A stretch of DNA of 64,000 nt from Phytoseiulus persimilis (taxonomy: Eukaryota > Arthropoda > Arachnida > Mesostigmata > Phytoseiidae): contig CM075102.1 in NCBI GenBank assembly GCA_037576195.1, positions 35,894,745 to 35,958,744 on the forward strand, written 5' to 3'. The position numbers were made by a program, and so were the translations under genes. Within the stretch, counting starts at the first letter, position 1, and the number at the start of each line of letters is the position of its first letter. The notes under the pieces are model-generated. The model was not told the DNA's origin, made no database searches, and worked only from the letters and a program-made list of their open reading frames with translations. Shown piece after piece: positions 1-64,000 of the stretch.

Positions 1-3000
1 GGCTTATTGAGGTCGCGAACAAACTTCAAATTTGCATCAGGACGCCGCTCGTGTCCACCAGCGGTTCTAGATGGCCGTGAAGCTCTACGTGATACTGATT
101 CAGTGCGCAACGACGCGCAGTATCGCATAGAATGAGGGATAATGAAAACGTGAACCCATTCCGAAAACGACAATGGAATGTTCGCCAGAAATTCCTGGGA
201 TGCGTTTCTCGAATGCCTCGAGTCCCCGCTTCTGTTTACACTCAGAGGATAAATAGATGAACTATTCCTAAGCTTCTTCAGCTTCCGTCACCTTGCTGAC
301 TTTGATGACCATGGTTGCGATGCGGATGTTCACGCAAAATCCGGAATCCGTCGGCTCACGATTGAACTATCACTCTTCAGAAAGTTATTGACCTCACGAC
401 ACACACTGACATCGGAGAAACTACCGGGTGAGTGATCCTCGGATGATTCGAACTTCTATCGAGAGCTTTCTGGTTGTCGAACGAGGAACTTCGATTCGCG
501 AAGAACAGTGAACCCACGCGCTGAATGACCCTCCATCGGCGCGGTCGGCTCAACCCATGTGGGGCTCGATCGTCCAACGGACCACAACGCGTGAATCCCT
601 TTCCGAAAGAATTGAGGGAGCTTTGCCCTTCCCCATTGATGGGAAGAACGAGCGCCCGTTGTCGTTATGAGTCATGGTATGCTGCATCCAACAGCCCGCC
701 TAGAAAGGTGACGGACACGCTGCTATTCGGGCAGTCAGCCGCTCACCAAGCCGGAGAGCCCTTTGATGTGGACTCAAGAGATGGAAGAGTGCGCGCTCGT
801 GATCGCGGCGGCGAAAACTGCCACTATTCGTACCTAAAATCCTGCCTCATCCGACTCGCTGACGCGGGGGAACCTCCGGAAGCGAAGAAGTTGGAATGAA
901 CTCTACAGATCGTCGCGAAACTCTGATGGTTAGCTGCAGCTGAGAGGAACGGCAGGAAGAAGAGTCATTTGGGAGGGCTTTGAAATTTCCCCCAAGAATA
1001 CTGGATGTCATCTAGAGGCTGTTAGTATGCGCCCGAGAGCAGACCAGTTTCCGTTCGAGACTCATCTCGAGTACTCGAGCCAAAGGAATCCCAAAGGAGC
1101 CCGAAAGAGAGCTTCCATCGCCTTCGTTGGATGACAATACTTCGAACGATAACCCCGATCGATTCTCAGCTAGTTTTCGGATGGAACCGAGTGCAATCAT
1201 TGTTTTTTAGTTAACGGTCGTGAGATGAAAAATAGGAAGTTGATGGGGGAGAAGTTGCCGCGTTTTCCTAGTTTTTCCTTCACAACCCACGAAAATCCAC
1301 GCGAACCGAGCGATTTCCGCCGTTTCCGAAAACTTCAGCGAGTCGAATACTTTTTTCTTGCACAGAATGTCAATAGACGTCAATCGAAATTCCGACATTC
1401 GGAATCCTCCTTCTCAACATTTAAAACAGCGGCGGCGAGCGGTTGCGAACGTCGAACCACAGATGGCGAGAAGTCATTTCTGGCCGCGGTAACAGACGTC
1501 AGTCGTCTGAGACTTCTGGAAGAAAAGCGTGTGCCAGCCACCATTCGTCTTTGCGGGAGATTTAGCTTCGCGCCGATCCTCCTGCTCGCTGTCCGTTCAT
1601 CCGAAAGACTCACAGCCCTGACCGCGACATGAACCATTGGAGGGGTTTCTGTCCTCGCTCTTCGTTCTCGATGGGCCCCGACGGAGAAGGCGAGCCGAGG
1701 TCGAGGATATAGTGTGACATGGTAGTTCGTTCGTGTATCACTGCCAGCGGTTTCTAACGAAGATCGAGATTCGCCAGACCTAGCTGCCAGCGACTTGATC
1801 ACCGGCTCCGCAGAAGCATTTGTCAACGAGTTCGCAAACGAATGCGGTCACGAAACTTTGCTCAGTATGACATCTCCATAACAGAACAGAGATGTTGGAG
1901 GAATATATCAGAGGCACGCGAACGGATCATCGCGAACTCATGATGGATGAACAGATCTGTCACCGAGAGCCCGGATCGTGGCTGCAATGCTAAACTGGAT
2001 CGCCGTCAATCTTATTGAAGATTTGTGCAGCGGCTCCGAACCCGAGGGGGGAAACATTTCTGACTTGTGATTCCAGTGAGCTCTCTCGTCCAACGCAGAG
2101 TTCGTCGGCGTGGAAATTGATATCGCCCTCCGGCCATTGCGGAGGGACACTGGAAACCGCTTTTGGTTGATTGAAACACCAACTCTCGAGCTTCGTAGCG
2201 GGTCAGCGCTAAAACTAAGAGCGCAGCTCGCCGCAGACCATAGTAATGGCCCAAATTGTGAGGATCTCATCATGGACACAATGGAGGAGCCGCAGAAAAA
2301 CGGGCGACGCCAAATTGTTCAGCTAAATTTATGCTCCGGTCAACAGTCACTGACCAAGCTCACTGAATTTGAGTTTGGGCTGTCGCTTCATCCCCGATTC
2401 GCGAGATTTCTCCGTTGCGGAACATCTCCCGAAGCATCAAGTATTTCCTCGACGCACACGTTCTCCCGTTAGATGGGAAACAAATGAAGGTCGGTCTTCG
2501 CCGTCGAATGACTGATGCCGCTGGTCGCACTTCCGGAGTCGAGAGAAATCCACCTTCATGTGTACGCTGCGCGGAAGGTGGAGCCGTTGGTTTTTCGCAT
2601 ATTCTCTTGAGTGTCTCTCATTTTTTCACGGTCACGGAGAAGTAGTCATCTGCGCGCAGAGTTCTTCGATCCGAGATCATCATCGAACATAGTCTCTATT
2701 GAGTCACCCAGGTTTCAGGGCGTCGAACGAACGGTCCCCTCGGAGCGGACGAGCTTCATCGTTCCGATGGGCCCGCTCCTCTTCGCCACGGAGTGAGACT
2801 CTCCCTAGCGAGAGCACGAAACGCACGACCCGGCCCCACGTTGGTTCGAGCGGACAGTCTTGATCGCAGCAAGCTCGAAGACCGATGCCAGAAGAGAGGT
2901 TTTCGAACAAGAATCCGAGGCGGGGTTCAACCATCGCTCGCTGACGGCTGACATTGAACGAGCCGCCAACTGAACTGAACCTCAGCAGTCGGTGCCGACG

Positions 3001-3077
3001 ATCGGTCAGACGTCCAACGTTCAAACAGACCAGCTGCCATTCATTCTGCCTCTGGATCAACAATCAAACGCTGCGAA

Positions 3078-4770
3078 TCAGGGGACACGGGATATGAGTC
3101 CGGAACACGCTTTACTGACGCGTCGGACGTGTTCTGCACTAATCCGACACGACCTGATGCAAAGCCCGAGCGTCTCCCGCCGACGCCTGCTGCGTACAGT
3201 CCACGTTCGGTTTCATTGGTGGCTCGGAGCCCTGGGAGCTCCCTGTGCATCAAGTAGCTACGGGGAAAAAATGATATTCGTCTTCTGTTGCTACGAGTTT
3301 CGAAGACGCTGGAACGTCTCAGCGCCGCGGCGCTCACGAGCTCCATGTATTGCCTCCGAAAGCCTCGCAACAACATCCTGACAACGTTCCTTACAAAGGC
3401 GAGGTGTCATTCGTTGCATCAATTGTTTCTAAAGCCGCATATTGTTCAGTTCATATGAAGAGGAAGAAGTTCAGGATGCGGTCGTGAGTCATTAGGGTTA
3501 TTGTTCTCAAATCGAGGATTCCCATAGCAGCAGGTGATCATCAACAAGGGCTCCCCGACATTTCTCTCAGTCAGACACCCCTCGCGGTGCCGTTTCAAGA
3601 AACGTATGTGTGATAGAGGTAATTGGACCGACGCAGGCACAACGCTATTCACACTTACCAATGCTTCCGACACTTTGTTGGCACTCATCGCTGCCTCCTT
3701 CACCTGCAATACAACAGCGATAAGAGAAGAATACTGAAGCCACCAGAGCTTTCTTAGCTTTTGGAAGTGAGAATTCAATTTTATCTCTGTGAATCACTCT
3801 CCGGTCACACCGTTTCGCGCCGAATCCCGAGAGTGAGCAAGTCGCGCTCACGTAGTCGGGGAAGATTCCAGCCGCCAGGCCATCTTTCCCTCCGTCAAAT
3901 AATCTTTTCTGCACAAACCAAGCCAGGGGACTGTCCCGTCAGATAGATACGGTAGGTTTGATCAATCGTGTTGGAATAGCTCGGGCGGGCGATAAATTTC
4001 TCGTGACAAATATTGACATCGTGAATCGATTAACGAACAGCATGGGAGAATTCTGGCCGCAATCTGACTCTGACGCGTCGTTCGGAATTCCACAGTTGCA
4101 ATTTAAAGGGAGGCCCTGTTCCTCGACAAATTGAGAAAGAGCTTCCAGCTGCCCGACGGAGTAACTCATAGATTGCTAGGTGAACCGCGCCTTCGGAAAA
4201 CACCACCGTGGTGACGGCGTTGGGCGCAAGCGATGGAATCAAGTTCGACTTCTACTCGGACGGATCCCGTTCCCGAGCTATTTGTGCTCCGAATCCCAAC
4301 GAGCAGACTTCCCCGCTCCCAGGACGATGCATGGCGGCCTCCGCCCGAGACTCCTTGCTCATGCCGCAGAGGTGGCGAATGTGCGCCTGCATTGAGTGCG
4401 ATGCAGGATCACATCACCGCTGCGTCGTCCATAATCCGGATATCCTTCGAGCGAGCGTCCTCCGGAACAACTGCCAACTGTGCTTCTGTTGTTAGTCATT
4501 ATGATGTCTGCCATTTTCGTCGATCACAACGAGAGTCGGGTGCGTCACAGAGTCCAGGAATCGGAAATATTGATCTACACTGGTTCCGAATCTCCCGTTC
4601 ACAGTCAACAAAAACACAACGAGCACCTGACATCTGGAGGCTGCACTACCGCTTCCCCCAGGAACGAATGTTTCCGACGGTCAGAACTCCAAACGCTTCG
4701 AGGAAGTCGGGAATCCCGGAAAGTCTCTCCCCGACAAAGCAGAATTATGCCTCGAGAATGATCAAGGCCA
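3078..4770 (-). CDS. Possible unrecognised multi-exon gene (exon-like islands)
   Basis: Several short minus-strand stretches read like protein and have plausible splice sites, but I could not join them all in phase. The best piece is a 45-base exon near 3659-3703 (acceptor after a TTGCAG, donor GTAAGTG) giving a helical peptide VKEAAMSANKVSEAL, followed in phase by a short exon near 3340-3381 starting DVVARLSEAIHGA; one reading then ends at a stop at 3078-3080. Upstream, a stretch near 3850-3910 reads KRLFDGGKDGLAAGIFPDY and another near 4530-4640 reads VLVVFLLTVNGRFGTSVDQY. No family is recognised and no catalytic motif is visible. It may be a real small-exon gene, a decayed one, or a chance assembly; the last is a serious possibility. 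Confidence 0.25.
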
Positions 4771-6208
4771 TTTTGCAGTGACATTCCAGCATTGAATGTT
4801 TCGTCTGATCAAGTCATTGATTTCGCCGCGCCGAGTCAGTCCACTCACAGGACGAAGAACGGCGAGCAGAAAGACATTCGATTTTGGCTGTTTATTGGAA
4901 TAGATATGACTGAATTTATTTCGCATCGCATCCCGATCCGGTCATGCTACGCGGAAACTCTATGAATGCGGCTCAAAGAACCCAACCGAGGAACCTGGAA
5001 TTCCGGGAAAATAATCCTATTTCAAACCCTACTGCCAAATCTCCCGGTCAGAATTGGATGATATCCAGGAAAGCCTACGAGGCTGTGGGAGTTTCTCTCT
5101 ATCGAGAGTCTGGATAGAATAAATTCCGGGAGTTATGGAGTAATTCCGCCTCCGAAAATGCAGCTATGCGTACTAAATTGGATCTGTCGATCCGGGAGTG
5201 AGCTCAGTGAGAGTGACAACGGGTGCGAAAACACGTACAGAAAGGACAACAGCGAGTGGGATTCTGGATTCAGAAACACTGCTTAGAACAGAAATTTCGG
5301 CACAAAAACTATATCGGTGGTTGATCGACGGTTGAGACTCTGCAGGGACTTTAAGACCTTACGACCACTGTTATTGAACCAATTTCAGGGGGAGGCTCTA
5401 GAGGCTCCATGAAGAATTCGTTATCGCGTTCTGTCATCCGCGTTCCAGATCCTAGGGAATCATAAGCACCTGGAGAGTGTGGCCTGACGTCTGCCTGAGA
5501 CCACGTTCTAGTGAAACTACAGCAATCTTCGGAAGGAGAGCTCTGCACGAGGTTCTGTCACACTACAAACGGAGTGAGATGGGAACACGATTCAAAACAA
5601 GATTTGGAGCCGTCTGATGCATGCAGAAGTTGAAACCCAGCACCGGAAAACTCAGGCGTGCACAGCCACAATTGTATATCTGGAGTAACCGAGCGTTGTC
5701 GCGTGTGGGATCGGTTATCCGTGTACGCCCGAGAGACTGAGTGTCGTTTCGGAAGAGAGTAGAGCCAAGACGGCTCTACCCAACGGAATCACCAGCAGGT
5801 GTTTCGCTACTCACTTGGCAGTTACATTAATCCAGCGGTAGTTGTCTCTCGAGCCATCGCCAGTCATCATAGACATCTCAGAACAGAGTCACGCTCGCTA
5901 ACAGGACGCGAACATTTCGAACTTATCGAGACGAGCGAACAAGCCACCCAGCAAACAAGCGGGCAGGCAAGCGAGCATCCAATCAACCGAAGGATCCGAG
6001 GTCCAACGAACAGTTCACTTCGGAGCTCAATCTCCGTGCACGTATCCACTTTTTCAGATCACAAACGAGTTGCTGGAAATTCTAGCCGCGACAACATTAG
6101 CTGCAGCAGCAACAACGACGACACTTGTTGCTTCATTCATTCAAACAGGGCTCCCGCTCGCTCGCACTGTGTCTGTCGGTCTGCCTCTTTGGCAGTGTGT
6201 ATCTCTGT

Positions 6209-6290
6209 GGTAGTGGTGGTGATCGCCGCCGTCGTCGTCGCACCAGCGGCAGCAGCAGCAGCGGCGGCGGCAGCAGTCGTCGTCGTCCAA
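6209..6290. repeat. GTN/GCN trinucleotide-rich tract
   Basis: Consecutive imperfect GTG/GTC and GCA/GCG trinucleotides. Read on the plus strand it would encode poly-Val and poly-Ala inside an open frame at 5799-6350, but nothing else in that frame looks like protein, so I treat it as a simple repeat. Confidence 0.75.
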
Positions 6291-6882
6291 CTCACTCCTC
6301 GCAGCAGTTCTCAAGCTTCGGCGCCGCGCCGCACAGAGGTTCCGAGCTAGAAAATGGGATATTTCATCGGCGATGGTAATGGAATGGCTCGTCTCTGCTG
6401 GAACGATGGCACGTGCTGGGCTCCCAGCAGCGGAGAAATTGCATGGGAGACCGGCTGCCCCAGGAGATTAGAACTCCAACAAAACTCGCGGCAGAAATCG
6501 CGGGGACTGGAGTTATGATGATGACGGTGATCTTTGCTGACAACAGGCGACACGCTGCGGACTGGTCCTCGGCGCGAGGCTGTCACCATTGGATCGGCTC
6601 ACTCAAACTTCATCAAGAATTTGTGTCAGAGCCGACTAGATATTAGTGATGCGGCAGCGCCCTAGGAAGCGATGGGTTGCTCAAATTAGGATAACGCACG
6701 GAACGGTGATTTCCAATTGGGAGACGTGGTCACGGTCGCCAACTCTAAACATCGCAACTTATCGACGACTTTTTTTCGGATATTGAGACGAACTTTCTCG
6801 ATCGGTGAGGGCATTCAGCTCATGATATAATTAAAACATCGCCTCGAATCGACGAGCTGAAAGTCTGACAATATGCGGAACT

Positions 6883-6888
6883 TTTATT
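6883..6888 (-). terminator. LARS1 polyadenylation signal overlapping the stop codon
   Basis: On the minus strand the LARS1 stop codon TAA (6887-6889) is followed at once by bases that form AATAAA, so the signal overlaps the last bases of the stop. If used, the 3' untranslated region would be only a few tens of bases long. No transcript evidence is available. Confidence 0.45.
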
Positions 6889-9800
6889 ACTCAACAATGT
6901 ACAGAATTTGCTCTCCGATATCGAATTTCTTTTTGCCATCAGTGATCTCGATGTTTCCCTTCTCAGCATTGACTTCAATGGTGGCGCTCTCGGCAATCAG
7001 CGCCTTGCCGTCGAGGACTTTTCCCAACATGGGGATTTTCCGGGGTCCCAGCAGCGGATCTTCGTAGCGATACAATTTTATCTGAAAGATGTCCCGATCA
7101 CATTTAGACTCGAGCACTTCCTGAAACTTATTCCATTCAGGTACTGAAACCGAGGCTTTTACCTTATGACTCTCCTTGATTTGGCGACTTGTCTTCCGAA
7201 GCTTGTTTGAAAGGTTCGCCACAGTGTCGCCGATAACCACAGGTACCGCTACTTCGAAAACCCCGCTGTGCGCTTGGGGGTTAACGCATTTCAACATCAC
7301 GAAGCTGGACTGCTGAAACACTATGTGGGGAGAACCAGGACAGCATTCTTCTTTGATTTTCTCGTCGGCCCCGTCGTTGAACAAGATCTTCAAACTCACA
7401 ACGTCGAGAGTGCTTGACAAGTATGCTGAGTTTTCGGTCAATATGTCGAACTCGTTGAAATCGACTGTTTGCTTCAATGCTCTGGGGCCAACCTTCTCAA
7501 CTTTCTCCCGCATCATCTGAGCGAAAGGCATGACCTTCTTCATATACTTCTTCAATTCGGTCTTGTCTTTGAGTTTTTCCGAGATGACCTTGTTCGGAGG
7601 TAAGCCTTGATGCTCCTTGTGGAGTTCCGACATCGTGGTCAGAATCAAACTTTGCCACTGAGGGTAAGTTTTTGCGATGTAAACTGTGGCTTCCAGAACT
7701 TTCGGCAACGCAGGGGAGCTCGCGGGTGGCTGTTGGTTTCCCTTTTTGCCAGTTTTGGATAAACCAGCAATGTAGGCTTTGAGCCTAACTCGGAACTCAT
7801 GGCAGGTGTCACGAAGATACTCGGATGACTTCAGAAGGGTCTCATCGACCTTTTCGGTCGTCGGCCAGCCAGCTCTTAGGATACTCTCCTTTTTGCCGAG
7901 GAGCATCATCCACACGTAATCTGCCACGTGTGGACATATGGGGGAGAGAATGAGCAATTGAGTTTCGATGAACTTCATCACGAGATCGCGGTGCATGCCG
8001 TTCAACAGGCACAGTTCGCGATAATCATCCCGTGCTGCCTGGAACTCGAAGAACCCGGTTTTCAGAGCTTCTTTGAAGAGGAATGTTTCGTAGCTCTTCG
8101 CGGTTTCCCCTACGAGGGCGTTCATCTGATTGTCGAACGCTTTGTCAGCGAATGTGCTCCGGGGACCCGTTCTCAGTTCACTCTTTGACTTCAGCATTTC
8201 TTTGACCCATTCGACGAAGGCGAACAGCCGAAGAATCGCCGCGTCCGCTGTGCTTTCAACAAAATTAGCGTCTTCAATGCTGTCGCCGGCGTCTGCGAGT
8301 GCAAATCGCGTCCCGTCCGCACTGAACTTCTCGATGGACTCTATGAGTGTCATGAAGTTGCCAGTGGACTTCGACATTTTCTCGCTATTGAGCAGTAGGA
8401 GCCCGTTCGCCCGGATGCCACGTATCCACCTCTCCGGCTCCTTGTCCCACATTGCCGTATGGTTGAACATGGCATAAGTCAAATGGTTGGGCACGAGATC
8501 TTTTCCAGACACGCGGACGTCGAGAGGGTACCAGTATTCGAACTCTTGCTTGAGTTTATCCAAGGAGCTCTTCGGAATCTTGGTCGATTTCGGGAAGGGA
8601 GCACTCTTGAAGAAAATGTAATCCCAGACTTCCAGAGTCATGTCGCTGGCCTTGATGCCTGAAGTTCGGAAACGATGTCCGGCTAAAACTTTGTGTCGGT
8701 CGTCCGGCTTTTATTCTGTTCGAGATTGATATTCAAACCGATAAACGATGTCGAAACTGCGCTCACCCAAAGGACTCTTTTCCTGACGACCAGTCATGTC
8801 ACCGCCTTGCAGGAGGTGGCACACAGTATAGTAAGCCATGTAGATGGTGGAATCAGACAGAGATTCGATGAGCCAGCTCTCGTCCCATGGGAGTTTCGTT
8901 CCCAAACCATACGTTCTCGAACAGGCATGCTCCTGCAGCCAATCGAATGAAGCTTCGAAGTTCTTGCGAACCTCATCCGAGAAACATTCCGCCATCGCGA
9001 GGTTCTTCTTCGCCAACTCCTTCCAAGACTTGTCACCTGCGATGAGATATCCTCAGACATTTTCTATTCGTGTGCAAACTGCAAGAGAGTGTTTTGCCAG
9101 GCCACACCGATCGAACCGGGCAGAGATGTGAATACGTCGCAGCGTCGGAATTGAGTGGAGAAAGCATCGACTCACCATAGTCCAGATACCACTGATCACA
9201 GAGAGCTACGACACATTCCTCGCCCGATCGCGCAATGACTTTCTTCTCAGGTTCCTTGTAGTTCACCGCTTGTTTGCTGTCGACAAGGTGGGTTTGGATA
9301 TCCTTCTTGACGTCTTGAATCTTTTTGCCCTTGTGATCTCCGACTTGGAGAACGCCGTCGTAGAATCCCTTCAGATATACCTGACAGGACAGCAATTTAC
9401 TCAATGCAGTTACCCAGTGAGAATATTCAGTTCAGTCTAGAATGAAGTTACGGAGCTGCCTCAGAGACGAGCTGCTCACCATCGCCTTAGCTTCCTCGAG
9501 TTTCTCTCGGTCGTTCTGACTCTGAATTTTCAAGTCCTCGCAGACTTTTACAGCTGAAAGATTCCCGAATCCTGGCACTTCAATTATTGGAACTGGGTCA
9601 AATGGAATAACCATCTCATCCTTGATTCCATATTTCTCCCGGAGAGGCGCTTTGTTTTTCAAATCCCTCAGAGCGGCGAAATCGTCTGGAGAATCGCTGG
9701 GGACACTGGTGACGACGCCGGTTCCTTTATCGTCTTTGATAGTGAGCATGGGCAAGGTGTAGATTGTTTTGTAGGAGGTGAGAGGAGCACTCAAGGCAAC

Positions 9801-11333
9801 ACCCATCAGATCAGTTCCTTTGACTTTCAACAAGACGTCAACCTGCCCGTTGTTGCTACAAAAGCCTTGGTAGCTCATGTTGAAGGCTGATCGGTAAGTT
9901 GAGATAAAGACTTCGCCGTTTTGGAGAGCATGCGCCACATACTCGATGTCCGGTGATATCCAGCAATTGGTTTGACCGTACATCGTCTCCGGCCTCAGAG
10001 TAGCAGCGACGAAGAACACGTCACGCCCTGTAATCAAACTTCCCTCACTCAATCGGAATCCGACGACTTCACCGCGGATCGGAGGCCGAACGTACTGTGG
10101 GAACCGGGTGATTACCTTCGAGTTTTTTCAAAGGGTCCGGGAAAGGCGTTTGAACCTTCATTTTCACTAGTGTGTACTCCTGAGGGCCCACACCTTCACC
10201 GCTCTGGCGATCGTGATCCATACAGGGCTGATTAGTCTTCGGTGAGAAAATGGTGTATCTGGAAGTCGACTGCAGTGAGCGAACGTTTCGGTTGAGCGAT
10301 CCATTCTCATCAATGATCGTTGCGGCGAACCTTTTTCCGAACTTGATTCTGTTCTTCTCCTTCAGCCTGATGAACTGCCATCTGACGAATGAATCGTAGA
10401 AAGGGTTGACCTCGGTCGTGATCATCGATCGCCTCCAGTCGACACGGAGTCCCATCCTCTTCAGATCGCTCTGAACCGCCGGTGGGAAATAATCGAGCCT
10501 GCTCGTGAACGGAGTCATTCCGGTGAGTTCATGAGGGTATCGGGGCGTTCGCGACACACGGATTAGGAGTAACCCACCAGTGCTTGGCATCGGCGAATTT
10601 CGCGATTTCCTCCTCCGGGACCCCAATGCTCTGCATAATCTGCCATTGGTATTTCGCGGTGCCAGCTTTAGCCACAGCTTTACTCTTCTTTCCTTTCGCC
10701 TTCGATTTCAGCTGGTCTTCGATTGACATCACCTGGGGATAATGATACAGGTTAGGAGAGGTTAGGAGGAGCTTTCCCGCCAATCACGAAGAGACACGAT
10801 ATCATTGGCGTCAGGATTTAGACTGAACTCACTCGAGGTGCTTCTTCAACTGGAGATTCTTCCTCCTCGGGGAATTCCGGCGGGTTGCCGAACATTTCGA
10901 TCTCCCGGGCCAATTTGTCGGCACACGCCTTGATGGGCATACCCGTGCAGTGGAATCCGAAGGGATAGAGACATTTCTTGCCCTGAAGTGGGAACAGATT
11001 GGGAACGACATCTTGCTATCAGTCTCACGAAGACTATTCCGTCACAAACTTCACTCTGAATCCTCATCTCAGCATTCTTTCGTCGACTCTTACCACAAGG
11101 CGTTGATAACCGACCGCGAATTCACACTTGCCGAGGGTGAAAGTATGTCCTAAATGCAATCTGCCATTGGCGTAAGGATAAGGGAATGTGACGAAAAACT
11201 TCGGTGGTTTCGGATCCTTTGGACCCGGAGCGTCCTCTTCGAAGATCCTCTGCTCATCCCAAATCTTCTGAACCTCCAACTCCATCCTCTGGAGCTCCCG
11301 AACTTTGAATGTGCCTTTCCTCTCCGCAGCCAT
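6887..11333 (-). CDS. LARS1: Leucyl-tRNA synthetase, cytosolic
   Basis: Class I aminoacyl-tRNA synthetase that attaches leucine to cytosolic tRNA-Leu; in animals it is part of the multi-synthetase complex and acts as a leucine sensor for mTORC1 (family knowledge). Nine exons: 11333-11094, 10982-10833, 10732-10578, 10498-10331, 10258-10116, 10027-9480, 9380-9176, 9036-8767, 8658-6887, all GT-AG and in phase, giving 1216 aa (human 1176). The HIGH motif is HLGH at residues 60-63, the KMSKS motif is exact at 720-724, and the CP1 editing domain keeps TLRPET and a Pro-Ser-Asp-Ser-Pro-Asp-Asp stretch, so editing looks intact. The C-terminal eukaryote-specific extension is present and ends ILYIVE. 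The start is the first ATG (MAAERKGTF), matching the usual N terminus. Introns are 72-139 bases. It is divergent from PITHD1 and LARS2. Confidence 0.97.
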
Positions 11334-12128
11334 GGTACCTGGAATGTTGTATCGGCTGATTCGTCGATGTTCCGCCGCGCTATCCCTCGGATCACGTTTC
11401 ACCGATTTGCATCCGAATGCCATGCTCTGCCCTAGTGCCGGGTTATTCTGACCACGAGAGCCCCATGAAGGTTCTGTTCGAGGCTGCCGCACCTCTCCAG
11501 GAAGATTTCAGACTTTCAATGAAGTTCCAGCGGTCATTCTCCGAGTACCGGCTTTTGCTGAAGGAACATCGCACAAGACTTTGATCCCAGCAATGGGCCC
11601 CACACCTATCCCGCAGGCTTCGTGACTCCCAGATAGCAACGACTCGGACTTGAATTAGGATGTGGATGTCAACTTCTTTTCCAGCTGGTCCTCATTTTCC
11701 TCCACGTGGAAATATCGTCGTCAGTTCTTTATGCGGGTATTGGCTCCGCGCATGAAGGCGGTTCCCGCATAGAAGGGAGAAAAGACAATCACCTGATCAT
11801 GCGTTTCTGCGGAATTTCCAAAGAAGTACTTCAGCGCACTCCGTTATTCTATCGGGATTCGATAATCAGCCGCCGTACACGAACGAACGGGCGAGCGCCA
11901 GAGTTCACAGGACAGACGGCCCCACAGCAGAACCAACATCCCAGCCACAGCAGTAGCCCCGCCACTGGTTTCGTGGTCGGGGAATAACAGCGCCCTCTCA
12001 TAACACGTCGTCTTCAAATTTATCGACTCGTCATCTTGCTCTAGTACGCCGCATAAGCTGAGAACTTTTGGACTCTCTCGATCTTCCTTTTCTGATTCAG
12101 CAAAATTCAGCGTGACTGTCCGACGGGG
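11334..12128. promoter_or_regulatory. Shared divergent promoter region of LARS1 and PITHD1
   Basis: This is the 795-base gap between the start codons of LARS1 (minus) and PITHD1 (plus). It must hold both 5' untranslated regions and both core promoters, so a bidirectional promoter is likely by position. I see no convincing TATA box or named element. The open frames in it are not protein-like. Confidence 0.55.
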
Positions 12129-15100
12129 ATGTCAGACGGAGGACACTGTGCTCATCAGCATCACGATCACGGAGGTGACGATGCTCACGTCGGCCCGGAG
12201 CTTGGAGTTCAGTATACTCTGTATACGAAAATCGATATCGACAACGTACAGTGCCTGAACGAAGCCACCGAAGGCAGCGGCAAAACAGTGTTCAAGCCCT
12301 GGGATGAGAGACTCGATTCCAGCAGAGTAAGTTGTGACAGTGGCAGGAATGGCTCGAATGAAACGAAGTTGATAGTCCTGAGTGTTGGCTGCTAATCGCG
12401 AATGCCGATGCGTCTCTTTGTTGAGCGGATCCTCATAAGTGTTTGAAACTCCTGAGCAACCTTTTCGTCACCCCATTCCGGAACGAGGAAATGGTCCTGT
12501 TCGATCCATGAACAGAGTCTTCATTTGTTGTTGGCGTCTTGATTGTTTCGGGATGGAATCGCTCGAGAATGCGTCCATTCTTGTTGTGCGGTGTGCTCGA
12601 ACGCGAGCTGTCGGAGTTTTGATGCTCCGAAACTCCAATGATTCTCCAAATCTAGAACCTGCATCGCAAACTCGCCTCTCATGATCCGCGTACCTGGATC
12701 CTCGGATACTCTGATCGAACAGATTCTACGAAGTATCGGTTGCGTCAACAGAAATGTTGAAGAGGCTCATCAGCTGTCCTCGCGAACCCTTGTGGCTCGC
12801 GCGAACTCTGCACGGCCGTGCCGCGGTTTGGAAGTCCAAGCTCACTGATGATGTGAAACGCGATGTCGAAGCTTTCTGGAGAGACAAAGTGCATGATTTT
12901 TCGAATCCGAAGGGTGCCAAAAGCTACGTGTTGGCCATGTTTCCCTATCCGTCAGGGAACCTACACTTAGGTCACATACGGGTGTACGCGATCGGTGACG
13001 TCGTGGCGAGGTATCATGGCATGTGTGGGAAAAATGTCATTTTTCCAATCGGATGGGACAGCTTCGGTCTTCCAGCGGAGAACGCTGCCCTGGAAAGGGG
13101 GGAGGATCCCCGAGCGTGGACAGAGAAGAATATCGTGAGCATGAAGAAACAGCTCCAAGACTTCAACTTCTGCTTCAACTGGGAACGCGAGATCTCCACT
13201 TGTGAACCGTCTTACTACAAATGGACGCAGTACTTGTTTGTCAAGCTATTCGAACGAGGTCTCCTGTACCGGAAGGAAGCGGTGGTGAATTGGGATCCTG
13301 TGGACAAAACAACCGTCGCCGACGAACAAGTAGACGCTGAAGGCAGAAGTTGGCGCTCCGGCGCAATGGTGGAAAAGAAACTTCTCAGTCAGTGGTTCAT
13401 TAAAGCCACCGAATATAGCGATGAGTTGTATAAAGGTCTCGATGATCTCGAGGGCTGGGAGGACATAGTCGGCAGACAAAAAGGCTGGATCGGTGAAGTG
13501 GATGAAGGCGTGATCTTCAAATTCAAACTGAGTCCTTCAGCTCCCTTGAACGAAATTGAGGTCTGGACAGAGAGGCCGGAGTTGCTCGTTGGGGCTGCTT
13601 TCATCGCGGTAACAGAAGACCATATTCTCTCTGACAGTCTCAAAACTCGGAAAATTGAAGCCATCAATCCACTGAACGGCCGACGCCTGCCGATTTTCAC
13701 AAACCAGGACGAGTTTTCTGTTCCGAAATCTACACAGAGCTTCTTGGGTATCCCATGCGACTCTGACACAGAGTCCGAGTTCGCCAAGGAACATGGCTTA
13801 GACTTCATACCCGTTCTAAAAGATGGCGTTGTTGTTAATTCCGGCGAGTTCAACGGGTCTCGAGAGCAAGCGCGAGAGAAGATACTGACGTACGCTCAGA
13901 CTCAAGGCTTTGGGGGTTACAAGTCGAGCAAAGTGCTCCGTGATTGGTTGATATCACGCCAGAGGTACTGGGGAACCCCGATCCCGATCATCCACTGCGA
14001 TACCTGTGGTCCAGTTGCTGTTCCTGAGAAAGATCTCCCAGTCGAGCTGCCGGCGCTCTCAAAAGGTCAAAAACTTTCCGAAGCTGCGAAATGGCTCGGC
14101 ACAAATTGCCCCAAGTGTGGTTCTGAGGCCAAGAGGGATGCGGATACAATGGATACATTCGTTGACAGTTCATGGTACTATATGCGATACCTCGATCCGA
14201 CGAATGGCGAGGGAATCGCGGACGCTTCTATCGTCGAAAAGATGATGCCAGTGGACTACTACATCGGAGGGGCAGAACATGCCATCATGCACTTGTACTA
14301 CGCGCGTTTCATGGCCTACTTCATGCACAAGGAACTCGGGCTCGGGAACAAGGACTTCGTAGAACCTTTCAGGAAGATGATTGTGCAGGGAATGGTCTTG
14401 AATGAGACTTTCAGAGTAAAATCCACTGGAAAGTATCTCCCGAAGCATCATGTCGACCTCAGTGATCCAAAACGCCCGACGGAGCTGGCGACTGGAGATA
14501 AAGTTCTGGTGAAATGGGATAAGATGTCCAAATCGAAGCACAACGGCATCGCTCCGCAAGATCTGACTGCCAGGTATGGAATCGACACAACACGCTTATT
14601 CATCCTCGGGGGCTTCGGACCAACAGCTCCGTACAAGTGGCCGAGCCCCATGTTCGACGGTATCCTGGCTTGGCAAGCTAAGCTGTGGAACACCGTTGAC
14701 ATTTTCCGGGAATCGCGGGATTCCTGTCCAGATAATGTCAATGAGGAGCATGAACAGATGATTCGGGATGCTCGGAATGATTACGTCATCAAAGTGAACT
14801 ATTTCATGAACCACGACCATCAATATCACTTGGTGCTCAGGAAGATGCAAATTTTGACAAAGGCCCTTCGACACGGTGTGAAGGGACCGAGCTCTTACTT
14901 CGGACCTCAGTATGAGCGGGCGTTGGGCGATCTACTCATCACCCTTGCTCCTTTCTGTCCCCACTTCGCGTCCGAACTGTGGGAAGCGTTCGTAGACAAA
15001 GTGAAATACGGTGGATTCGAGCTTGAAGGAGTTTTCAAACAGAAATGGCCAATGCTCGACAAGGATTTCGGGCTATTCCTCTCAGTCAAACTAGGGGAAG

Positions 15101-16208
15101 AGCTCATCGTGCGCACACGAGTCCCGCGGGAATCCTTCGACGATCTCACGGCGGAGGATGCCTTGAATATGGTTCGAGATCAAATACCGGATTCTTTGAG
15201 GGAGACGACGCCGAGTTTCATCAAGTTGCCCGCCTTCAATGCGGTTCTCACCTATAAAGCTCCGAAGATTGCGACGGCAAAAAGGAAAAAAACAAGAAAG
15301 TAGCCGCTGCCGCTCCATGACTGAGTGCCTGACGGTCAGTCTTCGACGCTCACAGCTAACTGATGATATTGAGATCCCAATAAAGAATGCAACGAGTCTG
15401 TGTTCATGAATGGTTTCGGTTCTATTTGAACATACTTCACGTTGCAAATCAACTCAGTGCTTGACAACACTATTCACAGGTGGTCGAGTCGGATTGTGAT
15501 GAGGAGTTGCTGTTCTCCATTCCTTTCACTGGAAACGTCAAGCTAAAAGGAATAATCATTGTTGGAGGTGAAGGAGACACCCATCCAGCCTCGCTGAGAA
15601 TGTACAAAAACCGACCAACAATGTCGTTCGACGATGTTTCTCTGGAGCCAGACCAGGAGTTCGAATTGAACAAGGACTCGGATGGAACCTTGGAATACCC
15701 CACCAGGTGTGACATTAGATGAGAGTCAGAGGGACACATTTATTCACAGACTCGACAATCTGACAGCTTCGTGATGATCGATTCTGCTTCTCGTCTAAGC
15801 TTGAATTGTTCTTTCCAGAGTAGTGAAGTTCGCTAGCATTCATCATTTGACATTACATTTCCCCAAGAGCTTCGGAGCTGACAGAACGAAAGTTGTATAC
15901 ATCGGACTGAAAGGGGAATTCACAGAGGCACGTCCACGCAAGGAGTGCTCCTCCTTCCACCATCGTTATTATTATATTGATCCGTCCAGTTATCATTTGA
16001 ATCGGAGCGCCATCTCAAAATGTGATTTCAGCGACCTATAGGGATGCGAATAATCTCAAATACATTGCACACCTTACAGGCGCATCGACAGGAAATCGCA
16101 ATATGCAATTACGAGCTAGCTCCGAACCCGGCAGACCACAAGATCGATCAACAATGCTCAACGAGAAACTATGAGAGTCTCCACAATAATAACAATCTCG
16201 GTTTCTGA
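12129..16208 (+). CDS. PITHD1: PITH domain-containing protein 1
   Basis: Homologue of human PITHD1, a small protein built almost entirely of the PITH (proteasome-interacting thioredoxin C-terminal) domain, linked in the literature to the proteasome and RUNX1 control. Four exons: 12129-12326, 15480-15706, 15819-15927, 16080-16208, giving 220 aa (human 211). The His-rich N terminus (HCAHQHHDHGG) is followed by the PITH fold from about residue 28, with landmark stretches GSGKTVFKPWDER, ELLFSIPFTGNVKLKG, NFGAD-like SFGADRTKV, YIGLKGEFTE and ICNYE. Intron 1 (12327-15479, about 3.15 kb) contains the whole LARS2 gene on the same strand. The last intron needs a GC donor: GAG followed by GCACGT at 15928, acceptor ending at 16079; this gives an ungapped match to the human protein across the junction. 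Confidence 0.93.
12754..15303 (+). CDS. LARS2: Leucyl-tRNA synthetase, mitochondrial (intronless, nested in PITHD1 intron 1)
   Basis: Bacterial-type leucyl-tRNA synthetase that charges mitochondrial tRNA-Leu. A single open frame of 849 aa with no intron (human protein 903 aa). The N terminus (MLKRLISCPREPLWLARTLH) is rich in Arg and Leu with no acidic residue, as in a matrix-targeting presequence. HIGH appears as HLGH at residues 71-74, the ATP-site stretch IGWDSFGLPAENAA follows, two CxxC pairs (CDTC, CPKC) lie in the zinc-binding insert, and KMSKSKHNG is at 590-598. In the CP1 editing domain the usual TTRPDT is TERPEL (272-277) and the GHDQRD loop is replaced by CDSDTE, so editing is probably lost, as known for the human mitochondrial enzyme. 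The gene lies on the same strand as its host intron, with 427 bases upstream for a promoter and its own AATAAA downstream. Confidence 0.97.
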   Translation: MLKRLISCPREPLWLARTLHGRAAVWKSKLTDDVKRDVEAFWRDKVHDFSNPKGAKSYVLAMFPYPSGNLHLGHIRVYAIGDVVARYHGMCGKNVIFPIGWDSFGLPAENAALERGEDPRAWTEKNIVSMKKQLQDFNFCFNWEREISTCEPSYYKWTQYLFVKLFERGLLYRKEAVVNWDPVDKTTVADEQVDAEGRSWRSGAMVEKKLLSQWFIKATEYSDELYKGLDDLEGWEDIVGRQKGWIGEVDEGVIFKFKLSPSAPLNEIEVWTERPELLVGAAFIAVTEDHILSDSLKTRKIEAINPLNGRRLPIFTNQDEFSVPKSTQSFLGIPCDSDTESEFAKEHGLDFIPVLKDGVVVNSGEFNGSREQAREKILTYAQTQGFGGYKSSKVLRDWLISRQRYWGTPIPIIHCDTCGPVAVPEKDLPVELPALSKGQKLSEAAKWLGTNCPKCGSEAKRDADTMDTFVDSSWYYMRYLDPTNGEGIADASIVEKMMPVDYYIGGAEHAIMHLYYARFMAYFMHKELGLGNKDFVEPFRKMIVQGMVLNETFRVKSTGKYLPKHHVDLSDPKRPTELATGDKVLVKWDKMSKSKHNGIAPQDLTARYGIDTTRLFILGGFGPTAPYKWPSPMFDGILAWQAKLWNTVDIFRESRDSCPDNVNEEHEQMIRDARNDYVIKVNYFMNHDHQYHLVLRKMQILTKALRHGVKGPSSYFGPQYERALGDLLITLAPFCPHFASELWEAFVDKVKYGGFELEGVFKQKWPMLDKDFGLFLSVKLGEELIVRTRVPRESFDDLTAEDALNMVRDQIPDSLRETTPSFIKLPAFNAVLTYKAPKIATAKRKKTRK
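15379..15384 (+). terminator. LARS2 polyadenylation signal inside the host intron
   Basis: AATAAA lies 76 bases after the LARS2 stop codon and about 95 bases before the PITHD1 exon 2 acceptor. It supports LARS2 being an independent transcription unit within PITHD1 intron 1; use of it must be avoided or tolerated when PITHD1 is transcribed through. Confidence 0.6.
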
Positions 16209-19200
16209 GCGGATGACTCCAGCAGGCAACGATCATCCGAGCTCTGGACGAACCATATATTTATCAAGTGTTGAATGAATTTATTGTGTCCAACTTTTTC
16301 TCTAATCGCTTTTATTCGTTACCCCATAACTTGTCGGAATGAATCGAGCTCAGTCCCGTCTCTTTGAGCGGCGGGACATGGAGAGCTCCGTAGGGCCTAG
16401 GCAATGTGATCCAATATTACCAAGGATGGAGACCATATCCAACATTGATGACTCCCTCATCCGTTGCGTTTTCAGGACGCCAGGTTGGGCCTACGAGTTT
16501 GAGCGATCTCGCTTGGGGGTACATACTGTGGTCGGCCTTTGAGTCGAAATCAAACACTTCGATACGGATTATGTCTTTTGCAAAACTTTTTTCATCGAGG
16601 TTTTCTCAGGAAGGCGTAGCCGGATGGGTCATCGTTCTGCTACACCATCAGGATTTTCCCTTCCGACCACTCCTGGAATTCAAGTGTGGAATTTAATCTC
16701 CACCACGAGATTCAAGACATCTGTTGCACTACACTTGGTGCAGCGGTTGAGGCGAACATCGGTATCGGTTCGGGCGTTCGACACACTCACCCCTCCATAA
16801 CTTCGAAACTCTTTTCAAGATTCGACAAAGCAATCGAGGAGGGAAACCCCGACGTTACTCAACACTGCGTGCATCGGATACAGCTCCATTCTTTGCTCTT
16901 TTCGGAAGGAAGATCAGTGATCGAATCTGATTGTGGGGGGAGCCCCGGCCGGAGCTCGCGGTGATGGATGTTCTATCTTCGAAGTTTTCTACGTCGATCG
17001 CGGGAGTCCCAAGGAGTCAAGCTTCTAGAAAAACATGTCGATAACTTTGCTATCTCGGCTGAGGGCCCGAGGCCGAAGTTTATCATAGTCAGTGATTTCT
17101 GGAAAGGCAGTGTATTGATGAGCCGCATCTCCCGCTGGCTTTCGAAAGTCAGGTATCAGTCAGGAATGGGGAGATTTCGAAAGTTCCTGTCGGGGACCTG
17201 AAATCGAGACGCGCGCTCGACTCATTCAACTCAACTTTGAGCTCACGAAGTGAGGTTCGAGTTTCATGTTCCCATTGAGTCTAACGATCGATATCGTATG
17301 ATAAGCGCCGAATTCGTAATCTCGGAGCACAATTTACCAAATGAGACATGGGCTAGATAAGAACCTTGCAGAACACCCACAAGTCGAATGCTTCTTTCGC
17401 AATGCGCGAAAAAGTAACACAAGCTCATGACGACCTGGTCGGAACTGAATTCTCGCATCGGATCGTATCATTCGAGGGCAACCGACGACCCGACATCGGT
17501 CCACGGGTTGGAGAACTTCTTATCCGATCCACAGGCACAGTCGTCGGTACCGCTCCAGCGTTGAATTGTCGCAGAACATCGTCATTCATACTCGCTGCTT
17601 CACCAGCGAATGATCTGAAGTTGACCGGATCGGCGGACTCAGAACATTCTGCCATCGGCTCAGACATATGAAAGTTCGACACCTATCGACTCGACCGGGA
17701 CAATCATGTCGAAGTATGTCGTTCCGCTTATTGAGCCGACAGCCACTCAATCTTCGCTGATTTCTCCACACGAAGTGTCCAACAGGACCGGAGCTCCTCC
17801 TCGATTCGGCTCGGATCGGTATCGAACACTGGGCGCGGATCCAAATCCGAACTGGAATCCTCTCGCTAAATCCAAATTCGGCTCCGGGTCGGCCACATTC
17901 CGGGAACGGGGGCTCTGTAGCTCCCCTAGGCCGTAGGAGGCTGCTGGAGACGCATGCGTTCTAAAAGACTCGTACTCGGATGTGGACCCGCACTGATATC
18001 CGAATCTGACACAGAATTGGATTCGGATTCGAAAATTATGGGAAGGTAGGATTTGGATTCGGGTCGTCGGATGCAGATCATGCCTATCACTGTATTTCGC
18101 TCTATCGAGGTCCCGAGGCAGTCCGAGCACCTTGTTATGTGATCCGGTCATAGAGTACAAGGCGCGCATACTGGAGTACCAAATTCTTGCTCTCTTCATC
18201 CGAGAACGATAATGAAAACGATTATCTACCTCGGATTTGTTCTCCGGCCGGAACGATGTTATCGGGCTCGCCCTCCGAAGGAACAATCGATGAACGGATA
18301 GACAAGCGATTCAGTGCTCGATGTGGCGAATCTTGAAACATGCGTGGGACGATGCAAAGCTCCGACTACCATCTTCGTCATTATAAGTAGAGCCTGGAAG
18401 TTTGGGCGATTTCTCTAAATTATTTCATAAATGGGCCAGGATTGATCCTTTTCAATGAGGGGATCGTTTTGAAAAATCACGTGAACTTCAGGGCTCCAAT
18501 CATTAGTACTGAGAGCTCGCACAGCTAGTGATGCATCTCCAGGAGACTTCCGGGCGCAAAGATAGGGACAGTGGTTCCTCGCTTTTGAACGCTGGATACC
18601 TGAATATGGGCAACGTCGACTCCAGCCGATTCGTCCTTTCTTCATCTAATGTTCTTTCCTCCTCTCGTTTCGGGCAAGCCCTTGAAAAGCCGGAAACTGT
18701 ATCGCGCGGGTAGGCCGTGAGGGAAATAATAGAGATGGGGTTTCAGCCGAAAACAGAACACGACAAGGGCAATATTTACAGTCGGATTGCGCTAACAGAG
18801 TCAAGAAGGAGATCTCTCGGAATTCGAAAGCCAGAGTTCAAATGCAAGTGCAGCTCTAACGGTACGTACTTCGTACCTATGAGATTTCGAGCTGTGTCAT
18901 CCTCTACTGAGACAGACCACAAACGTAAGCAAGGGATGTGTAACGGGATAGGTTGATGTGTAACGCATCAAATGATGTCATCTGGAAACATGAATTTTAC
19001 TCACGAATGCTCGCTGGAAACCCTTCCGATTTTCTCGTCACTCCCGCTGTTAACGATACCAGGGATTCGGGTGGCAATCGTACTTTTCCACTCGCACTGC
19101 ACGTAAGCTTGGGTGGATTTAGCTGCGCTGTCAGGAGTCGGAATTCCTCCCCTCTTCCCCTCAACAAGAAGGTGGCATGACAATCTTTTCTCTTGGCTCT

Positions 19201-19593
19201 TCTTTCTTCCCCTAACACATCGCCATCTAACGACTTATGTTGGAGACTCCCAACTTCCACGAACCGACCGTGAGGCAAGAGTCTGACCCGAACGCGCTGA
19301 ATGCCCAGATAACCGTGAAAATTTGCCAGAAAACGAGCTCCATTATTGCTCAGTTTCACGTCCGTCGATTGCTTCGTCACGAAGCTTTTGAGGAACAAAA
19401 AACAAACACACAAACAATCCAACATGGACAGTTATATTTACAAGGAATGTCAGTGATCGAAATGCCGCGAGCTCCATAAAATCTCTATGGAGTTTCATGT
19501 ACTCATCCAGCGTCGAATGAGTTCACCTAGTTCCATGTGAGCGAGTATTATTTACATGTGTACAATCTAGTGTAACAGTTGAGCTTCGCCTCG
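16209..19593. other. Intergenic region, no gene seen
   Basis: This separates the 3' end of PITHD1 from the 3' end of the SLC18B1-like gene, which are convergent. It has only short open frames. Around 17.85-18.06 kb there are repeated motifs of the type TCCGAATCC/GGATTCGGATTCG; similar motifs occur near 47.6 kb, suggesting a simple dispersed element. Confidence 0.5.
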
Positions 19594-22500
19594 TCAAATA
19601 GCAGCATCTTGTGTGCTTTGCAGAACCTTCCGGACGTGATCTCTCGTCACCAAGGGGTACATGGGGATCATCTGGAATATTTGTCAACTATCCGTGGGAA
19701 CTTCTCATTGGAAAAAAATTCATAATTATCTGAGGTCTGTCGGAGGAAGTTCTTTCAACGATTAGAATCGAGGCATACTCACTGCGAAAACAACAACAAG
19801 AAAAACCACCAAGCTGGCGCACCGGTACCCGACAATGTCGAAGAGTACACCCCCGAGAATCGGGCCCATGAAAGCTCCAAAGAAAAAACCGGTCGAGAAC
19901 AAGCAAGCTACCACTGCGTACGTCGATGGTCCAGGGGCAAAGTTCATCCGAGTTCTGAGGGATAAAATCATCCATCTGTCGATACTTCCAGTGTTGAATC
20001 GTTACGTAACATGGTTATGTCCCTCACCGAGTGAACGCATCAATGCGGTACATTATTTCACGAAATTGGTACTTGCATTACGTATTTCAAAGAGTGGACG
20101 TAGCTCAGATTGTATATTGCGCCATTCCCGATTCCCATCAGAACTTGGCCCAAAATAATCAGCCAAGGCGACCTGAGAAGTTCGAAATAGAAAGATCAAT
20201 GCGGAAAATAATCAAGAAATAGAGTTTGGAATGTAATGGAGTGCGATTCCTTGCCAACGCTCCGTTTCTGATCGAGCACGAATATTGCGCGAGACTCACG
20301 GTTCAATGGGGACAAACGGCAAGGGACCCAGGAGAGAAATCCCAGTACAAAAGATAACACCACCGATCAGCACCAGGATTCGGCAATCCTCCTGAAATCG
20401 AACAGTTGTTTTTCAGCACGGAGTTCTGTATGGACTTTCCCAGTGCATCCAGCGGAGCTCGTCCTCGGGATACTTGCCACTCTGTTCGATATGAGTCCAT
20501 TGATGAAACTTGAAGTGCCGTAGACGATACCGTAAGTGAGAAAAATTAACGAGCTCATTGACATTGACGGATTGAACTGCTCGATCCACAATGCCAGTGT
20601 AGAAGTGTTGAACCCTATTATGAGACAGCACACTATCACAGCGATAAGGTCGAATACGACACGATGGTCCTTCAAGAGATCAGTCATCCTCAGTTTGGGC
20701 AGTTTCTTCTCTTCGAGAGCATCGTCGAAAGAATGTATCGAGTCCGGTTCGTCTGGCAACAGAACGAAAGTCAACGATGCGAAGACTAGACTGCAAGTCC
20801 CGAACACTAAGAAAGGGAGACGATAGCCTCCAATCTGAAACAACAATAACTAGGTCAATGCTCGCCTTGTGTTTTCTTTCGCTTCTCTATATTCGGTGAG
20901 CTTAACCTGACGAATCTAATATGCGTTAAGGAAGCTCTTAGCCGAGATGGCCGATTGCTTGGCGGTGAGTGGAATGAAACTAGCCACCAAACGATGTAAC
21001 CGACGATTTGTCCATGACATCGTTTGTGGCTCTAGTGCCGCGATAAACCCTTTCGCCAATACATCAACGACGCCAACAACAACACAAACAAAAGCAAAAC
21101 GCGGATTTCAATCTCAACTGGGAATGAATCTTTTCGTTCCAACTCACGCCATATAGAAGACCTCCCGCAGCCGGCCCGATCATGATTCCGAATCCGAAAA
21201 CTGTCTCTATGAGCGGCTGAAAAGGTGCGAACAGTGTGTCACGGCGATTCTCACTTTTTGGGACCCTGCAGCCTCTCATCGGTTGCATGAGGACACTTAC
21301 CACCATGATTTGCAGCTTATCGGGAAACTGCGCGGAAACGAGTGTATAGTAGCTCGTGAGGCACATTGAGAATCCGATGGCTTCCACGAAGCGGACGCAG
21401 AGAGCGGCAATGAAGAACCCCATCGAAGATTCAATCATTGTGAGAAACGCCATTAGCGTCAAGAACAGGCCGTCGATGGCCAGGCCAAGCAACATGGCTG
21501 TCTTGGGGGTGATCCCGGACGAGAGCTGCGGAATGACCCCGCCGTTAGAATGACGTAGGACTCGGGTCAACGGATTCTCCCACGGCTTGCAGGAAAGTAT
21601 AAATTATTCACCGGGGAGCATTCTTTGATGCAAAATTGCTCCGCGATAGCTCGGTTGATTATCGCATTCGGAATTATTTTCTCATTGACCGGATTCCTGA
21701 AAACCTTAGAGGAATTCTTCTGCCGGTATCTGGGTGATAATGCTTCAGGGGTGGGAACCTCTCGTTACCCAGTTACAGATCTACCTGTTCGTGCGTGATT
21801 TCGCAATCGCGTCCGAATTGATTGCTGCTATAAGAGTGATAAAACTTGCACGAATGCAACGCTGCGAGGTACCTCAAGACTCATGACATACTGTTAAAAC
21901 CTGTAATGCTTTTTTCTGCGTTCCTGGGCGAAATAGCCTCCATTAGAGAATGAGAATTACTGTAGATGAGGCTTGTTCGCGAGCAGGCGGCCGTACAGAT
22001 ATTTCCTATCCAGTACCCTCGAGGATGGAACCACTTCCGATATGGTTTAGAAAGCATCAGATAACGCTCAGAAACCGCAATCAATCCTCTCTGGGAACCA
22101 TGGTCTCCGAAGGCCAATTCTTGTCACGATCGCGAACGAAAAACCGTTGGATCCCCTTGGGAATAAATGATATTCCTCGTTCATGGCTCCGCATAAATCC
22201 GATAGTTTTAATATATCTCTTCGCAGACTGTCAATTTCTGCAACGAGAGTATCGCTGACTTTGCTCAACGCGGAGGCCGCTCCTTCATGTTCGCTGTCCT
22301 CCTCAATGTTTGGCCTTTGGAGTTCAAGGACAGTCCACACCTAAGATGCCACTCTTTCGAGATGCTCAATCTTTCGGTGTGGGACCCTTTCGAATGAGAC
22401 CGGAGCCGGCTGGAGCAAGGCATACCGCTGCTGACTGGAGGACGACGAGGCCTCCGGACTTTTCAAGAGTTTGAGTGTTTCCATCTTCGGAGTGGCGTGA

Positions 22501-22782
22501 TGGCAGCGAAGGCCAAACCGGAGTTGGTAAGAGCGAACTCACCATTTTCCCGATGAATGGACTGCTGACGAATCCCACGAACGCGTACACAGAAAACACG
22601 ATTCCGATCTGAGTGGCATCGTTGCCTTTACTCCTGGCGATGCTGGGGTAGAACGGTGCTAACACTGAATAAGACGCTGTTTGCACCATGCATCCAAGGA
22701 CTGTCAATACAACCGTGCTGATTCGCATGCGGTTCCAGTACGCTTTGCTCTTCTTCTGGAAAGGCTCCGGCAGGACCGACAT
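19594..22782 (-). CDS. SLC18B1: SLC18B1-like major facilitator superfamily transporter
   Basis: Integral membrane transporter of the vesicular amine transporter-related SLC18B1 group; the human protein has been reported as a vesicular polyamine exporter. Eight exons: 22782-22543, 21525-21301, 21216-21148, 20834-20481, 20391-20300, 20172-20077, 19954-19783, 19671-19594, giving 441 aa (human 456). Hallmarks: ASYSVLAPFYP in the first helix, SVYAFVGFVSSPFIGKM after helix 2, FGFGIMIGPAAGGLLYG, and GAFMGPILGGVLFD, the paired G-P-GG repeats of the two six-helix halves. The start is the first ATG of exon 1. Two junctions are less sure: the exon 4 donor (GTGGCA chosen for phase) and the exon 6 donor, where only a GC donor (GCAAGT at 20076) restores phase. 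The exact substrate cannot be told from sequence. Confidence 0.85.
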
Positions 22783-25700
22783 CGCTGTTGTTACCGGTAC
22801 CTTGGTTGGCTCTCTTCGCTTGCAAATCGAAGAGGCGAGGTAACGCTCCTGATGTTTTCAAAGAAGAGAAGAAGGTCCGGTTCGAGCTGGGGAACCAATT
22901 GTAAGAACAGGCTGGCGTCGCTCCTGGGGCCTCAACTCGAAGATCTGACCAACGAGTTCACGGGCAGCCAGGCGAGTTGGTGGACCTGGAGACACTTCAA
23001 ACAAGAGCTGCCGAGGGCCTGCAATCCCATGTCGAACGCTACAGTATTTAACGCATACTCCACACGGAAAAGGGAGAGCGCATCGTCGGGCGGCAAAGTG
23101 GAGAGGCATTGCCAGGGAAGTCAGGGGCTGGAAGATTGCCCTGGACGTCGCCTCAACGGTAACTAACAACAAGCTGCCATCGCGTACTTCGAGGAAGCGA
23201 AGATTTTCGAGCATGAGTTACCGAGTAAGACCGAGTTTTCAAGTTTTCCTAGCACCGATGCATCTTCCAATCGTCGAGCATAGACACCGCCATTCTTTGA
23301 TTAATTCTGCTAGATACTCCCGCCTCGAGACAACCCCTTGAGCAGCTCCTCCCGTTTCCAGTATAGGCTCGAGTGAGCTTCCCTTGGTCCTATCCTGTTC
23401 TTGGGGTGAACAATCCAGTGCCGCGTTCCGGGACCACACTTCCGTTGCAGCTCGCGACGACGAAACAGATCCTGTGGGGCAAAACCAATGGGAGAGGTGT
23501 TTGAGGGTCAAGGACCGGATCGTGGGCAGTGTACCAGTGGATCTCACAGGGAACCGCGACGTTCAGTGAAGAAAAAGGAAGGCACTCCTCCGGTGGAGTA
23601 TTCTCTCTAACTTATCATCATCCGGGTATCACACAACACTCAACTGCATCATACAGGGAGGGCGTGATATGAATTCGATCTCTGAACCGAGGAGGGGGCT
23701 GCATGCCATCATTGGGTGCGTACCCCGCTGATCAGAGTTTTGAATTTTGAGGCAACTCAACTGCCTCCTGACCATAAATGATTGGTCTACAGCTCTCAAC
23801 GCTTGCAATGAGAGTTCAGGCACCGGAGTCCTTGGATGTGAGCTCTGACCAGTGGCGGCTCCAGCCATTTTCTTCCCGAGGCTGAACGTCGTTCTTAATG
23901 TCCTTGTCACCGCCGCGATTTTGGACGCTCTGTCATTGCCTGTTCCGCAGAATTCAGCAGTCCCTAGCTGGGCCTTAGCTGCATCTATTAAGAGCATGAG
24001 AACTTCAAACTCGTAAAACCGTTGACCGCATTTCGGATGAGAGTTAGAGAGCCCGAATAAGGCAATTGAGGGATTGGAAGCAACTACTGAGAACTTCTGA
24101 ACCTTTCGGGAAAGATTCATGGATACATTCCATGAGGCCAGGCTCATAGATCCTGAAAAGTAGGAGGCTTCAGCCGCCGTAGTCTCATGCTAGCGCCAGC
24201 ACTGGTTGTGACATTCGTCTCTTTCTCGTCGGATTCGGGGACAGCAGCTCCTCCATAGAAAGAACCTCATGAAGACCAGCAAGACCGATTTCGGGAGTTC
24301 TACTGAGTCCCTGATGAGTCGGAGACCAAATATTTCCATCGAATCTCGCGGTTGAGGCTGTGAACCTGTTCCGAGATTAGCGGCAGCGACGTTATAATTG
24401 AGCTTCGCACTTCCGAACTGAGTAGCTTCGATTCCGGTGCGTCTCGCCGATCATTCGCATTCGAAATTGAGTCCTTCCTACTTCGACAATCGAATCGGGG
24501 TTGCGGTCATGTTATGGTGAAATCGAAATTCTATCTGTCAGTGTAGATTCCGCCCCCTCGACCGGGTGCTTCTTGAAGTAGAGTCTCCTAACGGTTTCCA
24601 GAGGTTGCGAAGATCGCGCTCATTTGTTCGACGGTATCACCGCATAGCGTCAGCCCAGAGCGCTCGTTTGGACATCACACTGCGTTTCGAACAAGTGATG
24701 ATCATACGCGAGGGTTCGTCGCTAGAATATGATGGAGAGTTCTCGTCCAGCTGTGATGACAAGTTTCCCGATCGGTCCTAGCGGTTATCTTCGCTTCCCG
24801 CTCGTCAGCGACCGTCTGGAAAATGTCATAAAATTTTAAGAGAATTCTGACAAGATTTGAAGGAACCGAGGGATAAAGTTTTAAGAGATAATTGCACAGG
24901 ATACTCTGTATCATGCAGCTCAACCGGACTCGCGGACCGAGCGCCTGGGCACAGCCGGCTTTGTCGATCTCGATCGAGCCTTGCAACTTCGGCGGACGCT
25001 GCCTGACTGTGAGGGAGCCGGTAACGTCACGCGAACTGTGGCGAGAGATAACGCGGCGACCGATCCTTTTCGGTTCCCACGGCTCTCGCGGGTGAGAGCG
25101 TTTACCATGTGGCTGGTTTGCCCCCACGACCGGAGCATTCTGTCGGATTACCGTGTTTCGAATACACAGTGCCATACTGGAACGTGTTTCTAAGAGTTTT
25201 CCTCAAAAAAGTCGCGTGGTGATGCGACGGAAGAGCGTTCATCTCGAGAGTGGCTCACTCTGTCTGCTATTCCCTCAACCATCGATAGAACCGCCTATCC
25301 ATCTCAGATCCAAGGCGCATCCGGAGAAAAAAAACTTGAATTATCCGTGTCCGAGTCAACAGGAAACTTGACAGGTTCTCTTTCGACGTTTTCAACTCCT
25401 CATTTCCTGCGCTCCGATCCGCGGCTCCCTCATTCTTCGCAGAGTACCCGCCTAGAAACCTCGGACGATCCAAAGAACGCAGAACTTTATGCAGGCCCCT
25501 TAAAGCGACCCCTTGAATCCGATACCCCTCGCGATATTTACCGAGGAATACAAGATTCCCTCCGCTGAAGCGAGCGGCAAAATCTGAATCCCCAGTCGAA
25601 TCAAACCTCAGGGAATTCCTCCCAGATTCAGATGGGGAGGATCCTCGGTTTTTGACGTAGATTTCCTGAAGAGAGGGTCTGCCAACGAATGCCTCGCGGA

Positions 25701-28700
25701 GACGCTAAACGAACATTGGTGACGTTCATCTGTTGGCTGCGTCCACGGGCTGCAGGACCATCCTGATGGGTCTCCATCGAGATGACGGTTCGCGGAACGC
25801 GAACGACGGTTTAATGTTATATAGACTGTGGATAATGAGCTGCGAGCGTTCCAATCTCACGCCGCTTTTGCGAAGTCTGACTGCTGCGAACCTTCTCCAG
25901 CTCTCAACGGTGTTGCTCATCGGTGTCATGCACTACATGACTTGCATGAGCAGGGCAGCTCCACTCCTGCTAATCGGGTCATCGGTTTCACTTGACGCCC
26001 CCGACTTGTTCAAGATCGCGTTTTAACACTGACTTAGCTCGGAATCAGTCTGGGGGGTATCGATCGGAAACCCTTCCTGATGCTCTCGAACCAGTCGAGA
26101 TGCATATCGTGCCCATCAACAACCGCGCTCGATGCGTTAGATTCGACAGCATCGGGCTCGGCTAATTTTCAAGAATGAAACAACGACTCAATGTAAATTA
26201 CGAACCGGCCTTGAGTAAGGTAGTTGGAACCCGCGTGTCCAACTTGTGGGAATAAGCTTGATGAGCAATGGAGCTCACTAATGCAGCTGCTCGTCGGCGA
26301 CATCTCGAACAAATAATCGTGGAGCGGACCGCGCTTGTAATTGCCGTCATCTTCCTTTAGTTATTCGACTCGATCACGTTCCGTAGAGGGAACTCTTTTT
26401 TTTCGGTTTGATCATTATGAGTAATTCGACATTCTTCCTGACGAAGAGCGAACTTGACCTTCGCCGAGAGGATTGGGGTCACAAAAATCTTCTTCACGAG
26501 CGCTTTTCGCGAACCTATCTTCTTGACGCAACGCCAAGATCCTCCTGACCATATTATGGAGGTCTTAGAGACGGTGATGATGCTCGTTGCAATGGAACTG
26601 TATGCGCCATTCGGAAACCTTGGGTATGTGGGAGGGGTGGCCCCTGGTCCAGGAGCCTGGTGGGAGTCGAGTACTCCTTTTGAACCCATGACAATGTAGG
26701 GGTCTGACGAGGGATTGACACGTCCTCATGGTGGGACCAGGAGTCGAGTCCTATGTAGTCGGGTACTTTTCTATGGACTTTTCAGGGAATCTATAGTCGA
26801 AAGCTTCTCTCACCGCCTCCTTGACCCTTTGACTGCAGTTTCCAGCTCTGATATCTCAGAAATGTTTCAACAAACGCAAGCTCAAGGCCTGAGCCTCATC
26901 GCCGATTACTGGAAGATTAACGTTAAAAACTGCAGTTGACGTGTCGCGAAGGCAGAGAGAGAAACTTTTGAGGACAGATTTCTAAAAAAGTTATCAAAGC
27001 GGAGTACCGGAACACACAGGTCTCAGCCCCGGACCCAAGCATGAGGTCGTGCCATTCTCTTCTGACAAGAGAGTCCGATATGAACAGTTTCGAACAAAAT
27101 GTCAACGAGTCTTTCGACGCCAGAATGAATGAGGTGTTCAGTACTCGGGTAATAGAAGACGCTGCCAGCTGTACCGCTTGAGGTTCGTTGATATTAACAG
27201 AATGAATTCGATTCTTCGAGTTTTCTCCCGGCAGCTTCAGATGACCCTGTCGTCTTTGGTGGTCGATTTCCGATTCAACGTCCCGTCGCTTTCGGTTTGT
27301 GGAGAACAGGTCTACACTTGACGTTTTCGGTCGACTCGCAATCTCGATCTCCTCCCAAACTTTCTGAGCGGCTTTCAGCCCAACATCCCGTCTTCGATCG
27401 AAAGTGGGCTCAAATCTATCATCATCTATCGCATGACAACCGGAAGATTTGGATTCTGTCGAGGCAACCAGGCGATGAAGCGGAAACTCTAGAGCGATTC
27501 TGGGTCGGAAGTTCTAGATTGAATCTGCGAAAGGAGCCTGAGGTCGCAGTGGAGAATAGGATCGGAACCTTTCCATCATCCTGCAGAGGCACCCGGTTCT
27601 CGGCGTGGATTTGGGAAGGGATATCACAATCGTTAGAGTCACCCGTTTGTGTGAGGAATTCCGGTCTTGAGATGACCTGAACAATTGGGACACGGCCGTG
27701 ATTCATCCAACATAATGTTGCTCTCATGACCTGAAAAAGTAGCTCCTCATCGAGAATTTCACTCATATGTATTTTCTCATGGAAACGTCTGACTAAGCCC
27801 ACTTCTCCCCACGAATTTTCATGGCTTCAATTCGCTCGATTTTTTCAATGACAGCCCAGAATCCGGATCAGTGTCGAAGGGTCATTTATATACGGGTCTT
27901 CGCGAAAATGAGACGACCGATAAGTGCTGAGCTGACTCGAAATTTATCCAAAAACCCGGGTTCCGAACAAGCAGACGATCTCGCAACACCTGAGTTAGTA
28001 ATGCGGGATACATCATATTCTGAAGGTTTGGATGGATTTCCCTCCTGAGCGAGCAGAGCGATCTCCGACTGGGCAGCCCCGGAGGATCGCTTGGGCGAAT
28101 TGAAACGGGCGTAGGGCTCCTCACCGGGTGCACGTCTTCCAGTCTACATCAAGTGGGCAACGCCGTCAACAGTACTATCTAGGTGAAGTCCGCCTCTGAA
28201 GGAGCCCGGTGAGTGCGGAATGCAATTATTCGACGAGTAAACGGAAGAGGAGGGCAGTCGGCCATCTGAGCGGCCTCTGGATGGTTCGCCCACGACAACT
28301 CCATCAATGATGACCGCGTAACGCCTTGTGCTGGCCTGGTCAGCCGCGTGGCCACACACTCGATGACATTCAGATCGCAGTAACTCAAGCTGGAGCTGTG
28401 AGCAGTAGCCAGATGATGCAGGCTTGATACATGTGTTCTTCGAAGGAACCCGTCACCAGGCATAACTGGAATAGTACCGTGGTTGGGAGTGCAATCGTGC
28501 TCGAAGGGCTGCCATCGTCTTCAGAGTGATAAACGGCCACGACCCGCCCCGCGCCACTTGAAGCGTCCCTGGCGCTCCCGACGGGAGTGAGCGCTCTCCG
28601 CCATGAGCACGCGTCAAGGGCTTAAAGGGCCTGAAGAACAAGATAATAGCTTACACTCAATGTGGGCAATTCCGTGTACTTTCAGTTCGCCGGAAGTAAT

Positions 28701-29198
28701 GGGAGGCATAAATCTCAACAGAGTCCCCGATTCATCATGGCTTTGCGAAAAGAGATCCTATTGCTCAAGCGGGTCCAGTTCGGGCACATATTCACAGACT
28801 TACCGGAAGTCGACCGTATCGCACGCAGCTTGACTTCCTTTCTCAACCAAGGTTATGTGAACTCAATCTGCACCCAAACCCAAGGGTTTTTGGTACCTCG
28901 AGGAGACTTGGAATTACTCTCATTATCAAGCTTTGCAATAAAAATAAGAGGCGACAGCTGCAGTCGTCTATCAGGAACCCCCCGAAGGAATATAACCAGG
29001 GGCGATGGTATCTCCGATGGAAATTGGCTAAACGTGGAGCCCGAGATCAGTGGTTCGCAACCATTTTTAGCCCGTCGCCCCCCCAACGCTCGATGGAAGG
29101 GGCCGTGGCCTCTGAGCCCCGTCGTTCGAATTCCGTTCCGGCTGTGGCGGTTCTGAGTTTCTGAGAAATTCAGAGCTTGAGGACGAAAAATGTGATGC

Positions 29199-29246
29199 TG
29201 AAGTTCATTAGGACTTTCGGGGTGGCATCAAGTTTCATGATGGTCA
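29199..29246 (+). repeat. Short dispersed repeat, copy 1
   Basis: About 48 bases containing GAAGTTCATTAGGACTTT and a following GGCATCAAGTTTCATGAT. A diverged copy with GAGTTCATTGGGACTTT and ATCATCAAGTTCCGTGAT lies at 32366-32413. The match is imperfect (about four in five bases by eye). The parent element is unknown. Confidence 0.4.
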
Positions 29247-29860
29247 ATACCTCTCGATTTTGAGTAAGAGTTCAAACTCCTCGTTGGTGATATGGATGTA
29301 CTAAGACGTGGCCCAATAAAATCTCCCATGCCCCCGGGAATCCGTCGTAACCCCTTTGCGAACCTTCTGGAAGACAGGCTCTGAGCTTTCTGCCGTGGTG
29401 TAGGCGGGCATTCCGGTACAACGAACTCTTCGTGCCTGTGGCTTGCGCCGCATTTGCAACCAGACTGATATTCAACCTGCTCCGAGGCTCGATCGCTCCT
29501 GTTCTCTCGGTTCGGAATGTTTCCCGACTACGGAAATTAATGTTGATCCAGCGAAAGCCTCGGGTTGGAGTCGTCTGGAAAATCGTTCACACCGACTGAA
29601 GTCTGATCGCATTTGGTGCAGATGTTTGAATTTGGCGCGCAAAATTCTCCGAGCCGATTCTTCCCAAAACTAGCCTGCGTCAGGGAGAATTTCCCTCGGC
29701 CGTATCGTGACACCCTGATTATACAAATAGCTTTAATATTTGCGACCACACCATGTGTTCCCCGGAACTGTTGACTTATAAAGCGAATTTTGCTTCCTGC
29801 AAGGGAGACGCGAGTTTGTCGGATCTTCGTTCGACCGAGGATGATCATGTGATGCCGACA

Positions 29861-29880
29861 GTGGTGGCGGCGGCGGCGGC
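29861..29880. repeat. GGC trinucleotide run
   Basis: A short GTGG/GGC tract with five uninterrupted GGC units. Simple repeat; no coding role is evident. Confidence 0.8.
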
Positions 29881-31760
29881 GTTCAGGTAGAGAAAGAGGA
29901 GGACCGAACGTTGCCCCTCCGCCGCTGCGGCAGCCAACCGCTGACTGTGCGTGTTGTGCTGCCAGAGAGTGGTTCTCGATGAGCCTAGTGCTGGTTGCTT
30001 CGTAAGAGGAAAGCCCCAGCTTTGTCGGAGAATTCATTCTACGGTGAGTCGGTCGGGGAGAATTCTCGTAAAGCTTTGCATTATCGGTCCCATCACGATA
30101 AAGAGGATTCTAGTCCGGTTCGAAACTCCCGCGCCGGGAGTTCCCGTGAGAAAAAAAAATTCGAACCTATGCTGTCAAATCTATTGACCACTTTCTCGCG
30201 CCTCTCTCGGTTCTGCTATCAACTCGAGGCGGAGTACAGGTGGGTCCGACTCAGGCGAGAATTCCGATGAGCACTCGCAAATGAAGCGGAGAGAACCGTG
30301 CTCGGAATAAATTCAAGAATTCGTACATCATTGGTTTTGAATACTGTGGTTCCCTCATCCGTTCCGCTATGAGCTCAATTCGCGAATCGTTAATTGCTTG
30401 AAGAGCTTCGATGAATCCGAGTCGTGCGCAGCTATGATTGTCTAGCGCGGAGAGCTGACTCAACTTTCAAGGAACAAATACGACGACCAGCTGAACAACC
30501 CGTGCGACGAAAACAGAGACACCGCAGTGATGACCATTGTGTTTCGAGGCCCGCGACCGCTTCGAAGAGCTCTGACCTCAGAATTCGGAGTAAACACGGC
30601 CCATGTTGCCCATGATGCGCTAATTCCATCGTTTGCTGAACTTTTTGTGGCTCTGCATTCTGTAGTTTCTGGCGTTCTCCAATCGCAAGTTGCAACCATT
30701 CACGGAATAGATCTCATCTGAGTTTGTGAGTGTCCCGAATCCGTAACGGCGACGACTCCGGATTCGCACACGCGATCATGAAGAATGCTATTTCGCCTGA
30801 CCAAATGGGCATCCGAACAACCCGAGGGAACGTCTCCAGGAGAGAATGCTTAGCTTCTCCAAAAATCGCAGCACGATCCTGAGTTTCCATGTAGCCTCAG
30901 TAATAAGTGAAAATCTATGAAATTGCGGTGTAAGTTTGCTGTTTTCGATGTAAAGGTGGACGGGACTTGAATGTGCTGAGAATTTCCGTGACAGCGTCGT
31001 TGATCGGATCCCGTTTGTTACGTTGTGGGCACCATAGACGCTGGTTTCATCGTTTCTTTTCAGCCCTCCGTTGCTATGGAAGCGCTGGAGGTAAACGCTG
31101 CCAGCTAGCCATGCAGCTCTCTGAAGCACCGGCGCGAGCCATGCTACCACGAGCTGCACCGAAGAAGAACGTCTCATTTGTCACCGCTTCTTATTCAAGT
31201 CTCAAACAATTGAGCGCCGTTCTCTCTGTTTCTGTCCATCGCGTCCGATTCCGTCGGGCTGTGGGCAAGGGTACGACAGAAAAAGCATATTGGACGAATG
31301 GCTGGAGTCCGACGGCTTCAACTTCTGCTGTTGCATGCTCCCAAGAGCCGTTGGACCACATCCCTGGAAGTCCCAATGAAAGCGCTGCTAGCGAACAGTC
31401 TAGCTGGGCTAATATAGGATTTAGAAAAGCAGCGCGATCTTGCTTTACGAGGAGAACTCAACTAAGGAGACGTTTGATCCAGTCTCACGAAAGACGAAAC
31501 GACCATATTCGTTCGTTCGCGTAAGGGAGCGCTGCTTTCATGAGACAGCGTATGCGGTCAGAACCGATGTCAGAGTTTGCGGCGAGTTCCATCGGATTCA
31601 TGGGAATTTTTCATGGTTGCGTGGTGGGACACGCCACAGAGTTATGGTCGAAGCCAAGCAGTCGGAAGAGGTTAATATAATCACGTGGCGAGCCCAGCAT
31701 TCACTAAGGCGTGTGTTGATCCGCTGTTTCAGGTAGCCGAGCCCAAGGTCATACCCCAGC

Positions 31761-34700
31761 ATGGGGTGGAGCAGCAACCAGCAGCTCATCGTGGCCTACC
31801 TTGCCACTGCCCTGGCTCTGACTCAAGGTAAACCGTTGCTCCTGGTGCCGATGATGACAACAGCGCCGTGTAACCTAGTCACAATAAGTGAATTCGGTCA
31901 CGCCGACCTCGGCGCGGCCAGCTCGCTTTTTTGTCCCGAGCCAGTAGCAGTACTTTCGTGAGGAAGCGTCCCACTGGGAGCTCGTGTTGAGCACTACCAA
32001 CGCGCTGCTGAGCGTGATTCGAAGCTCATGTCGAATCCCTGAACTTCGCCAATGATGATTCAACGAAATGGCTGCATATCGGAACATGGCTTTCCCGAAC
32101 GCTGACTGGAGTCAGGCTGACCACTCAGCAATCGGGTGACTGTCAACAACAAGAACGGGGTCGCTGTCACCACACCCAACGATCGGAGACGTCCTGTCAT
32201 CTGGCGGCTCGTGACAGGCTGTAGTGAGGTAGCGAGAACCTCTGGGCCTGTGATCCTCAACCTTCCTGGGCCTGTGGCCCCCGACGCTAGTGAGAGGAAG
32301 TCGTGGCTTCCGGAGTCCCGTCACGATTTTCGAGTGAGGAGACGAACAAGTCCGGCTCACAATACAATGCTGGAGTTCATTGGGACTTTGGGAGTATCAT
32401 CAAGTTCCGTGATTGTTCCACGCTGACTCTCATGAGCGGATCTCGAACGACTTCAGTTTCTTATGGCAGTGGATCGTAGCGACATCCGACGTTCATTCAC
32501 TAGTCCATTGACTTGTTCCATCTCGACGAAAAACTCTCATTCAGTCCAAGATCCGAAGTTTGGGAACTCAAGTTAGCGCCGGATTCAGGAACGGTTCGTG
32601 GAGGGCCGTCGAGAATTCGTTTGTTACAGATATAAACTCATGTGACTTGGAAGAGGATCATGATTCCCGCGGCTCCGTCGTCGTTAACGAACAATTTCAC
32701 AAGCTAGTCTCGATTCCAGGCATTGCGGGCCCACGTAACGTGCAGGTCGTGAACGCTACGAGCAACTCCGTGACGATCTCCTGGACGAGCCCGCCAACTC
32801 CCCCGGGCTTCGTGTTGGATTCATACCAAGTGATGGCGAACCCGATCTTCTCCTACTCTGTCAGTAGTGAGCCGTTCAAAGGCACCGCGAGCGTCCAGAA
32901 GAATTCTTTCATGTTTTTCGGGCTCGCCGCAGCCACCCGATATAACATTTCGATATGGGGAGAAACTGCTGATAAAAATGTCACGGACAAGAGCTTCGTC
33001 GAGGCCTGGACTCTTATCGGAGGTCAGAAACCATTGAATTTCAACTCGATTTATCGCTTCGGATGTCCACTGTTCGAGGGTCCACTGTTGCTGCTCACAG
33101 CATGAGATTCCTGCCAAATGCGTCACGCTCAACAGCCTCATCTATTTCAGACTTGAGAGCGCCTCCTCGGCCGGACGTGAAAGAGCTAGAGGAAAATGGA
33201 AAACACATAATCAAAGTGAAGATCAATCCTCCTGAAAACTTCCAGGGACCAATCTCGTGAGAATCTCTCACTCCGACTTCATGATGGCAATGTTCATGGG
33301 TCAAGGTCTCTCAAGGCACAGTTTCTTCATGTTTTCTCTCTGATTCCAGGAGATACCAAATAGTCGTACTCGAAAGCGATTCTGTCATGGCTTTCGATCC
33401 GTCCAAATTATCAGATTACAACAAAGCCAACGAAGAGGGCACGACATATTACATTGCTGGCGAGCGAGCTCCCAACGATATCGAAACGCATTTTGTGGTC
33501 GGAGATGGTCTGTCGAATCCCGTGCTGCCAAAGGATCAGAAATTCGACATCCTGACAGGAGTGATAAGCACTTTGAACGGGGTAACTATCGCGTTGTTTA
33601 TCTTCACCCGCTCTCGATTCGAGTGATTCTCGTCCGCTCCTCGAGCCATCAGCCGAGAGGCGTTCCTGAAGCTGTGCTTCGTTTTCGCAGGAAACCAAAT
33701 CTGTTTACTCCGCTCCGTTGTTTGCTCGCGTCGTGCACGGGAACGTTGTAGACATAGAAGAGCCTATGGCACAGTCGATGCGGCGCCGAGATGCGGTCCT
33801 GGTTTTCATGCTGTCGGTGGCCATTGGAATCCTAGGGTTTCTCCTGGTCGCCTCATTCATACTTTACATCATTCTACGTAGACAGTATAGTCAGAAAAGA
33901 CGTTCCGATGAGCTCATCCTCAAGATTCACGACCACGACAACGTAAGTGCTCGGACAGCTGACGCCCACGTCGTTCCGCAACAAGTTCAACACGATTGAC
34001 GTGATCGAGTTGCTCAATCCCCGCAGGAGAACACTTATTTCGGGAATGGTCACTTGCATCTTGAGGAGGGAGCTGATCTCAATGGCTTTTACAACAAGTT
34101 GTGCGACCTGTACTGGCAGATACCGAGACCCCAGCTCCATATCTCTGAAACGATGTTGGGCCAGGGTACTTACGGGCCTGTGAGAGTTGGTAAAGTGTTG
34201 AGGAACGGCCAGGAAATCGCAGCTCAGATTCAGAGGTGCGGCATAGTAACCTGTTTCATATTCTCTGCTGTCTTTTTGTCTGATGAATCGCTTGATCGAG
34301 AGTGTTATCTCATTGTGTCATCCAACTCTGCGATTCTAAGGTCCTCTAGCGTTTCTCATAGATGCGGCGCCCATTTCGCGCTTTCGGATCGAGATCGACG
34401 CGTATTGCTCTCAGATCTGGAAGCCATGGTGAGGATTGGGGCACACCAGAACATCGTGGAATTCATTGGAGGTTGCGAGGAAGGAGATGCGCTGTGGATG
34501 GCCACCGAACACCCAAACAACCCACTCAGAGGAATCCTGCTCTCAAGTCGGTTCGTATCCAGATATTCTTCGATTCGCTAGTCTTTCGGAACAGCGGTGA
34601 CGCTGAGGTTTCATAGCCATGGGGATCGGCAACGTCGGGGCTTCACTTCACGCACATCTAACGCGTTGGACGGGAGAAGGTTGCCCACCACTGCATTAAG

Positions 34701-35442
34701 AGGAGAAATCTACTTTCCGCAGTCAGACCCAGGAAGACAATCGAGTCTGCTCGATACCGGAATACCGACTGATGGAAATGGCCATTTCGTTGGCCGACGG
34801 CTTGAAACATCTGGAGCATCGAGGTGTGACACACGGCCATCTCTCCACGAGGAGCATTATGGTGGTGCTACCTGACATGGTTCCTAAGATTTCGAACTTC
34901 TGCATTGCCAAGTGAGTTCCCCGACGCCACTCTCGCGTTGGAACACCTGAAGGAGTAAACTCGAGTTTCGTTCATATCGGCCCATACTGACAACATTAAT
35001 CGATAACTTCCCCTATGTATCGCCTACGAGGTTCTCTCTCCTCCGTTGCAGATATACTCCGTTGGGCAAGAGGCTTGATTACACGCGTTGGACAGCGCCG
35101 GAAGCCATGCGGAGGCGCGTGACTCACAAAGGAGACGTCTGGTCTTTCGGAGTTCTCCTTTGGGAAATATTCACTTTGGGGGGCACCCCATATGTTGACG
35201 TCAAACTGAACGAAGTGCAAACGAAGCTGTCGCGCGGCCATCGACTCAGTCAGCCGCGGGGAGTCGATACGACGCTCTTCCAATTGATGCTCCACTGCTG
35301 GGAAATGGATCCAGACGAACGACCGACATTCGAGGAACTCGCCAGAGATCTCCGGAACGTTGCCTCCGAAGATCCTCTGAGGTTGCCCAAGCAGACCAAA
35401 TACATCTACGACAAATTCGATCCGCTCGCCGACGAGTTGTAG
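31761..35442 (+). CDS. Receptor tyrosine kinase-like protein with an inactive kinase domain
   Basis: Single-pass membrane receptor of 645 aa in nine exons: 31761-31827, 32720-33022, 33151-33256, 33350-33581, 33691-33942, 34027-34235, 34362-34550, 34723-34911, 35052-35442, all in phase. Order: signal peptide (1-22), fibronectin III domain (about 24-122), a second FnIII-like domain (about 124-245), transmembrane helix 271-298 followed by RRQYSQKRR, then a kinase-like domain from 355. The glycine loop is LGQGTYGPV (364-372), and the C lobe has TAPEA, DVWSFGVLLWEI and a conserved ending typical of receptor tyrosine kinases. However, the ATP-site Lys is Gln (387), the helix-C Glu is Asp (408), the HRD motif is HGH (490-492), and DFG is NFC (511-513), with a shortened activation loop. 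It should not phosphorylate substrates; a scaffold or ligand-binding role is inferred. The C lobe and helix-C region resemble FGFR/Cad96Ca-type kinases; the ligand is unknown. Confidence 0.88.
32366..32413 (+). repeat. Short dispersed repeat, copy 2
   Basis: Diverged copy of the repeat at 29199-29246, here inside the first intron (31828-32719) of the receptor pseudokinase gene. Confidence 0.4.
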
Positions 35443-36229
35443 TTTAGGAGCGCAGCTCATGATCAGGATCAGGAGCCATAGATCGTTAACCGATCGCTGA
35501 CCCGAAACAACCTTGGGAGTAGCGATTTCTGCGATTGGTATCTGTTTCGGGACCGCGACATACTGGACGCGGGCGTGCGAACCTCTTACATTCCTCGAAT
35601 TGTTTCTCGTCATAGAGACATGTGCCTTTGCATTTACATGAGTACGGAGATAAGAGCAAACCACTTTTTCGAAACGAACACCAACGCTCGAGCAAAGCCG
35701 CTGCTACCAGTCTTGATCTCCTTCGGCTCGCTGAGCCATAGCGAAAGTACTTCAGACCTCCGTTTAGAGGACCGAACTTCACAATATTTATCATCAGCAG
35801 CCCACGAAACCATTCTTTGTGCACAATGACTTGATCATACCCCCGGGCCTCGTTCCGGTTTCTTGAGCTTTGAACGCAGAAGGTCCGGAAGTCGGATCTC
35901 GCTATCAACTCAATCAGGCAGCAGAAGGCGCAATCACGTCGTTGGAGTGATCTCCAGCTGGATGCGATCGATGAGTTGCGCGAATGCGGGTGGCAGTCTT
36001 TCAGCAAGGGCAATATGTTTTCCTCCAATCGGATTTCAAGGGTAGAATCTATACGTTATTCAGCCATATTGAGTTTCATCGAAGAAGTATAGAGCGACAG
36101 GAGAATTTTCAGCCGAATTCTTCATCCGGTACAGTCACAGTTTTGCGTTTTACATCACGGGTGGTGTACTATATGGAGTGAAATGTAAAAATTGTAACTA
36201 GAGCCGCGAATACTGTTCAACAGTCAGGC

Positions 36230-36235
36230 AATAAA
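36230..36235 (+). terminator. Possible polyadenylation signal of the receptor pseudokinase gene
   Basis: AATAAA 787 bases after the stop codon, the clearest match on this strand before the convergent patched gene. Confidence 0.4.
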
Positions 36236-36408
36236 AACTTGCAGACTCGGTGACAGGGATCTATGTTCTTGACTTCATTTCCTCAGTTCGTGTCAAGCTC
36301 CTGCACTTTGCAGCCCTGCATTTCCGTTCTCCTAGTCAAGTTCTCTTCTTCGGGTTGGCGCAGTGGCACACCTTCGGAGCGCCAACAGATGTCACTCGCA
36401 TTTCCGCA

Positions 36409-36654
36409 ATGGCCAAACACCTCTTCGAGGAGGAAAACCTCGTTCGCTTCGAACTCGAACTCCAGGAAACGATGCCCTTTTCCTCATTCTGGAATGATTC
36501 CTCGAATCGGCCCGAGTCAATAGCTGGCTCTGTTCCCGTACAGCAGTCAGTTAGCCAAACCATCTATGGAACCCCTTGTAAGCCTAGCTCTAGCAGCCGC
36601 AGTGGATCCGCGGGGTCCTCATCGACTGCGTTTATCGAGTCGAACACTGGTTGA
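36409..36654 (+). CDS. Unrecognised small coding-like frame
   Basis: An ATG-started frame of 81 aa beginning MAKHLFEEENLVRFELELQ and ending in a Ser-rich tail. In the first 25 codons the third positions are mostly C or G, like the real genes here and unlike most nearby frames, which is why I list it. A GTAAGC donor-like site lies inside near 36579, so it could be one exon of a longer gene. No known family is recognised and the frame could be chance. Confidence 0.3.
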   Translation: MAKHLFEEENLVRFELELQETMPFSSFWNDSSNRPESIAGSVPVQQSVSQTIYGTPCKPSSSSRSGSAGSSSTAFIESNTG

Positions 36655-36795
36655 GGAGCTCGTCTTTGCTGCAGGAAGGTAAAGAAAACAGCATACTATC
36701 CAGGCTGAGGTACTTTTCTAGATGGAAATCGGTCAGTAGTTTTCGCACTTCGAACAGAGCAGAGATGAAAGATGTTCTGGATATACATGAGTTCT

Positions 36796-36801
36796 TTTAT
36801 T
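36796..36801 (-). terminator. Possible polyadenylation signal of patched
   Basis: Minus-strand AATAAA 434 bases downstream of the patched stop codon. Confidence 0.45.
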
Positions 36802-37234
36802 TAGCTTCCAAAGCATGACTAGAACAACAATTTTAGAATTCTTCCATTCCTTGAACAAGGTTGAGATTCAGATTGGCTGCCCGCCTAGAAAAATGTCTGC
36901 TGAGGTAGACCCATTCTTTCGTTCCTGACCGACATGATGACACACTCCTTCCCTCTATGTACAACAGTTAATTTACAACAATTTCTTCCGACTTATATAC
37001 TGTTCTCGAGTGGGAGCACCACTTCTCTCTCGAACCATATACAAAATTTACATCATGACAACAGCAAAGTAACATGTCTAGCATAAAACGTCAGTTTTCC
37101 TCAACTACTCAGGCTATCCCCCGGATAAAGATATGATTGAATTCGACCTGACCCTCGTTCGTTGGAGAAGATTCTCCGCTCCAGGCCTGGTTTCTTCCCA
37201 CCCTGTTCGGTTCTCCCTGAACCCGTTCGAGCGT

Positions 37235-40200
37235 TCACCGGCACTTATTGAAGTCGGCGAAATGACTGCTCGAATTCCTGTAGTCGGGAGTATGACGTGA
37301 GCCTCGACGGCTTGGAGGTCGTCCAGCCCAACAGTCGTGATGCATGTACGGCATCGGAGCGTGAACTTCTACTTTGACCTTGGCCGTGGTTGTGACCTTG
37401 GTGGTTACGTTTGTACCGTTCGGTGTAACGTCGGTCGTCGTAACGATTGTGGGGCTATCTGTTCGACTATCGATTCCGCTCGAAGCCGTGGACGGCATCG
37501 GACTCGGGGCAGATGTTGTCGCCGACGCCGTCACGGCACCGTTACACACGTTGGTTGTTGTTGTCGTCGTTTCAACAGTGATTTCGGGTTCGACCACGAT
37601 CTTCGCAGGTTCCGGTTCTGGGGAGCTGCACTGGTAAGAGGACGGCTCTTCGGTTATGGTGGACAGCGAGAAATCGGATCTGGCGGCAAGCGCAGCGCGT
37701 CTGCTGTTTCGTTTGGAGGAGCTGGCGGACGCTTCCTCGGCTGACGATCTTCTCCGCGAAGACTTCCGAGAGTTCAGAGCTGGCGACGAGCGGGGCGTCG
37801 GGGGATCGATTCGGTTGAGGTTCTTCCTTGGAATCAATTCTCCTTGAGGTCCCACTAGGTTGAGCAGCACGGGAAGTACGACGAACCCGCTGTAAGAGTA
37901 GATGACGACGATCGCCGACAGCAGATAGGAAAAATGCCTGGAACGAGAAAAGAGCTCATAAGAACGCTGGAAAGCCATCCTCGAGAGGGATAGGAACACA
38001 AGAGTGACGGAAGAAGAATTCGGCTCGCTCGTTTCCTAGCTGGAAACATTCGACCACCGACTGATGAAACCGAACACCGATCAGAACCCAGTCGGTCCAA
38101 CCGTCGAGTGGAGCCAGAGCCGAGCCTGACCGAACCGAGCCGACGAGGCCTGTCAGCCGAAACTGCCAGGAGAAATGGCAGTGAGAGACCACCCTGGTCG
38201 CCGACTCGACCGACCGGGGGCAGCTCGTTCTGGGCCTGGTTCCTCTCTGGCGAAGGTGCTTTGCGGCGGCTCAAGCAGGCTTCGTTTTACTGTCTCTAGT
38301 CTCGATGACGCCCAGTCCGCGAAATCCGCTCAGTGATTAGCGATCGAGCGGATCTCGGCTCGAGATACGGACCGTCACTAAACATTATCAAGGGCGGCAT
38401 CGCCGTTGTTGGCCTTTTGTCTATTAGCCCTGATGGCCGACGGCGAGAACAATAGGACCAAGAACGCTCCGAACTCCATCGGAGTCAAAGCCGACTCCAC
38501 GAGCATGGCATGAATATGTCGAGTGCGTGGGTGAATGCGAGTCTGGGCGACCGCAGCGGTTTCATCATCCCAGATACTTCCGCTGGCGAGCGCATTCTGA
38601 AACGAGTGGCCTTCGCGCGTCTGCAGTTGCCACAGAAAGAGGAAATCCGACCCCAGTCCGTTGAGACCTTAACCGGGAAGAATAGGTCTGATACGCGGGC
38701 TGGACGCGTTGCGAGTGAACGAACGGATGGAGAAGGAGTCGAGGGCGTATTCGTTACTTCCGATATCCTACCGAATCGCTGTGGGTGGTGGATTGGGTGG
38801 GGTTTGCTAATGAGGGGCGTTGCCGCAACGGACGAAACCTTCCTAATGCACCTCACTCGAAAGACGAGCTCCGCTTCGTGGAGAATCAGAGGATCGAGTG
38901 TCCGTCCGTCCGTCCGTCCTGGCGATCGGAGAAATCTTACGCATTTCTTCATGCTGAACCGAGTGGGGCGAGACACACGATGTGTACACCAATCTCCAGC
39001 GGAGGGGCAGCTTGAACCAACACGGGTGGCAAGCAACAAAACCCCTCATGAACATCGCATCGCAAAGAACTTCATTGGAACGAGAACGCGAGAAGCGAAA
39101 TCGCCGTCATCTCTCTCAGCCCGAGAAGAAAGCCGAGCTCTAAATCTCGCCCAACAATGGTCGGCGAAGGGGCCGCGCTGATCGAATGTTCTCTGCCAGA
39201 AGCCGCACATGAAGCCGTAAAACTGTCACAGTGAGGCGAACTAACGAATTCACTTCCACGGGAGCTACCTGAGACATTCGGGGAGCGGCACGGAAAGAAG
39301 AGAAGAACGGTTCTCTACAAAACGCGAGAAAAAAAAAAAAGAGCGACTGCTCGATATCTTACCTGATCACGAACTCGAACTCAGAGAACGCCAGCATCGC
39401 GATGCCGAGCAGGGTGGTGACGACCGAGTGCACCATCGGCGCGTACATGTATTCCAGGGCCATGCTGACACGACGAGTCTTGCTCCCGAGCGCTGTCAAG
39501 TAGCCCATGGTCAGGTGGAGAGTGAAGTCGACTCCCATCCCGACGCTCATGATGACCAGGACCGCCGGTACAGCGCTCAGCGGCGTGTGGAGCGCGTGCA
39601 GCACGCCGAGTACTTGGCAAACGCAGCTAGCGAGGACCACTACTATCGTCGAAGCAACGGCCAGGTTCAGGAGAACCAACGAGATCATAATGAACACGGT
39701 CACCAGGATGAGCGCGATCGCTAGCATCATGTAGAATCGCAGATTCAGATACTGTTCCCAGTAAACTATTGGCAGTCCAGTCGGAAAGTTGGGCAGACCT
39801 CGGTCCTCGAACTTCCCCGAGATCTCTCTTAGCTGTGCAATAATCGAGGTAATCTCTTTCGTCGAGTTGACGTTGTGAAGATAAAATGGCAGTTGCGAGT
39901 ATTGGATGGCCGAGCTTTTCTTGATCCTGAGCTCTTTGGACCGAGCGATCATGTCCCAGTGAGGCGGCTGAGGAACGAGCTGCGCCTGAAAATTAGAGGA
40001 ACGACTGAGAAATCTGACTCGACCGTCCCTTCGACCCACACAAGGCTCTCCGATAGCGGCATGCGCGGGTGCGCTCGAACGATATTTACCTGAGATGCTT
40101 GGTATGCCAGAGGATCGTTGTTATACCACGCCGTGAGATAGTTATAGAAGGCTTTGTTGTCGATGATTCCGTCCCTGTCAACGAGGCGATTCGTCAGGAT

Positions 40201-43200
40201 TTGGCTCTTGTTGATGGGATTGTCGGATCGGCCGGTTTGCACGAGGAGTTTGTAGGCGAGGATTGCGTCCGTCGTCGCGTTCGCCGTCCAGCTCTCTGTG
40301 TTAACAAATCCTTGTCTGAGTTCATCGTCGAACGTTCTTTGGAGCCCTGAAGAGAAAGAGGGAAAAACTTCAGAGCCTGTCGAAGTTCTCTCAACGAGCG
40401 TCTCCCCGCGAATTTCGGCTGGATCCGAGATTTAAAGGTACCAGTGCATTGTTGTTCGTCTCACAGGTTCCGAATTCTGTTCTGAGCTGATTGAAGTGGG
40501 TTTGCTTCAGTCATGCAGAGAAAGTACTTCGTTTGGTGTGGTCGCGCATAAAAAAAAAAACTAAAAGAGCGCCACAAGAGAATAAAGGGGCTCTCTCGCA
40601 GCGGATCGCTCTTGTATGTGCTCCTAACGAAGTATTGTCTATCAGAAGCGGTGAGTTATCTGCATTCGTATCCTTTCTGGGTTCATCTGTTTGAGAAGCG
40701 TCTTTCTGTCGGCTATGTGTGCGCCTCTCTTCCCGCTCTTCTCTTGCATTCCGTTCCGATCAAAGTTTCGACTAACAAATTAGTTGTCATTCGATGTCGC
40801 CAGCCTTACGCCGGCTCGCCCGCTAGCTGCCAACCGGAGTCAACAACAACAACAGCGACTGCAACGAGCGGCGGAGCGACACAGCGAGCAAACGAGCGAC
40901 CGCTAAACAAGCGATCGAGAAAGCGGCCCAGGTTGTCTCGCTCTGATGAATGGGGCGCCTTTTCGGTGAGTTTTCGTTCGTTCCGACTCGCTGTGGGAAT
41001 GACATTCTTATCGCAGACGACGGATTCCTGCTCCTTCTCCGGATAAAGTATCGACGTAGAGTTCGAGAACGGTTCCGCCCTGCCTGCCCTACCCATCCGG
41101 CGGAGCGTCTTGACACGAGTTGGGGTACCGCAATAACGTTACCGAGCTGCTGTACCGATGAATATTTTTCAAGATGAGCTCGCGTTCTCCCACATCTGAA
41201 TGCGGCTGTCAGAAACGAAGTAACGGGAGCGCAACTCGTTCGTTTCCTGACGCGCTCGAGCGGGGGTGCGTTCAAAAGGCGCACCACAGCATTCGGCGAC
41301 GACGCCGCCGGCTCGGAGTTTACACAGAAGCCTCTTTGTGTGGCCTCGTCTTCATCAGGTGCTCAAACAGCCTTCATTGACTTCAATGGAAACGCGGAGG
41401 TTCCGAAACGAGGGAAATTCCGAAAAATTCGCGGTAAGTCATCGAGAAGTTTGCAACCAACCGACCCACGAGCCAAGGCGACTGACGAGCTTGGGTGGCT
41501 GACAGAGACGAGCTGCCGATTGCGAACAACTGACTCGAAGAAAAAGGAATTCAGCGAAACTAATCCAATCGCTTCCGAACGCAACACAACGTTGGGATCG
41601 CGCCTGCCAGTGTTTGAAGCGACCCCCGAGCGAGGGGCGGGGGGGGGGGAGGATTACCTAAAGCCCGGTGATGAGGTGGCAACTCGCCTAAATCGCCGCC
41701 CAATCCTTCTTCGAAGACGCCGCGCCGTTCGAGCGATTCCCGGACCAGGCGGAACGGAACCGGACTGAAGCTTCTTCTCTCGAGAGTGACTTCTTCATTT
41801 GGCCAGAGCAGCATCCGAAAATTCGCTAGCTCCGTCTTCTCAGTGGCCAGAAGTCAGTCGACTTACATCCCGTCGTAAATCTGTCACATGTCCTTCCTAA
41901 GACACGGAGCAAGAACGGAACTTATCTCTTATCGCTTACAAATTGCCGTTTTATCTCAAACTAACTCAAGAAGCTCCGGCGTGTCTTTTGTTTTATGATC
42001 GATCTCTCAATTTCCCTCCCCGCGGTGGACGGATCCGGATGTTCCGTGCGAGTCCACGCCGATGATCTCTGTCTCGAGAGGGAAAGGAATCCGAACCGAC
42101 TGAAACCGATGGACCGGACTTGAAAGTTGCTCGCACCGGGTTCGACGGCCACGCGGAGTTTGACGGCGCCGCTTGCATCTGTCTGGCCGACTGGGCGATA
42201 AGGGCGTCTTCACGGGTTTTGTTTATGAACAATCGGAGGCACGCACGATAGCATGCGCACTCCGCATCCCGGGCACAGTACAACAAGTCGGCTCGAGTTA
42301 TTTTTTCTAGTTCATCATCGAGATGGGGTCGACCGCACTACTAGGACGGTCAGGATCGATGGACGGAGGGACAGGTAAATGAATAGGTCAGACTGGCGAA
42401 GAACTCCAATCTGATCGTATGGTAGTGTTCTCTCTGTGGGAACAGTTTTCACTCCGTCGTGATTGCACTGAGCCAGAACTCAGAGCCAGAACAAAACAGG
42501 GACTCACCTAACAACCAGTCCCGGAACAGCGACAGCCAAAAGTCAGGTAGTCCGCCGTCATCGTTCTTCACGATGTTCCCAACTCGAGCGAACGCCGCGT
42601 GGTACTCGTGCAGCAAGCGCTGATTGGCTGGATATTCGAAGTTGGCCTGAGTGACCCCGAAAATACTGTAGAACCTGAAGTACTTCTCCTGCTTGATCAG
42701 GTATTCGAACTCGTGGCTCTGTCTGGGGATGAGATCGCTGAGTTGCATTCCGTCCTCGAGATGCGTGACACCCCACATGCCGAACACGGACAGCCCGACG
42801 AACGAGAACACCGCGAGGGTGCGCACCGCGGGATGATGGACGAACGGCGCGTAAACGTCCGCGGCGAAGCTGCTGAGCGAGAAGCCGAAGCATCCGTCGT
42901 CGATACCTCGCTGCCGTCGAAGACGAAGCTCGTTTTCGTCGTTTTCTTCGATCGAGATCACTGACACTGTTGGTTTAACGAAAGCTTCGTCCCTGACTCG
43001 CACCGGCTGACCTGTCACCAATTCGGTGGCGGAGTCGCTCCTTCTGTTACGCGTCTCATCGGCTGGCTCGGAGGCTTTGAGGCAGCACAGAAGGTCCAGG
43101 CGGTGTGAGGCTCTCCGCTGAAGGTCCAAACTGAACACGGCCGGGAAAAGGAAGAGAACGGTGGCCGACGAGAATGTGAGAAGTATTGCCGCCTGCAGCG

Positions 43201-46200
43201 AGAATATCCTCAGAGCGGGGATCGGGATCAGCGACGCAGCGAATAAAGCCAGAATCAATGATGAGTTCGAAACAACAATGTTCACTCCTGTGCGCTTCAG
43301 ACATTCGCCAGTTTGTTCCTGGAATGAAAAAACTAACTCAGCTCGGATTCCCGAGAACCAAAAGAGAGTAATCGCCCGTCGAGCCCCGAAGCCGAGCCGA
43401 GGCTCGATGAGCGCAAGCTTAGCAAGTTCCTCATCATGCAGGAACTCGATGCATGATGAACAACGCTGTCGTTCAGCAGGCGATCAGGAAAATGACACTA
43501 CTCCGAGGAGGATGAGTGATACTCGCGGATCGGTTGCAGCGACCGTTTTCTTCCGTCCTAATTTTATGTCATCAAGGAGCGTTCGCTGGTTGCGCGAGCT
43601 TTCGCGTCTAAATGAGACGGATCGGCTCTAGCTCAGAGCACATGAATACCAGGAACGAAGTCTAAACGTGGCCATTATCTACGGAATTCAGAACTCCCGT
43701 ATAGAATTGGATGGTCTGTACGTGAGTCGCCCAGTCGCGCCAACCGGAGAGCGTGTCTCCTGCAGCCGACCCGGGGAGGAGCCGGAACTTCTCCGCGACT
43801 GGGCCTGGACTGAGCTGGAAACTCGTCTTCCCACTCCATGCAGACAACGACAGCAGAGAGAAAACGGTCGAGGGAGTTTTGTTCGGAGTTCTAAAAATGG
43901 AAGTAATTTCGAGACCAATGATTCAGGGATCGTTTATCAAGCTGTCGCCATCTCGAAGGTGTCACCCAATGCGGGCTGGCCATGCGTCGCCAACAGCGAG
44001 ATATCGCTCACTCGCCGCTCACAGGGAAGTCAAGTCGAGTCGGGTCGAGACACAAGAAGGGACCGCTCTCAAGACTTGGCGGAAAGCTAGATACAGTTGT
44101 TCGCAAGAGGCCTCGGAAGAAAGCCGTTTGAGCTTTCATCGGCTGAGAGCGTTCTGTTGATTTTCCGCTAGCCCATCCGCCGCCGGTCCGCCGAGCACGA
44201 GCCACGCACAGAACCCACCCGGAGCTTTCATCGTCGTCCCCATCCAGTCTTCCGAGCAGCGAGCCGGCGACGTATGGCAATCACATGCTGACAGAGCAGA
44301 TCGATTTGGGTTCGGCCAAAAACACGCATGCATGCAGTCTTCCACTCGCTCGCTCGTCCACTCACCTCTAGAGGAACGCTTCCACTGGATACTATCTTGT
44401 TGAGCGTGTGTGTCAGCAGGAAGACGCCGTTGATTCCGAGGCCCAGAGCCAGGAATGGCAGGACCTGGGTGGAAGTGACGTTGAACGTCAGTCCGATGAG
44501 TGCGCACAATCCGAATCCCGACGTTAGGCTGAGCGCGACCAGGACGACGCCGATAAAGCCAACGAACGCCTGAGATAACTCGGGCTTTTGGACGTTCACC
44601 AGAACTGAGCATACGTATACGACAATGATGGCGGCCCCGATAACCAGTCGGGTTGTACTGGGTCGACTGAACGAGCTGACGATATCTTTCAAGGCACTGA
44701 AGGTGAAAACATTGAACTGCTGCTTCTTCTCTTCTTCATGCGCTTTCTTCGTGAGCTGCTCGGTGAATTTCTTCTGCCAAGCGTTTATGACCTCGCGAGC
44801 TCGTTCCACAGTCCAGTCGGAGTTCACTTGGCTGTGGCTGTCCGCGTGGTGCGCGTACACCTCCTTGTCTTCCATGATGCGCACGATGCTCCGGAGCGCC
44901 TCGGCTTTGACGATCACTCCTGAGCGGTTCTTCTGGATTCCGCCCATTATGAGATCCTCATGCCAATGCATGAAGTTGGATGCGATGCCATAGCAGCCCC
45001 CTGTCAGCGCGGCTCCGATTTGGGAGGGCGACGGCGGGGCTTTCGACTTGGCGTTCGGCGCGCTCTTGGGGCAGCCGGAATCGTTTGGATTGAGGCACGG
45101 CCGCTCCATGTAACCCGTGCCCATGCCGGCGCGCGAGACATACTTCTGCATGAGATCAAACGAGAATTCGGTGTCGTTGAATTGGCTCTGCGCATCGATC
45201 AGCTGCTGGACAGGGTTCAGGTACGACCAGCGGAGGTACTGGGTGTCGTTGCCCACGACGACGTACGGTACGTTTCTCCGATTCAGGAGCTTCGACCCCT
45301 CCCAGAAGCAGTCGAGAGGCGTCATGATTATGCAGGGCATCAACTTCTCGAGTATATCGTCGACGTAGTACAGCCCCGTCGGAGGTACGCTGGGCTTCAC
45401 GCAGATGTCCTCTAGGCTCCACGCGCTGCAAAAGGAGCAAAAACACGATTTATGAATTTGAGCTTCCGGCCTGAGCAGCCAGTCCTCGATAGGTCCGCGG
45501 TATACTCACTAATCATAGAGCTCGACCTCGGTCTGCAAGGCGAGTTCGAGCATACGAGCGTGAGACAACAGGTTCTCCGCTCTCAGAATGTTCTGGCTCG
45601 TCCCCGAAACCGGCGTGTGGATGACGATTTGATCCGAGAACGTGGCCGGCGACGCGTCGAGCTTGGCTCGGATATATTCCAGTTCTCTCGTGACGCGGCC
45701 CCCCTCTGAAACAGGAAGGAAAAATATAAATAAACGGACATTCGGCCTCGTTTCAAACATAATGAAGCCGCCACCGATCGAAATCAGCGGGCTGGACTCT
45801 CTGTTTTACTAATCTGCTGTCGGCGCTTGCTTGTTGCTATTAGCGCATACATCTCAATAGATGCAGTCTGTAGTTCAGACAGGCGTGGTGCCTCCGTAAT
45901 CTCGGAGCCCCCGAAGTAGAGCTGCCCCCGCCCCAGAAGACGAGAAAAACTTTACCGGGACCACCGGCAAAGTTGTCGTCCGCAGAGATTATTCAGTCCA
46001 GCGACCGTCGAACCTCCCGTACGTGATCTACTTCCCGACCACGGAATCGCGGCTCTAGCCATCGAAAAAACAGAACGAGGAGACGAGCGGGAGAACTACC
46101 AGCGGGACATCGACAATTAATAAGCCGCCACATTATGTTCGACGTTACAACGACAGCGGAATATTCCGTTCTACACAGATCCGCAAGCTCCCTCCCGGAC

Positions 46201-49200
46201 CCGAGATTCACGACTGAATGTTTGAAGACCCACAATAATTCGATGTGAGCTATCGCGGCTCCGCTCTTGCGTGGATCCACTTTCCCGACCGCGACCAGTT
46301 GACAGAGGAAATTGAAATAGCGTTCATTGTTCGCGGGTCTGCCGACGACGAGTTCTCCTCGAAACCGAAGATTTTCTGTTGGCCTGACAGTGGTCCGGTT
46401 TTTGTTTAACGGCAACGATGTCTCCCTCAGCAGGAGGGAGGGAAGAAAGGGACAGAGAAGCCTGCCTGCCTGCCTGGCTGCTCGTTCACCCATGCCTCGC
46501 TTGGTCATGGTGGTGCCTCAATCCGCTTGCTCGTTCGCTGGATGGCAGGCGAAGAAGATGTCTTCATCAATTCCTTTGTGGGCCTCTCGCCCTCGTGAGG
46601 GACCGCCTTCAGACAGCCGACGGACTATCCCCTACGGTGTTGGTCGTGATGCTGCCGCCGTCTCCGCTGACTGATGTGGATCCGGCGGCGCCCAAACGTG
46701 GAATCGTTGCACCCGTAGTCGTCTCTGTTGATTCACAGAAGAAGCGTTCCTGGACACCGTCTCGGGCAGCACCCTTCGCAAACCGGTCCCCTTACCTCTT
46801 GATTACGGTTGCTCTCACATGGCCAGCGTTGGCAGAGGCGGCCCGAAACACCTCGAGCCACCGGGCGCGAGCGGCGATTGACTATCGGTCGGTTGATGTC
46901 TCTATTTCAAGTGCGATTTCTCGACGAGAGAAGCTGCCGCCACCAGCGTTCCGGGGGGAATCTCTTCGAGGGTTCGACGACGACCGGGTCCGACGGGCAG
47001 GAGGGAGCACCCTTGCAGATCATTGTTGATTGACTCAATTGACTATGTCAGACTTCCGATCATCGGAGTGCCATCGGATCGGTCTGTCATGGATGTGGAG
47101 AAGAGAGAGCCAGAGAGAGGTAAACAAGAATGTGTGCAAGGGCACTTTGGAACAGAATTGACCCTGCGTTACTAACGAACTCATGATCTACGAAAACTCT
47201 CGCTGGTTCCCGATGACAAAGCTCGCCATTCTTCTACATCTTCTGCTCGATCCTTGATGCTATCCGATACCGACAGCGAATAATACATGGAGGAATACGC
47301 AGAGAATACCATACGGAGAGAGCGTGTATAGCCACTGTGCGTCCGCCAACCAGCTAACCCGACAGGCAGGCATTTGGTTAGACTGGGTGCTGGCTGTTCG
47401 ATCCAACGATCAAACTTCTCTGCCGCATGGAGCCCAACGGAAGGCAGCCTCCGAGCTCATCGGGCAATTAAACACAGGGAATGCCGAGTCGCCAGAAACG
47501 ATAACCTCTCCTGGCGTCCCGTTCGTCGATACGGAAGTCGGTGACCCGGACTCGAACCAGGCGAGAAATCGGCTCGGAACTGGATCCGAATCCGAATCGA
47601 TGACCGCGAGCTGGACACCGATCCTTGTTGGCTCAGATAAGAGCCTCGCCACCAGATCTTGCAAAGTAGCAGCGACGGCAAGTAGCGCCCGCATTCCTCC
47701 TCCTAGGTGGACTGAGCCAAGAATCGAACGAGCGTTACAGAACTCGTCCGCATTGTGAACGAACGCGATTGACACCTTTGTGTCGACGAAGGCGACGACT
47801 TATGCAGAGAGCTCGTACTGAGCTAGCGTTCCGAGTCTTTTAGACCTCTGAAGCATTTCTGACGCCAGAAGAACTTTGTCCCATGATCATGACGATGATC
47901 TTCGCCTGCGTCACCTGTCCGTTGAAGCGACACTGTCTTATCTCCGGTTTCTCCCTTTTGAAAAGTTCTACTTCACGTCTGAGACGTCTCGGCGCCTCTA
48001 AGTAACGAGATTAGCGCCGTTGAAAAGAAAAAAAGTTATTCCCCAAAACATCGCTAACCAGAGCGAGAATCAAGAACCAAAAGCCGTTCAAGCCAAGAAA
48101 GAAATGACAAAATCCCAAGCGCGGGACGTCGAAATCACGCCAAGTGAGCCCCGACTTCAGGGGTCTCGAAACAGAAGTCAAGGAACTCAGCTATTTCCGC
48201 TGTCAGCAGACGTTGGCAGTTTTCTCTAAAATGAGGGAATGGATCCAATGTTCGATGCCATTCCCATATTCCGAGCATGAGAAGTCGAAGCAGATGGAGC
48301 GGACTCATTGTCAGATCGAGTTCGATGATATCGAGCCGCACCCATCCGATGCATAAGGTTCATTGCGTTTCTACAATGGGCGAATGAAACAGACAGGCGG
48401 GCGGACGGACGAACGGATGGGCGGACGACCTAGTAGCAGCAATAGTAGTTTGACTTGTAGTGGGTGAGCCAGCGATTCATACGAGGGGTACAGACCACGA
48501 ACGAGAGCTTTGGTTGGGGGCTGGCCAATTCCGCCAATGATTCGGCGCGACTCGCCAAAGCAGATGGCGAACACCCATTCCAGCATGTCTCCGTGCGTCA
48601 ACATGTACGCCTGGTCGGACGAGCAGAAAGAGGGGAAGACGCACGGACACCGATCACAGACGGCACGCAGGAAGACCAAATTACTCTCAGCACCCACCGT
48701 CATCACATCAAGCAGATGTCTCTATTAACAGTTTGGATTGGTCCCGGGTCGGGGTCTGACTATCAGTGGGTCTGCCTGTCTGTCTGTCAGAGTGCTTCTG
48801 CTCCGAGACGTTTTCTCCAATTTGTTGGTGGGGTCGTTTCTGCAAGCGCCTCACGTGAGCCTCGAGCTTTCAAACTGGAAGTACCCAACAGGTAGCATCG
48901 GGGGCCGCATCATCTGCTAGGTTCGATTCTGACCCGTTTCGAGAGGAGAAATAGCGGTGGAACCGCGGCGCTCCCCCCGAAAAGCGTTCTGCACCAGAAC
49001 GTTGAAGTAGTTCTGAGCTGAGCGGTGAAGTTCATCAGTCCTTGAGCGAGCCCGATCGACACGAACTTCACCGAGGCACTCGTACACACACCATGAAGTG
49101 AGACACCGAGGAGTGACGGAACCTCGAACTGCTCTTGAAACCGTCCCTCGTTTCTGAGTAAGCACTCAGCTCAAGTTTTACTACAACAAATAGATTCCGT

Positions 49201-49405
49201 TCTCGTAACTGTCGAAGATCACATCTCATCTGGTTCTGAGATACATTGGGGCGAACCAGTCGAGCATCAATCAAAACTGATGAATCTTGACGGCCTCACA
49301 CAACATCTACCTCTGAAGATTCTCGCGCGAGCGACAACAAGCTCCATCCACTCCTGTCAGACATTGCAAAGCTTCAAATTTTCTTGGTTCTAAGATGACG
49401 GCGAG

Positions 49406-49436
<31 letters not shown>

Positions 49437-52400
49437 CAGCCGCCGTCATTTTTGGTTTTGTTGAGCTCATCTGCAGTTTTCCGCAGATTTCGGGAGACAA
49501 ACAGTGTTTGTCTAGAAGCCAGTCACCAAATCAGCCGGAGCCGCGAAAGTTCTCAGGGCTCAGGAATAGATGGGAGATGATACGGTGCTCGACACGAGCC
49601 CAAGCTCCCGAGTTTCCCGGTTCGCTGGGCGGGGAAGAGGACCGGCGAACGGAAAGGACAGAAATGCGGTCGAGACTTGACAATACGTGCGAAACTGGCG
49701 TTGTTCGAACATTGGATTACCATCGCCCATAGCACATCCCACAGCCATAAGGCTCGGTGACTCTACATACCTTCGACCCAAAGCTTTTCGAGATCATTTT
49801 CGATGTGAACGGATTTTAGTCCTATGCAGAACGCAGCCAGAACGAGAAGTCCGACGAAAAGAGTTTTTCCCGCATTCCTCTGAATGCCGCTGCCGATGTC
49901 GTAAAGATGGCTCTGTAGCTGACTCCGAACCCAGAGAGAAGCTTGGTTCCCACTGGCCTTTTCCTGCAAACGATAACGCAAACATTTTAGAGCTTCGATA
50001 CTTTGAACAACAGACGTCACGGACGAAGTTCGACTCGTCACACGATGACTTCCGACAGGAAGTTTAGAAGCGAACCGGCACCCATGTCAGATCTTCCCTC
50101 GAATGCAACCGTGTCCCAGAAGAATCGAAAGACCTGATCTCGGAGAGCTCCGCACGGGAAGACCCTGCCGTTCCCAGCTGGAATGCTGCTCATCGGACTC
50201 CATCCATGATTAAAACGATGATGCCGAGCCCAAAACCCAGAACACGTGAGCTGCGCGGGGCGAAGAGTGTCAACAAGTGAACCCTATCACCCTTTCGGAT
50301 TTCAATGTTCGTCACGTCATAACGTCATTGGCGTTCGTTGCTCAGCGGACGTCGTTCGCAATAGGAGGCGCCAGACTGCTTGACTGGCCAGCTCCACTGT
50401 CAGAGAGTTGATGTCTCCATCTAAAGTTGCGTGCCGCGCTTGAGCACCCGTTCCCTCACTAGCTGTTGCCGACGCTGCCGCCGAGGCAGCTCACAGGCAT
50501 GCCGGTGAGATTGCCGGCTCACCGTTGGAGAAAGGCCTCGTCGTCCGCATACATACATGACTCCGCTTACGGTGGCTCCCCTGGAGTCAATAGATAGCAT
50601 CTTCTGGTTTTTAGTGCCACATTTCGAAGAAGAAGCGCTCCTGGCGCACTGCAAACTTAATCATAAACCTCAGCTGATGGAAATCTCGTCTCGTGACAAC
50701 CTAATACCCGCGTGAGTCACCGGCGCACAATGCCTTCGCTCGGTCAAAATCGAGAGAGTGTCGTACGGCCGTCGCCTGATACAGCGAAAACGACGATCCA
50801 GCGAGTTCGAAAGTAGTGAACCGAGTAAATGAAGACGGAGAAGAAAAGCTATTCAAAGAATGTCCGGGAGACATATGGAATAAACAAAGACAAAGTGAGG
50901 CCGGACAGGTCGGTCACAGAGCTCCCTCAAGTACAAATGGATGAAAGAAGACATAGACCAAATGCTATTGCGGTCTTGTCGCGGCGTGAAGTCGGACCAC
51001 TTCACACCGTGATGCCTCTATCTCGGCCGGGGGTTGTCTCGACCAGGAGAGAAGAGAATGAATGCCCCTTCTGGGAACGGTGCTTGCCTGCCTGCCGATC
51101 GACCGACTGCCTGGTTGGCCGGTCGGCTCACTCCGAGCGACCGGCGGACCTAGCAAGCGGCCGATCGGCCACCCAACTCGGAGACGAAGTAGAAGACGCA
51201 GAGGCCGTAGTTGTTGTTGCTGCTGCTACCGCGGCGGCCGCCGTCGACGACGACACCACCGCCGCCGCCATCATCCATTCCCTTTTCTTCTATTTCTTTC
51301 TCCATGAACTACACTCGCGCGGACGCCTCGTCGTCGTTTTCGGTATTAACTCACTCGCGCCACTCCTGTCGAAGCTGCCGAAGTCAGAGCGCCGGTCAGC
51401 TCGTCCGCCCGCCTGCCCGCAACCGAGCTTCGGGAACCCAATGAACAACACCATCGCCAACATCACCAACTCGCCACGGCGAGAGATGACTTCATTAGAG
51501 CCGCTTTAAACTGCCCCGTATCCAACAATGGCAACCGCTTCGTTCCGCTTTGGCATCAGAGGCAAGATACTCAGAGCTGCAAACTCAGCGATCGGAATAA
51601 CGGTCGTGACGGTCACGACTCAAAATTGATTCCATTTGGTCCGTCATCTCAACACGACAAGTGTCTAGATCGCGTTGTCACTCGGGAATTTGCCTCATGG
51701 GACGACGCCGATTCTTGGGTGGTGAAAATGTGCGCCACGAGGCTCAAAGAAACGCTCGGAACACAGTTAAGGATTTCAACTCAGTTCTCGACACGAGATG
51801 GAATCGGGGGGGGGAGCTCAAAACACTCGTTGTTGTTCTCCATTATTCGGAACGGCACATGGTCAGGGATTCCAGAGATCTTCGCACATGTTCGATCCTT
51901 ATCCACTCCAGACGAGCTCCAGCAGAGGTCTCAATACGCGCCGAGCGTTTCTTCAACGACAAATAACTGCATCGGTTGCGTCTTCGTCTGGTGGCTGATC
52001 GATCGTGAGCTCGGTCTCGAGGAGAAAGCTTCATGTCGGTGGAGCTCTGAAGCCGCTCGATGGTTTGCGAAAGAGGAACGAAAACAGAACTGCCCCAGGC
52101 GTGCTGTACGAGCGACTCTGTTTTTTCTCTTTTTTCCAGGGGCCTCCTGCTCGAATCAGTATTAGGTGGTTCACTGAGCGACTCGCTGAACGGAGCGAGT
52201 TTTCTTTGGTCCAGGAAACCATGTGGAAACTCCCGCTCGAGACTTTACAGCCATAAGAACAGCAGTGATCATGGTTTTCGCAGAAACGAGTTCGCTTGGA
52301 TCCGGAATCATAAACCGAGCCGACGAACAACCTGCCAGCTTTCCAGCTTGCTAAATATCTGCAGCCCTATGAACCAAATGCCGTTCGAGTGAGATACTCG

Positions 52401-53329
52401 ATCCGCGGCAGTAAATGTCTGTCCTCCCGATTCCGGTGAACAGGCGCTCACGGCGGATGGACTGAAAGGCGGTGTACTCGATCCTCTCGAGGACTTCAAA
52501 GCAAACTTGAGAACATCGAAAACCGTTTCAATTCCACCGCCGCCTTGCCGCCGCCTCCACGCTAATTAGAACCACCATGAGAAACGCCGACGCGCTGCGA
52601 CCAAAGTCAGGTTATAACTTCAACCAGATCTCTCCTCGAGCCATAAACAGGTGGAGGACGAAGGGCCCGGCATCGATCGGAACGGGTTTCGACGAGCTTG
52701 AAATCCGAAACTCCTCCACGAAGAGTAACAGGAAGAGCTCCGTGGACTCGAGCCCTTCCAGTTTTGCTCGTCAGTATCTGACCGCAGAAGTCCTCGGAGG
52801 ATCAGATGACGTCTCACACACGTTCGGGATCTCGACTGGATATCGAAAGCTCATCCCTGGTTCGAGGAGGAGATATTGTATGAGTTGGACTCCATCGAGT
52901 TGCATACGAACTTCGCACCGCGATGCTGTCCGTTCTGCGAGACCACATCGACCTCTCGCCCGAGCCATACAGAGATTCGAGAGTTCACCTCGTCCGACAA
53001 TCAGTTGAGGGAAATCTTCCACAAGGTCGGATTCTGTGGGGATTCATGAGCTCTTGAGGCGATTCGCGACAAGAGACAAACCTACGCATTGCTGTCGCTT
53101 CGCCCTAGCACTGGTTTTCATCGCGAACTTCGCATTCGAGATGACCGAACACGCGCCTGCCGGAGTTTCGTACCTTTTTTATGCATCTGTACGCAGTATA
53201 AGCATCTACCCAGCTGGTCCTATGGAGAAGATCGAACTCGACACCGTCGACAGAGTGCCGGTTGATCAGATTTGACAGTGTATCGTTGCTTGTGGAGCTC
53301 ATCTTCGCAGCCCGCCGCACGAAACACAT
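37235..53329 (-). CDS. ptc: Patched, hedgehog receptor
   Basis: Twelve-helix membrane protein of the RND family that binds Hedgehog and represses Smoothened by sterol transport (family knowledge). Eight exons: 53329-53174, 49963-49771, 45705-45510, 45425-44366, 43318-42508, 40346-40090, 39985-39363, 37937-37235, all GT-AG and in phase, giving 1332 aa (Drosophila 1286). Exon 1 carries the N-terminal RTSWVDA motif; exon 2 the first helix (FVGLLVLAAFCIGLKS); exon 4 the first extracellular domain (ITPLDCFWEGSKLL-like, GYMERPCLNP, LTGGCYG) and start of the sterol-sensing domain; exon 5 IPIPALRIFSLQAAILL and the GGLPDFW motif; exon 7 helices 8-12; exon 8 the tail with TITEEP, IVVEPEITVETT and KVTTTAKVKVEV-type motifs shared with Drosophila. 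In helix 4 the usual GVDD/GVDH is GING (512-515), while helix 10 keeps GVDF (Asp at about 1044). Introns 1 and 2 are about 3.2 and 4.1 kb. I chose the first ATG; Met10 is possible. Confidence 0.97.
38901..38919. repeat. TCCG tetranucleotide repeat
   Basis: Four and three-quarter TCCG units within the last large intron of patched. Similar four-base NNCG/NNGC-type tracts recur near 46.46, 48.39 and 61.2 kb. Confidence 0.75.
45706..49770. other. Patched intron 2, no gene seen
   Basis: A 4.06-kb intron. It holds a (TC)13 microsatellite and tetranucleotide-rich stretches near 46.46 and 48.39 kb. Open frames are short and unconvincing. In other animals large patched introns hold enhancers, including Gli/Ci sites; I did not see an exact consensus I would call. 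Confidence 0.5.
49406..49431. repeat. (TC)13 microsatellite
   Basis: Twenty-six bases of uninterrupted TC dinucleotides in patched intron 2. Confidence 0.95.
51205..51272. repeat. Mixed trinucleotide-rich tract
   Basis: Successive GTT, GCT, GCC, GAC and CCG trinucleotides. On the minus strand it would read as Ala/Ser/Thr runs after an ATG, but no continuation with a recognisable protein exists. Confidence 0.7.
52810..53049 (+). CDS. Open frame without a start, antisense within patched intron 1
   Basis: Seventy-nine codons open on the plus strand ending at a TGA at 53047-53049. The translation has a plausible composition (for example AHPWFEEEILYELDSIEL) and a CCPFC cysteine cluster, yet there is no early ATG and no good acceptor at its left edge; a TGA precedes it directly. 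It could be a remnant of a gene or element or a chance frame. No family recognised. Confidence 0.2.
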   Translation, partial: RLTHVRDLDWISKAHPWFEEEILYELDSIELHTNFAPRCCPFCETTSTSRPSHTEIREFTSSDNQLREIFHKVGFCGDS

Positions 53330-54818
53330 AATCCGTTAGCGAAACCACACATGTCACAAAATCACCACACTAGTCGAGACTAGACGCGTCACGCACGGGA
53401 CAGGTTCATTCTATTCTGTGATTTGACGCATTCGTTCTGCTCGATGTCGCTAGATCCAACTCGGAATCCGCTCTGGGATCTGTTCGACCGGCCGTGAGCA
53501 CGCTGTCAACACTGACTCTCAAGGAAAGGCTCCGTCAGTCGGTGGGTCGGTCATGTAGTGAGCAAAGTTGAACTGCACTGGCGCTGCCACGAGCAACTTA
53601 TCACAACGAGTCGACGAAGTGTGTCCGTTCGAAATGGTTCGTACGGTGCAGCTAGCTGCCAGTAAGCGCTCCAGCGACCTAACGCACTAGTGGCTCGTAG
53701 AAACTGGTGAGGGGAAACGGCGCTCGCTTACTCTATGTACTCATAGATGGCGCTGCTCGTGCTCAACAAACCCCGCCTATTTACGACGTCGACGACGATT
53801 TGAAATGTTGGCGGTCGTCATCGACCACCAAAGAAGAAATTTGGTTGGTCGCTCGCTCGCTCGAACGTGGGTCCGGGGTCCGGGGCCGGACATCGATAGT
53901 CGGGATAGCATCGATAACGCCGAAAACAGCGAAAGCAGCCAACGAAGTCGCCTCCCCAGCTAACGAGCCGGCGGGCAACCGGCGGAAAGTGAACTCCGCG
54001 CGCTTTTCACCCTTCGAGGATGAGGCTCTTCCTAAACGATTTGAAGCATGACTGATTCGTGTTCGCGTGTCGCTCATGGGATCTTAATTCTAGTTGATCT
54101 CCTCGCTGATCTCTTGTTCAGAAGAACTCTAGAAAAGGGGGCGCTGAGCATATAGTCTGATGGAGAATATCCAAAAAACATACGTTGTTTGCCAAGCATG
54201 CAGAACAGGCGGGGCAAAACCCGAGCCGAGATTTCGATTCGTTCCTGCAACTGTGCCTGCAGTGCTGGAGCGCATTTGCTGGTCCCGAGCAAGCTGGCAA
54301 GACCCACAAACGTGAACCCGGATTTTCCGGTCCGGACTGTTGGCTCCTCAAGGCAGAGCAGGCCGCTCCAAGAAGATCGTCCGAGTCGAAAGACTTCTCT
54401 TTGACGGTCGATTCTATCGTAACATCCAGACAACTGGTAGGGCATGGCTGGAGAGATACACATATTCCCCATCTCGTTCGGATCATGTTCCAGCACGGAG
54501 ACCAGAGTGTTACAGAAAGATATTTTCGTGTTGGAATCGGCTTCCGATCGCCGAATTTTGGAGGACTGCCCTAGGCACGGGAATTATTCTTCTACATCGC
54601 TAGCTGCTATGTGCTGGACATGTGCTGCCCTCTGGGCTGATCGCTTCCAAGTAGGTCCCACGCGGCGCGCTCAAACGTTGTGCCATGATCAAGCGCGAGA
54701 GCAGAACAGTGAACGAGAGCGAATTCTATGTGCCAAAGAAACTTGCGTGAGGCTCTTCACTCTCGTGGCTTCAAGATTTACGGAAGCTTTGATCGTTCCC
54801 TTCTTGTTTCCTGGGAAA

Positions 54819-55133
54819 TCAGAGAAGTTCTCGAACGACTCGTGGAGCTGTTATCGTTGGAGAATTGAATTCGATCGAAATTCGAGACTCGTCAAAATCC
54901 ATATCGTCCTCGATGGGATACTCAAGTTCATAATCCTTGATCGTCTGGTCATGGTTCCGCGCCCTCCTTGCCAGTAACAAGCTAGGACACTCGAAGAACC
55001 AGCCTCCATCAGACTGACTTCTGAGCTCATTGTGAGATGTGATGGAGTTTCGTCGGAGAGAACGAAAGAAATTCCATCGCAGGCATTTTGGAGCAACGGC
55101 CTTGAGCGCATATTTTGTCGAGGGTGGTCGTTG
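54819..55133 (-). CDS. Unrecognised coding-like open frame
   Basis: A minus-strand frame of 104 codons, open from 55133 to a stop at 54819-54821 and lacking a useful ATG. Its second half is strongly acidic and protein-like (DYELEYPIEDDMDFDESRIS) and reads like a cytoplasmic tail. An acceptor-like CTCAG lies inside the frame near 55024, so the true terminal exon may begin there. A different frame just upstream (from 55218) starts MRIDSHSSLLLFILMFP, which resembles a signal peptide, but I could not connect them in phase. No family recognised. Confidence 0.25.
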   Translation of the reverse strand, partial: QRPPSTKYALKAVAPKCLRWNFFRSLRRNSITSHNELRSQSDGGWFFECPSLLLARRARNHDQTIKDYELEYPIEDDMDFDESRISIEFNSPTITAPRVVRELL

Positions 55134-55913
55134 TCACAGTCGTCGTGGTGCTCGACGGCCGGCTCATGGGAAACATCAAAATAAACAGAAGCAGCGAGGA
55201 GTGGCTATCGATCCGCAATCTCGAGGTTACTACTCCGCTGCGCGGGGAGTAGGCAGTATCTCTGGAATCAGAGCCGAACGAAACGGACGGACCTCTGCGG
55301 TGCGATGTTCAAATGAAGTCGAATCGAGGCTCGGGTCCTTTCGCATGAAGCTGTGTGAGGTCCGAAGGCGACGCCGGCAGCAGCTCCCCATGTTCAACAG
55401 ACCCAGCTTGAAGCCGAGGTTCGAAAACATTGTCTAAGTAAATTAGACAGCAGCAAGCGTGCCGGATTTATCCCGAACGCCCTGTGGGTGGCTCCAGTCT
55501 ACAGTCTGCCGACCCAGCGCGTTACAATATTGCCAGCTAAGCTCACTTTAGCCAGATCGATGGACGGATGGCGCGAGTTTACAGAATAGAATCAATGACT
55601 CTATCAGACGCAGGCCGAGGGAAGCCGGGCGAAAACCTACTTGGAGTTTCGGGAATGGCGTTCGGCGAGCCTTTCGAAGTTGTTCGTTGATTATGGACTC
55701 GCGAAGAGAGTCACCGGCGGAAGGAGGCAGTGGCGAAGGTTGCGTGAGTCCACTCCGGAAATGAAGAGAGACTCTCTACACTTCGCCGAAAACATACTCA
55801 CGAACGCGCCACACAGGCATCGTCACCGGGAGTCTATTTCTTCTAGATTCGGACTAATGATGCTCAACAGCGAACGGGTTGAATCTTTTGCAGAGCAACC
55901 GTCACCCGCGCGG

Positions 55914-55932
55914 CGGGGGGGAGGGGGGGGGC
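55914..55932. repeat. G-rich tract
   Basis: A near-homopolymer run of G broken by one A. Similar G runs occur at about 41638-41650. Simple sequence with quadruplex potential on the plus strand. Confidence 0.7.
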
Positions 55933-56207
55933 AGCAATGCGAAGACTCAACGGAGCGATTTTCGATTCGGTCAGCCTCGGATCGATCTCGATCAAGTTGT
56001 GAGGGCTCCGGAAACGGATTCGAACTGCTCACTGGAGGACAATACTTGACATTTTCTCTTATGTCGAGCGCAACCATGACCTGCGGCTCTCAGATATTCC
56101 GAAAGCGACGTTAGAACCGTCGCGGGAGCAGAAAATGAGCTTTGCCTCTCGGAGCTCGGATTGCCATTACGCTCTTGAGCTGGTCGATCGCCGATGGCTG
56201 CTGTCAT

Positions 56208-56240
56208 AAAAAAAATGAGCCTTAGAAGGCCTCGGGCGGC
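56208..56240 (-). terminator. Hairpin followed by T8 on the minus strand
   Basis: On the minus strand an inverted repeat GGCCTT-CT-AAGGC is followed by eight T residues. This is the form of a Pol III or intrinsic-type end. Just upstream is a GC-rich stretch with another short hairpin (GGGGGTAGCCCCC). I do not recognise a known RNA family (tRNA, U6, 7SK, SRP, RNase P, MRP were considered). Confidence 0.25.
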
Positions 56241-58152
56241 GGCAATAAGGCGCCCCTTTTTTGAGCTGACCGTGCTCGCCCTTTGACAAGACAGTTCGTC
56301 CGAGGGGGCTACCCCCCTTGACTTTGACGAGCCGGGGCCTCAAAAGGCACATGGAGAGCAATACTCTAATCAGATAACTGAGACAAAAGGTCTGACTGAG
56401 TCGGGCTGTTGACTGTACGAGTCTGTTCCCTTGACCACTCCGCTGCCGAACGATCCACCACGGGGACACCACTTCTCATGGACTCGAGCTCACAACCAGC
56501 CGAGCGGGTCGAGAGAGCAGGTGGTACAGGTTGCTCTCCGACACAATGATAAGATAGAATACGTTTGATACAGAAAAATGAAACCTGGCTCGAATTTTCG
56601 GGGACGTCTCTCGTGTGCTCGAGTAAAACTTCGCGAGTTCATCACCCCCTCAGGACGACTTGAATCTCTCGTGATCGAGAGGACTCCGCTTCGATTCTCC
56701 CGATAAGTTTCTTTTCCTCCCTGCCTACTGCCACTCGAAGTCTTGAATTCCTTTCAAGGGCTCAAATGGCCTGTGCAAAGCATTCTTTGACCGCCATTTA
56801 GTCATGGCCAGCATCTTTGGCAACGTTAATAAACGAGCGAGTTGTCGCTGCTGTCGTTCTTGAGGTTGTTCTCACACCTCCACTGTGACAGGTGTCTTTC
56901 GTGGGAGGTCTCAGACCTCCCACTTCGAACACTGGCCTCTCTATTCGAGCAGACTGTAAATCTCTTTTTTCTTGACTTCATCGGATGATTTTTAGAGCAG
57001 CAGCAGCCACAGCAGCGTATTCCCGGAATGCCTTCTTCTGCGCGTGGAGCCGAGCGACGTCTCAATCGGAGCTCTCATTCGAAGAAACACAAAGAACCTT
57101 CTTTTCGTGTCTTTCTGGAGTCTCGCGGATAAATGGATGAACGCTTTCTTTCGAAAGCCGCTCCTGCTCACTTGCCCGCTCAGAGTCGACCTTTATGACG
57201 ACCTCATCCCAGCCAATTGGAGAGATCACTGCCAAGGATAGATAAGCTTAAGCCTCTGATGCACGGTGTTGATGGATTATTGCTATTTTATCTGCGGGAC
57301 GAGATGTTGGGTAAGATGTGAATCTCCGAGTGCGCTTGAGTACAGTGTACGCGGCGTTTCACGCTCGGTTCTTCTGATGACGTCTGTTCATTCGTGAGAT
57401 AGCTTCACTTTGCAGATACGAACTCCTGTGTCGGGTGCCTGAACCTTCTGAGGTTAACAGCCTCACTGCAGAGTTGAATCCGCATAATGGCGATAGCGGA
57501 ACATATTCCGTTTTCCGAAAGAAATATGCTCCAGGCTCGTGCTGCGGAAGTGCAGCTGCGCGGAATCCGGGATCGGCAAGTGTTCTCGGATCGGGACACT
57601 CAATGAAGACAACCAAAACTTCTCTCAAAAGGAGCTAAAGCTTTCAGTAGAAAACGTTTCGAGAACTCCTCGCAGGTCGAATCTCTGGTTTGGAACCTGG
57701 GCTGGGAGCCTGAGAGGCTTAGAAGCTAAAGACCGGGAAGCTCACGGCGTGTGCTATGGCCCGTTCTGAAATGAAGCCCTTCCAACGCTCCGACCAAATA
57801 TACCGCAGATGTCCTGCCGGAGATGAAAACGACTTTTTTTCAGTTTCCCAGGTGAATAGCAATCGAGAGTCCCATTGCACAAGGTTCGCGTTTGTCGGGA
57901 TCGAGATTCTGAACCAGTTCTCTATACATTTCTCCTGTCGAGCGCAGATAGCCTACCGCAGCGCTCAATCCCGGGAACAAAATCTTTTCGCGATTGTCAC
58001 CTGCATGGCACACGTTGCATCGAGACACTGGTTCAAATCGATACGGTTTCTTGTCAGGAACCGACTCGCTTGAACAGGGGAGCCCGAAAACCGGAGCCGT
58101 ATTGGTTTGAGGGTGTACGAACTCAGAGTAGGAGTTTGTACGTGGAACATAC

Positions 58153-58674
58153 CTGTAGGATGTGGAGTAAACGAGCAGGACTGACAGAAACTTGATGTGC
58201 CCGAGCTGCAGACACAATTCTGATCCGGTCATCATCTCGATCATAGAAAATTGTTGATTCAACCGGATCTGCCGGAGCCATATCCGATTGCCGTGCCGAG
58301 GCAGTCTGACAAGTCTGGATCACCACTACCTTGCCACTCGGAACTCACTGCACTGGAAGAAAACAGAGGCCTTCCAACAGTCTGATCCAGTCCTAAGTTT
58401 CAGGTTTGTGTGAGATGCCACACGACACTGATACGTAGAAGACGTAAAACACGGCCATGGAAAACGCGGACTTCGTCAGTCAGCCAGCCCTGTCTGGGCT
58501 TCGATGAAGTCTTCGAAGTCGTGTGTGGTCCGGGGAGGAGCTAAGTGGTGAGAGGGACTGCGAGGGACCGGGGAGCCAACTAGTATTCGTTGTGTTCCGT
58601 CTCTCTGTCATTGTTGTGGGGAGTTCGTCTACCTTGCGGTCCGCCTGGCAACAGCGCATGAGCAGGTCGCACAT
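58153..58674 (-). CDS. Possible 5' part of an unrecognised gene (two exons)
   Basis: Exon 58674-58633 starts with an ATG and reads MCDLLMRCCQADRK, with almost all codons ending in C or G and a GTAGAC donor. A second exon 58305-58153 (acceptor TTGTCAG, donor GTATGT) continues in phase for 51 codons, with the stretch TIFYDRDDDRIRIVSAARA. Together they give 65 aa. The next exon is unclear: a coding-like frame lies further along at 57846-58060 (STGEMYRELVQNL, with a CNVCHAGD cysteine motif upstream) but is in an incompatible phase. I do not recognise the family. Confidence 0.3.
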
Positions 58675-61194
58675 GATAGTGCATGCCGGCCTAACCTAGT
58701 CCGGAATAGGCTAGCCTGATAGACGGTTCACGGGGAACAAGCATTTAGACTACGAAGTTTACGCGAAGACGAGACTCGTAGGAAGCTTAATGTAAACATC
58801 AACCGCGACAAGCTAGCCTACTGGCCAAGCGCTCGCATACCGACTCGGAGAGCAGTTGGCGACCACCCCGGAGAGGATCACGTAAGACGCAAGTCACCGC
58901 ACGTTATCGATCACGCCGACCTATGCTCGTGACAGCGTAACTTTTCCTTGCCATCCTCCCAGTGTTCCGATTTCGCTCGGCGCGATCGGCTGCAGCAGCG
59001 ACAGGTAAAATGACGCCAACAAGTGTGCCCCTGAGTTTGACATTTCGGAGCGGCACCGGGGAACGGTTCCGCCAACCAACCGGCGGCACACGCCCGACAC
59101 GCTGAGCTTGCCCCTCCATAAATGGTTTAGTGGGTGGTGGTTGTTGCTTGAGCGGTGGTGGTGCGCACCGCATTAACATTGACCTGTGCCTCCTATTTGG
59201 AGGGCATTTACGACAACGGTCCATGGTCGAAGCAGACGCTGCCGCCGCCGCAACCGTGGCCGCTCACTCTTCACTCACTGGTACGGACGTTTTCTCTCGT
59301 TTTCCGTCAGACCACCGACGTAGAAACGTCGACGACGACCGCATTCAGACCAGAGTAAGACCACCCGAGATCACTTTTTCCTCTCTATGTATTTTTTGCT
59401 TGCTTGCCCACTCGCTGGCTTTCTCGAGCGGCTTCCTTGTTTTTCAGCTTTCGTCGCTCTCCATCGGCTCGGCGTCTACTTCCCCACGAGCGCTCTCCGT
59501 CGTCCACGTCTCTCGAGGCCGGATCGTTCCTCACGTTGCGGCGAGCGCCTCCCTCTTCACTCTGATGGCGATCCCAAATACGCTTGACATCGTTTTCCGT
59601 GCGATCCGTCCCTCTCCCGAAAACCAGTTCCCTTCGAAGAATATTTTTGAGGTGAAGGAAAAAATCCAACGGCTCCTTCCTCCAAGGTTCGGAAAATTGG
59701 AGCCCACAGTAATCTCAGGAACATCTCTGCGACATAAGTTACAACCAAATACACAAGTGGTACTCAAACGATGTCTGGACGCCTCCCTCCAGCCATATCG
59801 GGGGCGGCCAAGCCATCTTGCAGCTCAGTTGCCCCGGTCGGGCTGCGCTCGTTTTCAATTTTTGCATCGAGCATTGCATGCAGCAAGTCTCCGATACGGA
59901 TTTCTGATTTGATAGAGTGGAGACGCGCGGAGTCGGGGAGTTGAAATTTCCATGGCTGAAAAACCCGTTCCACAGCGAACGGATTTTTCCGAAAATTCTC
60001 TGCGCCGCTCGAGAATCTTCGCGCACCTCCTGATGGACGCTGCCACTCATACGAACACTAGTGGCAGGTGGAATCTGACGCGATAGTTTGATGGGGTGCT
60101 TTCAGACGAGTCTCCAATGCATTGAGTTCGCAAGGTGGGAACCGAAGCGAACAGACGTATGAGTTGATGCAGAGATCACTTAGAGCGGTTGGAAAACTTG
60201 CAGGCGAAGGGGATGAGGCATTCGAATGGAGGAATTGGAGAAGTGTCACAAAACTCGTAGATCAGTAAGGACAGCTCGGGCCGCGAATTGATGCAGTCTG
60301 CTATCATGGAACTCTCGTGACAGCGCGATCTTCAAAAAGGAAGAAAATGTCGGCCGTCTCTCAGATTGAGAGGTCAAGCATTCGTTTTCATGGAAACGTT
60401 GTCTCCCTTTTCCAAACTTACTCGGAAAGTTTCGCCTGGTTCCACGGAGCGCCGCTTCCTCGCGAGCCGCTCTTGAAAATCGCCGATTTGGCGATCAAAG
60501 TGCGCGACTGTTGGGAGAGAGGGACCGGGGCGATTCCGGAGTGATGCGTGCAGTTAAGCGTCAATCGTGAGACAGGATGGCTCGATGAGAACTACCTGGT
60601 TGCAGAAGTCGCGACTTGAAACTCTCGGCAACGAGGTGGGATCGGGCTCCAAATCACAATTCCAGTCATCAAATTGTTCAACCGGAAGCTCATGTACATA
60701 TCGACTTGGCTCGGCGACTCATAACGCGGAATTTTCAACAGTAAGTGAAAAGAGTTCGCGGTCCGAATGTGACCAATCAGGAACCGTCTGCTATCGTGGT
60801 TCCCGAGATCTACGGGTTTTCATCGAGAATTTTCGGGGGATATGCTCGTAAGGTTCCCGGAGGGGTTCCACCACGATAACCTCATTCGCCCAGATCGGAG
60901 GAATAAGCTGCGTCGGATTCTAGTTTGCACCGGAAAGCCGCGTTGGAATTCCACATCGGAGCTCCGGTCAGAAGGAGCATCATTGTCGGGCGGAAGGACG
61001 CTCATCTGACCCGGAAGTCTTGTTCAGGATTTGCGCGCAGCTGACCTCCACTGGAACCGCCGAATTCGTCCGCTTCTGCTGGCAGCCATCAAGTAACGTT
61101 TGGTTTCTCGCAGCCGAAATAAATATTAAGCGCACTTGAAGGCATTTGTGAAACGGGGAATCCTCTCTATTCTTCCCAGGTGGTCGCCGAATCG

Positions 61195-61275
61195 TCGCCC
61201 GCTTGCCCGCCTGCTTGGCTGGATGACTGACTGAGGGACGGACTGACTGAGTGGCTGGCCGCTTGCCTGGACTGC
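61195..61275. repeat. Tetranucleotide-type repeat tract
   Basis: Imperfect CTGA, GACT, GCCC and GCTTG units resembling those near 5.94, 46.46 and 48.39 kb. Low-complexity DNA. Confidence 0.6.
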
Positions 61276-64000
61276 TGCTCACTCCGATCGACAAGGTGGT
61301 CTGCGTGTTTCTGTAACTCCTCCGTAAATTCGGTTTCAATTTGTCCTCCCTTGACGTAATCCGCATTTCCCGATCCGCCTGCGGGTCCGTCGCGCCGCAT
61401 CCAACAACAAACCACAATCGATCTCCCTCTCTGTCTTTTTCTCCCGACGTACTTGGAGCTATGCTGAGAACCGTTCTATGTGTGACTCGTCGCCACTGCT
61501 GTGTCAGTCGTGGTGACCGTAGCTGTTGTGATGTATCGATCCAGCGGGGAATCTCCTCAGCACTCTGTTTCGTTGTCGTTGCTGCCGGCGTGACGCGTCC
61601 TCGCCGCTTGTTTCATCAGCAGAAACTAAACCAAAGTCAGCTGGGGACTTTTCTCGTTTCGCGATAGGCCGGGAAACAAAGCTTTCATCAATAAATGCAC
61701 CATCCACTCGCTGGGGCGCCACACGACCTCTTCGTCGAACAACAATCGGCGACAACTTCGAGGATAATCCGACGCGTACTGAATTCGCGACATGATCCAA
61801 GAGTTCGGAGAATTCTTAGAAAATCACTGCGAGCGAAGAAGTCCCACCTTCCTGGCCTAATCGTCATCTCCCGATGACGGTGCCCTCATTCCCTTTCTGG
61901 TCGAGCAGGTCGAGAAAATCACTGAAAACTCCATTCTCGGCTCGCCGAATCAACGCGGAGTCCAGCTCCGGCCCTCTTCTGGAATTCAGTTCTCTCTATC
62001 GTCTGTTCTGGAAACTTCGATGAAAGGCTGGAAACATACACCACGACGATGATATCCACATCACAGCAAAGCGTGGCACGCGATACATCCTGTTGATTCT
62101 CTTCGGGAGTGAGATCAAAATTCAAGTGCGGATGAAGCGTCTTCTATAAGGCCCAGCACACGCGCCCATTGAGACGTATCTTGATTCGGAAGTGACCATG
62201 TTGTAGAATAAACTTGCGTTCGCTGGTCTGAATCATTTTGGAGTCGTTGTTCCCCCATTTATGTCTCCACTGATTGACCTGGTAGTGCAAGCGGCTGGCA
62301 TCCTCGCTTGTGTTTTCTTCCCGGGTTGTGGAGCCCTGCACGCACTGCAAGGATCACTGATTCTCGTGAACCCATTGCTTCATGTCCTCCTGCCACTGCA
62401 AACTAAGTAATCATCAGCGCAGCCACTCTTCGAATCCATTTCTCCACGAGAGTAATAAACGGTAAATAAGTAAACTTTCTTTGTCTGAATGAGTCGTGAC
62501 ACCGCCTGTTGGTACCTCACGAGACAGTGTTGCGACTCGGAGTAGTTTGAACAAGTGAAGCAACCTTGCGCCAGCGAGTGGAACCATCGTCAAACGCTTA
62601 TCTTGTGTGATTCATCATCGTCGTTCTGAAGGATACATGCGGACAAGATCTCCAACAGTACGGAGTGAAGCCGAACCTCAGCATCAGCGTCGATCATCTT
62701 GTCCTAAGCACTAGCTGAAGCGGATACGACTGCTCGAATTCTCTTGTGAAACTTCCAGCCGCTTCGATCGTTCCCATGGGAATGAGTGTGCAACACAATG
62801 ACTCTTTCCCGGATTTTCAGTGCTGGGTATGCTGTTCGTTATCATGTGCAAAACTCTGAGTCTCCCCCGCAAAGCGTATACCGGACCTTCTCCAGGGTTC
62901 ACAGTTACGCTTCTCTCGTTCTATTCCTCGAAGAGTCGCAGCTGTGAATGTTTGTCGAGCCTAGGGGCTCATCTAAGTCATCCGGATACTCTTCCAATCA
63001 CCAGTAGAGGCGGTGGTCCTTGATATCGTTTGACAGTACAGCCACCCACTGGTGAGGAGTGAGAGGCGATCCAACTTTGCGGACGATTTTCCATTGAAAT
63101 TTCGGAACAGGTCGACAATGTTCCGTCCGCCGGGTGATGATTCGAATACCTATTACCTAATTGAAGTTAGGCCTGACGGCTTTCTACCGTATCGAGACGA
63201 TCTCCAACTAGGGGGACAATACGGAATGAGCTCAGGGTCCGCGTATGGGCCCTCTTAGCTTCGAGTTCGGGTCGCGCGAATCCTCCCTCCCTGCTGAAGC
63301 GAGCTTGTTTCTTCAAGTGGAAGCAATGTGGGGGGAGAAAATCGAGGCTTCCGCCTTCCCAACAATAGGTCGCTAACACAGTTTACCGTGAGATGTCCTC
63401 TCAACGATACCTCTGAGTTTCAAATCAACGCGGACTTCTCTCCTCCGCTTGTCGTCTGCCCTCTCCTTCGAATTCGCCGGGTAGTCCGCCATATTGTGTG
63501 GTCACTTATCCCAGACTAGACTGAAAGCTCGATCGGCATCAGCTGATTCCAGGAACGAGCCCGAACAATCCTAACATTCAGTCCGTTCAGTCTTCTTCGG
63601 AAGCTATTCAAGTTCTCTCCGTGCTCGCGCATCCTACACCGAGTGAGTATCAATACGTGCTCGTGCTCTGAGTCGATATCGGAGCTCGCCGTGTTGTGAA
63701 GACAATCGGAGACGTCAACAGACGTCCGAATGAGTCGGAGCGATCATGCTCGTTCCTGTCGGCAGTGCGACTGACGGTTGAACCCTGGATGAACCCATCG
63801 GCCGTGAAATCTCTTGTAACATCGGGACGCGAAAATTTTCAGCTCGAGGAAACTTGGAAATCGGGAAAATTGCTGATAAGGCTTCAGCTTCGTGTATCGG
63901 ATGTCGTCAGCTAACTTAGCGTCTCCGTCGACCGTCATCGACGGTTTGACACCCACAGGTCCCGAAGAATGGGCAAATATGAACACGTTGGACGAACCAA

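Follow-up and report, generated by a model that had tools for sequence, protein, structure and literature searches.

The window analyzed here, a 64,000-nucleotide stretch of Phytoseiulus persimilis DNA on contig C2 (CM075102.1), carries the gene for what is, with a probability of roughly 0.8, a receptor tyrosine pseudokinase, single-copy within our search, that likely serves as an inactive co-receptor or scaffold and resembles Wsck without its WSC domain. The frame encoding signal peptide, FnIII region, transmembrane (TM) helix and kinase fold is intact and the C-lobe is kept, but residues for handling ATP and Mg and for catalysis are replaced. As predicted from the sequence, the protein has an extracellular part, a single TM helix and a tyrosine-kinase fold in which essential catalytic residues are substituted. 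The genome comprises 181 Mb in 127 contigs, four of them large (54.7, 52.0, 38.9 and 28.1 Mb).

The gene occupies positions 31761–35442 of the window on the plus strand, and its nine exons, once joined, form one unbroken frame of 645 amino acids. All introns are GT-AG and every junction is in frame, bearing out the claim of the first-pass annotation that the nine exons splice cleanly; the span given there (34027–35442) consists of real receptor exons and corresponds to exons 6–9 only. Exon 1 (31761–31827) carries the start codon and the hydrophobic signal peptide (MGWSSNQQLIVAYLATALALTQ), with an in-frame stop codon closely upstream at 31734–31736, so that the stop-to-stop frame starts at 31737. 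Exon 2 (32720–33022) encodes the first FnIII domain, exons 3 (33151–33256) and 4 (33350–33581) a second, FnIII-like domain of the receptor-phosphatase membrane-proximal type, and exon 5 (33691–33942) the end of the ectodomain, the TM helix and a stop-transfer sequence. The juxtamembrane segment, the Gly-rich loop and the beta-3 position fall in exon 6 (34027–34235), helix C and the strands after it in exon 7 (34362–34550), and the catalytic loop, reading HGHLSTRS in place of HRD....N, together with NFC in place of DFG, in exon 8 (34723–34911). Exon 9 (35052–35442) supplies the activation segment, the APE motif, the conserved C-lobe and a tail with KYIYDKF before the stop codon. Judged by eye, the weakest donors are those of exons 6 (gtgcgg) and 7 (gttcgt). 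Exon 9 could also begin at a second in-frame acceptor, 35031, which was chosen by the splice-aware aligner, whereas the pyrimidine tract, again by eye, is better at 35052.

Pfam and hydropathy analyses predict a single-pass receptor. The first FnIII domain is clear (fn3, 42.9 bits, amino acids 27–105). The second matches Fn3_PTPRU at 16.7 bits (amino acids 140–239), and since this falls under the cut-off of 24.7 bits we regard it as weakly supported; thus, of two FnIII-like domains proposed initially, one stands firmly and the other is sub-threshold. A search with the ectodomain alone gave weak matches to fibronectin and, spanning both domains, to receptor phosphatase mu (E about 1e-4 to 6e-4), while NCBIfam gave no match within amino acids 1–320. 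Fn3_PTPRU searched against the genome yielded two sub-threshold matches, none at the receptor locus, which we attribute to the division of the domain between exons. Hydropathy shows a hydrophobic N-terminus and one TM segment at about amino acids 269–301, in agreement with the signal peptide and TM helix first described as intact, and three N-glycosylation motifs all lie in the ectodomain. The kinase fold (PK_Tyr_Ser-Thr, amino acids 362–616) scores 164.8 bits despite seven replaced catalytic residues. Pfam detected no Ig, cadherin, WSC, ephrin-binding or SAM domain in the protein.

In order to assess the catalytic residues, the kinase domain was aligned with 28 of the genome's tyrosine kinases, a set of our own picking (eight single-exon models and 20 built by the splice-aware aligner, L039 being partial), in which 50 columns are near-invariant (at least 85% uniform). 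The receptor departs in 17 of the 50 columns, compared with 0–5 in 26 of the 28 kinases and 13 and 14 in two RYK-like genes (L045 and L046); for L036 and L039, 47 and 35 columns were scored instead of 50. Replaced are the beta-3 Lys (K387Q; K in 27/27 kinases having a letter there), the helix-C Glu (E408D; E in 27/27), the Arg and Asp of HRD (R491G and D492H; conserved in 26/28 and 28/28), the catalytic Asn (N497S; N in 28/28), and the Asp and Gly of DFG (D511N and G513C; 28/28 and 26/28). The changes to Gln, Asp, HGH and NFC reported in the first-pass annotation are therefore confirmed. Its wording that every catalytic motif is lost is slightly too strong, because the Gly-rich loop (GQGTYG), the His of HRD and the Phe of DFG remain; APE, the helix-F sequence DVWSFG and the CW....RP region are likewise retained. 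The retained His and Phe belong to the regulatory spine.

The activation segment is indeed short, at 17 amino acids versus 21–30 in all 28 kinases, although use of the 35031 acceptor would give 24, the commonest length in that set; neither acceptor restores catalytic residues. Conservation of the C-lobe holds as well: amino acids 528–616 are identical to the FGFR-like kinase L029 at 41 of 89 positions, and the N-lobe (362–435) at 20 of 69. Up to amino acid 513, 13 of 30 near-invariant columns are changed, versus 4 of 20 from amino acid 526 on, a difference that is merely suggestive because Fisher's test gives p = 0.13.

By domain architecture, the nearest described counterpart appears to be Drosophila Wsck (P83097), minus its WSC domain. 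In the portion of the fly description available to us (PMC2754085), the 809-residue protein has WSC at 42–115, fn3 at 129–233, TM at 422–444 and a kinase-like domain at 511–768 with the motifs HRQ, VFG and APE. The two proteins thus have in common an FnIII ectodomain, one TM helix ahead of the kinase, a dead catalytic loop and DFG, and a retained APE. With WSC removed, the domain order of Wsck is that of the mite receptor and the spacing roughly so, by printed coordinates and motifs rather than by sequence: from fn3 start to TM, TM to kinase and kinase to end, the distances are about 242, 61 and 29 amino acids in the receptor and 293, 67 and 41 in Wsck. They differ in that Wsck has the N-terminal WSC domain and HRQ/VFG, while in the receptor no WSC was found and the motifs are HGH/NFC.

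Could the gene be a true Wsck ortholog from a lineage that has shed the WSC domain? We consider the chances even. The same succession of FnIII, TM and unsplit dead kinase with similar spacings argues for it, as does the apparent lack of a WSC-encoding portion: a stop codon precedes the ATG in frame, none of ten ORFs in the neighborhood of exon 1 and intron 1 matched Pfam, and a genome-wide WSC search gave nothing over the cut-off and two weak matches elsewhere, although either search could miss a WSC domain divided among exons. Against orthology, the defining domain is absent, the likeness is one of description and printed coordinates, and the published classification, as far as the accessible text goes, groups the Wsck kinase with Eph (PMC2754085), whereas the receptor's nearest kinase by search is FGFR. 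Since the name-giving WSC domain is missing, we call the gene Wsck-like in architecture rather than a Wsck. In the literature that we searched, Wsck seems to have received little attention. In the parts of a moth study available to us, Wsck knock-down weakened some juvenile-hormone responses (Kr-h1 and Vg induction, the calcium rise and the pupation delay) and left MET1 and TAI phosphorylation unaffected (PMC11908783). A Wsck receptor therefore has a function, the catalytic state of the moth protein not being stated in those parts.

The kinship of the kinase domain points elsewhere, if indistinctly. FGFRs make up nearly all of the best 60 matches listed in a solved-structure search (best 152 bits), the top row being a two-kinase EGFR chain. 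Two FGFR-like kinases of this genome show the highest of the 28 identities (34.6% and 34.1%); the third FGFR-like kinase (32.5%) comes after a partial model (33.6%), a Cad96Ca-like kinase (33.3%) and a Src-like one (33.1%). These three FGFR-like genes (L029, L030 and L031) lie in tandem at C1:39.51–39.54 Mb with intact catalytic motifs. Family names of our kinase loci (L001–L048) are putative and follow the look of their sequences; L047 has a weak cadherin match besides (23.3 bits, under the cut-off). In a tree with the 28 kinases, the receptor sits on a very long branch (about 2.4 changes per site) beside a group of FGFR-like, Cad96Ca-like and Ret-like kinases.

These matches, identities and tree position would fit a degenerate receptor of the FGFR/Cad96Ca/Ret group that lost catalysis independently. 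We nevertheless consider this origin unlikely. Support for the tree position is merely 55/41, and forcing the receptor together with Src-type kinases gave a tree 1.70 log units better than the free one. None of seven placements was rejected by clade tests (p-AU 0.143–0.637, with 0.144 for placement with the FGFR-like trio alone); the seven include no placement with EGFR, Eph, FAK, Fer or L006/L008. Of the receptor's three kinase-domain introns, none is at a position shared with models of FGFR-like, Cad96Ca-like or Ret-like kinases, and one coincides with an intron of L044. FGFRs are defined by an Ig-domain ectodomain, and the receptor has neither Ig nor cadherin domains; the FGFR-like kinases of this genome keep the catalytic residues that the receptor has lost.

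The first-pass annotation had suggested looking for an active paralogue that shares the ectodomain, and none turned up in what was searched. At E <= 0.01, a whole-genome protein search, in which 68 of the 78 initial candidates were scored and 61 matches obtained, revealed no second copy and no ectodomain match elsewhere. We also screened for proximity of fn3 and kinase matches, covering 100 of 151 fn3 and 122 of 158 kinase matches (the remainder being taken for duplicates within those clusters, downstream exons or small contigs, or lying beyond the rows listed), and found no active receptor with this ectodomain among them. Pairs within 15 kb were a long fn3 cluster with a kinase, which we take to be titin/twitchin-like, the Eph-like L032, the Sev/Ros-like L033, a kinase at C1:23734675 and the receptor gene itself.

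A functional receptor pseudokinase remains the best reading, and it is partly supported: the open frame, the conserved C-lobe and a simulation of neutral decay speak only indirectly for the selection that the first-pass annotation had proposed. In the simulation, random uniform substitutions without indels were applied to the present coding sequence until 34% of residues were replaced; in none of 2000 runs did the whole ORF escape stop codons, while the kinase part did so in 17 of 2000, which suggests, as far as the model goes, that the gene is under constraint. The long branch, the longest in the tree, and the 17 changed columns would also suit a pseudogene or dying gene that is open by chance, but 645 codons without stop or frameshift, GT-AG ends throughout, the conserved C-lobe and the simulated runs make this very improbable. 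Still less credible is an active kinase restored by alternative splicing, for which the 35031 acceptor and its 24-residue activation segment might be cited: introns 5–8 encode no HRD, HKD, HCD, DFG, DWG, DLG, VAVK or VAIK in any plus-strand frame, hence no exon that would restore the catalytic motifs, and the isolated triplets seen in intron 1 (DFG and DLG) and downstream of the gene as far as 36700 (HRD) would be out of place.

Comparison with known receptor pseudokinases shifts the nearest parallels. ErbB3, Ror and Ryk, the comparators first suggested, retain more motifs than the mite receptor does in the part of Table 2 available to us (PMC13259870); EphB6 and fly Wsck are closer. Human EphB6 (VAIQ, helix-C R, HRS....S and RLG in the same table) resembles the receptor in keeping the Gly-rich loop, in Lys to Gln and Asn to Ser changes, and in loss of the helix-C Glu, the HRD Asp and DFG. 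The table gives EphB6 an accessible ATP site even though its losses are equally broad, so the receptor may still bind ATP. The absence of ephrin-binding and SAM domains sets the receptor apart from EphB6 and other Ephs. The RYK-like genes of this genome approach it in the number of changed columns (13 and 14 against 17) and differ in keeping the Lys, the HKD Asp and the catalytic Asn, with DNA in place of DFG. RYK carries a WIF domain, and alignment and Pfam found neither this domain nor the HKD and DNA motifs in the receptor. The two RYK-like pseudokinase genes themselves are separated by about 40 kb and oppositely oriented (C2:45.93 and 45.97 Mb). Our literature searches aimed at receptor pseudokinases of mites, chelicerates or arthropods turned up, at the level of titles and abstract openings, no paper on such a receptor.

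By analogy with known receptor pseudokinases, as described in the available part of that paper (PMC13259870), the role of the protein is likely non-catalytic. The FnIII ectodomain would bind a ligand or a neighboring cell-surface protein, and the inert kinase fold may dock on a catalytically active receptor kinase present in that cell, allosterically activating or braking it. The active partner could then phosphorylate tyrosines of the juxtamembrane segment and tail, e.g. Y324 and Y633/Y635, and these, lying outside the active site, might recruit adaptors. A stricter version, in which a Wsck-type receptor stripped of both enzyme activity and WSC is a minimal FnIII-TM-pseudokinase adapter working solely by docking to another receptor, we put forward tentatively, as somewhat short of an even bet. 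If confirmed, the gene would represent an arthropod receptor pseudokinase whose catalytic residues are lost unusually completely, and it would reveal what a Wsck-like receptor retains after catalysis and WSC have gone, namely the FnIII ectodomain and the pseudokinase fold.

Elsewhere in the window, pieces of a Major-facilitator transporter lie upstream of the receptor (20370–22857, minus strand), and Sterol-sensing/Patched-type matches lie downstream on the other strand (42452–45505, minus), where ORFs indicate that the gene may reach about 37238. Two leucyl-tRNA synthetase genes adjoin each other. The one at 6890–8710 (minus strand) has RagD-binding and ubiquitin-like domains, as in the cytosolic type, and by its ORFs seems to extend to about 11507; the other, at 12715–15300 (plus strand), has a leucyl editing domain and is taken as the mitochondrial type.
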